Source of the DNA: Bacteroidota bacterium
Lineage (GTDB): Bacteria; Bacteroidota; Bacteroidia; Flavobacteriales; Flavobacteriaceae
Direction of reading: 5' to 3'
DNA: 64,000 nucleotides
Assembly: GCA_947447375.1 (NCBI GenBank)
Contig: CANFJB010000003.1
Span: 62,001 to 126,000 of the forward strand
In this document: in pieces, positions 1 to 64,000 of the stretch
How the letters are laid out: the number at the start of each line of letters is the position of its first letter
Numbering within the stretch: position 1 is the stretch's first letter
Position numbers and translations under genes: made by a program
Notes under the pieces: model-generated
What the model saw: only the letters and a program-made list of their open reading frames with translations
Databases searched by the model: none
What the model was told of the DNA's origin: nothing

Positions 1-311
1 GTATTTCCTTCATAAATATCATCGACAGAAGGAGCATAAATAATCACATTGTCGCTAACGGTTTGAAGTTTGGCAATATCGCTTTCTAAATTTCTAGGAT
101 ATTTTTCTAAATCTTCGGGGTTATTAAACTGAGTAGGATTAACAAAAATACTCACAATAGTTAGGTCGTTATTTTGCAACGACTTTTCTACTAGCGATAA
201 ATGACCTTGGTGTAAAGCGCCCATTGTAGGAACAAAACCAAGGGTCGTTTTTGAATTAGAATTTTCTTTTAAATGCTCTATTAAAGCTAGTTGTGTCTCG
301 AAAATGAGCAT
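1..311 (-). CDS. panC: Pantothenate synthetase, N-terminal part (partial at window edge)
   Basis: The reverse strand reads from an ATG at 311 to the window edge without a stop, giving about 103 residues of pantothenate-beta-alanine ligase. This cytosolic enzyme joins pantoate and beta-alanine with ATP in pantothenate and CoA synthesis. Visible family marks are the PTMGALHQGH segment (the HIGH-type nucleotide-binding motif) and FVNPTQF shortly after, at the usual distance from the N-terminus. The gene diverges from the glycogen-synthase-like gene, with a shared intergenic region holding a -7 box for each direction. The C-terminal two thirds lie outside the window. Confidence 0.93.
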   Translation of the reverse strand, partial: MLIFETQLALIEHLKENSNSKTTLGFVPTMGALHQGHLSLVEKSLQNNDLTIVSIFVNPTQFNNPEDLEKYPRNLESDIAKLQTVSDNVIIYAPSVDDIYEGN

Positions 312-333
312 GCTGTTTTATTGAAATATTGTG

Positions 334-341
334 CAAACTTA
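334..341 (-). promoter_or_regulatory. Predicted -7 box of panC
   Basis: The reverse strand reads TAAGTTTG, an exact match to the Bacteroidetes -7 consensus TAnnTTTG, 22 bases upstream of the panC ATG. No clear -33 TTG was seen. Confidence 0.5.
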
Positions 342-372
342 AGATTTTAGTTATTAACTGCATAAATTTTTG

Positions 373-380
373 TAAATTTG
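373..380 (+). promoter_or_regulatory. Predicted -7 box of the GT5-like gene
   Basis: TAAATTTG matches TAnnTTTG and lies 38 bases upstream of the chosen ATG at 419. It also lies downstream of the alternative upstream start at 329, which argues against translation starting there. Confidence 0.5.
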
Positions 381-418
381 CATGTTTTTTATTTACAAAA
401 GTAATACTGAATTTTAAT

Positions 419-1222
419 ATGGAAGATAAGAGGATATTGTATGTATCATCTGAAGTAGTGCCCTACTTAGCTGAAAACGAGGTTTCTCTAATGTCTTATG
501 ACGTGCCAAAAATGGTAAATGATCAAGGCGGACAGATTAGAATTTTCATGCCTAGATATGGCAATATCAATGAGAGAAGACATCAATTGCACGAAGTAAT
601 TAGATTGTCGGGGATGAATTTAGTGGTTAATGATTTGGATATGCCTTTGATTATCAAGGTAGCTTCTATTCCAAAAGAGAGAATTCAGGTTTATTTTATC
701 GACAACGATGAATATTTTAAACGCAAAGCCACTTTTACTGATGAAGAAGGGACTTTGTTTCCAGATAACGATGAGCGCGCCATATTTTTCGCAAAAGGGG
801 TAGTTGAAACCGTTAAAAAATTAAATTGGGTTCCAGATATTATTCATGTTCACGGTTGGATGGCTGCAATGTTGCCTATTTATTTGAAGCATTATTATAA
901 AGATGAAGCTTTATTTTCGGATACAAAAATCATTACTTCGGTTTACGGTCAGTCTTTTGATGGTAGTTTAAACGTTGAAATGATCAACAAAGTTAAATTT
1001 GACGGAGTTCCAGCAGCTTCAATTTCAAATTTAGAAACTCCTGATTATGAAAATATTATCTTGGCAACGCTAAATCATTCTGATGGAATAATAATTGCAT
1101 CTGAAAACCTGTCTCCAAGTTTAACAAAATTTATAGAAACTTCGGGAAAACCTTTTTTACCTTTCACCTCGAAAGATAAATTCGCGGAGGTATACACTAA
1201 CTTCTACAAGAATTTAGTTTAA
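419..1222 (+). CDS. Glycogen/starch synthase-like protein, GT5 N-terminal domain only
   Basis: The product of 267 residues aligns by eye with the N-terminal Rossmann half of GT5 glycogen synthases: RILYVSSEVVPY at the start, then IRIFMPRYG, and IIHVHGWMAAMLP near the middle. Family members are about 480 residues, so the C-terminal GT-B half is absent. The nucleotide-sugar motif KxGGL, expected right after the opening strand, is replaced by AENEVSLM. Catalysis therefore looks unlikely, and a binding or regulatory role is possible. Start 419 is chosen because the -7 box lies between it and the upstream start at 329. It is followed by DUF4270 and glmS genes in the same direction, with only 19 bases to the next gene. 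This arrangement is familiar from flavobacteria. Confidence 0.75.
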   Translation: MEDKRILYVSSEVVPYLAENEVSLMSYDVPKMVNDQGGQIRIFMPRYGNINERRHQLHEVIRLSGMNLVVNDLDMPLIIKVASIPKERIQVYFIDNDEYFKRKATFTDEEGTLFPDNDERAIFFAKGVVETVKKLNWVPDIIHVHGWMAAMLPIYLKHYYKDEALFSDTKIITSVYGQSFDGSLNVEMINKVKFDGVPAASISNLETPDYENIILATLNHSDGIIIASENLSPSLTKFIETSGKPFLPFTSKDKFAEVYTNFYKNLV

Positions 1223-1241
1223 TAATATTATTTAAATATAT

Positions 1242-2945
1242 ATGCAAAATAAATCCATTTATAAATTACTTTTTTTAGTTGGTATCATTGCTTTTTTTAC
1301 TGCTTGTGACAAAGATTTTAATGAGATCGGTTCAGACGTTATTGGGGATGACCATTTCGGATTAATTAAAGATGATTCGCAAACTGTTCTGGCTTATAAT
1401 ACGGCTACAGGTCAAGTTGAAACGAGTAACCAACCAATAAATTCTTTAGGTTATTACAACAATCCATTTTTTGGTAAAACAAAAGCAAGTGTAGTTTCTC
1501 AGGTATTATTAGATACTGTAAATCAAACTATTGGAACCAATCCAATAGTTACAAAAGTAGAACTTTCATTGCCTTATTTTAGTCATTTAATTTCTAAAGA
1601 TGCAACTTCAGGTGATAGTACTTATGAGTTGGATTCTGTTCAAGGTTTTAGTATTGCCAATGATAAAAAAGTATTCAATAAGTTTAAATTGAGTGTTTAC
1701 GAAAATAACTATACATTACGTGATTTGGATGCTGCACTTAACTTTTTAGATGTTCAACGGTATTATTCAGGAGAAACAGCTGTTTTTGATGCTTATAAAA
1801 CTCCAAATCGTTTGAATGACGATGCAGATGTAACACAAAACGATGAATTTATTTACAGTTCTGCTGAAATTAAAACCTATAAAACGGTAGATGGCGCTCA
1901 AGTTGTTGATACTAGATCGGCACCCGGAATGCGAATTAAATTAAGAAATGACTTTTTTCAAGCCAAATTATTTGGAACTGGAGCTGCAGGGAAATTATTT
2001 AACAACTCTATTTTTAAAGATTATTTCCGTGGGTTGTATTTTAAGGCAGAAGCCTCTTCTGCTTCTCCAAATCAGGGAAGTATGTCTCTGTTGAATTTCA
2101 AACAAGGAAAAATTATTGTAACCTACACCGTAGTTGTTACTAGTTCGGCTGGGGTTCCTTCTACAAAAGAAAAGAAATTTGCGATTAGTTTAGGAGGAAA
2201 TTCTGTTAATTTATTAGAAAATGAATATTCATCTGGATATACTTCTGGTATTGCATCCAATTCAAATGCAACTACTGGTGCCTATAATTTATTTCCAAAA
2301 GGGGGCGAAGGTTCAATGGCAATAATTAAACTTTTCGGTGATACCGATGTTAGAGGTTACTCTTCAACAGGAGCACCTACAGTTGGCCCAAATGGAATAC
2401 CTGACGAATTAGATGATTTACGAAATCCATCAGATGGGAAAAAATTATTAGTTAACGAAGCCAATCTTACCTTTTATGTAGATAAAGATAAAATGATTGG
2501 AGCTGCTGAACCAAATAGAATTTATCTTTACGATTTAAATAATCATCGCCCAATTGTAGATTATTATTTAGATTATTCAGTTGCATCTGACTCAAAAAAT
2601 AATAAATATGTTCATGGTGGTATTATAGAAAAAACTGCTGCCACTTCAGCATATGATAAACGCGGAATAAAATATAAAGTGCGTCTAACCAATCACATGA
2701 TGAATTTAATTAGTAAAGATTCTACCAATGTGAGATTAGGATTAGTTGTAACTGAATCTATTGGTGTTACTACAAATGCAATGCTAAGAAGTTCAATTCC
2801 AGTTGCAAATCCATTTTATAAATATCCTTCTGGAGCGGTTTATAACCCTCTTGGAACTGTTTTATTTGGGAACAATATTCCCGTTACAGATCCAAATTAT
2901 GCGAAACGTTTAAAATTGGAGATTTACTATACTAAACCAAATTAA
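1242..2945 (+). CDS. DUF4270 family lipoprotein
   Basis: The protein has 567 residues and begins with a signal peptide ending in a lipobox (FFTAC), so it is probably lipidated and exported to the cell envelope. The mature part opens with DKDFNEIGSDVIG and continues with beta-rich sequence typical of DUF4270, a Bacteroidetes family of unknown function. No catalytic motif was recognised. It lies 19 bases after the GT5-like gene and 24 bases before glmS, so the three genes probably share a transcript that ends at the hairpin after glmS. Confidence 0.8.
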   Translation: MQNKSIYKLLFLVGIIAFFTACDKDFNEIGSDVIGDDHFGLIKDDSQTVLAYNTATGQVETSNQPINSLGYYNNPFFGKTKASVVSQVLLDTVNQTIGTNPIVTKVELSLPYFSHLISKDATSGDSTYELDSVQGFSIANDKKVFNKFKLSVYENNYTLRDLDAALNFLDVQRYYSGETAVFDAYKTPNRLNDDADVTQNDEFIYSSAEIKTYKTVDGAQVVDTRSAPGMRIKLRNDFFQAKLFGTGAAGKLFNNSIFKDYFRGLYFKAEASSASPNQGSMSLLNFKQGKIIVTYTVVVTSSAGVPSTKEKKFAISLGGNSVNLLENEYSSGYTSGIASNSNATTGAYNLFPKGGEGSMAIIKLFGDTDVRGYSSTGAPTVGPNGIPDELDDLRNPSDGKKLLVNEANLTFYVDKDKMIGAAEPNRIYLYDLNNHRPIVDYYLDYSVASDSKNNKYVHGGIIEKTAATSAYDKRGIKYKVRLTNHMMNLISKDSTNVRLGLVVTESIGVTTNAMLRSSIPVANPFYKYPSGAVYNPLGTVLFGNNIPVTDPNYAKRLKLEIYYTKPN

Positions 2946-2969
2946 TAATATTCACCAAAACAAAAAAAT

Positions 2970-4817
2970 ATGTGCGGAATTGTAGGTTATATTGGACATA
3001 GAGAGGCCTTCCCAATTGTAATTAAAGGTCTAAAAAGACTCGAATACAGAGGTTATGATAGCGCCGGAGTAATGCTTTTTGACGGAAAAAACCTTAAGGT
3101 TTGCAAAACTAAAGGTAAAGTTACCGATTTAGAAGAATTATGTTCAACAAATATAACTACAAATGGCACTATAGGAATGGGACATACTCGTTGGGCTACT
3201 CATGGAGTTCCGAACGATGTCAATTCGCATCCACATGTTTCAAATTCTGGTAATCTTGTAATAATTCATAATGGAATCATTGAAAATTATGAACCATTAA
3301 AAAAAGAATTAATTAATAGAGGTTACGTTTTTCATTCTGATACCGATACAGAAGTTTTGGTGAATCTTATTGAAGACGTTCAGAAAAAAGACAATTTAAA
3401 ATTAGGAAAAGCAGTTCAAATAGCATTAAATCAAGTGGTTGGTGCTTATGCAATTTGTGTATTTGACAAACAAAAACCAAATGAAATTATTGTGGCTCGA
3501 TTAGGAAGTCCGTTAGCAATTGGTGTTGGTGAAAATGAATATTTCATTGCTTCAGATGCTTCTCCTTTTATAGAATATACTTCAAATGCTATTTATCTTG
3601 AAGATGAAGAAATGGCAATTGTGAGAATGGACAAACCTTTAAGAATTAGAAAAATTAAAGACGATTCTCTTGTAGATCCTTACGTTCAAGAATTGCAAAT
3701 GAATTTAGAGCAAATTGAAAAAGGAGGTTACGATCACTTTATGTTGAAAGAGATTTTTGAGCAACCAAGTGTTATAAAAGATACATATAGAGGTCGTTTA
3801 CACGCTAATAATGGTTTGATTCAAATGGCTGGAATTGAAGATAATATCGAGAAATTCCTTAATGCAGATAGAATCTTAATTGTAGCTTGCGGAACTTCAT
3901 GGCACGCAGGATTGGTTGCCGAATATATTATTGAAGAATTTACAAGAATTCCTGTTGAAGTTGAATATGCTTCAGAATTCAGATATAGAAACCCAATTAT
4001 CAATAAAGGCGATGTAGTTATTGCTATATCACAATCGGGTGAAACTGCAGATACTTTAGCTGCAATTAAATTAGCAAAAGAAAGAGGTGCATTCGTATTT
4101 GGAGTTTGTAACGTAGTAGGTTCTTCAATTTCTAGAGAGACTCACGCTGGCGCTTATACTCATGCTGGTCCAGAAATTGGTGTGGCATCAACCAAAGCAT
4201 TTACCACTCAAATTACAGTATTAACCATGATTGCTTTACGTATTGCTAAAGCTAAAGGAACCATGACAAATACTGATTTTCATAGATACTTACAAGAATT
4301 AGAATTAATTCCTGAAAAAGTAGTTGAAGCACTTCAAACTAACGAAAAAGCAAAAGAAATAGCAGCAACATTTAAAAACTCACACAATTGTTTGTATTTA
4401 GGTAGAGGTTATAATTTCCCAGTAGCATTAGAAGGCGCATTAAAATTAAAAGAAATTTCCTACATCCATGCTGAAGGATATCCTGCTGCAGAAATGAAAC
4501 ACGGACCAATTGCCTTAATTGACGAGCACATGCCTGTAGTGGTAATTGCCCCAAAATTAGGCCATTATGATAAAGTGGTGAGTAACATTCAAGAGATAAA
4601 ATCAAGAAGTGGAAAAATTATTGCAATTGTTACTAAAGGAGATACACAAGTTCGAGATTTAGCCGATTATGTAATTGAAATTCCTGAAACTGCAGATGCA
4701 TTATCACCATTAATTACAACGATTCCTTTACAATTGTTATCTTATCATATTGCTGTTATGAGAGATTGTAATGTTGACCAACCTCGAAATTTGGCAAAAT
4801 CGGTTACCGTAGAGTAA
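2970..4817 (+). CDS. glmS: Glutamine-fructose-6-phosphate aminotransferase (isomerizing)
   Basis: The 615-residue protein makes glucosamine-6-phosphate from fructose-6-phosphate and glutamine, the first step toward UDP-GlcNAc for peptidoglycan and surface glycans. The N-terminal class II glutaminase domain starts with Met-Cys-Gly-Ile-Val-Gly, so Cys2 is the nucleophile once Met1 is removed; GHTRWATHG follows. Two SIS sugar-isomerase domains come next, with ACGTSWHA, SQSGETADT and STKAFTTQ motifs, and the C-terminus ends RNLAKSVTVE as usual. Length is normal. No glmS ribozyme was seen upstream. A strong terminator follows directly. Confidence 0.97.
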   Translation: MCGIVGYIGHREAFPIVIKGLKRLEYRGYDSAGVMLFDGKNLKVCKTKGKVTDLEELCSTNITTNGTIGMGHTRWATHGVPNDVNSHPHVSNSGNLVIIHNGIIENYEPLKKELINRGYVFHSDTDTEVLVNLIEDVQKKDNLKLGKAVQIALNQVVGAYAICVFDKQKPNEIIVARLGSPLAIGVGENEYFIASDASPFIEYTSNAIYLEDEEMAIVRMDKPLRIRKIKDDSLVDPYVQELQMNLEQIEKGGYDHFMLKEIFEQPSVIKDTYRGRLHANNGLIQMAGIEDNIEKFLNADRILIVACGTSWHAGLVAEYIIEEFTRIPVEVEYASEFRYRNPIINKGDVVIAISQSGETADTLAAIKLAKERGAFVFGVCNVVGSSISRETHAGAYTHAGPEIGVASTKAFTTQITVLTMIALRIAKAKGTMTNTDFHRYLQELELIPEKVVEALQTNEKAKEIAATFKNSHNCLYLGRGYNFPVALEGALKLKEISYIHAEGYPAAEMKHGPIALIDEHMPVVVIAPKLGHYDKVVSNIQEIKSRSGKIIAIVTKGDTQVRDLADYVIEIPETADALSPLITTIPLQLLSYHIAVMRDCNVDQPRNLAKSVTVE

Positions 4818-4832
4818 AATCTTAGAAAATAA

Positions 4833-4865
4833 AAAAAAAGCGCTCAATTTTAGAGCGCTTTTTTT
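4833..4865 (+). terminator. Rho-independent terminator after glmS
   Basis: AAAGCGCTC and GAGCGCTTT form a perfect 9-bp stem around a 7-base AT loop, followed by a T run. The rest of the gap to 5105 is about 240 bases of AT-rich sequence with no gene, RNA or clear promoter that I can see. Confidence 0.9.
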
Positions 4866-5105
4866 ATTTATACAAATAAGCTAAATTTTTACGAATTACT
4901 TAATGAAATGTTAAAATAAAAAGTTATTACGGAATAAAATTAACAGATTAAATTAAATCGATGTGAAAAATTTAAAGAATTAATTTGATTAATTAGTAAA
5001 ATAAATGGCATCAATGTATTAAATAACAAATTTCATTAACAAATATTTAATAATATGAAAATAAATACTAATTTAGCTACACTAACAAACAAATTTTAAA
5101 CCACA

Positions 5106-7715
5106 ATGAGAAAACACTTACTAATTTTGACATTGTTTTTTTGCAGCGTTTCGTTTGCACAAAAAGTAGTTTCAGATTCAATTAAAAACACAGTACTAGA
5201 TGAGGTTGTAGTCTCTGCATCTAGAACTCCAGAAAAAGTTTTACAGTCGCCAGTTACAATCGAAAGAATGGGACTAAAAGACATTAAAAAAACAGCTTCT
5301 CCTTCTTACTACGACGGTTTAGAGAACCTAAAAGAGGTCCAAATGAACACCAGTAGTTTAACTTTTAAATCTATCAATACTAGAGGATTTGCTACTGTTG
5401 CAAACGTTAGATTTATGCAGTTAGTTGATGGAATGGACAACTCTTCTCCGTTACTTAACTTCGTTTTAGGAAACATGATTGGTATCTCTGAAATTGACGT
5501 TCAAAGCGTGGAATTATTGCCTGGAGCTTCATCTGCATTGTATGGAGCTAATGCCTTTAATGGAATTTTATTTATGAATAGTAAAAATCCATTTACTAGC
5601 GAAGGGGTGAACGGTTATGTAAAATATGGTCAAACGAGCCAACAAGCTGCAGGAGTTAATAATTTTGCAGATTATGGAGTGAGAATAGCTCACAAATTCA
5701 ATAACTATTTTGCTGCTAAAGCAAATTATACTTACATGAAAGGTACTGATTGGTATGCTACTAATTACAACGACAAAACAGTTGCTGGAAGAGATAGAAG
5801 CAATATGAATTATGATGGTATCAACGTATATGGTGACGAGGTTTCGACTAACATTAAAGGAGTTGGGCAAGCATTAGCTGGACTTGGAATTATCCCGGCA
5901 TCAACAGTGAATTTATTGCCAAATGCAAATGTAAGTAGAACTGGTTATAATGAGGTTGAATTAACAGATAACAAAGCTTCAAACACTAAACTTGATTTCT
6001 CTTTCCACTTAAGACCTTTCGGAAATGAAAATTTAGAAATTATCTGGCAAAGTAAATTTGGTTTTGGTAATGCAGTTTACCAAGGTGCCAACAGATATTA
6101 CTTAAATAACTTCTTTATGCAACAACATAAATTAGAATTTAAAGGTAAAAACTTCTTCGTAAGAGGATATACTACAACTGAAGATGGTGGAAATTCTTAC
6201 GACATGTTGTTTACAGGTATCAACATCAACAGAAAATGGAAAGATGACAAAACTTGGTTTGGACAATATGCAGGTGCGTATATTCAATCAACATTAGGAG
6301 GAGCAACTCCTGCAGCAGCTCACCAAATCGCAAGAAATACTGCTGATACAGGAAGATTAATTCCAGGAACAGATGCATTCAAAACTGCATTCGACCAAGT
6401 AACTTCTGAAGCAAGTGTACTTTCAGGATCTAAATTAGTTGACAATTCTAGAATTTATCATTCTGATGCTAACTATAACTTGAAGGACGTTGTAAAATTT
6501 GCTGAAATTCAAGTAGGTGGATCTTACAGATTATATGAGTTGAATTCTCATGGAAGAATTTATACTGATGGAAGTGGAGTAATCAACTATAATGAATATG
6601 GTGCTTACACTCAATTGACAAAAAAATTAATGGATGAGAAATTGAAGTTTTCTGCCTCTCTTCGTTATGATAAATCTAAGAACTTTGCTGGTAATTTCTC
6701 TCCAAGACTTTCAGTTGTTTACTCAGCAGGAGAGAACAAACAACACAATTTTAGAGCTTCATTCCAAACAGGTTTTAGAAACCCATCTACTCAAGATCAA
6801 TACATAGGATTTAACGTAGGTAGTGCAATTTTACTTGGATCAGCTCCTGATAACTTAGTAAGATATTCTGAAACTTTAGATGTAAGCACAACTGTAGGCC
6901 AATTATTTGCAGGGGGAACTTCTGTTGTTATGACTGGATTAAATGCATACAACAACTCTTATACTGCTGCTTCTGTAGCTGCATTATCTGCAACTGGAAA
7001 TCCAGCTGCTTTAAGAAAAACAAACTTAGATTACGTTAAACCGGAAGAAGTAAAAGCTTTTGAATTAGGTTACCGTTCTGTATTTAGTGATTTCTCTTTT
7101 GATGTAAATGGTTACTACAATGTTTACAACAATTTTATTGGTAACATTAATGTTGTTGCTCCTTTCTATGGTACTGCAATGGATTCTCCAAGTGCTACTG
7201 GAGGACCAACAGATCTTGGAACTCAATCTATTCACGCTTTACAAACAGGAAACTACAGAGCTTATCAATTGTATACCAATACTAAAATTGAAATTAAATC
7301 TCTTGGATTCGGACTTGGACTTTCTAAAAAAGTATATAAAGATTTCGAATTTGGCGTAAACTATAACTATGCTGAATTTAAATTTGACCAATCATTAGAC
7401 GAAAGTTTTGAAGCTGGTTTCAACACTCCAAAACACAAAGTGAAAGCTTCTCTTGGAAACGAAAAATTATTCAAAAACTTTGGATTTAATGTTAGTGGAA
7501 GATGGAATAGTGAATATTTATGGCAATCAACAATGGTTGACGGTATGATTCCAGCAGCTACTGTATTTGATGCTCAAGTAACTTACAATGTTCCTAGCAT
7601 GAAATCTGCATTCAAAATTGGTGCTGCTAACTTAGGAGGAAAAGAATATTTCCAAGTATTAGGAGCTGGATTAATAGGGCAACAAATTTTTGCTTCTTGG
7701 ACTATTAAACCATAA
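5106..7715 (+). CDS. TonB-dependent outer-membrane receptor
   Basis: The protein has 869 residues. A signal peptide ends at VSFAQ, followed by a plug domain beginning DEVVVSASRTPEKV, with INTRGF and the plug end GASSALYGANAFNGILFM. A long beta-barrel follows, with alternating aromatic strands to the C-terminal ASWTIKP. There is no N-terminal carboxypeptidase-like domain, so it is not a typical SusC. It should import a substrate across the outer membrane using TonB energy; the substrate cannot be read from sequence. An SGNH lipoprotein gene follows after 26 bases, suggesting co-transcription and a shared substrate, perhaps an ester or lipid. That link is inference. Confidence 0.9.
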   Translation: MRKHLLILTLFFCSVSFAQKVVSDSIKNTVLDEVVVSASRTPEKVLQSPVTIERMGLKDIKKTASPSYYDGLENLKEVQMNTSSLTFKSINTRGFATVANVRFMQLVDGMDNSSPLLNFVLGNMIGISEIDVQSVELLPGASSALYGANAFNGILFMNSKNPFTSEGVNGYVKYGQTSQQAAGVNNFADYGVRIAHKFNNYFAAKANYTYMKGTDWYATNYNDKTVAGRDRSNMNYDGINVYGDEVSTNIKGVGQALAGLGIIPASTVNLLPNANVSRTGYNEVELTDNKASNTKLDFSFHLRPFGNENLEIIWQSKFGFGNAVYQGANRYYLNNFFMQQHKLEFKGKNFFVRGYTTTEDGGNSYDMLFTGININRKWKDDKTWFGQYAGAYIQSTLGGATPAAAHQIARNTADTGRLIPGTDAFKTAFDQVTSEASVLSGSKLVDNSRIYHSDANYNLKDVVKFAEIQVGGSYRLYELNSHGRIYTDGSGVINYNEYGAYTQLTKKLMDEKLKFSASLRYDKSKNFAGNFSPRLSVVYSAGENKQHNFRASFQTGFRNPSTQDQYIGFNVGSAILLGSAPDNLVRYSETLDVSTTVGQLFAGGTSVVMTGLNAYNNSYTAASVAALSATGNPAALRKTNLDYVKPEEVKAFELGYRSVFSDFSFDVNGYYNVYNNFIGNINVVAPFYGTAMDSPSATGGPTDLGTQSIHALQTGNYRAYQLYTNTKIEIKSLGFGLGLSKKVYKDFEFGVNYNYAEFKFDQSLDESFEAGFNTPKHKVKASLGNEKLFKNFGFNVSGRWNSEYLWQSTMVDGMIPAATVFDAQVTYNVPSMKSAFKIGAANLGGKEYFQVLGAGLIGQQIFASWTIKP

Positions 7716-7741
7716 TTATTATTAATATAAAAACATACGTT

Positions 7742-9175
7742 ATGATAAAAAATTTCAAATGGGTCGTACTGGTTTCTTTAACTTTTATGGCATGTACAAA
7801 TGACGATACAACTACTACTGGTGAAGCGCCAGTATCAGCTGGAACCGCAGATTTCTCAAAATATGTAGCTTTAGGAGATTCTTTTGCTGCTGGATATTCT
7901 GACGGTGCATTATTCAAAAAAGGACAAGAAAATTCTTACCCAAATTTACTTGCGCAACAATTTGCAGCAGCTGGAGGTGGTGTTTTCTCAAGTCCATTTA
8001 TGGCCCCTGACAACGTTGGTGGTTTTTCATCTGGTGGTACTCAAGTAGTTTCTCAAAGATTGTATCTTGAAACTTCAAATAATACTCCTACTCTAGTTCC
8101 TGGAGTTTCTGCAAACACTCTTACAGAGCGTTTAACGGGTACTTTTAACAACATGGGTATACCTGGAGCAAAAAGTTTTCACTTGCTTTTCAATGGTTAT
8201 GCTCCTTTGAATCCCTATTTTAAAAGAATGGCTTCCTCAACAACTGCAACAGTTTTAGGGGATGCATTAGCTCAAAACCCTACTTTCTTCTCTTTATGGA
8301 TTGGAGGAAATGATGAATTGGGTTACGCTACTAATGGTGGAGTTCCAACTTCTCAAGATGCGGTAAATGGAAATGATTTAACTCCAACTGCTACTTTTAC
8401 ATCTGCTTATAACACTTTAGCTTCTCAGCTTGCTGCAAATGGAAGAAAAGGAGTAGTTGCAAATTTACCTTACGTAACTGCTTTACCCTATTTTACTGCA
8501 GTACCTTACAATGCAGTACCTTTAAATGCAGCGACAGCTACACAATTAAATAGCGGATACGCTCAATATAACGGAGGTTTAGCAGTAGCTCAAAGTATGG
8601 GATTAATTACCGCAGCTGAAAAAACAAAAAGAACGATTACTTTCGCTGCAGGTCAAAATGCTGTTGTAATGATAGATAGTTATTTAACTAATTTAAGTGC
8701 TCTTGGTTTGCCTTCCTACAGACAAGCAACAAGTGCTGATTTATTAGTACTACCTTCAAGATCAATAATTGGAACTACTGTAGGTGGAAATCCTGCTCAA
8801 GTTAATGGAGTTTCTGTACCATTAGAAGATAAATGGGTACTTTCTGCAGATGAAGTAGCAGAAGTTAAAGCGGCAACTGATTCTTACAATACAGTAATAC
8901 AAGCTGCAGCAACTGCTAACAACTTGGCATTTGTTGATGCTAAATCAGTAATGGACCAACTAAGTACTACTGGAATTAATTTCAATACTTATAACATGAC
9001 TTCAACTTATGTTACAGGTGGTTCTTTCTCTTTAGATGGTGTTCACCCGAGTGCAAGAGGTTATGCTTTAATCACGAACTTATTTATTGACGCTATTAAT
9101 GCTAAATATGGTTCTACTTTGAAGAAAAAAGACGGTAGAGACTTTCAAATTTTATATCCGAAAGTAATCAACTAA
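7742..9175 (+). CDS. SGNH/GDSL-type esterase lipoprotein
   Basis: The 477-residue protein has a signal peptide with lipobox FMAC near residue 18, so it is probably anchored in an envelope membrane. The hydrolase blocks are present: GDSFAAGY (block I with the catalytic Ser), GGNDELG (block III) and DGVHPSARG (block V with Asp and His) near the C-terminus. The family hydrolyses esters such as acyl lipids or acetylated sugars. It lies directly downstream of the TonB receptor gene and ahead of a terminator, so the two form a likely two-gene unit. A central insertion makes it longer than minimal SGNH enzymes. The exact substrate is unknown. Confidence 0.85.
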   Translation: MIKNFKWVVLVSLTFMACTNDDTTTTGEAPVSAGTADFSKYVALGDSFAAGYSDGALFKKGQENSYPNLLAQQFAAAGGGVFSSPFMAPDNVGGFSSGGTQVVSQRLYLETSNNTPTLVPGVSANTLTERLTGTFNNMGIPGAKSFHLLFNGYAPLNPYFKRMASSTTATVLGDALAQNPTFFSLWIGGNDELGYATNGGVPTSQDAVNGNDLTPTATFTSAYNTLASQLAANGRKGVVANLPYVTALPYFTAVPYNAVPLNAATATQLNSGYAQYNGGLAVAQSMGLITAAEKTKRTITFAAGQNAVVMIDSYLTNLSALGLPSYRQATSADLLVLPSRSIIGTTVGGNPAQVNGVSVPLEDKWVLSADEVAEVKAATDSYNTVIQAAATANNLAFVDAKSVMDQLSTTGINFNTYNMTSTYVTGGSFSLDGVHPSARGYALITNLFIDAINAKYGSTLKKKDGRDFQILYPKVIN

Positions 9176-9195
9176 ATTATTTTCACTTTAATTAT

Positions 9196-9230
9196 AAAAA
9201 GTCCAAAATTAATTTTTTGGACTTTTTTTT
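9196..9230 (+). terminator. Rho-independent terminator after the SGNH gene
   Basis: AAAAGTCCAAAA pairs with TTTTTTGGACTTTT around a short AT loop and runs into eight T residues. It closes the receptor-esterase unit. Confidence 0.88.
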
Positions 9231-9312
9231 GTTTCTAACTTTAAATCTTAATTAAAAAATAAATTTTATATGTAATAATATTCTTTAAATTAGCAACATA
9301 TAAATTTCATCC

Positions 9313-11241
9313 ATGAAAAATTCTATATTTTATTTACTGTGCCTGAGTTTTATAGGAGTATTTTCTCAAAACAATATTTCAGAAACTAGTCGAATTGCAA
9401 ACTCAGAAATGAAATCTGCCGAAAGGCAAATGAACCTATTAGTAAATCCAAATACTCAAAATTATGATATAACTTATCATAAATTAGAATTTAATGTTGA
9501 TCCTGCGGTATACTTGGTTTCAGGAAAAATTACCACCACTTATACTGCACTTGCAAATATGAATACGCTTACTTTCGACCTTAGTAATACCTTAATAGTT
9601 AGTAGTGTAAAAATTAATAATACCAGTTTAGCTTTTACTCAAAATACGAATGAATTAATAATTACCTTGCCTTCAACTCAATTAACAGGGGTTCAAGCAA
9701 CAGTAGAAGTGGTCTATTCAGGTGCACCACCCCAAAACGGATTTTTCGCTTTCACAAGCACTACTCACGGACCAAGTAATACTCCGGTTATTTATACCTT
9801 ATCAGAACCGTTTGGAGCAAGAGATTGGTGGCCATGCAAACAAGATTTAAATGATAAAATAAATAATATTGACGTTTATATTACCGCTCCATCACAATAT
9901 ATTAGCGTTTCCAACGGAGTAGAACCTGATGCTCCTGTAATTAATGGTAATTTAAAAACAACCCATTTTCGACATAATTATCCGATACCAGCCTACTTGA
10001 TTTGTATGGCGGTAACCAATTATACATTAATTAATCAAACTGGTGGTGCTTCTCCAAATACCTATCCTATTATTAATTATATTTATCCTGAAAGTGACAC
10101 CTCAACATTGAGAACACAACTTTTGCAAACGCCACTAATATTAAACTTGTACGGCAATCTATTAGAAAATTACCCTTTTGCAAATGAAAAATACGGGCAC
10201 GCTCAGTTTGGTTGGGGTGGCGGAATGGAACACACTACCGTATCCTTTATGGTAAGTTTTGGTCGCCAATTAATAGCTCACGAAATGGCACACCAATGGT
10301 TTGGTGATAAAATTACTTGCGGAACTTGGAAAGACATTTGGTTGAATGAAGGATTTGCGACTTATATTGCAGCGTTAGTTATAGAAAATTTTGATGGTCA
10401 AGCAGCTTTTGTAACCGAAAAAGCAAATATGATTGGTAATATTACATCCATGCCTAACGGTGGGGTTTATTTAACAGACACGGAAGCTTTGGACGTAAAT
10501 AGAGTTTTTGATTCTAGACTTTCCTACAATAAAGGAGCGATGGTTCTTCATATGCTTCGTTTCAAACTAGGCGATTCTGTATTTTTTCAAGGATTAAGAA
10601 ATTATTTAGCAGATAGTAATTTAGCTTATAAATATGCGGTAACTCCCAATTTACAATCTCACTTAGAGGCCGTTTACGGGAGTAGTCTGTCGGAGTTTTT
10701 TAACGATTGGGTTTACAATCAAGGGTATCCTATTTATAATATAACGGTTCAAAACACAGCTCCTGGCCAAGCTAAAATAACTGTTGCACAAACTACCTCT
10801 CACACCTCAGTACCATTTTTTGAAATGCCGGTTCCAGTTCGATTATTAGGAGCAAGCGGTCAATCGCAAGATGTGGTGGTAAACAATACTGTAAACGGAG
10901 AACAATTTAACGTTACGGTGCCTTTTACCGTTACCGGAGTTCAATTTGATCCAAATAAAAATATTATTTCTAGAATGAGCACGGCGACTTTAGAAAATGC
11001 AAACTTCAATTTTGATTCCGCAATACAAATTTTTCCAAATCCAAGTTCGTCAACAATTTCTGTAGCAATTCCTGAAAATATCGAAATTGAGAATGCAGTA
11101 ATTTATTCGGTCTTAGGACAAAAAATTATGGAAACTAAATCTCAAAAGTCATGGGATATATCCTCATTTTCTTCAGGGATTCATTTTATAACTATTCAAA
11201 CCAATAAAGGCACGAAGCAATTCAAGTTTGTAAAAGAGTAG
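9313..11241 (+). CDS. M1 family metallopeptidase secreted by the type IX system
   Basis: The 642-residue protein has a signal peptide ending near GVFSQ, an N-terminal beta domain, and a thermolysin-like zinc site: HEMAHQWFGD with the third ligand in NEGFATY. The substrate motif upstream reads GGMEH rather than the classic GxMEN. The last 80 or so residues (IQIFPNPSSSTISV through FKFVKE) are a T9SS type A sorting domain, so the enzyme probably crosses the outer membrane and is attached or released. It should remove N-terminal residues from peptides. It converges on nadD with only 17 bases between them and no hairpin. Confidence 0.92.
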   Translation: MKNSIFYLLCLSFIGVFSQNNISETSRIANSEMKSAERQMNLLVNPNTQNYDITYHKLEFNVDPAVYLVSGKITTTYTALANMNTLTFDLSNTLIVSSVKINNTSLAFTQNTNELIITLPSTQLTGVQATVEVVYSGAPPQNGFFAFTSTTHGPSNTPVIYTLSEPFGARDWWPCKQDLNDKINNIDVYITAPSQYISVSNGVEPDAPVINGNLKTTHFRHNYPIPAYLICMAVTNYTLINQTGGASPNTYPIINYIYPESDTSTLRTQLLQTPLILNLYGNLLENYPFANEKYGHAQFGWGGGMEHTTVSFMVSFGRQLIAHEMAHQWFGDKITCGTWKDIWLNEGFATYIAALVIENFDGQAAFVTEKANMIGNITSMPNGGVYLTDTEALDVNRVFDSRLSYNKGAMVLHMLRFKLGDSVFFQGLRNYLADSNLAYKYAVTPNLQSHLEAVYGSSLSEFFNDWVYNQGYPIYNITVQNTAPGQAKITVAQTTSHTSVPFFEMPVPVRLLGASGQSQDVVVNNTVNGEQFNVTVPFTVTGVQFDPNKNIISRMSTATLENANFNFDSAIQIFPNPSSSTISVAIPENIEIENAVIYSVLGQKIMETKSQKSWDISSFSSGIHFITIQTNKGTKQFKFVKE

Positions 11242-11258
11242 TTATAAATCAACGATGA

Positions 11259-11858
11259 TTACTTTCTATACAAATTATTGTGATCGATATATTCCCAAAC
11301 TTTATTAGGTAAAAGCGGCTGAATATTCTTTTTGTTTTTGATGGAATTTCTAATAAATGTAGCCGAAATTTCCACAATTGGAGCATCTATAAAGTGAACT
11401 TTAGGATGGTTTTTGAAACCGTACTTATCACTATCATTATTCGTTTGCCCGTTTTCATCAACCCTTGGATAAACATAAATGGCATGATTTTCAAGAATTA
11501 CCTCGTAGTTTTTCCATTTGTGAAATGACTTCAAATTGTCTTCTCCCATAATCAATGAAAACTCATTTTTAGGATATTTATCTTGTAAATGCGCCAATGT
11601 ATTTACCGTGTAATTGGGCTGAGGCAATTGAAATTCGATGTCGCAAGGTTTAATCTTTGGGTAGTCTTCTGTGGCTAGAAAAACCAATTCTAAACGTGTC
11701 GAATCTTTAAGTAAAGTGTCTTTATTTTTCAATGGATTGTGAGGAGTAACCACCATCCAAACCTGATTTAAATCGGTGTGCTCCGCAAAGTGATTGGCAA
11801 TAATTAGGTGCCCAACATGAATGGGGTTGAAGGTTCCAAAATAAAGTCCAATTTTCAT
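11259..11858 (-). CDS. nadD: Nicotinate-nucleotide adenylyltransferase
   Basis: The protein of 199 residues transfers AMP from ATP to nicotinate mononucleotide in NAD synthesis. The N-terminus GLYFGTFNPIHVGHL contains the nucleotidyltransferase HxGH motif, and ISATFIRNSI near the C-terminus is the ISxTxIR signature. Length fits the family. It is the last gene of a minus-strand run with yicC, gmk and an SDR gene. An SDR gene separates it from gmk, and a 60-base gap precedes it. Confidence 0.95.
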   Translation of the reverse strand: MKIGLYFGTFNPIHVGHLIIANHFAEHTDLNQVWMVVTPHNPLKNKDTLLKDSTRLELVFLATEDYPKIKPCDIEFQLPQPNYTVNTLAHLQDKYPKNEFSLIMGEDNLKSFHKWKNYEVILENHAIYVYPRVDENGQTNNDSDKYGFKNHPKVHFIDAPIVEISATFIRNSIKNKKNIQPLLPNKVWEYIDHNNLYRK

Positions 11859-11918
11859 AGTTTTTTTGTTTCACAAAGTTATTTACAATTTAACTAGTAT
11901 AGTGGTTAATGTGTTTGT

Positions 11919-12635
11919 TTACATTTTATCATAAATAAAATTTGGAATCCTCTTCAATATTGAAGCAATTATACCCCAACGTTTTGTTACATATACTATT
12001 TCTTTCTTTTTTAATATTGATTTATAAATCTGTTTCCCAGCTTTTTCAACAGATGCAACCCAAAATAATCCATCCCCTTTAGCCATATCTGTATTAATAA
12101 AACCAGGTCTAATGTCGGTTACATTAATTTTCATTTTTAGTTGTTTGGCTTTCTGTCTTAAACCCTCCAAATAATTTATTTGATATGCTTTAGTTGCATT
12201 GTATGAGGTTGAATTTTTATTTCCTCTAATTCCAGCAATCGAACTTATAACAACTAAATGCCCATGTTGTTGTTTCTTAAAATGGTTAAAAGCCCAATCT
12301 AAAACACAAGTAAAACCCAATACATTTGTTTCGATTGTTTTTTTGTCAATTTCAAAATCTAAATCTGTATTTATATTTCCAATCCCAGAACTTAAAATTA
12401 AAAGATCAATTCCTCCTAATTCAGCAGTTAATTCATTTAATTTTGTTTCAATTATTTCAATTTCTGTTATGTCGAAACTTTTGATTCTGTATAATTTTGG
12501 ATTTTCAGCTTCAATATTATTTAGTAATTCTGTCCTTCTTCCGGTAATTCCGACTAAATAATCATTTTTTGCTAATAATTTAGCAAGCTCTTTTCCTAAT
12601 CCTGAAGTTGCACCAATTATTATTGCTTTTTTCAT
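11919..12635 (-). CDS. Short-chain dehydrogenase/reductase
   Basis: The 238-residue protein is a classical SDR: cofactor motif GATSGLGKELA at the N-terminus, LSSGIGN in place of NNAG, catalytic Ser in ISSIAG and YNATKAY (YxxxK). A C-terminal RIPNFIYDKM segment resembles the tail of SDRs associated with lipid or polyol reduction. The substrate is unknown. It sits between gmk and nadD, which I would expect to be adjacent in flavobacteria. Its sequence appears at least as AT-rich as its neighbours. It may be a later insertion into the cluster. Confidence 0.9.
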   Translation of the reverse strand: MKKAIIIGATSGLGKELAKLLAKNDYLVGITGRRTELLNNIEAENPKLYRIKSFDITEIEIIETKLNELTAELGGIDLLILSSGIGNINTDLDFEIDKKTIETNVLGFTCVLDWAFNHFKKQQHGHLVVISSIAGIRGNKNSTSYNATKAYQINYLEGLRQKAKQLKMKINVTDIRPGFINTDMAKGDGLFWVASVEKAGKQIYKSILKKKEIVYVTKRWGIIASILKRIPNFIYDKM

Positions 12636-12702
12636 TACCTATTTTAAATAATAAATTTTTTGCCTCTTTGCTTTTTGTTTAGTGAATCTTAGTGCAGTAC
12701 TT

Positions 12703-13275
12703 TTAATCTTTCACAAATGCTTTAACCAATTGATACGCATCTTCTTTGGCAACATCTAAATCGTAATTTTTTATGATTTTATCAAATTGTGGCGCTGTTG
12801 CTAATTCTACAGAAGCCTTTGCTATTCTCATATTAATCTTATCGTCACTTTCTGTAGAACGCTTTTTTAACCGGATTTTAAGTTCGTCAATACTTGGTGG
12901 TTTTACAAAAACAGCTAAGGTTTGCTCTGGAAATTTGTTCTTTATTCTTAATCCACCAGCGACATCAATATCAAAAATTACATTTTTCCCTAAAGCCCAA
13001 ATGCGCTCCACTTCACTTTTTAAGGTACCGTAAAAATTATCGCGATACACTTCTTCCCACTCAATAAAATCTTCGTTTTTAATGTGTTTTTTAAACTCTT
13101 CAGTTGAAATAAAATAGTAATCTTTGCCATTCACTTCTTCGCCTCGAGGCGGTCTTGAAGCTGCCGAAATAGAAAATTCTAAGTTCAAATCTTCTAATCC
13201 AAGTAAGTGTTTTACAATCGTGGTTTTCCCTGATCCTGAAGGCGCCGAAAAAACTATTAATTTTCCTTTTTTCAT
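12703..13275 (-). CDS. gmk: Guanylate kinase
   Basis: The 190-residue protein phosphorylates GMP to GDP. The P-loop APSGSGKTTIVKHLL is at the N-terminus, followed by the GMP-binding SRPPRGEEVNGKDYYF and the VIFDIDVAGG (Walker B) segment. Length is standard. The yicC gene lies 41 bases upstream on the same strand, a pairing common in bacteria. Confidence 0.97.
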   Translation of the reverse strand: MKKGKLIVFSAPSGSGKTTIVKHLLGLEDLNLEFSISAASRPPRGEEVNGKDYYFISTEEFKKHIKNEDFIEWEEVYRDNFYGTLKSEVERIWALGKNVIFDIDVAGGLRIKNKFPEQTLAVFVKPPSIDELKIRLKKRSTESDDKINMRIAKASVELATAPQFDKIIKNYDLDVAKEDAYQLVKAFVKD

Positions 13276-13316
13276 TTTTTATTTGCTTTATGCTTATAGA
13301 CTAATGCTAAAAACTT

Positions 13317-14177
13317 TTACAACACATTCAAAACTTGTTCTTTGATTTTTTCCAATTCATCCTTCATCATCACAACTAATTTCTGCATTTGCGCGTGATT
13401 CGATTTAGAACCCATCGTATTAATTTCACGTCCCATTTCCTGAGTAATAAATCCTAATTTTCTCCCATTGGCTTCTTTCCCTTTTATGGTTTCTAGAAAG
13501 TAATCCAAGTGGTTGGTCAATCGAACTTTCTCTTCGGTAATATCTAATTTTTCCAAATAATAAATCAATTCTTGCTCGAAACGATTTTCATCCACATTGA
13601 CTTTCAATTCTGAAATTGCAGTTTGCAAACGGTCTTTAATCGCCTGAACTCGCTCTGGATCGAGTGCCAAAGCCTCGTTCATATAACTTCTGATATTTCC
13701 AATTCTCAATTGAAATTCATTTTCTAACGAAACTCCTTCCGCTTGACGGAAATTCAAAATATTTGAAATCGCTTCTTTAATCACTTTTTGGATTTCAAGC
13801 CAATCATTTTCATCAATTTCTTCTCGCTCAATTTTCATTGTATCTGGCATTCTCACTGCCATTTTCATCAATTCTGTTTCATCGGCATCGCCATAAACTT
13901 CACGAAGTTGCGCCATGTAAGCTTTCACAATTGGAACATTTACCTTGGTTGAGGTTTGTTCGGCAGTACTTTCAACATAAATCGAAAAATCAATTTTTCC
14001 TCGTTCTAATGCCAATGAAATTTCGTTGCGCAAGCCCAATTCCATTTCTCTATAAACGGAAGGCATTCTCACGCTTAAATCCAAACCTTTACTATTTAAA
14101 GATTTAACTTCAACGGTTATTTTTTTTGTTGGTAATTGCAAAGTTGCTTTCCCAAAACCAGTCATTGATTGTATCAT
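13317..14177 (-). CDS. YicC/YloC family endoribonuclease
   Basis: The protein of 286 residues begins MIQSMTGFGKA, the hallmark of the YicC family, and ends with the conserved KLGFITQEMGREINTMGSKSN segment followed by a helical tail. Members act as endoribonucleases in RNA turnover in some bacteria. The function here is by family only. It is the upstream partner of gmk. Confidence 0.92.
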   Translation of the reverse strand: MIQSMTGFGKATLQLPTKKITVEVKSLNSKGLDLSVRMPSVYREMELGLRNEISLALERGKIDFSIYVESTAEQTSTKVNVPIVKAYMAQLREVYGDADETELMKMAVRMPDTMKIEREEIDENDWLEIQKVIKEAISNILNFRQAEGVSLENEFQLRIGNIRSYMNEALALDPERVQAIKDRLQTAISELKVNVDENRFEQELIYYLEKLDITEEKVRLTNHLDYFLETIKGKEANGRKLGFITQEMGREINTMGSKSNHAQMQKLVVMMKDELEKIKEQVLNVL

Positions 14178-14223
14178 ATTGCTATTAAAATGTGTGTAAA
14201 GATAATGAAAAAGTTTTCAGTGT

Positions 14224-15147
14224 TTATTTAGCTTCGTCCCGTAGCGGCTCACTTTTTTTATCGGTAACCAAATATACTCCTGTAAAGATTAAAATTGCCG
14301 AACTTATTTTCACCCACGACAATTCATCTTTCCCTAAACTAATTGCAAAAACAGTAGCAAAAAGAGGTTGCAAATAGATAAATACCGCTACTAATGTGGG
14401 TTTTAATTCCCGCATTGAAAGTAGGTTTAACAAGTAAGTAAAAAAGGTTGAAAACACGACCACAAATCCAATTTTCCAAAAAATATCTGTAGGCAAAACA
14501 GCCCAATCAACCGTTTGAAATTGGCTTAAGCCAAAAGGAATTACCATTAAAAATCCAAATAAATAAATCCATTTTACAAAGGTAAAAGCGTTGTATTTAT
14601 CCATCAACTTTTTTACAATAACTAAGTAATATCCATAGGAAACGGCATTGACCAAAACTAAAAAATTTCCCAAACTTACATTGGAATTATTTTCAACGGA
14701 CTTTCCATATAATATCAAAAAAGACGTTCCAAAAAGCCCCAAAAGTATTCCTAGGATTTTTCTTTTTCGCATTTTTTCTTTGATAATTATTGCCGATAAT
14801 ATCAATACAATTAACGGAGTGCAAACCATAATTACAGCTGCTGAAATAGGCGAAGTCATACTCAATCCTTTAAAAAAGGTCAACATATTTAAAGCAACCC
14901 CGAAAAAAGCACAGGCAATAATTCTAGGAAAATCATTAAGAGCAATTTTTTCATTTGGCCCTATTTTTAGCATTCTCATAATCAACCAAGCGATCCAAAA
15001 TAAGATTGCGGAACCGCCTACTCGAAGGAAAATGAAGCCGTAAGCATCAATATAATGCGGCATAACATCCTTGGCAATTGTGAAGGTAACGCCATAAATT
15101 AAGGATACTAAAGTCGCGCCAATTAATGCAATATTTCTTTTAGACAT
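14224..15147 (-). CDS. EamA/DMT-family transporter
   Basis: The 307-residue membrane protein shows about ten hydrophobic segments in two EamA repeats, with a short charged C-terminus. Such proteins export or import small metabolites across the inner membrane; the substrate is unknown. Its start overlaps the end of the ArsC-like gene by 8 bases, so the two are probably translated from one mRNA. Confidence 0.88.
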   Translation of the reverse strand: MSKRNIALIGATLVSLIYGVTFTIAKDVMPHYIDAYGFIFLRVGGSAILFWIAWLIMRMLKIGPNEKIALNDFPRIIACAFFGVALNMLTFFKGLSMTSPISAAVIMVCTPLIVLILSAIIIKEKMRKRKILGILLGLFGTSFLILYGKSVENNSNVSLGNFLVLVNAVSYGYYLVIVKKLMDKYNAFTFVKWIYLFGFLMVIPFGLSQFQTVDWAVLPTDIFWKIGFVVVFSTFFTYLLNLLSMRELKPTLVAVFIYLQPLFATVFAISLGKDELSWVKISSAILIFTGVYLVTDKKSEPLRDEAK

Positions 15148-15499
15148 TATTTAAAATAGTATTAACCTTAAGAATATTTTGTTGGCTATTGCCAATGTAA
15201 ATTCCATCATTTATAATAAAAACGGGGCGACTCAAAAATGTATAATTTTCTAAAATCAATTTTTTATAATCGGATTCTGATAATTGCTTGTTTTTTAAAT
15301 CCATCGTTTTATACAAAATGGCTTTCTTGCTAAATAACGATTCATAGCTCCCTGAAAGTTGGTGCATTTCTTCCAATTGCTCTTCTGTAATTCGATCTTG
15401 CTTTATGTCGTGAAATACTAAATCAACACCTTTAGGGAGCGATTTTATTATTTTGCGACAAGTATCACAAGTTCCAAGGTAATAAATTTTGTTAATCAT
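15140..15499 (-). CDS. ArsC/Spx-family thioredoxin-fold protein
   Basis: The 119-residue protein opens with YYLGTCDTCRKIIKSLP, a CxxC at the position of the ArsC/Spx active site, and ends with a VFIINDGIYIGNS segment typical of the fold. It could be an arsenate-reductase-like or a redox-regulatory Spx-like protein. No ars genes are nearby, so arsenic resistance is not supported. It is the first gene of a two-gene unit with the EamA transporter. Confidence 0.82.
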   Translation of the reverse strand: MINKIYYLGTCDTCRKIIKSLPKGVDLVFHDIKQDRITEEQLEEMHQLSGSYESLFSKKAILYKTMDLKNKQLSESDYKKLILENYTFLSRPVFIINDGIYIGNSQQNILKVNTILNNV

Positions 15500-15607
15500 A
15501 AGTAACTTATTTCTTTATGCAAAGAAAATTCATTTGAAGGAAAAAAGGGCATTTTTAATAAAAAATAAAGAGTTACAATTTATATCTTTACAAAAAAAAT
15601 AGCATTT

Positions 15608-16753
15608 ATGAAATTCAATACTAAAACCATTCACGGCGGACAACACCATGATCCTGCAACAGGAGCAGTAATGCCTCCGGTTTATCAAACATCAACATTT
15701 GTTCAAACAAGTCCTGGACAACCTTTGAATCCTGATTATGAATACAGTCGTGCTGCAAATCCGACACGTTCGGCGTTAGAAAGCGCGTTGGCAAGTATTG
15801 AAAATGGAGCACGCGGATTGGCATTTTCCTCTGGTTTGGCTGCTACTGATTGTCTAATTAGAACCTTTAAATCTGGTGATGAAATTATTGCAATGGATGA
15901 TTTATATGGTGGAACTTATAGAATGTTCACTCGCATTTATAAAGATTCTGGAATAAAATTTCATTTTGTTGACATGAATGATTTGGAAAAATTCAAATCA
16001 TTAATCAATGAAAACACCAAATTAGTTTGGGTGGAAACACCTACAAATCCTTTGATGAAATTAGCAGATATTCAAGAAATTGCTAAAATCACAAAGCAAC
16101 ATAAAATCCTTTTTGCAGTTGACAATACATTTGCAACCCCATATTTACAAAAACCTTTAGATTTAGGTGCAGACATTGTGATGCATTCCGCAACAAAATA
16201 CCTTGGCGGACATTCTGATGTAATCGCTGGAGCACTAATTATTAAAGACGAAGAATTGGGAAATCAATTGCATTTTCAACAATTTGCTACTGGAGGAACA
16301 TTAGGCCCAATGGATAGTTTTTTAGTTCTAAGAGGAATAAAAACGCTTCATTTACGAGTTCAAAGACATTGTGAAAATGGCGCAAAAGTGGCTGATTTTT
16401 TAAATAATCATCCTAAAATAAAAACTGTTTTTTACCCTGGATTACCAAGCCATCCTTTTCATGAAATTGCCAAAAAGCAAATGAGTGGTTTTGGGGGAAT
16501 GGTTTCATTTACATTTGTTTCAGGAAAAAAAGAAGATTCAATTCACTTTCTTGAAAAGTTGAAAGTTTTCACTTTAGCCGAATCGTTAGGTGGAGTTGAA
16601 TCATTAGCCAATCATCCGGCATTAATGACTCACGCTTCTATTCCTGAAGAAAAACGCAAAGAAATTGGAATTTCCGATGATTTAGTTCGTTTAAGTGTTG
16701 GAATTGAAGACATTGAGGATCTTATTGAAGACTTGACCCAGGCGTTGGCATAA
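15608..16753 (+). CDS. Cys/Met metabolism PLP-dependent enzyme (cystathionine gamma-synthase/lyase type)
   Basis: The 381-residue protein belongs to the trans-sulfuration family: YQTSTFVQ and YEYSRAANPTRSALE near the start, DDLYGGTYR in the PLP fold, and SATKYLGGHSDV with the PLP-binding Lys at residue 197. It makes or breaks cystathionine, or handles homoserine esters. Sequence alone does not separate gamma-synthase from gamma-lyase. It is monocistronic, with an imperfect 58-base dyad just after the stop. Confidence 0.9.
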   Translation: MKFNTKTIHGGQHHDPATGAVMPPVYQTSTFVQTSPGQPLNPDYEYSRAANPTRSALESALASIENGARGLAFSSGLAATDCLIRTFKSGDEIIAMDDLYGGTYRMFTRIYKDSGIKFHFVDMNDLEKFKSLINENTKLVWVETPTNPLMKLADIQEIAKITKQHKILFAVDNTFATPYLQKPLDLGADIVMHSATKYLGGHSDVIAGALIIKDEELGNQLHFQQFATGGTLGPMDSFLVLRGIKTLHLRVQRHCENGAKVADFLNNHPKIKTVFYPGLPSHPFHEIAKKQMSGFGGMVSFTFVSGKKEDSIHFLEKLKVFTLAESLGGVESLANHPALMTHASIPEEKRKEIGISDDLVRLSVGIEDIEDLIEDLTQALA

Positions 16754-16811
16754 TTCATTTAAATAATAGTAAAATGGCATTAAAATTCGATTTTACTTAA
16801 TAATAAATGAA
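16754..16811 (+). other. Imperfect long inverted repeat after the PLP enzyme gene
   Basis: Two 22-base arms (16754-16775 and 16790-16811) pair in their outer eight bases (TTCATTTA with TAAATGAA) and inner eight (AGTAAAAT with ATTTTACT), around a 14-base loop. It begins directly after the stop codon and has no T run. It may protect or end the transcript. Confidence 0.55.
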
Positions 16812-16921
16812 CTTTACAATATAAATTGATGAATAAAATTCACAGTTTTTCAATATTTCCTAAAATAAAGATAATTCTATTGTCATATTGAAAAATATTC
16901 TAATGTTTATTGATTAAAATG

Positions 16922-16929
16922 TATATTTG
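16922..16929 (+). promoter_or_regulatory. Predicted -7 box of gdhA
   Basis: TATATTTG is an exact TAnnTTTG match 48 bases before the gdhA ATG. I see no well-spaced -33 TTG. Confidence 0.6.
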
Positions 16930-16940
16930 TATCAAAATAC

Positions 16941-16952
16941 GAAAACGTTTTC
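16941..16952 (+). promoter_or_regulatory. Perfect 12-bp palindrome in the gdhA leader, possible operator
   Basis: GAAAACGTTTTC is a perfect palindrome with a central CG, of the kind bound by LacI-family repressors. It starts 11 bases after the -7 box, so it would overlap the first transcribed bases. No such regulator gene is in the window. Confidence 0.4.
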
Positions 16953-16977
16953 TTAAACCGTTAAATAAAAAAATAGT

Positions 16978-18321
16978 ATGTCAGAAAGTATTAAATCTTT
17001 TGTTGAAGCTGTAGCTAAAAGAAATCCGAACGAGCCAGAATTTATGCAAGCCGTTCATGAAGTTGCTGAAACAGTAATTCCATTTATTGAAGAAAATAAA
17101 AAATACCAAAACAAAATGCTTTTGGAGAGAATGGTCGAATCTGAGCGAATCATTACTTTCCGTGTAGTTTGGACCGATGATAAAGGCGATATCCAAGTAA
17201 ATAGAGGTTATAGAATTCAAATGAATTCTGCTATTGGACCTTATAAAGGAGGAATTCGTTTTCACCCTTCCGTAAATTTAAGTATTTTGAAATTTTTAGC
17301 TTTCGAGCAAACTTTCAAAAATAGTTTAACCACATTACCAATGGGTGGTGGTAAAGGAGGAGCAGATTTTGATCCTAAAGGAAAATCTGATAATGAAGTA
17401 ATGCGTTTTTGTCAAGCATTTATGACAGAATTATCAAAACATATTGGAGATAATACTGACGTTCCTGCCGGAGATATCGGAGTTGGAGGTCGTGAAGTAG
17501 GATATATGTTTGGTCAATATAAAAGATTAAGAAACGAGTTTACAGGAGTATTGACAGGAAAAGGAATTTCTTTTGGAGGTTCATTAATTCGTCCTGAAGC
17601 TACTGGATATGGAGATGTTTACTTTGCACAAAGTATGTTGAATACTAAAGGAGATAGTTTTACAGGAAAAACAGTTGTAATTTCTGGATCTGGAAACGTA
17701 GCCCAATATGCTGCTGAAAAAGCAACTCAATTAGGTGGTAAAGTAGTTACTTTATCTGATTCATCAGGATATATTTATGATGCTGATGGAATTGATGCTG
17801 CTAAATTAGCTTACGTAATGGAGATCAAAAATGAATTGCGTGGAAGAATCAGCGATTATTTAACTAAGTATCCAAATGCAAAATATGTTGCTGGAAAACG
17901 CCCGTGGGAAGTTAAATGTGATGTTGCTTTGCCTTGTGCAACTCAAAACGAATTGAACGAAGAAGAGGCGAAAATGCTAGTTGCAAATGGTTGTATTTGT
18001 GTGGCTGAAGGAGCAAATATGCCTTCAACGCCAGAAGCTGTAATTGTTTTCCATAAAGCAAAAATATTATTTGCGCCTGGAAAAGCATCAAATGCTGGTG
18101 GAGTAGCAACTTCAGGATTAGAGATGTCTCAAAACTCATTGAGATTAAGTTGGACAGCAGAAGAAGTTGACGAGCGTTTGAAAAAAATCATGCTTGACAT
18201 TCATGCTTCATGTGTTAAATACGGTAAAGATGCAACAGGATACGTAGATTACGTTAAAGGAGCAAATATTGCTGGATTTGTTAAAGTTGCTGACGCAATG
18301 TTGGCACAAGGGGTAGTATAA
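16978..18321 (+). CDS. gdhA: NADP-type glutamate dehydrogenase
   Basis: The protein has 447 residues, normal for the hexameric enzyme that assimilates ammonium into 2-oxoglutarate. Visible motifs are PYKGGIRFHPSVNL, LPMGGGKGGADFDPKGKSD with the catalytic and substrate lysines, PAGDIGVGGREVGY, and the Rossmann SGSGNVAQYAAEK. NADP preference is inferred from resemblance to the anabolic enzymes. A leader of about 50 bases with a palindrome precedes it, and a terminator follows. Confidence 0.96.
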   Translation: MSESIKSFVEAVAKRNPNEPEFMQAVHEVAETVIPFIEENKKYQNKMLLERMVESERIITFRVVWTDDKGDIQVNRGYRIQMNSAIGPYKGGIRFHPSVNLSILKFLAFEQTFKNSLTTLPMGGGKGGADFDPKGKSDNEVMRFCQAFMTELSKHIGDNTDVPAGDIGVGGREVGYMFGQYKRLRNEFTGVLTGKGISFGGSLIRPEATGYGDVYFAQSMLNTKGDSFTGKTVVISGSGNVAQYAAEKATQLGGKVVTLSDSSGYIYDADGIDAAKLAYVMEIKNELRGRISDYLTKYPNAKYVAGKRPWEVKCDVALPCATQNELNEEEAKMLVANGCICVAEGANMPSTPEAVIVFHKAKILFAPGKASNAGGVATSGLEMSQNSLRLSWTAEEVDERLKKIMLDIHASCVKYGKDATGYVDYVKGANIAGFVKVADAMLAQGVV

Positions 18322-18341
18322 AACCAACCACTATAATAATT

Positions 18342-18372
18342 AAATGCCTCACCATTTGTGGGGCATTTTTTT
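18342..18372 (+). terminator. Rho-independent terminator after gdhA
   Basis: AATGCC and GGCATT, extended by CAC/GTG, form a stem followed by a T run. Confidence 0.85.
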
Positions 18373-18409
18373 GTTTGCATATGAAAACGATAATAATTCC
18401 GTTTTATAG

Positions 18410-18417
18410 TATATTTG
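18410..18417 (+). promoter_or_regulatory. Predicted -7 box of porZ
   Basis: TATATTTG matches TAnnTTTG, 20 bases before the ATG at 18437. Confidence 0.55.
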
Positions 18418-18436
18418 TGGTTGTAACAAAATTAAA

Positions 18437-20740
18437 ATGAAATACCCTTTAGCATTATTTATTGCTTTGTTTTCAATTCAAATTGGCTTTTCCCAAAACA
18501 GTCAATTTTGGAAGGGCTATTTTTCTTATAAAGAAATTAAGGACATTTCTCAATCTCCAACCGTTTTTTTTGCTGCAGCAGAAAATGCTTTGTTTTCAAA
18601 AAACCTAACTACAAATTCAATAAAAACAACCAATACTATCGACGGTCTTTCAGGTCAAACGATTACTTCAATGTACCACAGTACTGCTTTTAATAAAACC
18701 ATTATTGGTTATGAAAATGGATTAATTATTATTGTGAATGATGCCGATGGAACCATGTTAAATGTAGTTGATATCATTACCAATGGCGTTAATCAAAATT
18801 TAAAACGCATCAATCATTTCATGGAATACAACGGTATTCTTTATGTATCCTGCGATTTTGGAATTGTACAATATAATTTAGCCACTTCAGGCTTTGGAGA
18901 CACCTACAGAATAGGTGATTTAGGTGCTGAAATTAAAGTATCACAAACTGCAATTAGCAATGGAATTATTTATGCAGCGACCATGGTAGGAATAAAATCC
19001 GCTAGTATTTCCAATCCTAATTTGAATGATTACAACCAATGGACGCAATTAATAGGCGGCGGTTTTACAGGAGTTGAGACTTTTGGAACACAAGTAGTTG
19101 CTTCTACCAATTGGGGTGCGGTTTTTAAACTTAACGGTTCGGTTTTTACCTCATTTGCAACACTTCCTCTAGGCGCAGTTGATTTAAGAGCTAGTGGAAA
19201 TTATGTATTGATTTCTACTCAAACAAGTGTTTCTATTTATAACCAAAATTTGAGTTTGCTTTTGCAAATAAGTAGCAATCAAATTCCAAATATTTCAGCA
19301 AAATTTACCTGTGCAACCATCATTGATTCTACTATATATTTAGGAACATTAGAAGATGGAATAATTACTACAACAATTGATAACCCAACTACTTTTACGT
19401 TTTTAAGTCCCGACGGACCTTCTAGGAATGCATTATTTGCAATTAATGCTTCCACAAAAAACGTTTGGGCGGTTTATGGCGGTTATTCTCCTGAATACAA
19501 TCCATACACTTATGATAATAATGGGTTAAATACTTATGGGTTTAGTAAATTTACAGAAAATGGATGGCAAAACACTCCTTATTCAGCTGTATTAGGAGCA
19601 AAGGCACTTTCTAAAATTACCATAAATCCAAATAATAGCAATCAAGTTTATATAAGTTCCTTTTTCTCTGGATTATTAAAAGTTGAAAATGATGTTCCAA
19701 CCGTTTTGTATGATGAGAGCAACAGTTCATTGGAATCATTAATTTTAAATCCACCAAATCCAAATTATAAAGATTTACGTATTAATGGCGCGGCATTTGA
19801 TAAATCTGGTAATTTATGGATTGGAAATGGTTGGTCTAAAAATGGTTTAAAGAAGCTTTCAACTCAAGGCTCCTGGTCAAGTGTAAATATTGAACCTATT
19901 TCTCAAAGGTATTATGAAAACAGTTATGGTGAAGTTGTAGTTGATAAAAACGGAACTAAATGGATGGCATCAAGTTATGATGGTGTAATTGCCTACAATG
20001 AAAACGGAAATATTTTTAAGAAAATATCTCTTGGCGCAGATTTAGGAAATTTACCTGTAGTTGATGCTAGAGTAGTAGCAATCGATAATAGAAACCAACT
20101 TTGGATAGGAACCACCAGTGGATTAAGAGTACTTTCAAGCGTGGATCGTTTTTCAACTGATGATCAATTAACCTCAAATCCTATTATTATTTTAGAAAAT
20201 GGCTTGGCGCAAGAATTATTATACGAACAATTTATTACCGATATTGTTGTTGATGGGGCCAATAATAAATGGGTAGGAACCGCAGATTCTGGAGTTTTCC
20301 AATTTTCTTCAGACGGGCAGCAAACCCTTCGCCGATTTACAAGTAGTAATTCTCCTTTGCCAAGTAACGCCATTAATGATATTGATATTAGCCCAACTAC
20401 CGGAGAGGTTTTCTTTGCTACTGACAAAGGAATGGTTTCCTATAAAGGAACTTCAACCACGGCAAGCACCGATTTAAGCAATGTAAATGTTTATCCCAAT
20501 CCAGTAAGGCCAGAGTTTGAAGGAACCGTAAAAGTGAGTGGTTTGTCCAATAAATGCAATGTGAAAATCACAGATATTGAGGGAAATCTAGTTTATGAAA
20601 CAATTTCTCAAGGTGGAACAATTGAATGGGATACCAAAGCTTTTGGGAACTACAATGTGGCTTCAGGGGTTTATATGATATTTATTTCTTCACAAGATGG
20701 AACGGATACCACAGTTAAAAAAGTAATGATAATTAGGTAA
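18437..20740 (+). CDS. porZ: PorZ-like type IX secretion protein (beta-propeller with sorting domain)
   Basis: The 767-residue protein has a signal peptide (to about GFSQN), two stretches of beta-propeller repeats with two-component-regulator-like blades such as GNLWIGNGWSKNGLKKL and NQLWIGTTSGLRVL, and a C-terminal T9SS type A domain starting at VNVYPNPV. Length and order match PorZ, a surface component of the T9SS attachment complex that in Porphyromonas helps deliver anionic LPS to the sortase. recO follows after 43 bases. The alternative is an ordinary T9SS cargo with a propeller; the N-terminal GYFSYKEIKDIS segment favours PorZ. Confidence 0.82.
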   Translation: MKYPLALFIALFSIQIGFSQNSQFWKGYFSYKEIKDISQSPTVFFAAAENALFSKNLTTNSIKTTNTIDGLSGQTITSMYHSTAFNKTIIGYENGLIIIVNDADGTMLNVVDIITNGVNQNLKRINHFMEYNGILYVSCDFGIVQYNLATSGFGDTYRIGDLGAEIKVSQTAISNGIIYAATMVGIKSASISNPNLNDYNQWTQLIGGGFTGVETFGTQVVASTNWGAVFKLNGSVFTSFATLPLGAVDLRASGNYVLISTQTSVSIYNQNLSLLLQISSNQIPNISAKFTCATIIDSTIYLGTLEDGIITTTIDNPTTFTFLSPDGPSRNALFAINASTKNVWAVYGGYSPEYNPYTYDNNGLNTYGFSKFTENGWQNTPYSAVLGAKALSKITINPNNSNQVYISSFFSGLLKVENDVPTVLYDESNSSLESLILNPPNPNYKDLRINGAAFDKSGNLWIGNGWSKNGLKKLSTQGSWSSVNIEPISQRYYENSYGEVVVDKNGTKWMASSYDGVIAYNENGNIFKKISLGADLGNLPVVDARVVAIDNRNQLWIGTTSGLRVLSSVDRFSTDDQLTSNPIIILENGLAQELLYEQFITDIVVDGANNKWVGTADSGVFQFSSDGQQTLRRFTSSNSPLPSNAINDIDISPTTGEVFFATDKGMVSYKGTSTTASTDLSNVNVYPNPVRPEFEGTVKVSGLSNKCNVKITDIEGNLVYETISQGGTIEWDTKAFGNYNVASGVYMIFISSQDGTDTTVKKVMIIR

Positions 20741-20783
20741 TTTACTTTGAGTTTTATTAATCTCTAGAATTATAGACAAAAAA

Positions 20784-21497
20784 ATGGTAGTTAAAACCAG
20801 AGCAATTGTAATTTCATCAATAAAATATCAAGAGAAAAGCTTAATTGTAAAATGCTTTACACTCTCCGATGGACTTAAATCGTACTTTGTTCGGGATGCT
20901 TTTTCATCCAGAAAATCAAATCAGAAAATCGCATACTTCCAGCCATTTTCATTATTAGAAATTGAAGCAGTTCACAAGAATAAGGGGACACTTGAAAATT
21001 TTAAAGAAATTAAACTTGCCGTTCCATTTCAAACTATTCATAGCGATGTTGTAAAAAGCACTATTGTACTATTTTTATCCGAAATGATGCATTATTCAAT
21101 TCATGAAGAGGAAGAAAATGAGGCGTTATTTACCTATCTTGAAACTTCCTTGTTGTGGCTTGATGCTCATGATGATATGGCAAATTTTCATCTTATTTTT
21201 TTATTAGAAGCATCGAAATACTTGGGATTTTATCCTGATATTTCCGAAATTGAAATGCCGTTTTTTGAAATGAAAGAAGGTAATTTTTCGCCTTTTAGCG
21301 CTGTAAGTTCTTTATCTGAACATGAAACTTTGCTTTTCAAAAAATTAATAAATTTAAAATTGGAAAGCGATATCAAAACATTTCATGTAATTGAAAGACA
21401 ACTACTATTAAAAATTCTAATTGATTATTACAGTTATCATTTAGAAGGATTCAGAAAACCAAAATCGGTAGAAGTGTTGAAAGAAGTATTTTCTTGA
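20784..21497 (+). CDS. recO: DNA repair protein RecO
   Basis: The 237-residue protein begins with the RecO OB-fold segment (VVKTRAIVISSIKYQEKSLIVKCFT, here abbreviated by its ends VVKTRAIV and CFT) and continues with the helical domain (YLETSLLWLD, HLIFLLEASKYLGFYPD). The usual C-terminal zinc cysteines are missing, as in many RecO proteins. It works with RecF/RecR to load RecA on single-stranded DNA. Its stop codon abuts the stop of the convergent antiporter gene with no base between them. Confidence 0.9.
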   Translation: MVVKTRAIVISSIKYQEKSLIVKCFTLSDGLKSYFVRDAFSSRKSNQKIAYFQPFSLLEIEAVHKNKGTLENFKEIKLAVPFQTIHSDVVKSTIVLFLSEMMHYSIHEEEENEALFTYLETSLLWLDAHDDMANFHLIFLLEASKYLGFYPDISEIEMPFFEMKEGNFSPFSAVSSLSEHETLLFKKLINLKLESDIKTFHVIERQLLLKILIDYYSYHLEGFRKPKSVEVLKEVFS

Positions 21498-23768
21498 TTA
21501 CGGTTTTACTATCAATACTGAAGGAATATCACTCAACCAATCACTTTGAGAATCTACCAGTTTTTTCCAACTTTCTAAACTAATAACCATTAAATCATGT
21601 TGTTTTAACAATTCTTTTTCAATGACTTTATTAGTTAATAAACTCATATTGCTAGGATAGTTATTTTCTAAAGAATCAACTGCATTTTCAATAATAAAGT
21701 TGTTTTTTATTTGCCCATTGCAATCTAAAACAGCAATTTTCGAATCGTTATTGTAGATTAATTTTTGAGCATAATCCAATAAAAATCCATCTTCAGCACT
21801 AAATATTGGAATAAAAACTTGATTTACCTTTTGCAGATCTTTATTGATTAATATCCCTAAAGGCATTTTAGTTTTTGAGATAATTTGTCTGGTTCTTTCA
21901 TCAAAAGGGGAGTTTTCAAAAAGCCCTTCTTTTCCTGTAAACTTATCAATTAAACGATCTGGATTTATAATTCTTGTCGTAAATCCTAGTACTTTTCCTA
22001 AAAGCGTTCCTTCAAAAATTGATTTCCCAAGTCCCACAAGTAGCAAGTCATAATCACCTTGATTTGCAATTTCTACGATATCCGTTTCTACGTCAACGGT
22101 AGTCTTAAAAACTGTAGTTATTTCTTGTTGTAAAATTTTAGATTCACTTAATATAGGAAGGAAACTATCTGTTTCATATTCTTCCATATTATTAACGTGC
22201 ATTTCGTCACTTAATACCAAGTGCATTGCCGTAATATTTACATTTTCTTTTTGTTTTTTGACTAAGCTACTCGCCAATCGAAGCAAAGACTTTCCTTTTT
22301 CATTATTTCCAAAAAACAATAAAATCTTGAATTTACTTTTGCTATTGATTTCCTCTGGAACAAATTGATTTTTAGATTTAAATGCCCAATTTATCAAATT
22401 CAATGCCGGACCAGTCATAAAAGTGGTAACTAAAGCCATGATAACCATCATTGTAAACACTTGAGGAGTAAGCACTTTAAGATCCAAACCAATATTTAAA
22501 ACTACCAATTCCATTAATCCACGAGTATTCATTAAAGCTCCAATTGTAAGACTGTCTTTCCAACTTTGACCTACAAATTTTGCTGCCAAAGCACTTCCGA
22601 AGAATTTTCCTACTACCGCTACCAAGATAATGAAACCGGTAACTTGCCACATGTAAGGATCGTTAATTAATCCGATTTGAGTTCTTAAACCTGTAAATAC
22701 GAAGAATAATGGCAATAGTAAAATTACAGATACATCTTCAACTTTTTCAATAAATATACTTCTGAATTTTGAAATATCAGGCATGATTACTCCGGTCATA
22801 AAGGCACCAAATAAAGCATGAATTCCAATTATATTTGTAGCATATGAAGATAATATCAGTGTTAGAAAAAATATTGCAACAACAGGTTTACTTAAATTTT
22901 CGCTTTTTGAATATAAATCACCAACTTTTTTCAAGAACGGTTTTACAATAAAAAGCATTATAAGAACATAAAGTACTGAAAGTCCAATTACATATAATGC
23001 ACTGTCAAAAGTTCCCGCTTTTACAATTGCAATTACTACTGCAAGTAAACACCAAGCGGTGATATCATCTGCGGCAGCACAAGTAATTACAATTGCTCCC
23101 AACCTGGTTTTATGAATTCCTCTTTCTTGTACAATCCTTGCTAATACCGGAAAAGCAGTAATACTCATTGCAATTCCCATAAATAAGCTAAAAGATAAAA
23201 ATGAAATTCCTTCTGGTGCAAAAGTTTGGTAGACATAAAAAGCCAATCCAATTCCTAATGCAAACGGAATTACAATACTGGCATGACTAATAACCACCGC
23301 CTCATTTGCTTTGTTTTTTAGCACTTTTAAATCCAATTCCATTCCTACAACAAACATGAAAAGGATTAAACCAATTTGGCTTAAGAACGATAAATTTCCA
23401 AGTGATTGAGCGGGAAATAAAGCCATTGAAAACTCAGGGAAATACATTCCAAGTAATGAAGGTCCTAGAAAAATACCTGCAATTATTTCACCAATCACAG
23501 ATGGTTGACCGATTTTTCTGAAAATCCATCCAAAAAAGCGAGCTACTATAATTATGGTAATTATTTGTGCCAATAAAATTGCCAACGGATCATTAAAATT
23601 GGCAATCATAGAATTGATAAATTCATTCCAATGATCAGAGGGAGTTAAAACAATTGATGCCGTTTTAAAAGTTTCCAAAAACTTGCCTTTTGATATTATC
23701 CAATAAATTAAAGCGGTGAAACCACCAGTTACTATAAGATAAAAGAAAGTATTTTTAAAGTTTTTCAT
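21498..23768 (-). CDS. Cation:proton antiporter (CPA2/KefB-like) with cytosolic C-terminal domain
   Basis: The protein of about 756 residues has an N-terminal membrane domain of a dozen or so helices typical of Na+/H+ exchangers, including GQPSVIGEIIAGIFLGPSLLG and a helix with AADDITAW (the Asp-Asp ion-binding pair). The last 280 residues are soluble with USP-like alternating sheets (LLFFGNNEKGKSLLRLAS). It should exchange Na+ or K+ for H+ at the inner membrane. I chose the ATG at 23768; a TTG two codons upstream is possible but less likely. It diverges from the MMPL transporter gene. Confidence 0.88.
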   Translation of the reverse strand: MKNFKNTFFYLIVTGGFTALIYWIISKGKFLETFKTASIVLTPSDHWNEFINSMIANFNDPLAILLAQIITIIIVARFFGWIFRKIGQPSVIGEIIAGIFLGPSLLGMYFPEFSMALFPAQSLGNLSFLSQIGLILFMFVVGMELDLKVLKNKANEAVVISHASIVIPFALGIGLAFYVYQTFAPEGISFLSFSLFMGIAMSITAFPVLARIVQERGIHKTRLGAIVITCAAADDITAWCLLAVVIAIVKAGTFDSALYVIGLSVLYVLIMLFIVKPFLKKVGDLYSKSENLSKPVVAIFFLTLILSSYATNIIGIHALFGAFMTGVIMPDISKFRSIFIEKVEDVSVILLLPLFFVFTGLRTQIGLINDPYMWQVTGFIILVAVVGKFFGSALAAKFVGQSWKDSLTIGALMNTRGLMELVVLNIGLDLKVLTPQVFTMMVIMALVTTFMTGPALNLINWAFKSKNQFVPEEINSKSKFKILLFFGNNEKGKSLLRLASSLVKKQKENVNITAMHLVLSDEMHVNNMEEYETDSFLPILSESKILQQEITTVFKTTVDVETDIVEIANQGDYDLLLVGLGKSIFEGTLLGKVLGFTTRIINPDRLIDKFTGKEGLFENSPFDERTRQIISKTKMPLGILINKDLQKVNQVFIPIFSAEDGFLLDYAQKLIYNNDSKIAVLDCNGQIKNNFIIENAVDSLENNYPSNMSLLTNKVIEKELLKQHDLMVISLESWKKLVDSQSDWLSDIPSVLIVKP

Positions 23769-23807
23769 ATGCAATTAAGCAGTAATTATATGCAAAGTTT
23801 CAAAAAT

Positions 23808-23840
23808 CAAATATAAGAAATAATACATTCCATAAATCAA
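23808..23840 (-). promoter_or_regulatory. Predicted promoter of the antiporter gene
   Basis: On the minus strand TTG (23840-23838) is followed after 22 bases by TATATTTG (23815-23808), a full -33/-7 pair within the reported spacing range, about 40 bases from the ATG. Confidence 0.5.
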
Positions 23841-23927
23841 TCCATTAATTTAAAATGGCAATAAAATTAATTTTGATTTATTAAATAAATTATTTTTGGT
23901 TTATCTATAAATTTTGTAGGTTTTAAT

Positions 23928-23935
23928 TAACTTTG
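23928..23935 (+). promoter_or_regulatory. Predicted -7 box of the MMPL transporter gene
   Basis: TAACTTTG matches TAnnTTTG. It contains the TTG at 23933 that would be an upstream start, so translation from there is ruled out and ATG 23954 is favoured, leaving a very short leader. Confidence 0.5.
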
Positions 23936-23953
23936 CTCGCGTTAATAACGAAT

Positions 23954-26302
23954 ATGAAAAAGACATTAAAAGTTGGTTTTTGGGAATTTATTGCCCGATT
24001 GATTCTTACCTATAGAATTACCATTTTAATTGCCATTATTGTCATCACTATTTTCCTAGGTTTTCAATGGAAAAATTTAAGTATGACTTATACCGAAGCA
24101 AACCTGCTTCCCAAAAAGCATATCGTTAACCAACAATACGATGATTTTCTTTCTAAATTTGGTGAAGAAGGAAACCTGATTGTAATAGGCTTTCAAGACC
24201 CAAAATTTTTCACCCCTGAGGCATTTTCTGAATGGAATGAATTAATGTCAGGGCTAAAATCATCCAAAAATGTAGATTTGGTTGTTTCTATTAGCGACCT
24301 AAAAATACTACAAAAAGATACTCTTGCACAAAAATTTGAATTGGTTCCGTTAATTGACCCATTACAGACTATAAATCAAGCCTATTTACAAAACATTAAA
24401 ACGGAATTGTTTACCAATTTACCATTTTATGAAGGGCTTTTATTCAATAAAAAATCAGGAAGTATCCGTTCTGCAGTTTATTTGAAAAAAAACATAGTTA
24501 ACACAGCGGAGAGGAAAACGTTTATAATTGAAACGCTAATTCCAAAAATTGATAAGTTTGAAAAAAGCACTGGAATAGATCTTCGAGTTTCAGGAATGCC
24601 CTACATTAGAACTATAAATGCCGAGAACATGAAAGGGGAAATCGGACTGTTTATTGGTGCAGCATTATTGATAACCTCACTCCTCTTTTTCTTCTTTTTC
24701 CGTTCGTTCAGAGCAACATTTATTTCTATTTGTATTTTACTATTTGGTGTTATGTGGTCCTTTGGAACTTTAGGATTATTTAATTATAAAATAACTATTT
24801 TAACGGCTATTATTCCGCCTTTAATTATTGTTATTGGAATAACCAATTGTATCTTTCTTATTAATAAATACCAGCAAGAAATTAAATTACATCAAAACCA
24901 AGCCAAAGCTTTGCAACGTGTAATTTCTAAAATTGGAGTTTCTACTTTAATGACTAACCTTACTACTGCTGTTGGTTTTGCAACCTTCATGATTACTGGA
25001 AACGAACTCCTTTATGAATTTGGATTGGTAACTTCAATAAACGTGATTACAGTTTATTTATTGACGCTTTTAATTGTACCAATTATATACAGTTTTATGC
25101 CAATGCCAGAGGAAAAGCACCTTTATCATTTAAGTAAGAACTATTTGTCTTCCGTTTTAGGATGGGTTGAAAAAGTGGTTAAAACCAAACGTACTTATAT
25201 CTATACTGTTTACGTTTTATTACTTGTTTTTAGTGTAGTAGGGGTAATGCAAATGAAAGTTTCAGGAAGTTTAATTGGTGAAATGCCTAAAAGCGCTTCA
25301 TTTTTTAAAGACATTTTGTTCTATGAAAAAGAATTCAACGGGGTAATGCCTCTTGAAATAATGATTAACACCAAACATAAAAAAGGGGTTATGAAATTGT
25401 CGACCATGAAAAAAATGGACGAATTGCAAAAAACAATTGAACAAATTCCAGAACTTTCAAAGCCAGTTTCTGTGGTAAATTTAGTAAAATATTCAAAGCA
25501 AGCATTCTATAATGGGAATCCTGAATATTATGAATTGCCCACTTCACAAGAGCAAGTTTTTATTCTTTCGTATGCAAAAAATGCATCAAAAAACAATAAA
25601 GACAACTTGATGAAAAGTTATGTTGATTCGACCGGTCAATATGCAAGAATTACAACTTATATGAAAGATATTGGCACCAAAGACATGGCTAATATTGAAG
25701 GAAAATTAAGAGCGAAAATTGATGAAATTTTCCCAAAAGAGCGTTACGAAGTTACTTTAACCGGTAAAGCATTAGTGTTTCAAAAAGGAACTACTTACCT
25801 CATTAATAATTTAATTGAGTCCTTGATATTTGCAATTTTCTTGATTGCTGGGTTAATGGCATACATGTTCCGATCTGCAAAAATGATTTTTGTTTCGGTT
25901 ATCACCAATATTTTGCCACTTTGTATTACCTCTGGATTAATGGGTTATTTGGGAATTCCTTTAAAGCCATCTACCATTTTAGTATTTAGTATCGCCTTTG
26001 GAATATCGGTGGATAATGCCATTCAGTTTATGGCAAAATACCGTCACGACTTAAAAATGAATGACGGAAAAATAAAAAAATCGGTGTTTAGTGCTTTGCA
26101 AGAAACAGGGGTGAGCACTTTTTATACTTCTATCGTTTTGATATTCGGATTTGCCATTTTTACTCTTTCAAGCTTTAGCGGAACGGTAGCACTCGGAGGA
26201 TTAATTTCTTGCACTTTACTTTTTGCAATGTTTGCCAACTTATTGGTATTACCGGCATTGGTATTAACATTTGAAAAAAAGAAAGCCAAACAAGAAGAAT
26301 AG
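23954..26302 (+). CDS. MMPL/RND-family transporter
   Basis: The protein of about 782 residues has two sets of six membrane helices, each with a large periplasmic loop after the first helix, as in MMPL/HAE2-type RND proteins. The motif FGISVDNAIQFMAKYRHD in the second half and GITNCIFLINKYQQE in the first are the paired helix-4 signatures. It probably moves lipids or hydrophobic compounds using proton motive force; the cargo is unknown. No membrane-fusion or TolC gene is adjacent. It converges on the DinB-like gene with zero gap. Confidence 0.87.
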   Translation: MKKTLKVGFWEFIARLILTYRITILIAIIVITIFLGFQWKNLSMTYTEANLLPKKHIVNQQYDDFLSKFGEEGNLIVIGFQDPKFFTPEAFSEWNELMSGLKSSKNVDLVVSISDLKILQKDTLAQKFELVPLIDPLQTINQAYLQNIKTELFTNLPFYEGLLFNKKSGSIRSAVYLKKNIVNTAERKTFIIETLIPKIDKFEKSTGIDLRVSGMPYIRTINAENMKGEIGLFIGAALLITSLLFFFFFRSFRATFISICILLFGVMWSFGTLGLFNYKITILTAIIPPLIIVIGITNCIFLINKYQQEIKLHQNQAKALQRVISKIGVSTLMTNLTTAVGFATFMITGNELLYEFGLVTSINVITVYLLTLLIVPIIYSFMPMPEEKHLYHLSKNYLSSVLGWVEKVVKTKRTYIYTVYVLLLVFSVVGVMQMKVSGSLIGEMPKSASFFKDILFYEKEFNGVMPLEIMINTKHKKGVMKLSTMKKMDELQKTIEQIPELSKPVSVVNLVKYSKQAFYNGNPEYYELPTSQEQVFILSYAKNASKNNKDNLMKSYVDSTGQYARITTYMKDIGTKDMANIEGKLRAKIDEIFPKERYEVTLTGKALVFQKGTTYLINNLIESLIFAIFLIAGLMAYMFRSAKMIFVSVITNILPLCITSGLMGYLGIPLKPSTILVFSIAFGISVDNAIQFMAKYRHDLKMNDGKIKKSVFSALQETGVSTFYTSIVLIFGFAIFTLSSFSGTVALGGLISCTLLFAMFANLLVLPALVLTFEKKKAKQEE

Positions 26303-26761
26303 TTACGACTTAATAATGTCTTCTATTATTTTCAAATGATGGTTCGTATGAATTTCTAAAAAACGAATGGTATCCTTTTTTTTCAATTTTCCTAAGTAAG
26401 GATGTTCAAAATAATGATCATTTGAAATGGATTTTAATTCCAAAATCAATTTTCGGGTTAGTTCTATATTCGATAACAATAGAGTTTCTGTAATATCATT
26501 TTTCGGAACAACTACCTCTGGTGCTTTTGCTTTTCCCCTTGGGATTTTACCAAGCGTAAAAATTAATATTCGACTCAATTTGAATTTCCATTTGTAATCT
26601 TTTGGATTGGATCGTAAAACAACTTTTGTAACCCCAATTATAGTTAAAAGGGAATGTTCAATGTGCCACCCAACATTTGATTTAGAAATTTCGGAATTTT
26701 CTTTTGCAAAAAGCGGAATTCTAGATTCAAATTGGTCCAAAAGTGTTTCTAAATTCTTCAT
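26303..26761 (-). CDS. DinB-like (DUF1569-type) four-helix protein
   Basis: The 152-residue protein shows histidines placed as in the DinB/YfiT superfamily metal site: GWHIEHSLL in the first half and EIHTNHHLKIIEDI at the C-terminus. The middle holds a basic IPRGKAKAPEVV loop typical of DUF1569. The function is unknown; relatives are putative metal-dependent thiol transferases. It lies 1 base downstream of the GNAT gene, so the two are co-transcribed. Confidence 0.75.
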   Translation of the reverse strand: MKNLETLLDQFESRIPLFAKENSEISKSNVGWHIEHSLLTIIGVTKVVLRSNPKDYKWKFKLSRILIFTLGKIPRGKAKAPEVVVPKNDITETLLLSNIELTRKLILELKSISNDHYFEHPYLGKLKKKDTIRFLEIHTNHHLKIIEDIIKS

Positions 26762-26762
26762 A

Positions 26763-27281
26763 TTACAATTTTAATTTCATTAATAAATCCGTTTGTTTGT
26801 CATCACCCAAAATAAATAGATGCTCATCAAATACCACAAAACCATTTTTCTCATAAAACCGAATGGCTCTTTGATTTTTTTCCCAAACTCCCAACCAAAC
26901 GAAGTCTAATTTTTTATCATTTGCTATAGCAATAGCTTTTCCTAAAAGCAACTGACCAACTTGTTTCCCGAGATATTCTTTTGAAACATATATTCTTTCA
27001 ATTTCAAGAGAATTTTCATTTTGCAATTCTTTTTGAGCTCTCCCAAAGTTGAGTTTTAAATAGCCTATAACTACTTCGCCAATTCTAGCAAAATAGTATT
27101 CAATATTTGGATTTATTAATTCTGAGGATAATTTTTCTAAAGAGAATTCTTCAGCTAAATAGGAAGTCATGTTTTCCGGGGTATTTACCGCGGCAAAGGT
27201 TTCAATGAATGTTTGACTACTAATGTTTTGCAATGCTACAACATCGTTTGAAGAAATTCTTTTAATTTCAATAGGTTTCAT
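26763..27281 (-). CDS. GNAT-family N-acetyltransferase
   Basis: The 172-residue protein has the acetyl-CoA-binding motif A (IERIYVSKEYLGKQVGQLLL) and motif B (AIRFYEKNGFVVFDEHLF) of GNAT enzymes. It acetylates an amine of an unknown substrate. It is the first gene of a two-gene minus-strand unit. Confidence 0.88.
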   Translation of the reverse strand: MKPIEIKRISSNDVVALQNISSQTFIETFAAVNTPENMTSYLAEEFSLEKLSSELINPNIEYYFARIGEVVIGYLKLNFGRAQKELQNENSLEIERIYVSKEYLGKQVGQLLLGKAIAIANDKKLDFVWLGVWEKNQRAIRFYEKNGFVVFDEHLFILGDDKQTDLLMKLKL

Positions 27282-27328
27282 AATAATCTTATATGGGTTT
27301 TAATTTAAGTAAAGATATTAATTTCCAT

Positions 27329-27360
27329 AAAAAAACCATCAAGCAATTGATGGTTTTTTT
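27329..27360 (-). terminator. Terminator at the end of the nuo operon
   Basis: AAAAAACCATCA and TGATGGTTTTTT form a 12-bp stem with a 6-base loop and T runs on both strands. It lies 17 bases after the nuoN stop and also insulates the downstream GNAT gene. Confidence 0.88.
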
Positions 27361-27376
27361 ATAATTTAAATAAGTA

Positions 27377-28747
27377 TTAGCTTAATAATTGCATGATCAA
27401 AGTTGGATATAATCCTATGATTAAGTTTATCACTATTGCTACTACCGCCACTGCATAAAATGCAAATGGTGTTGACTGTTTTTCTTCTGCTGCGTCTTTG
27501 GTGTACATTGCCAAAATTAATTTGAAATAATATCCAATACTGATAATCGAGTTAATTACAGCTGCAATAACCACAATTAAATAGCCTGACTGAATGGTTT
27601 GGGTAAACAACATTAGCTTAGCGAAAAATCCTGCAAAAACAGGAATTCCTGCCATTGATAATAAAGAAGCAGTAAGAACTGCCGCCAATATTGGGTTGGT
27701 TTTTCCTAATCCATTAAAGTGAGAAATTTCTTCGTTTCCTTTGTCTTTACAAACGTATAATAAAACTGTGAAGGCAGCAATTCCGGCGAGTGAATAAGCG
27801 GTTGCATAATACAATAAACTTCCCGCGGCTGTTGTAGCACTTAACAAAACCATTAGCATAAATCCTGCATGAGAAATACCTGAAAAAGCCAACATACGTT
27901 TTACATTCGTTTGCTTTAATGCCATGATATTTCCTACAGTCATTGAAGCAATTGAAATTACTACAATAACTATTTGAAATCCGTAAGTAATTTCCACGTT
28001 CATTGCAGTCAGTAATTTATATAAAGCCGCCATTGCAACTACTTTTGCTAATGTGCTCATTGTTGCTGTTGTTAGTGCTGGTGCTCCCTGATAAACGTCT
28101 GGTGCCCAAAAGTGAAAAGGCACTGCCGCAATTTTGAACAACATTCCAATGGTTAATAATACAATTCCTATGAAAAACCAAGAGGGTAATTCGGCAGATT
28201 GTGAAAGTTCGCTTATTTCTGCAATATCAAAAGTTCCCATTGCGCCATAAATTAAGCAAATTCCAAATAGTAATATTCCTGAAGCAAAAGAACCCATTAG
28301 GAAGTATTTTAATCCTGCTTCGTTACTCTTAATGTTCATACGATCGGATGCCGCTAAAACATAAAGTGAAATGGATAAAATTTCAATTCCCAGGAAAAAC
28401 ATTGATAAGTTTCCAAAAGAAACCATGGCAACAGCTCCCGACAATAAGAATATTTTTATAACAATATAATCGGAGATTTTAGTTTGGTGTTTTTCGTAAA
28501 AATTATTACTCAGTGCTACCAAGAAAATAGTTAATAAAATGAATAAACTCGAGAAGGCAACAGAGAATTTGTTGACCACAATCATATTATTATGGTAGGT
28601 TGCTGGCGAATTTAATTCGGAAAGTGTTAGGCCCAATATTCCCATTAATCCAAGAATTGTTACTGGAATAATTGCTTTTCTGAAATTCATGATTTCAAAT
28701 AAAAGACATAAAACACCTAATCCTATTATTGCTATTAATGTATTCAT
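27377..28747 (-). CDS. nuoN: NADH-quinone oxidoreductase subunit N
   Basis: The 456-residue polytopic protein is one of three antiporter-like proton-pumping subunits of Complex I. It has about 14 hydrophobic segments, with conserved GLKYFLMGSFASGILLFG and FHFWAPDVYQGAP in the proton-channel region. It is the last gene of the nuo operon. Confidence 0.95.
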   Translation of the reverse strand: MNTLIAIIGLGVLCLLFEIMNFRKAIIPVTILGLMGILGLTLSELNSPATYHNNMIVVNKFSVAFSSLFILLTIFLVALSNNFYEKHQTKISDYIVIKIFLLSGAVAMVSFGNLSMFFLGIEILSISLYVLAASDRMNIKSNEAGLKYFLMGSFASGILLFGICLIYGAMGTFDIAEISELSQSAELPSWFFIGIVLLTIGMLFKIAAVPFHFWAPDVYQGAPALTTATMSTLAKVVAMAALYKLLTAMNVEITYGFQIVIVVISIASMTVGNIMALKQTNVKRMLAFSGISHAGFMLMVLLSATTAAGSLLYYATAYSLAGIAAFTVLLYVCKDKGNEEISHFNGLGKTNPILAAVLTASLLSMAGIPVFAGFFAKLMLFTQTIQSGYLIVVIAAVINSIISIGYYFKLILAMYTKDAAEEKQSTPFAFYAVAVVAIVINLIIGLYPTLIMQLLS

Positions 28748-28816
28748 TTTTTAAATTTTAGATATAAACTGAAAGCGTACTTTAGTTTTAAATCGTTATA
28801 TTATTAATTTAATTTC

Positions 28817-30259
28817 TTAACCAAATCTATTGATACTAACCAATATCGATTCTAATGATGGAGTAATTAGGTCTATTATAGGTTTTGGATACAAACCAAA
28901 AAAGAACAAAACCGCCACAATTATCGATAATGAAATTCCTTCATTCCAAGTAATGTCTGAAAATACTTTAGTATTTGTTTCTCCCAACATTGCTGTTTGA
29001 AACATCTTCAACATATAATAAGCTCCTAAAATAATAGTTGTACCACCTAAAACAGCATACCAAAGATTAATTTGAGAGATACTATAAAGAACTGTAAATT
29101 CACCAATAAAGTTAAATGTTGGAGGCAACGCTACCGAAGCCAAAACTAAAATCATGAAGAAAGAAGTAAATTTAGGCGCATGGGTGCGAATGCCACCAAG
29201 TTCAGTAATTGTATTGGTTTGGTACCTACGATTAATGATTTCAGCAGCAAGAAATAAACCTACAATTACAAATCCGTGAGCAATCATCTGAAGCACTGCT
29301 CCACGAACTCCGTCAAGTGTTAAGGTATATGCCCCAGCTGTAATTAATCCTACGTGTGCTAATGAAGAATAAGCCAATAGTCTTTTTAAATCTTTTTGGC
29401 GTAAAGCCACGATTGATCCATAAATAGTTCCTGCAATTCCAATTGCTACGAAAATATAAATATGAATTTTAGCCGTTAAAGGCGCAATCTGTAGTTGCCA
29501 ACGTAGTACACTGTATAATCCCATTTTCAACATAATCCCAGATAGCAACATGGTTCCTACCGTTGGTGATTTTTGATATACATTTGCTTGCCATGAATGA
29601 AAAGGAATTAATGGAATTTTGATTGCATAAGCTAAAAAGAAGGCTAGGAAAATCCAAAATTGTTCATTAATTGTAAGGTTCACCATAGCGAAATCTACCA
29701 ATAGGAAATTGTGTGTTTTGGTATATAAGTAAGCAAAAGCGGCCAACATAAATAGCGAACCTGCAATAGTATAAATGAAAAATTTAACTACCGCTTTTTT
29801 ACGTTCTTCGGCATCACCATTACCCCAAATTAGTGCAATAAAATAAATTGGAATTAAGGATAATTCCCAAAACATATAATATAAAATTCCGTCACCCGCT
29901 AAGAATGTTCCGCACATTGCAAAAGCCATAAACAAAATCAATGCATAAATAGTTTTGCTATTATTGAATTTGTTTGCAAAAGAGGAATAGATAATTATTG
30001 GTGTTAATGCTAGAGTTAAAATCACCATTGCCATTGCCAAACCGTCTGCTTCCAGAATCATGAAAACTTTTGGATTTGCAATCCAAGGACTTAAATAACT
30101 GATGTCGTAACCAATATTTAATCGGTTCAATAACATTAATGCATATCCGAAAATGGCTACACTAAAAAATAAGGCAACTTTTGAAGCTAATTTATCACCC
30201 GAAAAAAAGGTGGCTAGTGCGCCAACTAAAAGTAAAATTAAAAGTATCGATACATTCAT
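28817..30259 (-). CDS. nuoM: NADH-quinone oxidoreductase subunit M
   Basis: The protein of 480 residues is an antiporter-like membrane subunit of Complex I. Helix motifs FFIYTIAGSLFML, PLIPFHSWQANVYQKSPT and LLAYSSLAHVGLIT contain the channel lysines and histidines expected. It lies 7 bases after nuoL and 69 bases before nuoN in the operon direction. Confidence 0.95.
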   Translation of the reverse strand: MNVSILLILLLVGALATFFSGDKLASKVALFFSVAIFGYALMLLNRLNIGYDISYLSPWIANPKVFMILEADGLAMAMVILTLALTPIIIYSSFANKFNNSKTIYALILFMAFAMCGTFLAGDGILYYMFWELSLIPIYFIALIWGNGDAEERKKAVVKFFIYTIAGSLFMLAAFAYLYTKTHNFLLVDFAMVNLTINEQFWIFLAFFLAYAIKIPLIPFHSWQANVYQKSPTVGTMLLSGIMLKMGLYSVLRWQLQIAPLTAKIHIYIFVAIGIAGTIYGSIVALRQKDLKRLLAYSSLAHVGLITAGAYTLTLDGVRGAVLQMIAHGFVIVGLFLAAEIINRRYQTNTITELGGIRTHAPKFTSFFMILVLASVALPPTFNFIGEFTVLYSISQINLWYAVLGGTTIILGAYYMLKMFQTAMLGETNTKVFSDITWNEGISLSIIVAVLFFFGLYPKPIIDLITPSLESILVSINRFG

Positions 30260-30266
30260 AGTATAA

Positions 30267-32150
30267 TTATTGAGCTATAAATAAACAGGTTAATATCACG
30301 CAAACTCCCAAAACGAAAGCAAAAAGGTACAATCCAATACTTCCACTTTGAACTTTTCTTCCTTGGGTTCCAATTGCCTCTGTTGCTTTTCCAAAACCGA
30401 ATACGAATTTCGATAATCCGGTTTCAAGTGTGTCTCTAAAGAAACGAGAAGCAGCATTTAATGGGTTTACAATTAGCATTGCATAGGCTTCGTCTACATA
30501 ATATTTATTGTAAATTATTTTTGAAATACCAGTGATATTCTCATCCTCAGCTGGCAATTCACTTTTCTTAATGTATTTAATATAAGCAACTGTAATTCCA
30601 ACAATAGCTCCAACTAATGCAATTCCCATTAAAATATAGGAAGTAGAATTTAAAGCTTCTTCGTGACTTACTTTACTAATTATAGGTTTTAAATAGTGGT
30701 TCAACCAATTGCTTCCTGGGAAATTAATTAACCCACCAAAAGTAGCTAACAGTGCTAATACAATCAGTGGAATGGTGATCAATGAAGGAGATTCGTGTAA
30801 ATGACTTTTTTGGTGTTCAGTTCCTCTAAATTCTTTAAAGAACGTAAGATACATCAATCGGAACATGTAAAAAGCAGTCATAATAGAAGCAACTGAACCA
30901 ATAATCCATAGAGGCATATTCTCATGGAAAGCAGCCATTAATATTTCGTCTTTAGACCAAAAACCTGCAAAAGGGAATATTCCAGATATGGCCAATGAAG
31001 AAATTAACATGGTAATAAATGTAATAGGCATTACTTTTTTCAATCCTCCCATTTTACGCATGTCTTGTTCGCCATGAAGTGCGTGAATTACAGAACCTGA
31101 ACCTAAGAACAAACAAGCTTTGAAAAATGCATGGGTAATTACGTGGAAAACCGCTACCTGGTATGCGCCAAGCCCTAAAGCAAGGAACATTAATCCTAAT
31201 TGTGAAACGGTAGAGTAGGCCAAAACCTTTTTGATATCGTTTTGTAATAATCCTATTGTTGCCGCAACAAGTGCAGTGATTGCTCCAATTATGGCAATTA
31301 AGTTTTGAACGTCTGGTGCTAAATCAAACAAGAAGTTTAATCTTGTAATCATAAAAATACCTGCAGTTACCATCGTTGCAGCGTGAATTAAAGCTGAAAC
31401 TGGAGTAGGACCCGCCATCGCATCTGGCAACCAAGTATACAATGGAATTTGAGCTGATTTTCCTGTTGCACCAATAAACAAAGCAAAAGTCGCAATGCCA
31501 ACCCAAAATAGAGTAACATGATTAGTACCTTCTAAAATATGTTCATGAATTCCAATAAAATCGGCGGTATTGAATAAACTTGCAATGATAATAATTCCAA
31601 TAAGCAAACCTAAATCACCAATACGGTTCATGATGAATGCTTTTTTTGCGGCATCATTATAATCTTGGTTTTTATGCCAAAATCCAATTAGTAAATAAGA
31701 ACAAAGTCCAACACCTTCCCATCCGATAAACATAATCAGTAAATTACTACCCATTACAAGAGTAATCATGAAAAAGACAAACAGATTTAAATAGGCGAAA
31801 AATTTGTGTAAGTTTTCATCGTCGTGCATGTAACTGATAGAATACATATGAATTAACGAACCTATTCCAGTTACAAATAATAACCATAATAGTGATAATT
31901 GGTCCAAAAGGAAACCAAATTTTACACTGAAATTGCTGAATTTAATCCAATCAAATAAGTTAATTACAATGGCTTGGTGCGTTTCATTTACTTTAAGAAA
32001 AAAGAAAATTGAAACAACAAAAGAAATCACAACTGTAAGAGTTCCGATAGTTCCAGAAAGTGTTTTTCCAATTTTTTTCCCAAAGAAAACATTGAATAAA
32101 AACCCTATAAAAGGGGATAATAGTAAGACTAAAGCTAAATTGGTATCCAT
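30267..32150 (-). CDS. nuoL: NADH-quinone oxidoreductase subunit L
   Basis: The 627-residue distal membrane subunit of Complex I carries the antiporter core (MNRIGDLGLLIG, PLYTWLPDAMAGPTPVSALIHAAT, abbreviated here to its key parts) and a C-terminal extension with the lateral helix and a last hydrophobic segment. Length is normal. It follows nuoK after 4 bases. Confidence 0.95.
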   Translation of the reverse strand: MDTNLALVLLLSPFIGFLFNVFFGKKIGKTLSGTIGTLTVVISFVVSIFFFLKVNETHQAIVINLFDWIKFSNFSVKFGFLLDQLSLLWLLFVTGIGSLIHMYSISYMHDDENLHKFFAYLNLFVFFMITLVMGSNLLIMFIGWEGVGLCSYLLIGFWHKNQDYNDAAKKAFIMNRIGDLGLLIGIIIIASLFNTADFIGIHEHILEGTNHVTLFWVGIATFALFIGATGKSAQIPLYTWLPDAMAGPTPVSALIHAATMVTAGIFMITRLNFLFDLAPDVQNLIAIIGAITALVAATIGLLQNDIKKVLAYSTVSQLGLMFLALGLGAYQVAVFHVITHAFFKACLFLGSGSVIHALHGEQDMRKMGGLKKVMPITFITMLISSLAISGIFPFAGFWSKDEILMAAFHENMPLWIIGSVASIMTAFYMFRLMYLTFFKEFRGTEHQKSHLHESPSLITIPLIVLALLATFGGLINFPGSNWLNHYLKPIISKVSHEEALNSTSYILMGIALVGAIVGITVAYIKYIKKSELPAEDENITGISKIIYNKYYVDEAYAMLIVNPLNAASRFFRDTLETGLSKFVFGFGKATEAIGTQGRKVQSGSIGLYLFAFVLGVCVILTCLFIAQ

Positions 32151-32154
32151 TAAA

Positions 32155-32475
32155 TTATCCTTTTAAATTTTTTAAATTATCGATATCAATCGAACCTAAA
32201 TTTCTAAATATTGAAACCAATATTGCCAATCCTACAGCAACTTCAGCCGCCGCAACAGCCATTGAGAAGAATACAAAAACCTGTCCTTGGGCATCTTGGT
32301 GATAAGTTGAAAAGGCTACAAAAAGCAAATTCACCGCATTTAGCATGATCTCAATCGACATAAATACGATAATGGCATTTCGTCTGTACAATACTCCAAA
32401 TACTCCAATACTAAAAAGTATCACAGCAAGGAAAATATAGTTTTCAATCCCTATTTGATTTAAAACATTGTTCAT
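32155..32475 (-). CDS. nuoK: NADH-quinone oxidoreductase subunit K
   Basis: The 106-residue protein has three membrane helices with the glutamates of the proton path in [12 protein letters not shown] and [12 protein letters not shown]. It is 1 base from nuoJ and 4 from nuoL. Confidence 0.95.
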
Positions 32476-32476
32476 A

Positions 32477-32989
32477 TTATTTTTGTATTTTTTCTTTCTT
32501 AGACAATAAAACGGTACCTATCATAGCTACTAAAAGCAAAATGGATGCAAATTCAAACGGCACCATATATTCGTTTAGTAAAACGTTTCCTAACTTATTA
32601 ATAGATTGAAAATCTTCACCAGTTGCATCATATTCTCCCATAATTGGTTTAGAATTCACAAAAAGGGCGATTAAAATAGCACAAGTTAAACCGAACAAAA
32701 CGATAGCGCCCAAACGGGTTACACGAGGTTTATGAACTTCATTTTCTTTGTTCAAATTCATTAACATGATCGTAAACAGGAATAGAATCATAATCGCTCC
32801 AGAATAGACTATAATATGAACAACAGCCAAAAACTGAGAATTCAATAATAGGTAATGACCTGCAATTGAGAAAAAGCAAATCACCAAATAGATAGCACTA
32901 TGAATTGGGTTTTTAGTGAAAACCGTCAAAAAAGCGGTCGATAAAGTTATCGCTGCTAATACACAAAATATAATTAGAAATGGAGTCAT
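32477..32989 (-). CDS. nuoJ: NADH-quinone oxidoreductase subunit J
   Basis: The 170-residue protein has five membrane helices, with the characteristic [20 protein letters not shown] segment in helix 3. It couples quinone reduction to proton pumping with NuoA/K/H. Its ATG overlaps the nuoI stop codon by one base, a sign of translational coupling. Confidence 0.94.
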
Positions 32990-33534
32990 TAGTTGGCGTT
33001 GTTAAGTTGAGCGTTTTGCATAGCAACGTCCAAAGGCATCACTAAGCGATCTTTTCCAAAAATAAAATCTTCTCTTTCGTAGCTTGCAGGAACCAATTCC
33101 TTAGAAATAGTAAGGTAAATTGCATCTTTCGGACACGCTTCCTCACACAATCCACAGAAAATGCAACGCAACATATTGATTTCATAAATCGAAGCATATT
33201 TTTCCTCACGATACAAATGCATCTCGTTGGCTTTGCGTTCTTCCGCCTTCATTGTAATAGCTTCTGCTGGGCACGACAATGCGCACAAACCACAAGCAGT
33301 ACAATTTTCACGACCGAGTTCGTCGCGTTTCAACATGTGCTGACCACGATAAACAGGGCTCATTTCTCGAACTTGCTCTGGATATTGAATCGTTACTTTT
33401 CTGCGAAACAAGTGTTTGATTGTAATAAACAAACCTTTAATTATCGCAAGCAAATACATGCTTTCCAAAAAAGTCATTTTCTTGTTAGAAACTTCCTTTT
33501 TTCTTCCCGATAAGGAGATACTTTGTATTGACAT
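32989..33534 (-). CDS. nuoI: NADH-quinone oxidoreductase subunit I (two 4Fe-4S clusters)
   Basis: The protein of about 181 residues carries two ferredoxin-type cluster motifs, CTACGLCALSCP and CIFCGLCEEACP, which hold clusters N6a/N6b and pass electrons toward the quinone. The ATG at 33534 is chosen; an in-frame start at 33576 would translate part of the dispersed structured repeat that fills the gap after nuoH. With the ATG at 33534, the A-rich 3' tail of that repeat forms the ribosome-binding region. Confidence 0.93.
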   Translation of the reverse strand: MSIQSISLSGRKKEVSNKKMTFLESMYLLAIIKGLFITIKHLFRRKVTIQYPEQVREMSPVYRGQHMLKRDELGRENCTACGLCALSCPAEAITMKAEERKANEMHLYREEKYASIYEINMLRCIFCGLCEEACPKDAIYLTISKELVPASYEREDFIFGKDRLVMPLDVAMQNAQLNNAN

Positions 33535-33540
33535 TTTTAT

Positions 33541-33621
33541 TTTTTTTTTGAAGCTTAATCCTGCTTTCCGTTTCAATCCACGCTAAAAAGCGTGGGATTT
33601 ACACTGCAATCAGGGCTAGGA
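33541..33621 (-). repeat. Dispersed structured element, copy A (short form)
   Basis: Read on the minus strand, the element starts TCCTAGCCCTGA and ends GGAAAGCAGGATTAAGCT, followed by an A run. A hairpin in the middle has the stem CACGC/GCGTG with loop TTTTTA, extended by AATC/GATT and one bulged C. The ends can pair too (AGC with GCT, CCTG with CAGG). It lies 14 bases after the nuoH stop and 6 bases before the nuoI ATG, in the sense direction. A longer copy is at 53789-53912. I recall similar sequences between genes in other flavobacteria. Confidence 0.8.
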
Positions 33622-33635
33622 CTTTTCGTATTTAA

Positions 33636-34691
33636 TTAAAATCCTAAATAAGCAATTATTTCGTGTCTTAAAATTACAATTCCTGTAATCATAATATTCA
33701 CAATTGATAAAGGAATCAAAATTCTCCATCCCAAATTCATCAATTGATCGTATCTAAATCTTGGAATTGTCCATCTTACCCACATATAGAAAAATATGAA
33801 TCCACAAATTTTTATAAATAAGGCTACAATTCCTAATACATTGGCAATATTCACTCCCCAATTTTCAACCGCCCAACTCATTCCAGGATAATTATAACCA
33901 CCGAAGAATAAAACCGCTAAAATAGTAGAAGAGATAAACATATTCGCATATTCAGCAAATAAGTAGAATCCCATTTTCATGGAAGAATATTCTGTGTGAT
34001 ATCCACCTATTAACTCGGTTTCACATTCTGCTAAATCAAATGGTGTTCTGTTGGTTTCTGCAAATGCACAAATTAAAAAGATTAAAAACGATAACGGTTG
34101 GTAAAAAACATTCCAGTTCATTCCTTCCTGTTGAGCCGAGATTTCTCTTAAACTCAATGTTCCTGTCATCATTAATAATGCAATTATCGAAAGCCCCATC
34201 GCAACTTCATAAGAAATCATTTGCGAAGCAGCACGGATAGCTCCAATCAATGAAAATTTATTATTGGAAGCCCAACCTCCAATCATAATTCCATAAACTC
34301 CTACTGAAACTACTGCAAAAACATATAAAACAGCTACATTTATATCAGTAGCTTGAAGTAAAATATCTCTACCAAAAAGGTGTAGTTTATCTCCCCATGG
34401 AATTACAGCACTAGTCATTAATGCCGTACTCATTGCAATTGCTGGGCCAACTATAAATAGGAATTTATTAGGTGTGTTTGGCTCAAATTCTTCTTTAGAA
34501 AATAATTTTAATCCATCGGCAAGCGGTTGGAATAATCCAAGTGGACCCGCTCTGTTAGGACCAACCCTGTCTTGCAACCAAGCAGCCACTTTACGCTCTG
34601 CCCAAGTAGAATACATTGCCATCAACATCGTAATTGCAAAAACAACTAAAATGATGACACTTTTTTCGATTATAATAGTATTATCCATCAT
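33636..34691 (-). CDS. nuoH: NADH-quinone oxidoreductase subunit H
   Basis: The 351-residue protein has eight or nine membrane helices and forms the quinone pocket with NuoB/D. Conserved segments are AAWLQDRVGPNRAGPLGLFQ, ETNRTPFDLAECETELIGGY (end of helix 5 and loop) and FMWVRWTIPRFRYDQLM-like C-terminal sequence. The start is ATG-ATG, so 34688 is equally possible. It starts directly after the nuoG stop codon. Confidence 0.95.
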   Translation of the reverse strand: MMDNTIIIEKSVIILVVFAITMLMAMYSTWAERKVAAWLQDRVGPNRAGPLGLFQPLADGLKLFSKEEFEPNTPNKFLFIVGPAIAMSTALMTSAVIPWGDKLHLFGRDILLQATDINVAVLYVFAVVSVGVYGIMIGGWASNNKFSLIGAIRAASQMISYEVAMGLSIIALLMMTGTLSLREISAQQEGMNWNVFYQPLSFLIFLICAFAETNRTPFDLAECETELIGGYHTEYSSMKMGFYLFAEYANMFISSTILAVLFFGGYNYPGMSWAVENWGVNIANVLGIVALFIKICGFIFFYMWVRWTIPRFRYDQLMNLGWRILIPLSIVNIMITGIVILRHEIIAYLGF

Positions 34692-35735
34692 CTAAAGATT
34701 ACCTTTTTGAAATTCTTGTTCTTCCTCTTTGCTCAATGGCACCTCTGGCATACTGATTTTTTTACGATCTTGGTCTCTTCCTTTAAGGATTCCCACTTCC
34801 GTAGCAATATGAACTGGTTGTAATTTTCTGTTGTATTTGTTTTGATTGATCACAGAATCTTTTTCAAATTTTCTAGGTCCTTCAATTACCCAATCAGATA
34901 CTTCTTTATGATCAAAACGACATCCGTTGCAAATGAATTCTTCTACTTCATGGTACTCGTCTTTTCTTCCTGTTACTCTTTGAATTTCGTCACCAAACAT
35001 CCAAACAGTAGTTTTTCCACAACATTTATCGCAATCTCTGTGGGCATTATAAGGTTTGTTAAACCAAACTCTCGATTTGAATCGGAAGGTTTTATCAGTT
35101 AAAGCACCTACAGGACAAACGTCTATCATGTTTCCAGAAAATTCGTTGTCAATCGCTTTTGATATACAAGTTGAAATATTAGAATGATCGCCTCTGTCCA
35201 TAACACCGTGAACACGATTGTCTGTCAATTGATCGGCAACCATTACGCAACGGTAACAAAGGATACAACGATTCATGTGCAATTGAATATTTGGACCAAT
35301 ATCTTCAGGTTCGAAAGTTCTTTTTTCTTCTATGTATCCCGTTTCTGATTTTCCGTGTTTGAAACTTAAATTTTGCAAATCACATTCTCCCGCCTGATCA
35401 CAAACTGGGCAATCTAAAGGGTGATTGATCAATAAAAATTCCGTTACCGATTTTCTCGCTTCCGTTACTCTTTCAGATGAGGTACTGTTTACTTCCATAC
35501 CGTCCTGACATCCTGTTACACAAGAAGCCACTAATTTTGGCATCGGTCTTGGATCTGCTTCGCTACCTTTTGCTACTTCAACTAAACAACAACGGCATTT
35601 TCCGCCGCTTCCTTTTAGTTTTGAATAATAGCACATTGCTGGAGGAACACTCTCTCCACCAATCATACGCGCAGCTTGCAGGATTGTTGTTCCTGGTTCT
35701 ACTTCAATCGCTTGACCATCTATAGTTACTTTCAT
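34692..35735 (-). CDS. nuoG: NuoG-like Fe-S subunit, short form lacking the molybdopterin domain
   Basis: The protein has about 347 residues against roughly 700-900 for usual NuoG. The N-terminal 2Fe-2S domain (MCYYSKLKGSGGKCRCC), the His-Cys3 4Fe-4S region (HPLDCPVCDQAGECDLQ) and the CILCYRCVMVAD plus CPVGAL cluster motif are intact. A remnant Fe4S4 region with CDKCC and CNGC follows, then a short charged tail. The large inactive molybdopterin-like domain is missing. The ATG at 35735 starts MKVTIDGQ; the upstream in-frame start would run through a repeat spacer. nuoH follows at once, so this is not a frameshift. Confidence 0.88.
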   Translation of the reverse strand: MKVTIDGQAIEVEPGTTILQAARMIGGESVPPAMCYYSKLKGSGGKCRCCLVEVAKGSEADPRPMPKLVASCVTGCQDGMEVNSTSSERVTEARKSVTEFLLINHPLDCPVCDQAGECDLQNLSFKHGKSETGYIEEKRTFEPEDIGPNIQLHMNRCILCYRCVMVADQLTDNRVHGVMDRGDHSNISTCISKAIDNEFSGNMIDVCPVGALTDKTFRFKSRVWFNKPYNAHRDCDKCCGKTTVWMFGDEIQRVTGRKDEYHEVEEFICNGCRFDHKEVSDWVIEGPRKFEKDSVINQNKYNRKLQPVHIATEVGILKGRDQDRKKISMPEVPLSKEEEQEFQKGNL

Positions 35736-35812
35736 AATATTGGTTGTTGGTTGTTGGTTGTTGGTTGTTAGTTTTAGAAATCCATTAACTATCAACCATC
35801 AACTATCAACTT
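35736..35812 (-). repeat. Low-complexity spacer between nuoF and nuoG
   Basis: In the operon direction the gap holds a GTTGATAGTTGATGGTTGAT tract followed by an AACAACC tandem tract up to the nuoG ATG. GTTG and CAAC words can pair, so a hairpin in the leader is possible. Confidence 0.6.
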
Positions 35813-37180
35813 TTAAACTGTTAATTTAGAAACCAAGTGTTTTACCTTTTCGAAAGGCTCTGCCACAAAGTGATCTCTATTTTTTATTTTTTCTGGGAAT
35901 CGAATATGGTATTCAAACTCCTCTCTAAAGTGACGTATTGCAGAAGCCACTGGCCAAGCTGCAGCATCACCTAACGGACAAATGGTATTACCTTCAATTT
36001 TACTTTGAATACTCAAAAGCAAATCGATATCTTCCTCACGACCATGACCGTTTTCAATTCGGTGCAGTACTTTTTCCATCCATCCCGTACCTTCACGGCA
36101 AGGAGAACATTGTCCGCAACTTTCGTGGTGGTAAAATCTTGAAAAATTCCATGTATTTCTAACCATACAAGAAGTATCATTGTAAACAATAAAACCTCCT
36201 GATCCTAACATGGAACCAGATACAAATCCACCGTCGCTTAATGATTCGTAGGTCATTAATCGGTCTTCCCCATTTGCTGTTTTATAAATTAAATCAGCTG
36301 GTAAAACGGGAACAGAACTTCCTCCAGGCACAAATGCTTTTAAGGGACGATCCGAACTCATACCGCCTAAATATTCATCAGAATTCATGAATTCGTAAAC
36401 ACTTAATCCCAATTCAATTTCGTAAACGCCAGGATTTTTGATGTGTCCTGAAGCTGAAATTAATTTGGTTCCTGTAGAACGTCCAATACCAATTTTAGCA
36501 TAATCTTCACCTGAATTATTGATAATCCAAGGCACAGCAGCAATAGTTTCTACATTGTTTACCACTGTTGGATTGGCCCAAAGACCTGAAATCGCAGGGA
36601 ATGGAGGCTTGATTCTAGGATTTCCTCTTTTTCCTTCCAATGATTCAATCAATGCCGTTTCTTCACCACAGATATAAGCTCCAGCTCCAACTTGAACATA
36701 CAATTCCAAATCGTAACCCGATCCTAATATATTTTTCCCTAACCAACCTGCCGCTTTTGCTTCGGCGATGGCTCTTTCTAATATTTTGTATACCCACATG
36801 TATTCTCCACGAATATAGATGTAGGATAAATTGGCACCCAACGCAAAACTTGAGGTTATCATTCCTTCAATTAAAAGGTGAGGAATGTACTCCATCAAAT
36901 AACGATCTTTGAACGTTCCCGGTTCTGATTCGTCAGCGTTGCAAACTAAATGTCTTGGTTTTCCAGATTTTTTATCAATGAAACTCCATTTCATTCCTGC
37001 TGGAAATCCTGCTCCACCACGACCACGAAGTCCCGAAGTTTTCACTTCTTCAACTACTTCGTCAGGAGTCATTTTTTTTATCGCTTTTTCCACAGAAGCA
37101 TAACCACCATTTTGACGGTAAACTTCATAAGTGCGAATTCCCGGAACATTAATTTTGTCTAATAATATTTTTTGTGACAT
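35813..37180 (-). CDS. nuoF: NADH-quinone oxidoreductase subunit F
   Basis: The protein of about 455 residues binds NADH, FMN and the N3 4Fe-4S cluster. Motifs are LRGRGGAGFPAGMKW (FMN/NADH), CNADESEPGTFKDR, and ESCGQCSPCREG plus NTICPLGDA for the cluster. The start MSQKILL at 37180 leaves one base after the nuoE stop; the longer frame to 37225 would overlap nuoE and is less likely. Confidence 0.95.
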   Translation of the reverse strand: MSQKILLDKINVPGIRTYEVYRQNGGYASVEKAIKKMTPDEVVEEVKTSGLRGRGGAGFPAGMKWSFIDKKSGKPRHLVCNADESEPGTFKDRYLMEYIPHLLIEGMITSSFALGANLSYIYIRGEYMWVYKILERAIAEAKAAGWLGKNILGSGYDLELYVQVGAGAYICGEETALIESLEGKRGNPRIKPPFPAISGLWANPTVVNNVETIAAVPWIINNSGEDYAKIGIGRSTGTKLISASGHIKNPGVYEIELGLSVYEFMNSDEYLGGMSSDRPLKAFVPGGSSVPVLPADLIYKTANGEDRLMTYESLSDGGFVSGSMLGSGGFIVYNDTSCMVRNTWNFSRFYHHESCGQCSPCREGTGWMEKVLHRIENGHGREEDIDLLLSIQSKIEGNTICPLGDAAAWPVASAIRHFREEFEYHIRFPEKIKNRDHFVAEPFEKVKHLVSKLTV

Positions 37181-37181
37181 A

Positions 37182-37712
37182 TTATTTATCGTGTAACGTA
37201 ATTTTATCTTCTTTACAATCAACAATCAATTGATCGATTTTTTCTTTTGTAAGGTGTTCTTTATAGAAATCTCCTAATTGCATCATTGGAGCATAACCAC
37301 AAGCGCCTAAGCATTCTACACCACGAACCTCAAAAAGTCCGTCTGCAGTTGGTTCACCCACTTTTACACCTAATTTATTGCAAGTGTAATCCATCAAATC
37401 CTCCACACCATTCAAACAACAAGGTGAAGTTTGGCAAAATTCAAACATGTATTTTCCAATTGGTCTTTGGTTGTACATTGTATAAAAAGAAACCACTTCA
37501 TAAACTTCAACAGGTTTAATATGAAGAATTTCGGCTACTTTATCCATTAATTCTATACTTAACCAATTGTCATGAGCATCTTGAACTTCATGCAAAACTG
37601 GCAATAAAGCCGATTTTCTCTTTTCTTCAGGATAATGACTGATCAACTCATTGATGCGAGTCATCAAAGCATCAGTGATATTAATTTCTTGTTTGTAATG
37701 TGTATGTTCCAT
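37182..37712 (-). CDS. nuoE: NADH-quinone oxidoreductase subunit E
   Basis: The 176-residue thioredoxin-fold protein holds the N1a 2Fe-2S cluster; its four ligands are in CQTSPC and, about 36 residues later, CLGAC. It forms the NADH-input module with NuoF and NuoG. Confidence 0.95.
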   Translation of the reverse strand: MEHTHYKQEINITDALMTRINELISHYPEEKRKSALLPVLHEVQDAHDNWLSIELMDKVAEILHIKPVEVYEVVSFYTMYNQRPIGKYMFEFCQTSPCCLNGVEDLMDYTCNKLGVKVGEPTADGLFEVRGVECLGACGYAPMMQLGDFYKEHLTKEKIDQLIVDCKEDKITLHDK

Positions 37713-37795
37713 TTTTTATTATTTTGAATTCTGAATTTTAAGTTTGAAATGAAAGTGATTCATTTATAATTTATAATTCAAAATTTATAATTTTT
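37713..37795 (-). repeat. Low-complexity AT spacer between nuoD and nuoE
   Basis: In the operon direction it reads as repeats of AATTATAAATT and AATTTTGAATT words up to the nuoE ATG. No gene fits. Confidence 0.55.
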
Positions 37796-39034
37796 TTATG
37801 CGTCTAATTCTCCTGCAATAACATTTAAACTCGACAAAATAACTATTGCATCTGATAATAATGCCCCTTTAATCATTTCAGGATAAGCTTGGTAATAAAT
37901 AAAACAAGGTCTTCTAAAATGCAATCTGTAAGGCGTTCTACTTCCGTCAGTAACTAAATAAAATCCTAATTCTCCATTTCCACCTTCAACAGCATGGTAC
38001 ACTTCGTCAACTGGAACGGGAACTTCTCCCATTACAATTTTGAAGTGGTAAATCAAAGATTCCATATCGTGGTATACATCTTCTTTAGGAGGCAAATAGT
38101 ATGCAGGAACATCTGCGTGGTATTCATTTCCAGCAGGCATTTTATCTAAAGCTTGACGAATAATACTCAAACTTTCCCAAACTTCAGCATTACGAACGCA
38201 AAAACGATCGTAAGTATCACCTGATTTTCCTACAGGAACTTTGAAATCAAAATCTTCGTAAGAAGAATAAGGTTGTGCCACACGAACATCATAATCAACA
38301 CCCGCAGCACGTAAATTAGGACCTGTAAATCCGTAAGCCATTGCTTTTTCAGCAGATATTGGACCAACATTTACAGTTCTATCAATAAAAATTCTGTTTC
38401 TTTCAAATAGGTTTTCGAATTCTTTCCAAGCAACAGGAAATTCTTCTAAAAACACGTCCAATTTGCGGAAAGCTTCTGGTGACCAATCTCTTTCGAAACC
38501 ACCAATTCTTCCCATATTTGTTGTCAAACGAGCGCCACAAATTTCTTCGTAAATCTCGTATACTTTTTCTCTAAATTGGAATACATACAAGAAACCAGTG
38601 TAAGCTCCTGTATCCACACCAAGAATTGAATTACAAATCAAGTGATCGGTAATTCTTGCTAATTCCATTACGATAACTCTTAAATACTGCGCTCTTTTAG
38701 GAACTTCAATATCTAATAATTTTTCAATAGTCATCCACCAAGCCATATTATTGATAGGCGATGAACAGTAGTTCATTCTATCAGTAAGAGGTGTGATTTG
38801 ATAAAAAGGTCGGTTTTCCGCAATTTTTTCAAACGCCCTATGGATGTATCCAATGGTAGGTTCCGCTTCTAAAATTCGCTCTCCATCCATCAACAAAATA
38901 TTTTGGAAAATACCGTGAGTCGCAGGGTGGGTTGGGCCTAAATTCAGAATTGAAAGCTCGCTTCCATCTTCATTTTGACGTTTTTTTACTATTTCAGCAT
39001 ATCGATGCTCTGGTGGTAATAATAGTTCTGACAT
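37796..39034 (-). CDS. nuoD: NADH-quinone oxidoreductase subunit D
   Basis: The 412-residue protein forms the quinone-binding cavity with NuoB. The N-terminal part has NLGPTHPATHG and the C-terminal region ends with VILSSLNVIAGELDA; the RLHFRRPCF motif is in the usual place. It is separate from nuoC, not fused as in some enterobacteria. Confidence 0.96.
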   Translation of the reverse strand: MSELLLPPEHRYAEIVKKRQNEDGSELSILNLGPTHPATHGIFQNILLMDGERILEAEPTIGYIHRAFEKIAENRPFYQITPLTDRMNYCSSPINNMAWWMTIEKLLDIEVPKRAQYLRVIVMELARITDHLICNSILGVDTGAYTGFLYVFQFREKVYEIYEEICGARLTTNMGRIGGFERDWSPEAFRKLDVFLEEFPVAWKEFENLFERNRIFIDRTVNVGPISAEKAMAYGFTGPNLRAAGVDYDVRVAQPYSSYEDFDFKVPVGKSGDTYDRFCVRNAEVWESLSIIRQALDKMPAGNEYHADVPAYYLPPKEDVYHDMESLIYHFKIVMGEVPVPVDEVYHAVEGGNGELGFYLVTDGSRTPYRLHFRRPCFIYYQAYPEMIKGALLSDAIVILSSLNVIAGELDA

Positions 39035-39129
39035 CTATAATTAAAAATTGATAATTAAAAATTGATAATTCATGATTTAAATTAAATTGACCTTACTTTT
39101 TTCAGTAATTATCAATTATTCATTGTTAA
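39035..39129 (-). repeat. Low-complexity spacer between nuoC and nuoD
   Basis: The spacer has a 15-base direct repeat built on AATTAAAAATTGATA near 39040-39070 and its complement AATTATCAATT near 39108-39120, so it can fold into a hairpin with a loop of about 40 bases. Confidence 0.55.
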
Positions 39130-39651
39130 TTATGCATTATTTGTTGTTCTACCGAAAAATCGGTCGTCCTTGTCTGTTCTTCCGCCGTCTTCCATTGGGA
39201 ATTCCTTTCTCATAGGAAAAGAAATCATCTCGTCCATATTTAAAATTCGTTTCAATTGTGGATGGCCAATAAAGTTAATACCGTAAAAATCGTAAGCTTC
39301 TCTTTCCATCCAATTGGCGCAAAGAAAAATAGATGATACCGTTTTAATTTCTGGATTGGAACCTGGCAAGTAGGTTTTTATTTTAATTCTAACGTTGTCA
39401 ATCCAATTATGAAGGTGATAAACCACTGTAAATTGTTGACTATCATCATTATCAGGATAGTGAATTCCACATAAATCGGTTAGAAAGTTAAAACGCAAAG
39501 TTTCATCATTTTTTAAAAAAAGTAAAACTGCGGTAATTTTATCAGAAGCAACTTCAAGAGAGAAAATAGATTTTTCTTGAGTGAAATTAAACACACTTTC
39601 TCCAAATGTTGCTGTTAATTTTTCTTGAATTTCAGAGGTTTCTAAAGCCAT
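39130..39651 (-). CDS. nuoC: NADH-quinone oxidoreductase subunit C
   Basis: The 173-residue protein belongs to the 30-kDa Complex I subunit family: LTDLCGIHYPD, the WMEREAYDFYGI signature and HPQLKRILN. It structures the peripheral arm. Its start overlaps the nuoB stop by one base. Confidence 0.94.
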   Translation of the reverse strand: MALETSEIQEKLTATFGESVFNFTQEKSIFSLEVASDKITAVLLFLKNDETLRFNFLTDLCGIHYPDNDDSQQFTVVYHLHNWIDNVRIKIKTYLPGSNPEIKTVSSIFLCANWMEREAYDFYGINFIGHPQLKRILNMDEMISFPMRKEFPMEDGGRTDKDDRFFGRTTNNA

Positions 39652-40199
39652 TATTTTATGTTATAAGAAGCTAATAATTCTTGGTATTCTGGAGAACTTC
39701 TTCTTCGTACCGATTCGGATTTAACCAATTCTTGTAATCTCATTACTCCGTCAACAATTTGCTCTGGTCTTGGAGGACAACCAGGAACATAAACGTCTAC
39801 AGGAATTACTTTGTCTATCCCTTGAAGTACTGAATACGTGTCGAAAATCCCTCCTGAAGAAGCACAAGCTCCAACAGCAATTACCCAACGAGGTTCTGAC
39901 ATTTGCTCATAAACCTGACGTAAAATAGGCGCCATTTTTTTAGAGATTGTTCCCATAACCATTAGCATATCCGCTTGACGAGGAGAAAAACTCACTCTTT
40001 CAGATCCGAAACGCGCTAAGTCATAATGAGAGGCCATGGTAGCCATAAATTCAATTCCGCAACAAGAAGTTGCAAATGGTAACGGCCAAAGTGAATTGGC
40101 TCTTGCAAGACCTACGACATCATTTAGTTTTGTAGCGAAAAATCCTTCTCCTACAACTCCTTCTGGAGCATCAACCATTTTTGTTTTAGATTCAGTCAT
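39651..40199 (-). CDS. nuoB: NADH-quinone oxidoreductase subunit B
   Basis: The 182-residue protein binds the terminal N2 4Fe-4S cluster. Ligand motifs SCCGIEFM, GACASSGG and VPGCPPRPE are all present. It hands electrons to quinone. Confidence 0.96.
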   Translation of the reverse strand: MTESKTKMVDAPEGVVGEGFFATKLNDVVGLARANSLWPLPFATSCCGIEFMATMASHYDLARFGSERVSFSPRQADMLMVMGTISKKMAPILRQVYEQMSEPRWVIAVGACASSGGIFDTYSVLQGIDKVIPVDVYVPGCPPRPEQIVDGVMRLQELVKSESVRRRSSPEYQELLASYNIK

Positions 40200-40283
40200 T
40201 GTTATTATTTTGAATTAAAAATTTTGAATTATAAATTAAACGACATCATTTAAAATTTAAAATTCAACCTTTAAATAATTATT
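40200..40283 (-). repeat. Low-complexity AT spacer between nuoA and nuoB
   Basis: In the operon direction it holds words such as AAATTTTAAATG and AATTATAAATT variants, similar to the nuoD/nuoE spacer. No gene fits. Confidence 0.5.
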
Positions 40284-40649
40284 TTATTCCCACTCTAACG
40301 CTTTCTTTTTGATGATATAGAAAAAACCAACTAAAAGTAAAGCCATAAATAGCACCATTTTCACCATTCCTTCCATTCCCAATTCCTTGAAATTGATAGC
40401 CCAAGGATATAAGAAAATAACTTCAACATCAAAAAGCACGAATAAAATCGCAACTAAGAAATATTTTACCGAAAATGGGATTCTAGCATTTCCTTGAGAT
40501 TCGATTCCACACTCAAAATTTTTGTCTTTTGAAGCTGACGATCTTTTTGGACCTAATTTGCCAGAAACAATGATGGTTCCCACTACAAATCCAACAGCTA
40601 AAAGCATTTGCATTAGTATTGGAAAATAACTTGATAAACTTGTTTGCAT
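40284..40649 (-). CDS. nuoA: NADH-quinone oxidoreductase subunit A
   Basis: The 121-residue protein has three membrane helices and the conserved FECGIESQGNARIPFSVKYF loop with the Cys near the quinone cavity. It is the first gene of the 14-gene operon, with a good promoter just upstream. Confidence 0.95.
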   Translation of the reverse strand: MQTSLSSYFPILMQMLLAVGFVVGTIIVSGKLGPKRSSASKDKNFECGIESQGNARIPFSVKYFLVAILFVLFDVEVIFLYPWAINFKELGMEGMVKMVLFMALLLVGFFYIIKKKALEWE

Positions 40650-40680
40650 ATTATGAGTTTTATTCCTTAGAATTCGGTTG

Positions 40681-40711
40681 CAAAGATAACTTTCAATAAT
40701 TGATTTAGCAA
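40681..40711 (-). promoter_or_regulatory. Predicted promoter of the nuo operon
   Basis: On the minus strand TTG (40711-40709) is followed after 20 bases by TATCTTTG (40688-40681), matching the -33/-7 consensus; the nuoA ATG is 31 bases further. The same 20-base spacing occurs at atpD. Confidence 0.65.
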
Positions 40712-40822
40712 CGAAAAAATAAAAATTTATGAAACTATTTTGAAAATTTTTACAGATTATAAATAAATCTAATTTTCAAGGTTTTATGGTTCTATTTTTA
40801 GAGGGATTTTTTTAAATAAAGG

Positions 40823-40859
40823 CAAAAAAAAACGTTCCGAAATTAATCGGAACGTTTAA
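40823..40859 (-). terminator. Terminator after the cold-shock gene
   Basis: AAACGTTCCGA and TCGGAACGTTT form an 11-bp stem; on the minus strand a run of nine T residues follows. Confidence 0.9.
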
Positions 40860-40887
40860 ACCATTAGGTAACAAAAATATATATATT

Positions 40888-41088
40888 TTAGTCTTCAATT
40901 ACTGCAACTTGCGCAGCAACTTTACCTTTTCTACCTTCTTCTTCTTCGTAACTTACTCGGTCACCTTCGCGTAATTCTTCCGCTCTGATTCCTGAAGCAT
41001 GCACGAAAATGTCTTTTCCTGTTTCTTCGTCTGTAATGAATCCGTAACCTTTTGATTCATTGAAAAATTTAACTGTTCCTGTACGCAT
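40888..41088 (-). CDS. Cold-shock domain protein
   Basis: The 66-residue protein is one cold-shock domain: RNP1-like KGYGFIT and RNP2-like DIFVH are present, followed by an acidic stretch EEEEGRKGK. It binds single-stranded RNA or DNA and can act as an RNA chaperone. The predicted leader is only about 25 bases, so the long thermosensing leader of E. coli cspA is absent. It is monocistronic with its own terminator. Confidence 0.95.
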   Translation of the reverse strand: MRTGTVKFFNESKGYGFITDEETGKDIFVHASGIRAEELREGDRVSYEEEEGRKGKVAAQVAVIED

Positions 41089-41117
41089 TGTAAAAATAAT
41101 AATAATTTATAATGTCA

Positions 41118-41125
41118 CAAATGTA
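41118..41125 (-). promoter_or_regulatory. Predicted -7 box of the cold-shock gene
   Basis: The minus strand reads TACATTTG, an exact TAnnTTTG, 29 bases before the ATG. Confidence 0.55.
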
Positions 41126-41215
41126 AACTATATTGTAATACGAAAATCATTTGCAAGCATTTTTTTTCGTAAAATTATTGATTTTCAGTGTTTTCGAGGG
41201 TTTTAAACCAAAAAA

Positions 41216-42967
41216 TTATTCCATTTTTAGCTGAATATGCAACTCATTTAACTGATTTTCATCGATAATTGAAGGTGCATCAATCATTACATCGCGACCC
41301 GAATTATTTTTTGGAAAGGCAATAAAATCACGAATTGTTTCTTGACCACCCAAAATAGAAACCAATCGATCCAATCCAAAAGCCAATCCGCCGTGTGGTG
41401 GCGCTCCAAATTGAAACGCATCCATCAAGAAACCAAATTGATTTCGAGCTTCTTCTTCGGTGAATCCTAAATATTTAAACATTAATTGTTGCGTTGCTTT
41501 ATCGTGAATTCGGATGGAACCTCCACCAATTTCATTTCCGTTTAAGACCATATCGTAAGCATTGGCGCGAACTTTTCCTGGATTAGTAGCTAATAAATCC
41601 ATGTCTTCTGGTTTTGGAGAAGTGAATGGATGGTGCATTGCGTGCCATCTTCCAGATTCTTCATCCAATTCTAATAATGGGAAATCTACCACCCATAATG
41701 GAGCAAACTCCGCTGGATTTCTCAATCCTAAACGGGTTGCCAATTCCATTCTTAATGCTGAAAGTTGCGTTCTTGTTTTATCGGCTTGACCCGAAAGTAC
41801 AAATATCATATCGCCTGGTTTTGCACCAGTAATTTGAGCCCATTTTGCTAAATCTTCTTGGTCGTAAAATTTATCAACCGATGATTTATACGTTCCATCT
41901 TCATTGCATTTTACATAAACCATTCCTAAAGCGCCAATTTGTGGGCGTTTCATCCAATCAATTAAGGCATCAATTTCCTTACGAGAATAGTCTCCGGTTC
42001 CTGGAGCGGCAATTCCTACAACCAATTCAGCGGAATTGAAAACAGAAAAATCTTTGTGTTGCGCTACTTCGTTTAACTCTCCAAACTCCATTCCGAAACG
42101 AATGTCTGGCTTATCATTTCCGTAGGTTTTCATCGCATAATCGTAGGTAATTCTTGTGAATTTTTCCACTTCAATTCCTTTGATTTCTTTCAATAAATGG
42201 CGTGTCAATCCTTCAAAAACATTCAAAATATCTTCTTGCTCAACAAATGCCATTTCACAATCTATTTGTGTGAATTCTGGTTGTCTGTCGGCACGTAAAT
42301 CTTCATCACGGAAACATTTCACAATTTGGAAATATTTGTCCATTCCACCCACCATCAATAATTGTTTGAAGGTTTGTGGCGATTGTGGTAAGGCATAAAA
42401 TTGCCCGGCATTCATTCTACTTGGAACCACAAAATCTCTAGCGCCTTCAGGTGTCGATTTAATTAAATAAGGAGTTTCTACTTCACAGAATTCCAAATCG
42501 GAAAGGTATTTTCTAACTTCCATTGCCACTTTATGGCGAAAAAGCAAGTTGTTTTTCACGGGATTTCTACGAATATCTAAATAGCGGTATTTCATTCTGA
42601 TGTCTTCTCCGCCGTCCGTTTCATCTTCAATAGTAAATGGTGGAGTTAACGCTGCATTCAAAATAGTCATTTGCGAAACTAGTATTTCAATTTCGCCTGT
42701 CGCCATATTTACGTTTTTAGATTCACGCTCAATTACAGTTCCTTTCACCTGAATTACAAATTCGCGACCAAGGGTTTTCGCCAATTCAAAGATCGATTTT
42801 TCGGTACGACTTTCGTCAAATAGCAATTGGGTAATTCCATAACGATCTCGTAAATCAACCCAATTCATGAATCCTTTATCACGCGATTTTTGAACCCAAC
42901 CCGCAAGTGTAACTTCTGTATTAATATGAGTAGCGTTTAACTCGCCACAAGAATAACTTCTATACAT
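41216..42967 (-). CDS. aspS: Aspartyl-tRNA synthetase
   Basis: The 583-residue class IIb synthetase has an N-terminal OB-fold anticodon domain ([14 protein letters not shown]), motif 2 ([19 protein letters not shown], here within 20 residues) and motif 3 ([14 protein letters not shown]), plus the bacterial insertion domain. It charges tRNA-Asp. The ATG at 42967 ([10 protein letters not shown]) is the family-typical start; an upstream one at 42988 overlaps the predicted -7 box. Confidence 0.96.
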
Positions 42968-42985
42968 TATTGTAATTTTAGATTG

Positions 42986-42993
42986 CAAAAATA
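42986..42993 (-). promoter_or_regulatory. Predicted -7 box of aspS
   Basis: The minus strand reads TATTTTTG, matching TAnnTTTG, 18 bases before the chosen ATG. Confidence 0.5.
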
Positions 42994-43051
42994 CTATTTT
43001 GTTTTTGATTAAGGTTTTAGTGATAAAATTTATTTTAAAAATTTAAAACCT

Positions 43052-43059
43052 TATATTTG
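43052..43059 (+). promoter_or_regulatory. Predicted -7 box of the TlpA-like gene
   Basis: TATATTTG matches TAnnTTTG, 23 bases before the ATG at 43083. Confidence 0.5.
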
Positions 43060-43082
43060 ATGTCTAATTTAATTTTAACCAC

Positions 43083-44081
43083 ATGAAAAAAATAGTATTA
43101 TTAGGAATGTTCCTAGGATATTCATTATTGGGCGTTGCTCAATCAAACAATTTTGTGATTTTCAAAGCAGAAATTGCTAATAAAAACACAGATTTTATTT
43201 CTATTAGAGATAATAAAAAGGTGTATAAAAAAATACAAGTTAACAAAGACGGGTTTTTTAAAGACACTTTAAACGTAAAAGAAGGCTTTTATCAAATGTA
43301 TGATGGAGTTGAAGTGACGAGTTTGTATTTGAAAAATGGTTACGACTTAAGTTTGAAAATGGATGCCAAAAAATTTGACGAATCTATTGTTTATACTGGT
43401 GTTGGAGCAAATGAAAACAATTATTTAGCGCAAGCAACTGTAGAAGATAGCAAAGTGGATTACGATAAAATATTTGCATTAAAAGAAGCCGATTTTAACG
43501 CTCAAGTTGATGAAAAGTGCAAATCTGACCTAGCAAAATTAGAAAGCAGTAATTTAGATCCAGCTTTTATTTCTTTACAAAAAAAGCAAATAGAAGGAAC
43601 TAAAACGGGTATGAAACAATATTATGCTGAGGCTCAAAAAAAGCTATTATTAAACAATACTATGTCTGCACCTTTTGATTATTTGAATTTTAAAGGAGGA
43701 AATACGAAACTTTCAGATTTCAAAGGGAAGTACGTTTACATCGATGTTTGGGCTACTTGGTGCGGACCTTGTCGTGCTGAAATTCCATCCTTGAAAAAGG
43801 TTGAAGAAAAATATGAAGGTAAAAATGTTGCTTTCGTGAGTATTTCTGTAGATGTTCAAAAAGACTTCGAGAAATGGAAAAAATTTGTTGATGAGAAACA
43901 ATTGGGAGGAGTTCAGCTTTTTGCTGATAAAGATTGGAATTCCGATTTCATGAAAAGCTATAGCATCAATAGTATTCCAAGATTTATATTAATAGATCCA
44001 ACAGGAAAAATTGTTAGCGCAGATGCTTCTAGGCCTTCAAATCCGAAACTTCAAGAGCAATTAGATGCTTTATTGAAATAG
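43083..44081 (+). CDS. TlpA-like thiol-disulfide oxidoreductase
   Basis: The 332-residue protein has a signal peptide (to about LLGVAQ), an N-terminal DUF4369-like region of beta strands, a helical linker and a C-terminal thioredoxin domain with WATWCGPCRAEIPSL (active-site CxxC) and the cis-Pro in INSIPRFILID. It should reduce or isomerise disulfides in the periplasm, for instance in cytochrome maturation; the partner is unknown. It is monocistronic, ending at a bidirectional terminator shared with the DUF1761 gene. Confidence 0.9.
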   Translation: MKKIVLLGMFLGYSLLGVAQSNNFVIFKAEIANKNTDFISIRDNKKVYKKIQVNKDGFFKDTLNVKEGFYQMYDGVEVTSLYLKNGYDLSLKMDAKKFDESIVYTGVGANENNYLAQATVEDSKVDYDKIFALKEADFNAQVDEKCKSDLAKLESSNLDPAFISLQKKQIEGTKTGMKQYYAEAQKKLLLNNTMSAPFDYLNFKGGNTKLSDFKGKYVYIDVWATWCGPCRAEIPSLKKVEEKYEGKNVAFVSISVDVQKDFEKWKKFVDEKQLGGVQLFADKDWNSDFMKSYSINSIPRFILIDPTGKIVSADASRPSNPKLQEQLDALLK

Positions 44082-44100
44082 AAAAACAAATTAGTATATA

Positions 44101-44133
44101 AAAAAACCGGTCTCAATTGAAACCGGTTTTTTT
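44101..44133 (+). terminator. Bidirectional terminator between the TlpA-like and DUF1761 genes
   Basis: AAAAAACCGGT and ACCGGTTTTTT form the stem around a short inner pairing (TC/GA), with T runs on both strands; it serves both convergent genes. Confidence 0.9.
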
Positions 44134-44142
44134 ATTTTTATA

Positions 44143-44631
44143 TTAGATCCAACCACAAACAATTGCGCCGATAATTGTTAAACATACTACCCAATATCCT
44201 GAATGGATAAAGATGTATTTCCAAGATCTTCTTTCAAATAAACCATTGATTGCAATCATTGGGAAAGCAAAAAATAATCCAGTGAAAAAACCATGTAATG
44301 CACCATGTTTGTAGGTTCTAAATGCAGTTCCATAATCGGCCATGAATGCCATAAATGAAGGTTTTGCTTCCGCTAATTTTGTCCCTCCGCCGATCATTCC
44401 TAAAGCACCAAATTGGTGAATGGTTAACGATTGCATTATTATTCCAATAAAAATTGAAAACACAAATGTAAGTCCAAAGATTTTAAACATGTTTCCTTTT
44501 TGCGATTCGTCTTTGGTTAAACCAGCTTCGTGGATCCATAATGTCCCAAGAAAATTTGGATGGTACCAAATAAAACCAACTAATAAAGTAGTAAATGCAG
44601 CAACTACTGGCGACAAAAAATTCATTTCCAT
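44143..44631 (-). CDS. DUF1761 family membrane protein
   Basis: The 162-residue protein has four hydrophobic helices and the family's opening LVGFIWYHPNFLGTLW. The function is unknown. The second Met (44625) is an equally plausible start. It stands between terminators, so it is probably monocistronic. Confidence 0.8.
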   Translation of the reverse strand: MEMNFLSPVVAAFTTLLVGFIWYHPNFLGTLWIHEAGLTKDESQKGNMFKIFGLTFVFSIFIGIIMQSLTIHQFGALGMIGGGTKLAEAKPSFMAFMADYGTAFRTYKHGALHGFFTGLFFAFPMIAINGLFERRSWKYIFIHSGYWVVCLTIIGAIVCGWI

Positions 44632-44666
44632 AATATATTTTTTTAGGTGTTAATGAAACAAATATA

Positions 44667-44696
44667 TAAAAAAACCCATAAAATTAAATATGGGTT
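44667..44696 (-). terminator. Terminator after the dipeptidase gene
   Basis: AACCCATA and TATGGGTT pair around an 8-base AT loop; on the minus strand a T run follows. It lies 21 bases after the dipeptidase stop. Confidence 0.82.
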
Positions 44697-44716
44697 CTAA
44701 TTGTTTATTATGAATA

Positions 44717-46105
44717 TTATTTACTCAATTCAACGAAATATTTATAAAACAATGGAATCGTTTCTATTCCTTTTAAGTAATTGAAAATACCAAAATGTTC
44801 GTTTGGCGAATGAATGGCATCGCTATCTAATCCAAATCCCATTAAAATAGTTTTGCTTTTTAGTTCTTTTTCAAATAACGCTACAATTGGAATACTTCCT
44901 CCTGAGCGAACCGGAATTGCTGGCACTCCAAACGTTTCAGTGTAAGCCATATTTGCGGCTTTATAGCCAATACTGTCTGTTGGTGTAACATATCCTTGAC
45001 CACCATGATGAGGCGTGACTTTCACGGTAACTCCTGCCGGTGCAATATTGGTAAAATGTTTTGTAAACAATTCAGTGATGTTCTCCCAATCTTGATTTGG
45101 AACCAAACGCATCGATATTTTTGCGAAAGCTTTACTAGCAATAACTGTTTTAGCCCCTTCGCCAGTATAACCTCCCCAAATACCGTTTACATCTAATGTT
45201 GGGCGGATAGAATTTCTTTCATTGGTTACGTAACCCGTTTCTCCATAAATGTCGTTTAATTCCAATGCCTTTTTATAATTTTCTAAATTGAAAGGTGCTT
45301 TTGCCATTTCAGCACGTTCTTCAAGTGATAATTCTTCAACATTATCGTAGAAACCAGGAATCGTAATATGGTTGTTTTCATCGTGAAGCGAAGCAATCAT
45401 TTTGGAAAGCACGTTGATCGGATTGGCAACAGCCCCACCGTATAAACCAGAATGCAAGTCACGATTTGGACCTGTAACTTCCACTTCTACATAACTCAAA
45501 CCACGTAAACCAGTGGTAATTGATGGTTGCTGGTTGGAGATCATTCCGGTATCGGAAATTAAAATCACATCGCATTTTAGTTTTTCTTGATTGCGCTCTA
45601 CAAACCAGCTTAAGCTTTTTGAGCCCACTTCTTCTTCTCCTTCAATCATAAATTTCACATTACAAGGCAAAGAATTCGATTGCACCATATATTCTAAAGC
45701 CTTAACGTGCATGTACATTTGTCCTTTGTCATCGCAAGCGCCTCTAGCAAAAATGGCACCTTCAGGATGAATAGCTGTAGTTTTTATAACGGGTTCAAAT
45801 GGAGGCGAAGTCCAAAGTTCCATTGGATCTGGTGGCTGCACATCATAATGTCCGTAAACCAAAACGGTAGGAAGCGATTTATCGATAGTTTTTTCCCCAT
45901 AAACAATCGGATATCCAGGAGTATCACAAATTTCTACCAAGTCGCAACCGGCATTTTTAAGACTTAATTTTACTGCATCTGCAGTGTTGAAAACGTCTTG
46001 AGAATAAGCGGGATCGGCACTTACAGAAGGGATTTTTAATAATTCAATTAACTCGTTGATAAAGCGAGCCTTATTTTCTTGAACGTAGGTTTTTATTGCA
46101 TTCAT
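44717..46105 (-). CDS. M20-family dipeptidase
   Basis: The 462-residue zinc peptidase has VYGHYDVQP (first metal His and Asp), ARGACDDKGQ, the catalytic EGEEEVGS, and a dimerisation lid domain with RDLHSGLYGGAV. The C-terminal HSPNEH segment supplies the last ligand. It hydrolyses short peptides in the cytosol, similar to carnosinase-like or PepV-like enzymes. It is monocistronic. Confidence 0.92.
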   Translation of the reverse strand: MNAIKTYVQENKARFINELIELLKIPSVSADPAYSQDVFNTADAVKLSLKNAGCDLVEICDTPGYPIVYGEKTIDKSLPTVLVYGHYDVQPPDPMELWTSPPFEPVIKTTAIHPEGAIFARGACDDKGQMYMHVKALEYMVQSNSLPCNVKFMIEGEEEVGSKSLSWFVERNQEKLKCDVILISDTGMISNQQPSITTGLRGLSYVEVEVTGPNRDLHSGLYGGAVANPINVLSKMIASLHDENNHITIPGFYDNVEELSLEERAEMAKAPFNLENYKKALELNDIYGETGYVTNERNSIRPTLDVNGIWGGYTGEGAKTVIASKAFAKISMRLVPNQDWENITELFTKHFTNIAPAGVTVKVTPHHGGQGYVTPTDSIGYKAANMAYTETFGVPAIPVRSGGSIPIVALFEKELKSKTILMGFGLDSDAIHSPNEHFGIFNYLKGIETIPLFYKYFVELSK

Positions 46106-46195
46106 ATTAATAGAGTAGTTTATTAGAATTCCAAAAATACAAAAAAGACTTTGAAATATTTTTATAAATTTTTATCCATAATTTATATTTAATTG

Positions 46196-46203
46196 TATAT
46201 TTG
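46196..46203 (+). promoter_or_regulatory. Predicted -7 box of tRNA-Leu
   Basis: TATATTTG matches TAnnTTTG and ends 13 bases before the mature tRNA 5' end. No -33 TTG at a good distance. Confidence 0.55.
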
Positions 46204-46216
46204 CACTCTCAATTTT

Positions 46217-46298
46217 GCGGATATGGTGAAATTGGTAGACATGCCAGACTTAGGATCTGGTGCCGCAAGGCGTGTAGGTTCGAGTCCTATTATCCGCA
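46217..46298 (+). tRNA. tRNA-Leu (anticodon UAG)
   Basis: The 82-base gene folds as a class II tRNA. The acceptor arms GCGGATA and TATCCGC pair perfectly, the anticodon arm CCAGA/TCTGG encloses CTTAGGA (anticodon TAG), a long variable arm TGCCGCAAGGCGT follows, and the T arm contains GGTTCGAGTCC. The CCA end is not encoded. A terminator hairpin follows and the BlaI operator region lies about 110 bases downstream. Confidence 0.97.
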
Positions 46299-46307
46299 CT
46301 TAAAAAC

Positions 46308-46346
46308 AACCCTAAAACCTTTATTATCAAGGATTTAGGGTTTTTA
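46308..46346 (+). terminator. Terminator after tRNA-Leu
   Basis: AACCCTAAA and TTTAGGGTT form a 9-bp stem, with CCT/AGG pairing above one mismatch, then a short T run. Confidence 0.75.
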
Positions 46347-46458
46347 ATTATTCAAATTCCCCTAATATTCCCTTTTTTAAAACTTTAGTGACTTAAATTA
46401 GGTTTAAATAGTCAAACCAATTATTAATTTTATTTATAAATAAAATGTTAAATTTTAC

Positions 46459-46474
46459 TTCTACACTTGTAGAA
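46459..46474 (+). promoter_or_regulatory. BlaI-type operator 1
   Basis: TTCTACACTTGTAGAA is a perfect dyad with a 2-base centre. TACA/TGTA half-sites are what BlaI/MecI repressors bind. It contains the TTG used as a -33 element. Confidence 0.8.
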
Positions 46475-46496
46475 TTAAAATTTTATTCTACATTTG
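46467..46496 (+). promoter_or_regulatory. Predicted promoter of the blaI-M56 unit
   Basis: TTG at 46467-46469 and TACATTTG (TAnnTTTG) at 46489-46496 are 19 bases apart, and each lies inside one of the two operators. Bound repressor should therefore block polymerase. Confidence 0.65.
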
Positions 46497-46501
46497 TAGA
46501 A
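46486..46501 (+). promoter_or_regulatory. BlaI-type operator 2
   Basis: TTCTACATTTGTAGAA is a second perfect dyad, 27 bases downstream of operator 1, containing the -7 box. A degenerate third copy (TTCTA, six bases, TAGAG) lies at 46506-46521, just before the ATG at 46524. Confidence 0.8.
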
Positions 46502-46523
46502 GTAATTCTAAAAACGTAGAGCA

Positions 46524-46895
46524 ATGCAATTATCAAATTCAGAAGAACAGTTAATGGAACATTTGTGGAAACTTGAAAAAGCTTTTATGAAAGATTTATT
46601 GGAAGCCTATCCAAAACCAAAACCTGCAACAACAACCGTAGCTACTTTATTAAAAAGAATGATTGACAAAAATTTTGTAGCCTACAATGAATTTGGCAAT
46701 TCAAGAGAATATTTTCCGCTTGTTAAAAAAGAAGATTATTTCTCCAAACAAATTAACGTATTGATAAAGAATTTTTTTAATGATTCTACGTCACAATTTG
46801 CCTCGTTCTTTACTACTTCAACTAATTTAACGCAAAATGAATTGGAAGAATTAAAAAAAATCATTGATGTTGAACTTCAAAAAAAGAAAAAATGA
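46524..46895 (+). CDS. BlaI/MecI/CopY-family transcriptional repressor
   Basis: The 123-residue protein has the N-terminal winged-helix domain of this family: LSNSEEQLMEHLWKLEKAFMKDL, then TTTVATLLKRMIDKNFVAYNEFG for recognition helix and wing (each quoted in part). A C-terminal helical dimerisation region with the usual loop (FFNDSTSQFASFF) follows. In relatives, cleavage by the cognate M56 protease releases it from DNA. Its stop codon overlaps the start of the M56 gene (ATGA), and two perfect TACA/TGTA dyads lie just upstream, so self-repression of the two-gene unit is likely. Confidence 0.92.
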   Translation: MQLSNSEEQLMEHLWKLEKAFMKDLLEAYPKPKPATTTVATLLKRMIDKNFVAYNEFGNSREYFPLVKKEDYFSKQINVLIKNFFNDSTSQFASFFTTSTNLTQNELEELKKIIDVELQKKKK

Positions 46896-48904
46896 ACGAC
46901 TTTTTAATAAAATCAACTATTATTTTAACGATTTTACTTGCCTTCTATCATTTAGTATTAGGGAGAGAAAAGATACATCAATTCAATCGATTTTATCTAT
47001 TAATCTCAATTGTAATTTCATTTATAATTCCATTTTTAACTTTTGAAATTATAAAAGTTATTCCTGTATTTGTAAATCTCGAACCTATAAAAAGCGTAGC
47101 AATTCCAACAGATATTAATGAAAATGAAATTAGGGAAACCGTAGCACCTATAGTTGAATCCATAAATTACATACCATATATATTGTGGAGTTTGTATGCT
47201 TTAATTACTTTGATATTACTGGGAAGATTTACGAAAAACGTTTTTGAATTAATTTCTAAAACTAAATCCAATCCCATTGTAAAATATAAAACCGCAAAAT
47301 TAGTTTTAGTTGATGAAAAAGTACTTCCTCATACTTTTTTGAATTACATTTTTATCAATTTTGACGATTACAATAGTAGAAATATTGAAGATGAATTATT
47401 CACACACGAATTGGTTCATGTAATACAAAAACACTCTTTAGATATTTTGTTTATTGAGTTTTTAAAAGTAATATTTTGGTTTAATCCAATTTTCATTTTC
47501 TACAAAAAAGCAATTCAACTTAATCACGAATTTCTTGCTGATGATGAAATTGTAAGAACCTATAATAATGTTCCTTTTTATCAAAATTTACTTTTACAAA
47601 AAGGGAATGACAACCAAACAATTTACTTAGCTAGTAATTTAAATTATTTAGTAACTAAAAAACGATTGATTATGATGACCAAAAGCACTTCACAAAGAAT
47701 AGCGTTATTAAAAATAGCATCCATTTTACCAATTCTAGCTGGATTAATTTACTTTTTCTGTTTTGAAGTTGTGGCACAACAAAAAGTAATAAATACCAAT
47801 TCAAAAAGTAACAGTTCTGAATTAAATGACAAGGATAAAATTAGAGATAGTTATTACAGAGGTGTTTATGTGAAAATTATTGATGAAAAAAATAACAAAA
47901 ATATTTCAACGCAATACGAAAATCTTTCATTAGAAGATCGAAGAAAATATTTTTATTACATTCCGGAAATGATGATTGAAAATGAAATTCCTGAGCCATT
48001 ATTTGAAAAAATGAAAGTAAAAAACATGGCTGTTTGGATTAATGGAAAAGTTAGAACCAAAGAAGAAATAAAAAAATATAAAAGATTAGATTTTAGTTAT
48101 TACTCTACAAGTTTTATTCATAAAAATGCTAGGTCTAAACGATTTCCACAAGAGTATCAATATTCGCTTTATACTAAAAAGTTTTTTGATGAAAATTTAA
48201 AAAACAGTCATTTGCACTTCAGCGGGGATACAATTAAAATTTGCTCAGTTTCCTATAAAACTGCTTTGAAAAATGTAGTTAAACCAAGAACGAAAGCAGA
48301 TACAATTGTTTGGTATACCAAAGGGAAGGACGGTTATAATTTATATATAAATGAAGATAATAAAAACAAAACAATAGTAATTGATGCCGGACACGGCGGA
48401 TCAGATTTTGGAGCGTCAAAAGAAGGATTGACAGAGAAATCTCTTACAGAAATTATATCAAATAAAATTCAAAATAGGAATGAGAATGAAGATGTTAAAA
48501 TTCATTTTACCAGAACTAACGATACATTTATTGATTTAAGTGATAGAGCTAAAATTGTAAATTCTTATCAACCGGATTTAGCTATTTCGTTACATTTTAA
48601 TTTTAATAAAAATATTGAAGCAAACGGCTTTGAAATTTACGTTTCCGAAAGTTCGCCAACTTCGGAAAAATCAAGAGAATTAGCCAATCAATTGGCAGCA
48701 GTTATTTCTAATGCTACACCATTAATAAATAGAGGTGTTAAAGTTGCACCATTTTATATATTGAAAAAATCGGAATGCCCAACAATAGTGGTTGAATTAG
48801 GGTTTCTTTCTAATGAAAATGACAGAAATTATGTGAATAGCGACATGGGGCAAACAGAAATTGCTAATGCAATTTTAAATTTTGTTTCTGGTTTAAAAAA
48901 ATAG
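46892..48904 (+). CDS. M56 (BlaR1/MecR1-like) membrane protease fused to an N-acetylmuramoyl-L-alanine amidase domain
   Basis: The 670-residue protein has three N-terminal membrane helices, a cytosolic zinc protease domain with HELVH at residues 172-176 and NHEFLADDE further on, and a fourth helix near 270-290. This gives the BlaR1 topology with the C-terminus in the periplasm. Residues about 300-490 are a linker region seen in flavobacterial M56 proteins (TKEEIKKYKRLDF). Residues 493-670 are an Amidase_3 domain with H501 in DAGHGG, E515 and H568 as zinc ligands and E635 in VELGFLSN as the catalytic Glu. The penicillin-binding sensor domain of BlaR1 is absent. It probably cleaves BlaI on a wall signal and itself acts on peptidoglycan; both are inferred. 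Confidence 0.9.
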   Translation: MNDFLIKSTIILTILLAFYHLVLGREKIHQFNRFYLLISIVISFIIPFLTFEIIKVIPVFVNLEPIKSVAIPTDINENEIRETVAPIVESINYIPYILWSLYALITLILLGRFTKNVFELISKTKSNPIVKYKTAKLVLVDEKVLPHTFLNYIFINFDDYNSRNIEDELFTHELVHVIQKHSLDILFIEFLKVIFWFNPIFIFYKKAIQLNHEFLADDEIVRTYNNVPFYQNLLLQKGNDNQTIYLASNLNYLVTKKRLIMMTKSTSQRIALLKIASILPILAGLIYFFCFEVVAQQKVINTNSKSNSSELNDKDKIRDSYYRGVYVKIIDEKNNKNISTQYENLSLEDRRKYFYYIPEMMIENEIPEPLFEKMKVKNMAVWINGKVRTKEEIKKYKRLDFSYYSTSFIHKNARSKRFPQEYQYSLYTKKFFDENLKNSHLHFSGDTIKICSVSYKTALKNVVKPRTKADTIVWYTKGKDGYNLYINEDNKNKTIVIDAGHGGSDFGASKEGLTEKSLTEIISNKIQNRNENEDVKIHFTRTNDTFIDLSDRAKIVNSYQPDLAISLHFNFNKNIEANGFEIYVSESSPTSEKSRELANQLAAVISNATPLINRGVKVAPFYILKKSECPTIVVELGFLSNENDRNYVNSDMGQTEIANAILNFVSGLKK

Positions 48905-49008
48905 TTATTAACGGTCTTTAATAATTACCTTTTTACCTTAATTCTCACTCCCTTCAGATCGAAAAAAATAAAATATTTAAAAAACACGATTTTTTTATAA
49001 GAATAGTG

Positions 49009-49039
49009 TTGATTTTTATGTTTTAAAAAATTATCTTTG
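49009..49039 (+). promoter_or_regulatory. Predicted promoter of atpD-atpC
   Basis: TTG (49009-49011) and TATCTTTG (49032-49039) are separated by 20 bases, matching the Bacteroidetes consensus. The leader to the ATG at 49124 is about 78 bases. The preceding gap from 48905 holds nothing else that I can see. Confidence 0.65.
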
Positions 49040-49120
49040 CGCCTTGAAAAACAAACCTAAATATTCCGTTTAGAAAATTTGTTTTTTATAAGTCTAATTA
49101 GCTATTTAATAAATACATAA

Positions 49121-50635
<1,515 letters not shown>

Positions 50636-50712
50636 TTCAATTAACAATGGATAATTAACAATTGACAATGTGAAAATTATCAATTATCAATTATCAATTA
50701 TCAATTAAAAAA
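50636..50712 (+). repeat. Low-complexity spacer between atpD and atpC
   Basis: The gap is filled with ATTATCAATT repeated at an 8-base period (four times at 50679-50706) preceded by the related AATTAACAATTGACAAT. The two halves are partly complementary. Confidence 0.65.
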
Positions 50713-50994
50713 ATGATTTTAGAAATAGTATCACCAGAAGCAAAATTATTTACAGGAGAAGTAACTTCGGTTTCTCTTCCTGGAGTAGATGGTAGCTTTC
50801 AATTATTGAATAATCACGCTCCAATTGTTTCCACTTTAAAAGAGGGATTAATTAAAATTGCGGCTTTGAGTTTTGATTTTAATAAAGGTTCGGAAGAGCA
50901 ATTCAATAAAGTAAACGATCAAAATTATACATTAGCTATTAATTCAGGTACAATTGAATTAAAAGACAATAAAGTGATCGTTTTAGTAGATTAA
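50713..50994 (+). CDS. atpC: ATP synthase F1 subunit epsilon, short form
   Basis: The 93-residue protein matches the N-terminal beta-sandwich of epsilon: LEIVSPEAKLFTGEVTSVSLPG, abbreviated to SPEAKLFTGEV, then GSFQLLNNHAPIVSTL. The C-terminal helical hairpin of longer epsilon subunits (about 130-140 residues) is absent, so the usual helical inhibition of ATP hydrolysis is not expected. It is co-transcribed with atpD and ends at a terminator. Confidence 0.93.
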   Translation: MILEIVSPEAKLFTGEVTSVSLPGVDGSFQLLNNHAPIVSTLKEGLIKIAALSFDFNKGSEEQFNKVNDQNYTLAINSGTIELKDNKVIVLVD

Positions 50995-51011
50995 TTTTAA
51001 TTACAACACAT

Positions 51012-51045
51012 AAAAAAAGGCTCAATATTAAATTGAGCCTTTTTT
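51012..51045 (+). terminator. Terminator after atpC
   Basis: AAAAGGCTCAAT and ATTGAGCCTTTT form a long stem with T runs on both strands, also usable by the convergent lipoprotein gene. Confidence 0.9.
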
Positions 51046-51060
51046 GTATTTAATATTTTA

Positions 51061-51552
51061 TTAGTTAACCGGAATCTTATAAAACACACCGTTAGTAAAA
51101 TTCACAATAGGATTTCCTAGAGGATTGTTAGTTAAATTAAAAGCGTTAAAACGATAAGTTCCACTGATTGTTTTGTTTATTGGATCGTATTCTGAGAGAA
51201 TAATTTGACCATCCTGAGCATTTGCCCCAGTGGCATAAAATAAATTTTGACCATTTACTACATAACTGAACGTTGCTTCACTTGCAGAACCTGTTCCAAG
51301 AACGCTTGTTATTGGGCAGATATTAGTAGCACTAGGAAGCGGCATTTTTAACGTTAAAGTTTCAAACTGACTGTCGGCCTCTAGCGAAATGGTATTAGTT
51401 ACTGGGTCAATAGTTGCGCTAAATGATTGCGCTCTCCAAAAATAATTGTCTTTTGTTCCTTGAACGGAAGGATTGTTAAAAGAAACTTCTTGAGTACACC
51501 CGCTTAAAGTGATTGTTGCTAAGAATAGGATGATAAATTTTTTCATTTTCAT
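51061..51552 (-). CDS. Small lipoprotein, DUF6252-like
   Basis: The 163-residue protein has a signal peptide with the lipobox LSGC and a mature part of beta strands, FWRAQSFSATI at the start and a YRFNAFNLTNNP stretch near the end. This resembles the small DUF6252 lipoproteins common in flavobacteria. The function is unknown. It lies between atpC and rpsP on the opposite strand. Confidence 0.6.
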   Translation of the reverse strand: MKMKKFIILFLATITLSGCTQEVSFNNPSVQGTKDNYFWRAQSFSATIDPVTNTISLEADSQFETLTLKMPLPSATNICPITSVLGTGSASEATFSYVVNGQNLFYATGANAQDGQIILSEYDPINKTISGTYRFNAFNLTNNPLGNPIVNFTNGVFYKIPVN

Positions 51553-51687
51553 TATTTTGTTTTACAAAAATAGACTAATTAAATAAAAAAGCTAAAATTT
51601 TTAAAATAAATTACGTTGATTTTTACATTATTTTACTCAATATCATAAAATTAACAGTGGTAGATTAGTTACATTCAAAAAAATAAT

Positions 51688-51695
51688 TATCTTTG
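51688..51695 (+). promoter_or_regulatory. Predicted -7 box of the rpsP operon
   Basis: TATCTTTG matches TAnnTTTG, 49 bases before the rpsP ATG. A -33 TTG is not evident. Confidence 0.55.
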
Positions 51696-51710
51696 CACCC
51701 TTAATTAACG

Positions 51711-51725
51711 GAGGTCGTGTACCTC
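51711..51725 (+). promoter_or_regulatory. Hairpin in the rpsP leader
   Basis: GAGGT-CGTGT-ACCTC is a 5-bp stem with a 5-base loop near the predicted 5' end of the transcript. It includes most of a GGAGG that is 30 bases from the ATG, too far to be a ribosome-binding site. Confidence 0.4.
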
Positions 51726-51744
51726 AAAATTTAATCATAAGATT

Positions 51745-52467
51745 ATGTCTGTAAAAATTAGATTACAAAGACACGGTAAAAAAGGAAAACCTTTTTACTG
51801 GGTTGTAGCAGCTGATGCTCGCTCAAAAAGAGATGGTAGATACCTAGAAAAAATTGGTACTTACAATCCAAACACTAACCCTGCAACTATCGAATTAAAC
51901 CTTGATAGCGCTGTAAGATGGTTACATAATGGTGCTCAACCAACGGATACTGCAAAAGCAATATTATCATACAAAGGAGCATTATTGAAACACCACCTTG
52001 ATGGAGGAATCCGTAAAGGGGCATTAACTCAAGAACAAGCTGATGCAAAATTAGCTGCTTGGTTAGAAGCAAAAGCTGGAAAAGTGGATGCTAAAAAAGA
52101 TGGTTTATCTAAAGCGCAAGCTGCTGCTAAAGCAAAAGCATTCAAAGCGGAACAAGCTGTAAATGCTAAACGTTTAGAAGATGCTGCTAAAGCTGAAGCT
52201 GATGCAATTGCTGCTGAGTCTGCTGTTGAAGAAGTTGAAGAAGCTTCTGCTGCTGAAGTAGAAGTTGAAGAAACTGCTGCTGAAGAAGTTGTAGCTGAAG
52301 AAGTTGTAGATGAAGTTGAAGAAGCTCCTGCTGCTGAGGTTACTGCTGAAGAAGTTGTAGCTGAAGCTGAAGAAGCTCCTGCTGCTGAGGTTACTGCTGA
52401 AGAAGTTGTAGCTGAAGCTGAAGAAGCTCCTGCTGCTGAAGAGAATAACGAAGAAGCACAAGCTTAA
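51745..52467 (+). CDS. rpsP: 30S ribosomal protein S16 with long Ala/Glu-rich tail
   Basis: The 240-residue protein starts with the S16 core (SVKIRLQRHGKKGKPFYWVVAADAR, quoted here as KIRLQRHGKKGKPFYWVVAA; then GTYNPNTNP and VRWLHNGAQPTDT). The core is about 85 residues in most bacteria. From about residue 110 a Lys/Ala-rich helix follows, then an acidic tail of Ala, Glu and Val to the end. Two exact 51-bp direct repeats encode a 17-residue unit in the tail. It heads an operon with rimM and trmN6. Confidence 0.95.
   Translation: MSVKIRLQRHGKKGKPFYWVVAADARSKRDGRYLEKIGTYNPNTNPATIELNLDSAVRWLHNGAQPTDTAKAILSYKGALLKHHLDGGIRKGALTQEQADAKLAAWLEAKAGKVDAKKDGLSKAQAAAKAKAFKAEQAVNAKRLEDAAKAEADAIAAESAVEEVEEASAAEVEVEETAAEEVVAEEVVDEVEEAPAAEVTAEEVVAEAEEAPAAEVTAEEVVAEAEEAPAAEENNEEAQA
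52321..52422 (+). repeat. Two exact 51-bp tandem repeats in the rpsP tail
   Basis: Units 52321-52371 and 52372-52422 are identical and a third begins at 52423. Each encodes EAPAAEVTAEEVVAEAE. They are prone to slippage or recombination. Confidence 0.9.
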
Positions 52468-52483
52468 TTCATTTAGCGATTCA

Positions 52484-53008
52484 ATGCGTAAAGACGAATG
52501 TTTTTATTTAGGTAAAATCGCAAAAAAATTTAGCTTCAAAGGGGAAGTCTTAGCTTATTTAGACACAGACGAACCCGAGTTATACGAAAATTTGGAATCA
52601 GTGTTTGTTGAATGCAACAAACACTTGGTTCCTTTTTTTATTGAAAGTAGTTCCCTTCATAAAAATGATTTTTTAAGAATTCGTTTTGAAGATGTTACTA
52701 CTGAAGATGAGGCAGAAGCTATTCTTGGCAATGCCCTTTACCTTCCTTTAGATAGATTGCCTAAACTTTCAGGTAAAAAATTCTATTTCCACGAAGTTAT
52801 TGGTTTTGAAATCGATGATAAAAAACACGGAGTTATTGGCAAAATTGTATCTGTGAATGATACCACTGCACAGCCACTTTTTGAAGTTTTGAATGGCGAT
52901 GTGGAAATGTTAATCCCAATGGTGGATCATTTTCTATTGAAAATCGATAGAGAAAATAAAAAAGTGATGATGGATTTGCCAGACGGTTTAATCGAAATGT
53001 ACCTCTAG
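52484..53008 (+). CDS. rimM: Ribosome maturation factor RimM
   Basis: The 174-residue protein has the N-terminal RimM barrel (CFYLGKIAKKFSFKGEVLAY) and the C-terminal PRC-like barrel (YFHEVIGFEI, LIPMVDHFLLKID). It assists maturation of the 30S head by binding S19. It lies 16 bases after rpsP, whose product it classically accompanies. Confidence 0.94.
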   Translation: MRKDECFYLGKIAKKFSFKGEVLAYLDTDEPELYENLESVFVECNKHLVPFFIESSSLHKNDFLRIRFEDVTTEDEAEAILGNALYLPLDRLPKLSGKKFYFHEVIGFEIDDKKHGVIGKIVSVNDTTAQPLFEVLNGDVEMLIPMVDHFLLKIDRENKKVMMDLPDGLIEMYL

Positions 53009-53073
53009 AAAGTTTATTCGGTTAATCGAAAATTCTTAAATCTAAATTCTTAAATCAGAGATCAGAAATCACA
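53009..53073 (+). repeat. Low-complexity spacer between rimM and trmN6
   Basis: The gap holds AAATTCTTAAATC repeated (period 14) and the related AGATCAGAAATCA, then the ATG of the next gene. It resembles the other intra-operon spacers. Confidence 0.5.
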
Positions 53074-53787
53074 ATGTCGGTATTTCAATTCAAACAATTT
53101 TCTGTAAACCAAGACCAGACTGCCATGAAAATTGGAACAGACGGCATTTTGCTGGGCGCTTGGACACCAATAGAAAACAATCCTAAATCAGTTTTAGATA
53201 TTGGAACGGGAACCGGAATAATTGCTTTAATGTTGGCACAAAGAAGCGACGCCGAACAAATTGACGCCTTAGAAATTGATGAAAGTGCCTACGAACAATC
53301 GGTTGAAAATTTCGAAAATTCCCCATGGGGAGATCGTTTGTTTTGTTTTCATGCAGGTTTAGATGAATTTGTAGATGATCCAGAAGACGAATATGATTTG
53401 ATTGTTTCCAATCCTCCATTTTATTCAGAAGAATATCGTTCAGAGAATGAACAGCGTGATTTAGCAAGATTTCAAGGAGCTATGCCTTTTGAAGAATTGG
53501 TGGAAGCTGCCGATTTATTGTTATCTGAAAATGGGATTTTTTCTGTAATTATTCCATTTAATGAAGAAGATCGATTTATCGAATTGTGTGCAGAAGTGGA
53601 ACTTTTTCCTATAAAGGCCACTCGTGTTAAAGGGGCTCCAAACACCAAAATTATTCGGAGTTTATTGGCTTTTAAAAGATATGAATTGGCAGTTTTAACA
53701 GCAGATGAACTGATAATCGAGATTAGCCGACACGAATATACCCCAGAATATATTTCTCTTACGAAAGATTTCTACATAAAAATGTAG
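53074..53787 (+). CDS. trmN6: tRNA1(Val) adenine-37 N6-methyltransferase
   Basis: The 237-residue SAM-dependent methyltransferase has motif I VLDIGTGTGIIALML and the amino-methylating NPPF motif (SNPPFY), in the order of the YfiC/TrmN6 family. It modifies A37 of tRNA-Val. The C-terminus DFYIKM is the usual end, with a structured dispersed element starting right after the stop codon. Confidence 0.9.
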   Translation: MSVFQFKQFSVNQDQTAMKIGTDGILLGAWTPIENNPKSVLDIGTGTGIIALMLAQRSDAEQIDALEIDESAYEQSVENFENSPWGDRLFCFHAGLDEFVDDPEDEYDLIVSNPPFYSEEYRSENEQRDLARFQGAMPFEELVEAADLLLSENGIFSVIIPFNEEDRFIELCAEVELFPIKATRVKGAPNTKIIRSLLAFKRYELAVLTADELIIEISRHEYTPEYISLTKDFYIKM

Positions 53788-53788
53788 C

Positions 53789-53912
53789 CCTAGCCCTGAG
53801 TACTTCACCTAACTTTTATTAACATAGGAGTTCAGTGAACTACGTTTAAAGAGGAAATCCCTCGCTTTTTAGCGAGGATTGCAACGGAAAGCAGGATTAA
53901 GCTCCAAAAAAA
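53789..53912 (+). repeat. Dispersed structured element, copy B (long form)
   Basis: It begins CCTAGCCCTGA and ends GGAAAGCAGGATTAAGCTCC plus an A run, matching copy A at 33541-33621. The hairpin is CTCGC-TTTTTA-GCGAG, with the same bulged C. The stem differs from copy A by an A:T to T:A swap that keeps pairing. An insertion of about 45 bases with an AGTTCA/TGAACT palindrome follows the 5' end. It starts 1 base after the trmN6 stop, in the sense direction. Confidence 0.8.
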
Positions 53913-53961
53913 CAATCAAAAAATATAACAATTGTTAATCGGTTTGTTACATTTCTTTGTG

Positions 53962-53969
53962 TAAATTTG
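53962..53969 (+). promoter_or_regulatory. Predicted -7 box of the acyl-CoA dehydrogenase gene
   Basis: TAAATTTG matches TAnnTTTG, 56 bases before the ATG and about 50 bases after the end of the structured element. Confidence 0.5.
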
Positions 53970-54025
53970 CAAGTGACTATTAATTAGTTTGTTTCGCTTT
54001 TGCGATTTAACCAAAAAGATAATAC

Positions 54026-55204
54026 ATGAAACCAGATTTATTTCAAGCTCCAGATTATTACAACCTTGATGAATTATTGACGGACGAACATAAATTAGTT
54101 CGTGACGCAGCGAGAGAATGGGTAAAAAGAGAAGTGTCACCTATAATTGAAGATTACGCGCAAAGGGCTGATTTTCCGACTCAAATTATCAAAGGATTAG
54201 CGGATATTGGTGCTTTTGGACCTTATATTCCTGAAGAATATGGTGGTGCGGGATTGGATCAAATCTCTTATGGTTTGATAATGCAAGAAATTGAAAGAGG
54301 TGATTCTGGTGTTCGTTCCACGGCTTCTGTTCAATCTTCATTGGTGATGTATCCAATTTGGAAATATGGAAATGAGGAACAAAGAATGAAATATTTACCA
54401 AAATTAGCTTCGGGAGAATTCATGGGTTGTTTTGGTTTGACCGAGCCAAATTACGGTTCAGATCCTGGAAGTATGATTACCAATTATAAAGATATGGGCG
54501 ACCATTATTTATTAAATGGAGCTAAAATGTGGATTTCGAATGCGCCATTTGCAGACATTGCAATTGTATGGGCTAAGAATGAAGAAGGAAGAATTCACGG
54601 ATTGATTGTGGAGCGTGGAATGGAAGGTTTTACCACTCCTGAAACGCACAACAAATGGTCGTTACGTGCATCGGCAACTGGAGAATTGATTTTTGATAAT
54701 GTGAAAGTTCCTAAGGAAAATTTATTACCAAATAAATCGGGATTGGGAGCACCACTAGGATGTTTAGATTCTGCTCGTTATGGAATTGCATGGGGTGCAA
54801 TTGGAGCAGCGATGGACTGTTATGATACTGCGTTGCGCTATGCAAAAGAGAGAATTCAGTTTGACAAACCTATCGCTGGAACGCAATTACAACAAAAGAA
54901 ATTAGCTGAAATGATTACCGAAATTACTAAAGCGCAATTGTTAACTTGGCGTTTAGGAGTTTTAAGAAATGAAGGTAAAGCGACAACTGCTCAAATTTCG
55001 ATGGCGAAAAGAAACAATGTTGATATGGCAATTAATATTGCTCGTGAAGCCAGACAAATATTAGGTGGAATGGGAATTACGGGTGAATATTCAATTATGA
55101 GACACATGATGAATTTGGAATCGGTGATTACTTATGAAGGAACTCACGACATTCACTTGTTAATTACAGGAGCTGATATTACCGGAATTCCAGCATTCAA
55201 ATAG
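54026..55204 (+). CDS. Acyl-CoA dehydrogenase, glutaryl-CoA dehydrogenase type
   Basis: The 392-residue flavoprotein has the ACAD fold with CFGLTEPNYGSDPGSM (FAD/substrate region), RYGIAWGAIGAAMDCY and the catalytic Glu in TYEGTHDIHLL near the C-terminus. The EGTHDIH position and KWSLRASATGE favour glutaryl-CoA dehydrogenase, which oxidatively decarboxylates glutaryl-CoA from lysine or tryptophan breakdown. No other genes of that route are next to it. Confidence 0.88.
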   Translation: MKPDLFQAPDYYNLDELLTDEHKLVRDAAREWVKREVSPIIEDYAQRADFPTQIIKGLADIGAFGPYIPEEYGGAGLDQISYGLIMQEIERGDSGVRSTASVQSSLVMYPIWKYGNEEQRMKYLPKLASGEFMGCFGLTEPNYGSDPGSMITNYKDMGDHYLLNGAKMWISNAPFADIAIVWAKNEEGRIHGLIVERGMEGFTTPETHNKWSLRASATGELIFDNVKVPKENLLPNKSGLGAPLGCLDSARYGIAWGAIGAAMDCYDTALRYAKERIQFDKPIAGTQLQQKKLAEMITEITKAQLLTWRLGVLRNEGKATTAQISMAKRNNVDMAINIAREARQILGGMGITGEYSIMRHMMNLESVITYEGTHDIHLLITGADITGIPAFK

Positions 55205-55242
55205 TAGTTAACAATTATTAAAGTATTGATAAAATTGATAGC

Positions 55243-55272
55243 AAAAGCTTCTTGGAAACGAGAAGCTTTTTT
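55243..55272 (+). terminator. Terminator after the acyl-CoA dehydrogenase gene
   Basis: AAAAGCTTCT and AGAAGCTTTT form a 10-bp stem around an 8-base loop, followed by T residues. The next promoter overlaps it. Confidence 0.88.
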
Positions 55273-55279
55273 ACTTTTG
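55252..55279 (+). promoter_or_regulatory. Predicted promoter of the DUF3050 gene, overlapping the terminator
   Basis: TTG at 55252-55254 lies in the loop of the terminator and TACTTTTG (TAnnTTTG) at 55272-55279 directly follows its T run, with 17 bases between them. Confidence 0.5.
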
Positions 55280-55295
55280 TGTAAAATTTACAAAC

Positions 55296-56081
55296 ATGGA
55301 TATCCAATCTATAAATAGGAGTATTGAAACTCAAAAAAGTGCCTTATTACAGCATTCTTTATACGAAAAAGTAGAAACGATTGAAGACTTACATTGTTTT
55401 CTAGAAAGTCACGTTTATGCAGTTTGGGATTTCATGTCTTTGTTGAAAGCATTGCAATCGAAATTGACTTGTACCACAACGCCATGGATTGCTTCGAAAA
55501 ACCCAGAAACTCGTTATTTAATTAATGAAATTGTTTTGGCAGAAGAATCGGATTTGACTTTGGACGGAAAAAGACAAAGCCATTTTGAAATGTACCTTGA
55601 TGCAATGATTTCTTGTGGCGCCAATACGGAACAAATCAATAATTTTATTGAGAATGTAGTAGCTACACAAAATATTTTTGTATCTATAAAACAAAGTGAT
55701 TTACATCCAAATATAAAAGCCTTTTTAGATTTCACATTCAGAGTTATTGAGGAAGGAAAACCGCATGAAATTGCTGCCGCATTTACCTTTGGAAGAGAAG
55801 ATTTAATTCCAGCGATGTTCACTGAAATTTTAAGAAATTTTGAAGCGAACTTCCCTCAAACCGATTTAAGTAAATTGATTTATTACTTCGAAAGACATAT
55901 AGAATTGGACGCTGACGAACATGGTCCAATGGCAATGAAAATGATATCTGAACTTTGTGAAAACAGTGAAACCAAGTGGAAGGAAGTGGAGGAAATCTCA
56001 AAATTAGCACTTGAAAAACGCATCGGACTTTGGGATGCAATTGAAGAAAAAATAGTAAAATCAGCAACCGAATTGGTTTAA
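55296..56081 (+). CDS. DUF3050 family protein (heme-oxygenase-like fold)
   Basis: The 261-residue all-helical protein matches DUF3050: HVYAVWDFMSLLKALQ early, then TTPWIASKNPETRYLINEIV and a C-terminal FERHIELDADEHGPMA with His/Asp/Glu that could bind metal. The fold is like heme oxygenase or diiron proteins. The reaction is unknown. It converges on the ferredoxin gene across a shared terminator. Confidence 0.82.
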   Translation: MDIQSINRSIETQKSALLQHSLYEKVETIEDLHCFLESHVYAVWDFMSLLKALQSKLTCTTTPWIASKNPETRYLINEIVLAEESDLTLDGKRQSHFEMYLDAMISCGANTEQINNFIENVVATQNIFVSIKQSDLHPNIKAFLDFTFRVIEEGKPHEIAAAFTFGREDLIPAMFTEILRNFEANFPQTDLSKLIYYFERHIELDADEHGPMAMKMISELCENSETKWKEVEEISKLALEKRIGLWDAIEEKIVKSATELV

Positions 56082-56088
56082 TTCTAAT

Positions 56089-56120
56089 AAAAAAGCGAGA
56101 TACTCATCTCGCTTTTTTTA
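56089..56120 (+). terminator. Bidirectional terminator between the DUF3050 and ferredoxin genes
   Basis: AAAAAAGCGAGAT and ATCTCGCTTTTTT form a 13-bp stem with a 4-base loop. The ferredoxin stop codon lies in its outer edge. Confidence 0.9.
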
Positions 56121-56450
56121 TGCTTCGGGGGCTAATTCAATTTCAAGCCCTTCTAAATCTTCGGTAATGTTTATTTGACATCCCAAGCGGCTGTTGGGTT
56201 TAACGTTGAAAGCTTCGGAAAGCATGGCTTCCTCATCATCGCCTTTTTCGGGAATTTCTACTGAATTTAGAACATAACATTGGCAAGAGGCGCACATGGC
56301 CATTCCACCACAAATTCCAATAGTACCTTCAGGAGCTAATTCATACATTCGAACTACTTCCATTATGTTTAAATTCATATCCGTAGGAGCGAGGACTTCG
56401 TGAGTTAGACCTTCGCGATCGGTAATTTTTATTGAGATATCCGCCGACAT
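56118..56450 (-). CDS. 2Fe-2S ferredoxin, adrenodoxin type
   Basis: The 110-residue protein has the ligand pattern CGGMAMCASC (C-x5-C-x2-C) followed by a fourth Cys in SRLGCQINI, as in vertebrate-type ferredoxins of Fe-S assembly and P450 systems. It probably receives electrons from the reductase encoded 2 bases upstream, in the same direction. Confidence 0.92.
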   Translation of the reverse strand: MSADISIKITDREGLTHEVLAPTDMNLNIMEVVRMYELAPEGTIGICGGMAMCASCQCYVLNSVEIPEKGDDEEAMLSEAFNVKPNSRLGCQINITEDLEGLEIELAPEA

Positions 56451-56452
56451 AA

Positions 56453-57511
56453 TTAATCTATAGATTTTACAACTTGTTTTTCGGCTTCTTTTCTAGTTCC
56501 ATCAAATCCGTCAACACCAGAAACAGTAGTGTATTTCAGCACGTATTTTTTTCCTGGATTCATTCTTTGGTAAACACTTTGTACCATTAAAGTCGCTTCA
56601 TGGAATCCGCACAAAATAAGTTTTAATTTACCCGGATAGGTATTAACATCGCCAATTGCATAAATCCCTGGAATATTGGTTTGATAATCCAATGAGTTGT
56701 CTACTTTAATGGCATTTTTTTCAATTTCTAATCCCCAATTTGCTATTGGCCCTAATTTTGGGGTTAACCCAAATAATGGAATAAGGTAATCTGTTTCCGT
56801 AGTTATTTTTTCACCATTGGTTTCAATGATTACCGATTCTAATTGATCTTTACCATTAAAACCTACGATTTCTCCTGGAGTAATTAGTTTTATTTTTCCT
56901 AATTCTTTCAATTCTTGAACTTTTTCAACTGAGTCTAAAGCGCCTCGAAATTCATTTCTACGATGAATTAATGTTACGCTAGAAGCTACATTTGAAAGGA
57001 AAATACTCCAATCCAAAGCGGAATCTCCACCACCTGAAATGACTACTTTTTTGTTTCTAAATTTTTCGGGATCTTTCACAAAATATTCAATTCCACGATC
57101 GTTTTGTTCGTAGAATTCAATTCCTTCAAGTTGTGGTTTTCTAGGTTCGAAACTTCCCAATCCACCCGCAATTGCAACTGAATTGGCATGGTGTTTTGTT
57201 CCCTTATTTGTAGTAACAATGAAAGTTCCATCTTCAAGTTGGTCAATGGTTTCAGCAACTTCATTCAAGGTAAATCCAGGTTGAAATTGCTTTATTTGTT
57301 CCATTAAATTGGTCACTAAGTCACCGGCTAAAACAGATGGAAATCCTGGAATATCAAATATTGGTTTTTTAGGATATAACTCGGAAAGTTGCCCTCCAGG
57401 TTGAGGTAAACCATCAATAATGTGGCATTTTAACTTTAAAAGCCCGGCTTCAAATACAGTGAATAATCCTGTAGGTCCAGCGCCAATGATGAGAATATCC
57501 GTTTCAATCAT
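56453..57511 (-). CDS. TrxR-like ferredoxin-NADP+ reductase
   Basis: The 352-residue flavoprotein has an N-terminal GAGPTGLFTVFEAGL (FAD), the NADPH-binding GGGDSALDW and a second FAD segment IYAIGDVNTYPGKLKL. The CxxC of thioredoxin reductase is absent, as expected for the YumC-type ferredoxin reductases. It likely reduces the ferredoxin encoded immediately downstream, using NADPH. Confidence 0.9.
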   Translation of the reverse strand: MIETDILIIGAGPTGLFTVFEAGLLKLKCHIIDGLPQPGGQLSELYPKKPIFDIPGFPSVLAGDLVTNLMEQIKQFQPGFTLNEVAETIDQLEDGTFIVTTNKGTKHHANSVAIAGGLGSFEPRKPQLEGIEFYEQNDRGIEYFVKDPEKFRNKKVVISGGGDSALDWSIFLSNVASSVTLIHRRNEFRGALDSVEKVQELKELGKIKLITPGEIVGFNGKDQLESVIIETNGEKITTETDYLIPLFGLTPKLGPIANWGLEIEKNAIKVDNSLDYQTNIPGIYAIGDVNTYPGKLKLILCGFHEATLMVQSVYQRMNPGKKYVLKYTTVSGVDGFDGTRKEAEKQVVKSID

Positions 57512-57550
57512 TTTAAAATTATAATTTAATATTGGTTTTAACCAAAATTA

Positions 57551-57790
57551 TTAATCAACATTTGTTACCGTTTCAATTTGTGGCGCAAACTTTTTAATGG
57601 TAGTTTCCACGCCCATTTTTAGTGTCATTTGATTCACGCTACAACCCACGCAAGCACCTTGTAAACGAACTTTCACATGTTTGCCATCTTCAATTGAAAT
57701 CAATGCGATATCGCCACCATCAGAATTTAGAAAAGGTCTAATTTCTTGAAGTGCATTTTCTACGCTTGTTGTTAATTCTTCTATTGTCAT
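57551..57790 (-). CDS. NifU-like C-terminal domain protein (Fe-S scaffold)
   Basis: The 79-residue protein is a stand-alone NifU C-terminal domain with CVGCSVNQMTLK (CxxC) near the middle. It holds a cluster transiently and passes it to apo-proteins. It sits 30 bases downstream of the mrp gene and 39 bases before the reductase gene, making a small Fe-S cluster neighbourhood. Confidence 0.93.
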   Translation of the reverse strand: MTIEELTTSVENALQEIRPFLNSDGGDIALISIEDGKHVKVRLQGACVGCSVNQMTLKMGVETTIKKFAPQIETVTNVD

Positions 57791-57820
57791 AATTTCTATT
57801 GTTCCAATTAGACGAAATAA

Positions 57821-58948
57821 TTATTTTTTTACCGCTGAACAGCCTGCCATTGTTGTTATTTTAACCGCTTCTGTTGGAGGTAGATTTTCATTTCTATTTA
57901 CCACTTCCTGAACTACATTTCTAGTAATTTCTTGGAAAACTTTCTCAATAATTGAACCTTCTTGTAAAGCTGCTGGTCTTCCAATATCTCCAGCTTCACG
58001 AATAGATTGTACTATTGGAACTTCCCCAAGGAAAGATACATTTAAATCTTCAGCTAGGTTTTTTGCGCCTTCTTTACCAAAGATATAATATTTATTTTCT
58101 GGCAATTCTTCAGGAGTGAAGTAAGCCATATTTTCTATAATTCCTAAAACAGGAACATTGATGCTATCTGAAGTAAACATTGCAACTCCTTTTTTTGCGT
58201 CAGCAAGAGCAACAGCTTGCGGAGTACTCACTACTACAACCCCAGTTATTGGTAACGATTGAACTATAGAAAGGTGAATATCTCCTGTTCCCGGAGGTAA
58301 ATCAAGCAACATAAAATCCAATTCTCCCCAATCAGCATCAAATATCATTTGGTTCAAGGCTTTTGAAGCCATTGGTCCACGCCAAATAACCGCTTGACTT
58401 GGTGAAGTGAAAAATCCTATCGATAGCATTTTTATCTCATAGCTTTCAACAGGTTTCATTTTTGATTTTCCGTCAACGGTAACTGAAATTGGTTTTTCCG
58501 ATTCTACATCAAACATAATTGGCATTGAAGGGCCGTAAATATCGGCATCTAAAATACCAACTTTGAAACCCATTTTTGCTAATGTAACAGCTAAATTTGC
58601 GGTAACAGTTGATTTTCCAACACCACCTTTTCCAGAAGCTATTGCAATAATATTTTTCATTCCCGGAACTGCCTTTCCTTTAATTTCATTAGGCTCGGGA
58701 ACAACAACAGTAGATTTTATTTGGATTTTTGCATCAGCAGAAACCAACTCGTGAATGGTTTTTTTGATATCGTCTTCAGCTCTTTTTTTAATATGCATCG
58801 CTGGAGTGCTTAACACTAAATCGATAATTACTTCATCTCCAAATGTGACTACATTTTTTACTGCGCCACTCTCCACCATATTTTTACCTTCTCCCGCAAT
58901 TGTGATTGTTTCTAATGCTTTGAGAATGTCTTTTTTATCTAATTTCAT
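57821..58948 (-). CDS. Mrp/NBP35-family Fe-S carrier P-loop ATPase
   Basis: The protein of about 375 residues has an N-terminal MIP18/DUF59 domain, the deviant Walker A GKGGVGKSTVTANLA, the switch region DADIYGPSMP and LLDLPPGTGD (Walker B). The usual CxxC near the C-terminus is not obvious; the tail has a single Cys in AGCSAVKK. It carries Fe-S clusters to targets, for example Complex I. ATG 58948 (MKLDKK) is preferred to the upstream start at 58972. Confidence 0.9.
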   Translation of the reverse strand: MKLDKKDILKALETITIAGEGKNMVESGAVKNVVTFGDEVIIDLVLSTPAMHIKKRAEDDIKKTIHELVSADAKIQIKSTVVVPEPNEIKGKAVPGMKNIIAIASGKGGVGKSTVTANLAVTLAKMGFKVGILDADIYGPSMPIMFDVESEKPISVTVDGKSKMKPVESYEIKMLSIGFFTSPSQAVIWRGPMASKALNQMIFDADWGELDFMLLDLPPGTGDIHLSIVQSLPITGVVVVSTPQAVALADAKKGVAMFTSDSINVPVLGIIENMAYFTPEELPENKYYIFGKEGAKNLAEDLNVSFLGEVPIVQSIREAGDIGRPAALQEGSIIEKVFQEITRNVVQEVVNRNENLPPTEAVKITTMAGCSAVKK

Positions 58949-59039
58949 ATTCTTTTTCTTGATCAAAATCAATTGTAAATTTCGACTACAAAGATAGCTT
59001 GAAAAGTTTGTTTATAAAAATCTAAAAAGGATAAGATTA

Positions 59040-60803
59040 TTATTTTTCGTTGATCCAATCATTGATTTTATTTTCCAATAATGCCAATGGTAAAACCCCA
59101 GATTCTAATACTTTTTCGTGGAATTTCTTAATATCAAATTTAGCTCCCATTTTTTCAGATGCTTTTTTGCGCAATTCCATAATTTTCAATTGTCCAATTT
59201 TGTAGGATAAAGCCTGTCCCGGAATGGCCATGTAGCGTTCAATTTCCGCTGTTATACTTGCTTCACTTTCTGCTTCATTTTCTAACGAGTACTTAATTGC
59301 TTGTTCTCTTGTCCAGCCTTTGGTGTGGATTCCAGTATCTACAACCAGCCTAATTGCGCGGTGCATTTCGTTTCCTAACATCCCAAAATATTGATAAGGA
59401 TCTTTGTATAATCCTAATTCAGAACCTAAACTTTCAGTGTACAAAGCCCAGCCTTCACCATAGGCACCAAACCAATTGAATTTTCTAAAATCAGGTAATT
59501 GTTGGTTTTCTTGTTGTAATGATATTTGAAAATGATGTCCTGGAATCGCTTCATGCAAAAACAAATCTTCATCGCCATAAAGATTATAATTTGCTACATC
59601 AGGAATTGGCACATAAAAAGTTCCAGGTCGAGATCCATCAGCGGCACCTTGAACATATTCCGCACTTGCTGAAAGTTCTCTGAAAGCTTCGGTTCTTTTA
59701 ATTTGGAATTTAGTTTTTGGCTGTAGAGAAAACAATTTGTCTACATTTGGTTTTATTCTTGCATAAATACTTTCAAAATTAGCAATTACTTCTTCTGGTT
59801 TTTTGAAAGGTTTTAGTTCTTTTTTATTTCGAACTTCGTCAAAAAACGATAATAAAGTCCCTTTGTAACCCACTTGAGCTTTCACTTTTTCCATTTCTAG
59901 TTTTATGCGAGCCACTTCTTTTAATCCCAATTCATGAATTTCTTCGGGTGAAGTATTGGTAGTTGTCCATTGTTTTACACAAGCCGCATAATATTCTTTT
60001 CCATATGGCAAACTTCCAATTCCACTTGTATTTCTTGATGCAGGAAGGTATTCCGATTTTAAAAACTGCGTCATTTTTTGAAATTGTGGAATCAATTTAT
60101 TTGTAATTGCAGTTTTATATTTTTCTGTTAAATCCTTTTTTACAGTATCCGAAAATGAAGTTGGCATCGTTTTTATTGTAGAATAAAATAGGTTGTCCTC
60201 TACGTTTGAAGTAATCATATCCTCAAATTCTGGAATTACCTTAACGGTTAACGCCTTTGGTAAAACCACTCCTTTCGCAATTCCTTTTTTCATGTAAACC
60301 ATTGCAGAATCTATCCAAACAGAATACAAATCCATTCTTTTCAAGAAATTTCTGTAATCTTTTTCTGTTTTAAATGGTTGTCCAGCAGTTCCTCCAGCAT
60401 ATTGCCCCATCGTTAAATGAGTACCCCAAAACTGATGTATTGGAATTAAATTTGAAGGTTGAGCAAGTTGCTCTTTGCCTACGCCAATTTCCCATTTTAT
60501 GATTTCATAACTGATTTTTTCTTCCGGAGTTAGCTTTGTTTCATCCACTTTTGAAAGTTCGGTTTCAAATTTATCATAAAACGCTTTTTGCTTTAGTCTG
60601 AAACTATCGGTCATTTCAAATTGCAATTGATCGTTGAATTGACTCTGTCCATTTAGTGTTGCATCTAATGGGTTTAGCTCGTTTTTTCCATCAAAATAAC
60701 TTTTTGTCAATGCGGTAAAATCAACCGATTTTTCTTCTGATTTGCAATTGATGAATAACACTGAAATTGAAATAGCGATAAAAAGTAAAGTATATTTTCT
60801 CAT
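59040..60803 (-). CDS. DUF885 family lipoprotein, probable metallopeptidase
   Basis: The 587-residue protein has a lipobox (LFINC) after a signal peptide and a C-terminal DUF885 region with FLHEAIPGHHFQI and NEAESEASITAEIERY. Family members are predicted zinc peptidases related to M3/M32 enzymes, using HExxxxH-like ligands. It is probably an envelope protein; the substrate is unknown. No terminator is evident after it. Confidence 0.85.
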   Translation of the reverse strand: MRKYTLLFIAISISVLFINCKSEEKSVDFTALTKSYFDGKNELNPLDATLNGQSQFNDQLQFEMTDSFRLKQKAFYDKFETELSKVDETKLTPEEKISYEIIKWEIGVGKEQLAQPSNLIPIHQFWGTHLTMGQYAGGTAGQPFKTEKDYRNFLKRMDLYSVWIDSAMVYMKKGIAKGVVLPKALTVKVIPEFEDMITSNVEDNLFYSTIKTMPTSFSDTVKKDLTEKYKTAITNKLIPQFQKMTQFLKSEYLPASRNTSGIGSLPYGKEYYAACVKQWTTTNTSPEEIHELGLKEVARIKLEMEKVKAQVGYKGTLLSFFDEVRNKKELKPFKKPEEVIANFESIYARIKPNVDKLFSLQPKTKFQIKRTEAFRELSASAEYVQGAADGSRPGTFYVPIPDVANYNLYGDEDLFLHEAIPGHHFQISLQQENQQLPDFRKFNWFGAYGEGWALYTESLGSELGLYKDPYQYFGMLGNEMHRAIRLVVDTGIHTKGWTREQAIKYSLENEAESEASITAEIERYMAIPGQALSYKIGQLKIMELRKKASEKMGAKFDIKKFHEKVLESGVLPLALLENKINDWINEK

Positions 60804-60886
60804 ATTTTTTTATAAGTTAATTCTAGATTTAAAGATATAAATTATTTGAATTAAGGGCTAATTTTATAATTAATATTTGCCTAATT

Positions 60887-61249
60887 CTAGCCGTGATAAA
60901 CTCTTGAAGCGATAATTTTTCCTTCTTTCACAATCAATACTTCTGCCACGAGCATATTTTCTTCACCATCAACCGATCGAATATATTCCATAAATACCCG
61001 ATCCCCGTTTGCGGTAAGCGATGTAACTTTGTAATTTAAACTTGGTAAAAGGTCGAAAGCATCCTGCCACCATTCACTCAAAGCTGGTTTTCCAATTATC
61101 ATTCCTTGTGTTTCGGGCTTTCGAATTTTTAATTTTGGGCTATAATGTTCGGCATCATCGTCATAAAGTGATAATAATTGCTCTAAATTGTGATTATTGA
61201 ATGCATCGAACCATTTGAAGGCGATAGATTGAAGATTTTCGGGTGTCAT
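60887..61249 (-). CDS. NTF2-like/SnoaL-like family protein
   Basis: The 120-residue protein has the cone-shaped fold's markers: AFNNHNLEQLLSLYDDDAEHYSP at the start (quoted by key words: WFDAFNNHN, DDAEHYSP) and a curved beta sheet ending IIASRVYHG. Members include ketosteroid-isomerase-like enzymes and binding proteins. The function is unknown. It has its own gap on both sides. Confidence 0.78.
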   Translation of the reverse strand: MTPENLQSIAFKWFDAFNNHNLEQLLSLYDDDAEHYSPKLKIRKPETQGMIIGKPALSEWWQDAFDLLPSLNYKVTSLTANGDRVFMEYIRSVDGEENMLVAEVLIVKEGKIIASRVYHG

Positions 61250-61262
61250 AAATGATATTATA

Positions 61263-61297
61263 TTAAAATTCCCGCTAAAGTTTAGCAGGAATTTTTA
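61263..61297 (-). terminator. Terminator after the pseudouridine synthase gene
   Basis: ATTCC-CGCTAAA and TTTAGC-AGGAAT pair with one C/A mismatch; a T run follows on the minus strand. Confidence 0.75.
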
Positions 61298-61314
61298 TTA
61301 TTAAGGATTTAAAA

Positions 61315-62223
61315 CTAAGCGTTTTTCAAATTTATAATTTCTTGCTCGGTTAACTTTCTCCAGTTGCCTCTTGGCAAATTTTTCTTCGTTAATCCAGCAA
61401 ATGCAACGCGGTCAATTCGCAAAACATCATAATTGAAATGTTCAAAAATAGAACGTACCACTTTTACATTCGAAGAGCGTAATTTTAATCCTACTTCACT
61501 TTTTGCTTCTCCTTCAATGTAGCTCACATCTTCAACAAAAACGCGGTGCCCATCTAAAACTAAGCCTTTATTTATCTTTTCTAAATCTTCGTATTTCAAA
61601 TTTTTATCCAATGAAACTTGGTATATTTTTGAAGATTTTTGATTGGGTAAAGTGAATTTTCGAATCATATCGGTGTCATTTGTAAACAATAACAAACCGG
61701 TTGTATTCTTATCCATTCTTCCAACAGCGCCAATTTTTGCCGTGGTAGAACCTTTAACCAACTCAAGTACATTTCTATATTCCTGACCTTCGTCTAAAGC
61801 TGTTGTAAAATTTTTAGGCTTGTTCAATAAAATGTATTCTTTTTTTTCTGGAGTCAATACATTTCCGTCAAAATTCACAATATCGCCTGGTTTTACAAGG
61901 TAACCCATTTCAATAACTGGAACGCCGTTCACTTTTACATTCCCAGATTGGATATAAATATCGGCATCACGTCTTGAACAAACTCCAGAATTGGAAATGT
62001 ATTTATTCAAACGAATTTCGTCTTTTGCTTTTTGACGTTTAGGTGCTTGATTTGGTTTTTTCTCTACTTTTTCAGCAGCAAGTTCAGCTACTTTAGCATT
62101 AACTTTTACTTTTTTAGGACCTTGTGCCCGTTTTTGCATCGCAGGTTTTGGCTTGTTAGAATTTGGTCTTGAACTATTTGTTCTTGAACCACTTCTTTTA
62201 TTATTGCCTTCCTTGTTATTCAT
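61315..62223 (-). CDS. RsuA/RluB-type pseudouridine synthase
   Basis: The 302-residue protein has a basic, disordered N-terminal extension of about 75 residues (Ser/Asn/Arg/Lys rich), an S4 RNA-binding domain (RLNKYISNSGVCSRRDAD) and a catalytic domain with GRMDKNTTGLLLFTND containing the catalytic Asp. It isomerises a uridine in rRNA, probably 23S as RluB does. The extension is longer than in E. coli relatives. Confidence 0.9.
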   Translation of the reverse strand: MNNKEGNNKRSGSRTNSSRPNSNKPKPAMQKRAQGPKKVKVNAKVAELAAEKVEKKPNQAPKRQKAKDEIRLNKYISNSGVCSRRDADIYIQSGNVKVNGVPVIEMGYLVKPGDIVNFDGNVLTPEKKEYILLNKPKNFTTALDEGQEYRNVLELVKGSTTAKIGAVGRMDKNTTGLLLFTNDTDMIRKFTLPNQKSSKIYQVSLDKNLKYEDLEKINKGLVLDGHRVFVEDVSYIEGEAKSEVGLKLRSSNVKVVRSIFEHFNYDVLRIDRVAFAGLTKKNLPRGNWRKLTEQEIINLKNA

Positions 62224-62309
62224 AATATTCTATAATTTTTGCAAATATACCATTTATAAATTTGACAATCTATAATTGAGAATTTAAAGCTATTAATATT
62301 GAAATAGTT

Positions 62310-63230
62310 TTAAAATAATGAAACAATCTTGTGCCAGAAATAAACAACGATGCTAGGATTTATCAGAATAATGCAAAAAACTCCTGAAACAATGAGAAAT
62401 TTAAGCACGTTGTGAAGTAATAAATAATGCTCTTTAGTGTCTGATTTCCTAAGCTTTAATAAAAATAGTAACAATATCAGCAAACAAGAATAGAAATACA
62501 AATCCATATTTCCGATTTCAAATTTTTCAATTAATAGAAAAACTGGAATGATTGTTAAAATCGTTAAAATCGTTATGATTTTTTTGGAAGTTAATTCGCC
62601 ATACAAAATCGGAATGGTTTTATAATCGTTGGCCAAATCACCTTTTATATTTTCTAAATCTTTAATCATTTCACGAATTAGAATTAGTAAAAACAAGAAA
62701 GTGGCATGACAAATAATCACTTCATAAAAATTCTTGTAATATAAAAGAAGGGCAAAAAAGGGCAAAATAGCCATTAATGTAGCCATCAAATTTCCAATAA
62801 CCACGAATTTTTTGACTTTATGAGAGTAAAACCAAATCAGAAAAATATAAACGGAAAAATATAAAAAGGCACGCCAAGAAATGAAAATGGCTAAAAATGC
62901 AACTGCAAAATTCAGAGTGAAATAAACACTTAATTTTGTTTTTTGACTCACTAATCGGTCTAATGTTGATTTATTCGGCCGATTGATTAAGTCTTTTTTG
63001 CTGTCATAAAAACTATTAATTATGTAACCTGATGCTATTGTAAGTGCTGTAGCTATTACGATTAGTAATAAATAGATATCCAGAATTACATGTAATGGTT
63101 TTTTTTCGGGTGCCAATATAAAAATTGCCGAAAGATATTGTGCAAGAATGATTATTGGAATATTGTAGCCACGAATTACGGAAAACAAACTCACAATTTT
63201 CATTATTAAAAGTTTGCTTTTTCTGTTCAT
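62310..63230 (-). CDS. UbiA-family prenyltransferase (geranylgeranylglycerol-phosphate geranylgeranyltransferase-like)
   Basis: The 306-residue protein has about eight or nine membrane helices. The first Asp-rich motif is in INSFYDSKKDLINRPNKSTL and the second in REMIKDLENIKGD. It transfers a prenyl chain to an acceptor in the membrane. Similarity to the archaeal lipid enzyme is by family resemblance; menaquinone-type acceptors remain possible. ATG 63203 (MKIVSLF) is an alternative start. It lies 27 bases after mevalonate kinase. Confidence 0.82.
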   Translation of the reverse strand: MNRKSKLLIMKIVSLFSVIRGYNIPIIILAQYLSAIFILAPEKKPLHVILDIYLLLIVIATALTIASGYIINSFYDSKKDLINRPNKSTLDRLVSQKTKLSVYFTLNFAVAFLAIFISWRAFLYFSVYIFLIWFYSHKVKKFVVIGNLMATLMAILPFFALLLYYKNFYEVIICHATFLFLLILIREMIKDLENIKGDLANDYKTIPILYGELTSKKIITILTILTIIPVFLLIEKFEIGNMDLYFYSCLLILLLFLLKLRKSDTKEHYLLLHNVLKFLIVSGVFCIILINPSIVVYFWHKIVSLF

Positions 63231-63257
63231 CCTTAATTTTTTATTGGGAAAGGAAAT

Positions 63258-64000
63258 CTAAAATTGGTAAACGACTTCTAATTTGTAATCTTTTAATGAA
63301 GCTTTGGCTTTTTCTAAATCTTCAGTAAAACCAAGGATATAACCGCCGCCACCAGAGCCACACAGTTTTAAATAGTAATCATTGGTATCGATTCCTTTTT
63401 GCCAAATTCCGTGGAATTGTTCTGGAATCATAGGCTTGAAATTATTCAAAACAACTTTTGAAAGTTTTTTGGTATTTTGAAATAACGATTGAACGTCTCC
63501 GCCAAGGAAGTTTTCCACACAAGCGTCTGTATATTTTATGAATTGTGATTTTAACATGGTTCTAAAGCCTTTGTCTTTAAGGTTTTCCATGAAAATATTC
63601 ACCATTGGTGCAGTTTCTCCTATAATCCCTGAGTCCAATAAAAAGACCGCTCCTTTTCCATTCACGCTCTGTGTTGGAATTCCTGTTGCCTCAATATTAT
63701 CTTTAGAATTGATTAATATAGGAATGCTTAAATAACTATTTAAAGGGTCTAAACCGGAACTTTTACCATGAAAAAAAGATTCCATTTGTGAGAAAATACT
63801 TTTTAAAGTTAGTAGTTTTTCACGTGTTAAATTCTCTAATACGGTAATTTTATTTTGTGCATATTTATCATAAATAGCAGCTACAAGTGCGCCGCTACTA
63901 CCTACGCCGTAACCTTGAGGAATGCTTGAATCAAAATACATTCCGTTATCGACATTGTTTTTTAAGGTCAATATATCAAAAGTTACTAAATCTGGCTGTT
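63258..64000 (-). CDS. Mevalonate kinase (GHMP family), C-terminal part (partial at window edge)
   Basis: The frame is open to the window edge, so the N-terminus lies outside. Visible are SSIPQGYGVGSSGALVAAIYD (ATP-binding GHMP loop), FFHGKSSGLDPLNSYL with the catalytic Asp region, and LKLCGSGGGGYILGF (motif 3). Mevalonate kinase phosphorylates mevalonate for isopentenyl diphosphate; the prenyltransferase gene next to it uses downstream products. The nearest start codon inside the window is not the real one. Confidence 0.88.
   Translation of the reverse strand, partial: QPDLVTFDILTLKNNVDNGMYFDSSIPQGYGVGSSGALVAAIYDKYAQNKITVLENLTREKLLTLKSIFSQMESFFHGKSSGLDPLNSYLSIPILINSKDNIEATGIPTQSVNGKGAVFLLDSGIIGETAPMVNIFMENLKDKGFRTMLKSQFIKYTDACVENFLGGDVQSLFQNTKKLSKVVLNNFKPMIPEQFHGIWQKGIDTNDYYLKLCGSGGGGYILGFTEDLEKAKASLKDYKLEVVYQF

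Follow-up and report, generated by a model that had tools for sequence, protein, structure and literature searches.

The BlaI/BlaR1 system is known from inducible beta-lactam resistance. In the BlaR1-BlaI and MecR1-MecI systems of staphylococci and Bacillus licheniformis, the repressor gene adjoins that of an M56 membrane protease equipped with a class D-like penicillin-binding sensor, and BlaR1, which combines a cytoplasmic protease with an outer sensor, is described as cutting BlaI directly between Asn101 and Phe102, the P1' Phe being almost invariant (PMC9834060). The sequence TACAnnTGTA has been reported as the core of BlaI, MecI and CopY operators, with the remark that these ten bases are by themselves insufficient to predict binding (PMC7253601). 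M56 is mentioned elsewhere together with class D domains (PMC9045261) and among the rare extra catalytic domains of M23 proteins, its part in wall cleavage being described in that review as not yet demonstrated; the latter proteins resemble the one described here in uniting a peptidoglycan hydrolase and an M56 domain within one polypeptide, but the hydrolase named in that text is M23 and not an amidase (PMC9662197). No description of an M56-Amidase_3 protein was found among the open-access full-text matches listed, which agrees with the statement in an earlier sequence-only reading of this DNA that such a fusion was not known to have been described. A further point of comparison is the membrane-tethered amidase LytH of Staphylococcus aureus, whose partner ActH is a polytopic (multi-helix) membrane protein.

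The locus examined here is located in a window of 64,000 nucleotides (i.e. the whole stretch of DNA that was analysed) of a Flavobacterium (Flavobacteriaceae) genome (designated G000; 2.39 Mb, 25 contigs, 95.7% complete), which encodes one further M56 match and one further Amidase_3 match. It consists of a gene pair flanked by tRNA-Leu (46217-46299) and atpD (49124), in which the end of a blaI-type gene overlaps the start of the open reading frame of an M56-Amidase_3 fusion protein by the sequence ATGA (Table 1). Open reading frame and Pfam checks confirmed the overlap, coordinates, residue positions and length of 670 aa given in the sequence-only reading, and also the completeness of the C-terminal Amidase_3 domain that it had proposed (residues 495-665, E 3.1e-49, covering profile positions 1-172 of 174). 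As in BlaR1-BlaI, the repressor gene adjoins an M56 membrane protease; unlike in that system, the periplasmic domain is a zinc amidase instead of a class D-like penicillin-binding sensor, and no beta-lactamase or mecA-type gene was seen beside the pair. The gene located 3' of the operon varies among relatives.

Table 1. Features of the blaI/M56-Amidase_3 locus (positions in the window)
Feature	Position	Strand	Details
Operator O1, perfect palindrome TTCTACACTTGTAGAA	46459..46474	+	TTG 46467-46469 at the -33 position
Operator O2, perfect palindrome TTCTACATTTGTAGAA	46486..46501	+	Holds TACATTTG (46489-46496), a perfect TAHHTTTG -7 element
blaI-type repressor gene	46524..46895	+	123 aa; Pfam Penicillinase_R E 6.8e-27
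M56-linker-Amidase_3 fusion gene	46892..48904	+	670 aa open reading frame
BlaR1-like membrane metalloprotease module	46892..47779	+	Residues 1-296; Pfam M56; predicted model compared with BlaR1 cryo-EM structures
HELVH codons	47405-47419	+	Residues 172-176 of the fusion protein
Periplasmic linker domain (predicted)	47780..48361	+	Residues 297-490; no Pfam match
Amidase_3 domain	48362..48901	+	Residues 491-670; H501, E515, H568, E635

The N-terminal part of the fusion protein was assigned to Peptidase_M56 by Pfam (residues 169-237; 34.1 bits against a cut-off of 31). Hydropathy analysis revealed four clear membrane segments (residues 5-23, 36-54, 93-111 and 270-288), matching the four helices initially read from the sequence, along with a hydrophobic stretch following HELVH (185-203) and a weaker one that continues the second segment (53-71). 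Structure prediction of residues 1-490 from 20 sequences yielded a low-confidence model (mean pLDDT 62.8), for which Foldseek placed five BlaR1 cryo-EM entries on top (E 3.3e-6 to 9.7e-4), the match after these having an E of 0.9. Alignment of the model to the same five entries with VIA-align gave Z scores of 11.1-12.3 (rmsd 3.8-6.1, 194-214 residues aligned), with model residues 1-254 laid over BlaR1 1-296, and the entry following BlaR1 was the zinc metalloprotease ZMPSTE24 at a Z of 4.5. Helical folds without kinship can reach Z values below about 13 in such comparisons, but the drop in Z after the BlaR1 entries, together with the sequence motif, favours a true match here. The fold comparison, with BlaR1 structures leading the search, therefore supports a BlaR1-like M56 module in the first part of the protein, as had been proposed, the likeness to BlaR1 extending over the first 250 residues. 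The HExxH motif sits between the third and last clear hydrophobic segments, and in the low-confidence model this part aligns with BlaR1 1-296; by analogy with BlaR1, the protease would face the cytoplasm and the amidase the periplasm, tethered to the inner membrane.

For the C-terminal region, residues H501, E515, H568 and E635 were found at the positions aligned to the Amidase_3 site, where two His and a Glu as ligands and a catalytic Glu are present; we take these roles in zinc binding and catalysis from known Amidase_3 enzymes. The full-length model had a mean pLDDT of 55.4, of which the amidase part alone was usable, and Foldseek matched this part to 4rn7 (E 1.9e-14) and, second, to LytH in its complex with ActH (7tj4, E 1.5e-13). 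The amidase part is akin to LytH in fold and would, like it, be membrane-tethered with a multi-helix partner; unlike in LytH-ActH, enzyme and partner form a single polypeptide, and the partner is an M56 protease to which a separate repressor belongs. A Pfam search to E 1 returned Amidase_3, Peptidase_M56 and a weak eCIS_core match only, with no penicillin-binding class D-like sensor domain; the fusion protein is not a penicillin receptor, though it may act like one. The linker spans ~190 aa in long-form fusions and is short or absent in short forms. No nameable linker fold emerged from the 1-490 model, and profile comparison with a TonB plug-like domain reached a probability of 17.3 only.

The repressor belongs to the Penicillinase_R family and matches MecI (E 2.6e-6). 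In the alignment, its Phe96 (46809-46811) corresponds to the Phe that occupies P1' of the BlaI/MecI cleavage site, and Phe was present at this position in 82/87 BlaI rows, a set of related sequences that covers every fetched locus irrespective of fusion. By this alignment, BlaI is a candidate for cleavage before Phe96 by the M56 protease.

Two 16 bp operators, starting 27 bp apart, precede blaI and carry the TACAnnTGTA core also seen in BlaR1-BlaI; the first base of O1 (46459) is where the stretch singled out by the sequence-only reading begins. The TTG of O1 stands 19 bp before the -7 element of O2, so that the pair coincides with Bacteroidota -33/-7 promoter elements, the -7 consensus TAHHTTTG having been defined in F. 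johnsoniae (PMC6847099). Searching the window for the 16 bp motif with up to two mismatches returned three matches (0.38 expected), of which the exact ones are O1 and O2. A set of 91 distinct blaI upstream regions was drawn from the fetched loci as a whole, with and without the fusion, and its members share ancestry; 44 held a core in the stretch read and 47 did not. The proximal core formed TAnnTTTG (i.e. with TT at its centre) in all 44 core-bearing regions, a TTG occurred 17-23 bp ahead of it in 40/44, and the spacing was 27 bp in 21 of the 23 regions with at least two cores. As regards the fusions themselves, 20/28 have a core in the 1 kb that precedes the fused gene and 8/28 lack one there, including the outgroup fusions L147-L149 and L151. 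This operator anatomy suggests that BlaI binds O1 and O2 and represses the operon.

Across the whole G000 genome, the 16 bp motif with at most one mismatch was detected at five sites, namely O1, O2 and three within reading frames: an exact site (C6:76880) in a 467-aa hydrolase-like frame and two sites with one mismatch, one in an ftsZ-like frame and the other in a frame of 241 aa. These three were rejected as indicating other BlaI targets, all of them lying inside reading frames. Bare cores occur in reading frames elsewhere as well. No further intergenic operator was found in G000 at this threshold; the direct target identified there would be the operon itself, which sets the locus apart from BlaR1-BlaI and, with the operators on its own promoter, supports the self-feedback loop postulated in the sequence-only reading. 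In 12 relatives carrying the fusion, an exact 14 bp motif was present in every case at the fused gene or in the 2 kb leading up to it, accounting for 17 of 22 exact sites, with four of the others in reading frames and one intergenic, while a reversed control pattern gave no site in any of the 12 genomes. The operator and blaI are separated in some relatives by a small gene that resembles a lipoprotein gene and, as judged by eye, has MORN-like repeats, indicating that the operon may comprise more than two genes.

At least 30 distinct M56-Amidase_3 proteins were identified; they occur in Flavobacterium and five further genera of the Flavobacteriaceae, as well as in two families that lie outside the order. 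All counts given here are lower bounds, and the samples drawn at genus, family, order and phylum level are not disjoint. A scan of named genomes yielded 18 related loci (seven fusions and 11 with TonB_C-like or other tails); the seven fusions share the architecture of the window protein and come from separate public assemblies, of which the record of L020 is not labelled as a MAG. The fusion was present in at least 14 of 398 Flavobacterium genomes (seven by a long-form profile and seven more by a short-form profile) and in at least seven of 397 Flavobacteriaceae genomes, i.e. G000 plus six genomes from five further genera, where the eight matches examined with frames above 400 aa comprised six fusions and two helix-turn-helix (HTH) proteins. 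Besides G553 of the family sample, the order sample (395 genomes) added one more Flavobacterium with the fusion (G1369), and the phylum-wide sample (395 genomes) contained at least five fusion genomes, of two families outside the order. Pfam was applied to 11 of the 30 fusions and the remaining 19 were recognized by profiles made from the family itself; the M56 score of L167 (30.4) fell slightly below the Pfam cut-off of 31.

A blaI gene was located immediately upstream on the same strand in all 28 fusions with a visible flank, L005 and L114 being at contig edges, so that the adjacency proposed as a check held throughout. With 30 distinct fusions in separate assemblies and blaI in 28/28, an assembly artefact was ruled out. 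The HExxH and third-ligand (Glu) motif of the protease was conserved in 30/30 fusions, as were the zinc ligands of the amidase, and the catalytic Glu was retained in 29/30, Asp replacing it in L037 (G251); the complete active site noted in the window protein is conserved among the fusions. All four residues were also found in 33 of 35 unfused amidases at the fetched loci. Estimates of dN/dS (Nei-Gojobori, nine pairs) were 0.10-0.22 for the amidase and 0.13-0.27 for the M56 part, values which are rough because several dS are near 1 and which, for the amidase, indicate purifying selection. The conserved site suggests a catalytically competent amidase that would act on peptidoglycan.

The periplasmic part has been exchanged repeatedly, with TonB_C, M23 and amidase tails occurring on a constant repressor-protease pair. 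Among 69 non-amidase M56 relatives, chosen as near relatives and not at random (78 M56 rows minus nine, i.e. L023 and L024, which are truncated copies of the window protein, and seven partial or second tandem rows), TonB_C was detected in 37, M23 in two, ExbD in three and MORN_2 in four at E 0.001; a motif search for M23 found L070 alone, versus the two proteins found by profile. The 11 orthologues with other tails share with the fusions an orthologous blaI, the M56 module and, in long forms, the linker, and differ in that TonB_C or an unassigned C-terminus replaces the amidase. Their blaI overlaps the M56 gene in 11/11 and paired operators precede it in 10/11, the eleventh being at a contig edge, which indicates that this chassis needs no amidase. 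In G758, blaI is followed by an M56-M23 gene with a complete-looking M23 motif and then by a separate secreted amidase, whereas G271 encodes an M56-Amidase_3-M23 protein (L167) behind blaI, in which the M23 part is degenerate by eye. Among the outgroup fusions scanned, the amidase is followed by Plug and TonB_C in L147, by Plug in L149 and by TonB_C in L150. Two other genomes (G622 and G715) link an HTH_3 domain to such an amidase via one hydrophobic segment, as judged by eye.

In most short forms the amidase nearly abuts the fourth membrane segment (TM4), with short, intermediate linkers in L017 and L093. Comparison of L011 with L038 revealed identities of 85% for the M56 part and 91% for the amidase, versus 38% for the linker, and the long fusions L006 and L039 carry amidases belonging to the short-form clade of the amidase tree. 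In that tree, fused domains were placed in several clades next to secreted amidases, and the nearest unfused relatives were stand-alone secreted Flavobacteriaceae Amidase_3 proteins of ~200 aa, which lack a membrane protease and of which, in the short flanks read, only that of G758 adjoins blaI and M56. The fusion label changed nine times on the M56 tree, at least five of these changes being forced by starred branches. A single origin of the fusion is thus disfavoured; the number of origins is unsure because the two trees were built by a quick method and carry warnings about long branches.

Taken together, the locus is probably a self-contained autoregulated circuit of the BlaI/BlaR1 type, the direct output of which is a membrane-tethered amidase. 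According to this model, BlaI dimers would occupy O1 and O2 over the -33/-7 boxes and close their own promoter, while the M56 protein would cross the inner membrane, its protease lying on the cytoplasmic side and its amidase on the periplasmic side. Wall changes would be perceived by the periplasmic part, whether through contact of the amidase with peptidoglycan, through the linker or through both, and would switch on the protease, which would then cut BlaI before Phe96 and open the promoter. The product would be more BlaI and more membrane-bound amidase, the output being read from the distribution of operators. As BlaI and the tethered amidase are the only direct product found, such a circuit would set the dose of a wall hydrolase. 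Weighing against the model are the orthologues that combine the same blaI and operators with TonB_C or other tails, the lack of a core in 47/91 upstream regions and in the 1 kb before 8/28 fused genes, the insufficiency of the ten-base core for predicting binding, the Asp of L037 and the low confidence of both structure models.

The alternatives considered overlap with this autoregulated circuit, which allows any periplasmic part to sense, and they differ chiefly in the role given to the amidase, for which comparative data appear to argue both for and against a sensory function. The amidase could be an effector only, i.e. a cargo that the fusion anchors and places under autoregulation while the M56 module or the linker senses, a reading which we hold to be possible but not probable. 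It is favoured by the unfused operon of G758, in which blaI, the M56-M23 fusion and the secreted amidase are consecutive, and by the swapping of tails among the 69 M56 relatives (TonB_C, M23, ExbD and MORN_2), and it agrees with the conserved active site and with the lack of another intergenic operator in G000 at up to one mismatch. However, in short fusions TM4 and the amidase are mostly almost contiguous, so that little else in the periplasm could serve for sensing, and HTH-amidase proteins occur. These HTH fusions, the G622/G715 HTH_3-amidase architecture fitting an input domain, and the position of the amidase after TM4, where BlaR1 has its sensor, favour instead an amidase that serves as a sensor only, i.e. 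as a peptidoglycan-binding receptor comparable to the penicillin-binding domain of BlaR1, with slow or incidental catalysis. We consider this unlikely, as the zinc ligands (30/30) and catalytic Glu (29/30) argue for retained catalysis, and a pure sensor would, with its operon as the sole target found in G000, control itself alone. The combination of sensor and effector in one domain, put forward in the sequence-only reading with wall damage or muropeptides as the putative trigger, is the boldest interpretation and may apply.

Two further explanations alter the direction or the nature of the signal. Control might run in reverse, as in LytH-ActH, with the M56 module mainly activating or guiding the amidase and BlaI cleavage being secondary; the second rank of LytH (7tj4, solved with ActH) in the structural search is consistent with this, but neither the protease motif (30/30) nor the blaI linkage (28/28) would then be needed, and we regard it as improbable. 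More improbable still is a chemical link, in which stem peptides released by the amidase would, after processing and import, act on BlaI itself and inactivate it, as a dipeptide does in Bacillus licheniformis. A wall-derived gamma-D-Glu-diamino acid dipeptide is described as binding BlaI/MecI and destabilizing the DNA complex, and cell wall hydrolases have been proposed to feed the BlaI-binding dipeptide (PMC3305447); against this, BlaR1 is reported to cleave BlaI directly, without further components (PMC9834060).

A wall hydrolase borne on a BlaI/BlaR1 chassis, with no other target found in G000, suggests a role in keeping the wall in balance and not in resistance to drugs. A broader proposition, to which we give tentative and rather doubtful standing, is that Bacteroidota widely possess hydrolase-armed receptors, i.e. 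BlaR1-type proteases for which cutting the wall is the means of probing it, with the periplasmic enzyme as both sensor and actuator. If so, an amidase, an M23 endopeptidase or a tandem of these would, by engaging with peptidoglycan or turning it over, drive BlaI cleavage and reset the dose of the enzyme, and the circuit would run independently of any antibiotic. The system makes the monitoring of peptidoglycan in Bacteroidota, and the dosing of a dangerous autolysin, directly testable, and, to judge from the swapping of tails, many M56 proteins that await characterisation may be receptors, with tails from which their role can be read.

The gene coding for the fusion of a BlaR1-type M56 protease to Amidase_3 is followed, after a gap of 219 bp, by atpD, a neighbourhood which seems accidental, as different genes occupy this place in the relatives read. 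In six loci, the putative BlaI operator and blaI are separated by a small gene whose product resembles a lipoprotein and, by eye, carries MORN-like repeats; this gene is likely a further member of the operon. In L020, L161, L162 and L165, a single blaI gene precedes two tandem M56 genes, the first with an amidase tail and the second with a different one. The genome under study (G000) harbours a second blaI-M56 pair, around which (12 kb read) the operator core TACAnnTGTA was not found.

Coordinates of the features discussed (L, fetched locus; L029 is from G000)
Feature	Location	Strand
atpD	window 49124-50635	
Lipoprotein-like gene	L006:1907-2323	
Lipoprotein-like gene	L021:1635-2051	
Lipoprotein-like gene	L020:3066-3518	
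Lipoprotein-like gene	L162:3351-3773	
Lipoprotein-like gene	L163:626-1048	
Lipoprotein-like gene	L165:3293-3718	
Two tandem M56 genes behind blaI	L020:5001-7898	
Consecutive genes: blaI, M56-M23 endopeptidase fusion, unfused secreted Amidase_3	L099:4740-7053	-
blaI, M56-Amidase_3-M23 gene	L167:871-3289	-
Second blaI-M56 pair (119 and 748 aa)	L029:4740-7376, contig 14	-
HTH_3-Amidase_3 protein, 416 aa	L100:4706-5956	-
HTH_3-Amidase_3 protein, 410 aa	L101:4450-5682	-

M23 domains were observed in two variants. In L099, the blaI-M56-amidase system takes an unfused, or an alternative, form. The L167 locus, from a Flavobacterium genome, possibly reflects transfer or contamination, since the M56 of its protein clusters with that of a family outside the order Flavobacteriales.

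A separate clade of small Amidase_3 genes (L079-L090 and L092) was also observed, most of which adjoin conjugative-transposon transfer-like genes (by eye). The L100 and L101 proteins consist of HTH_3, one hydrophobic segment (by eye), ~100 residues and a complete Amidase_3 domain, and may be membrane regulators of a one-step type that carry a wall amidase.
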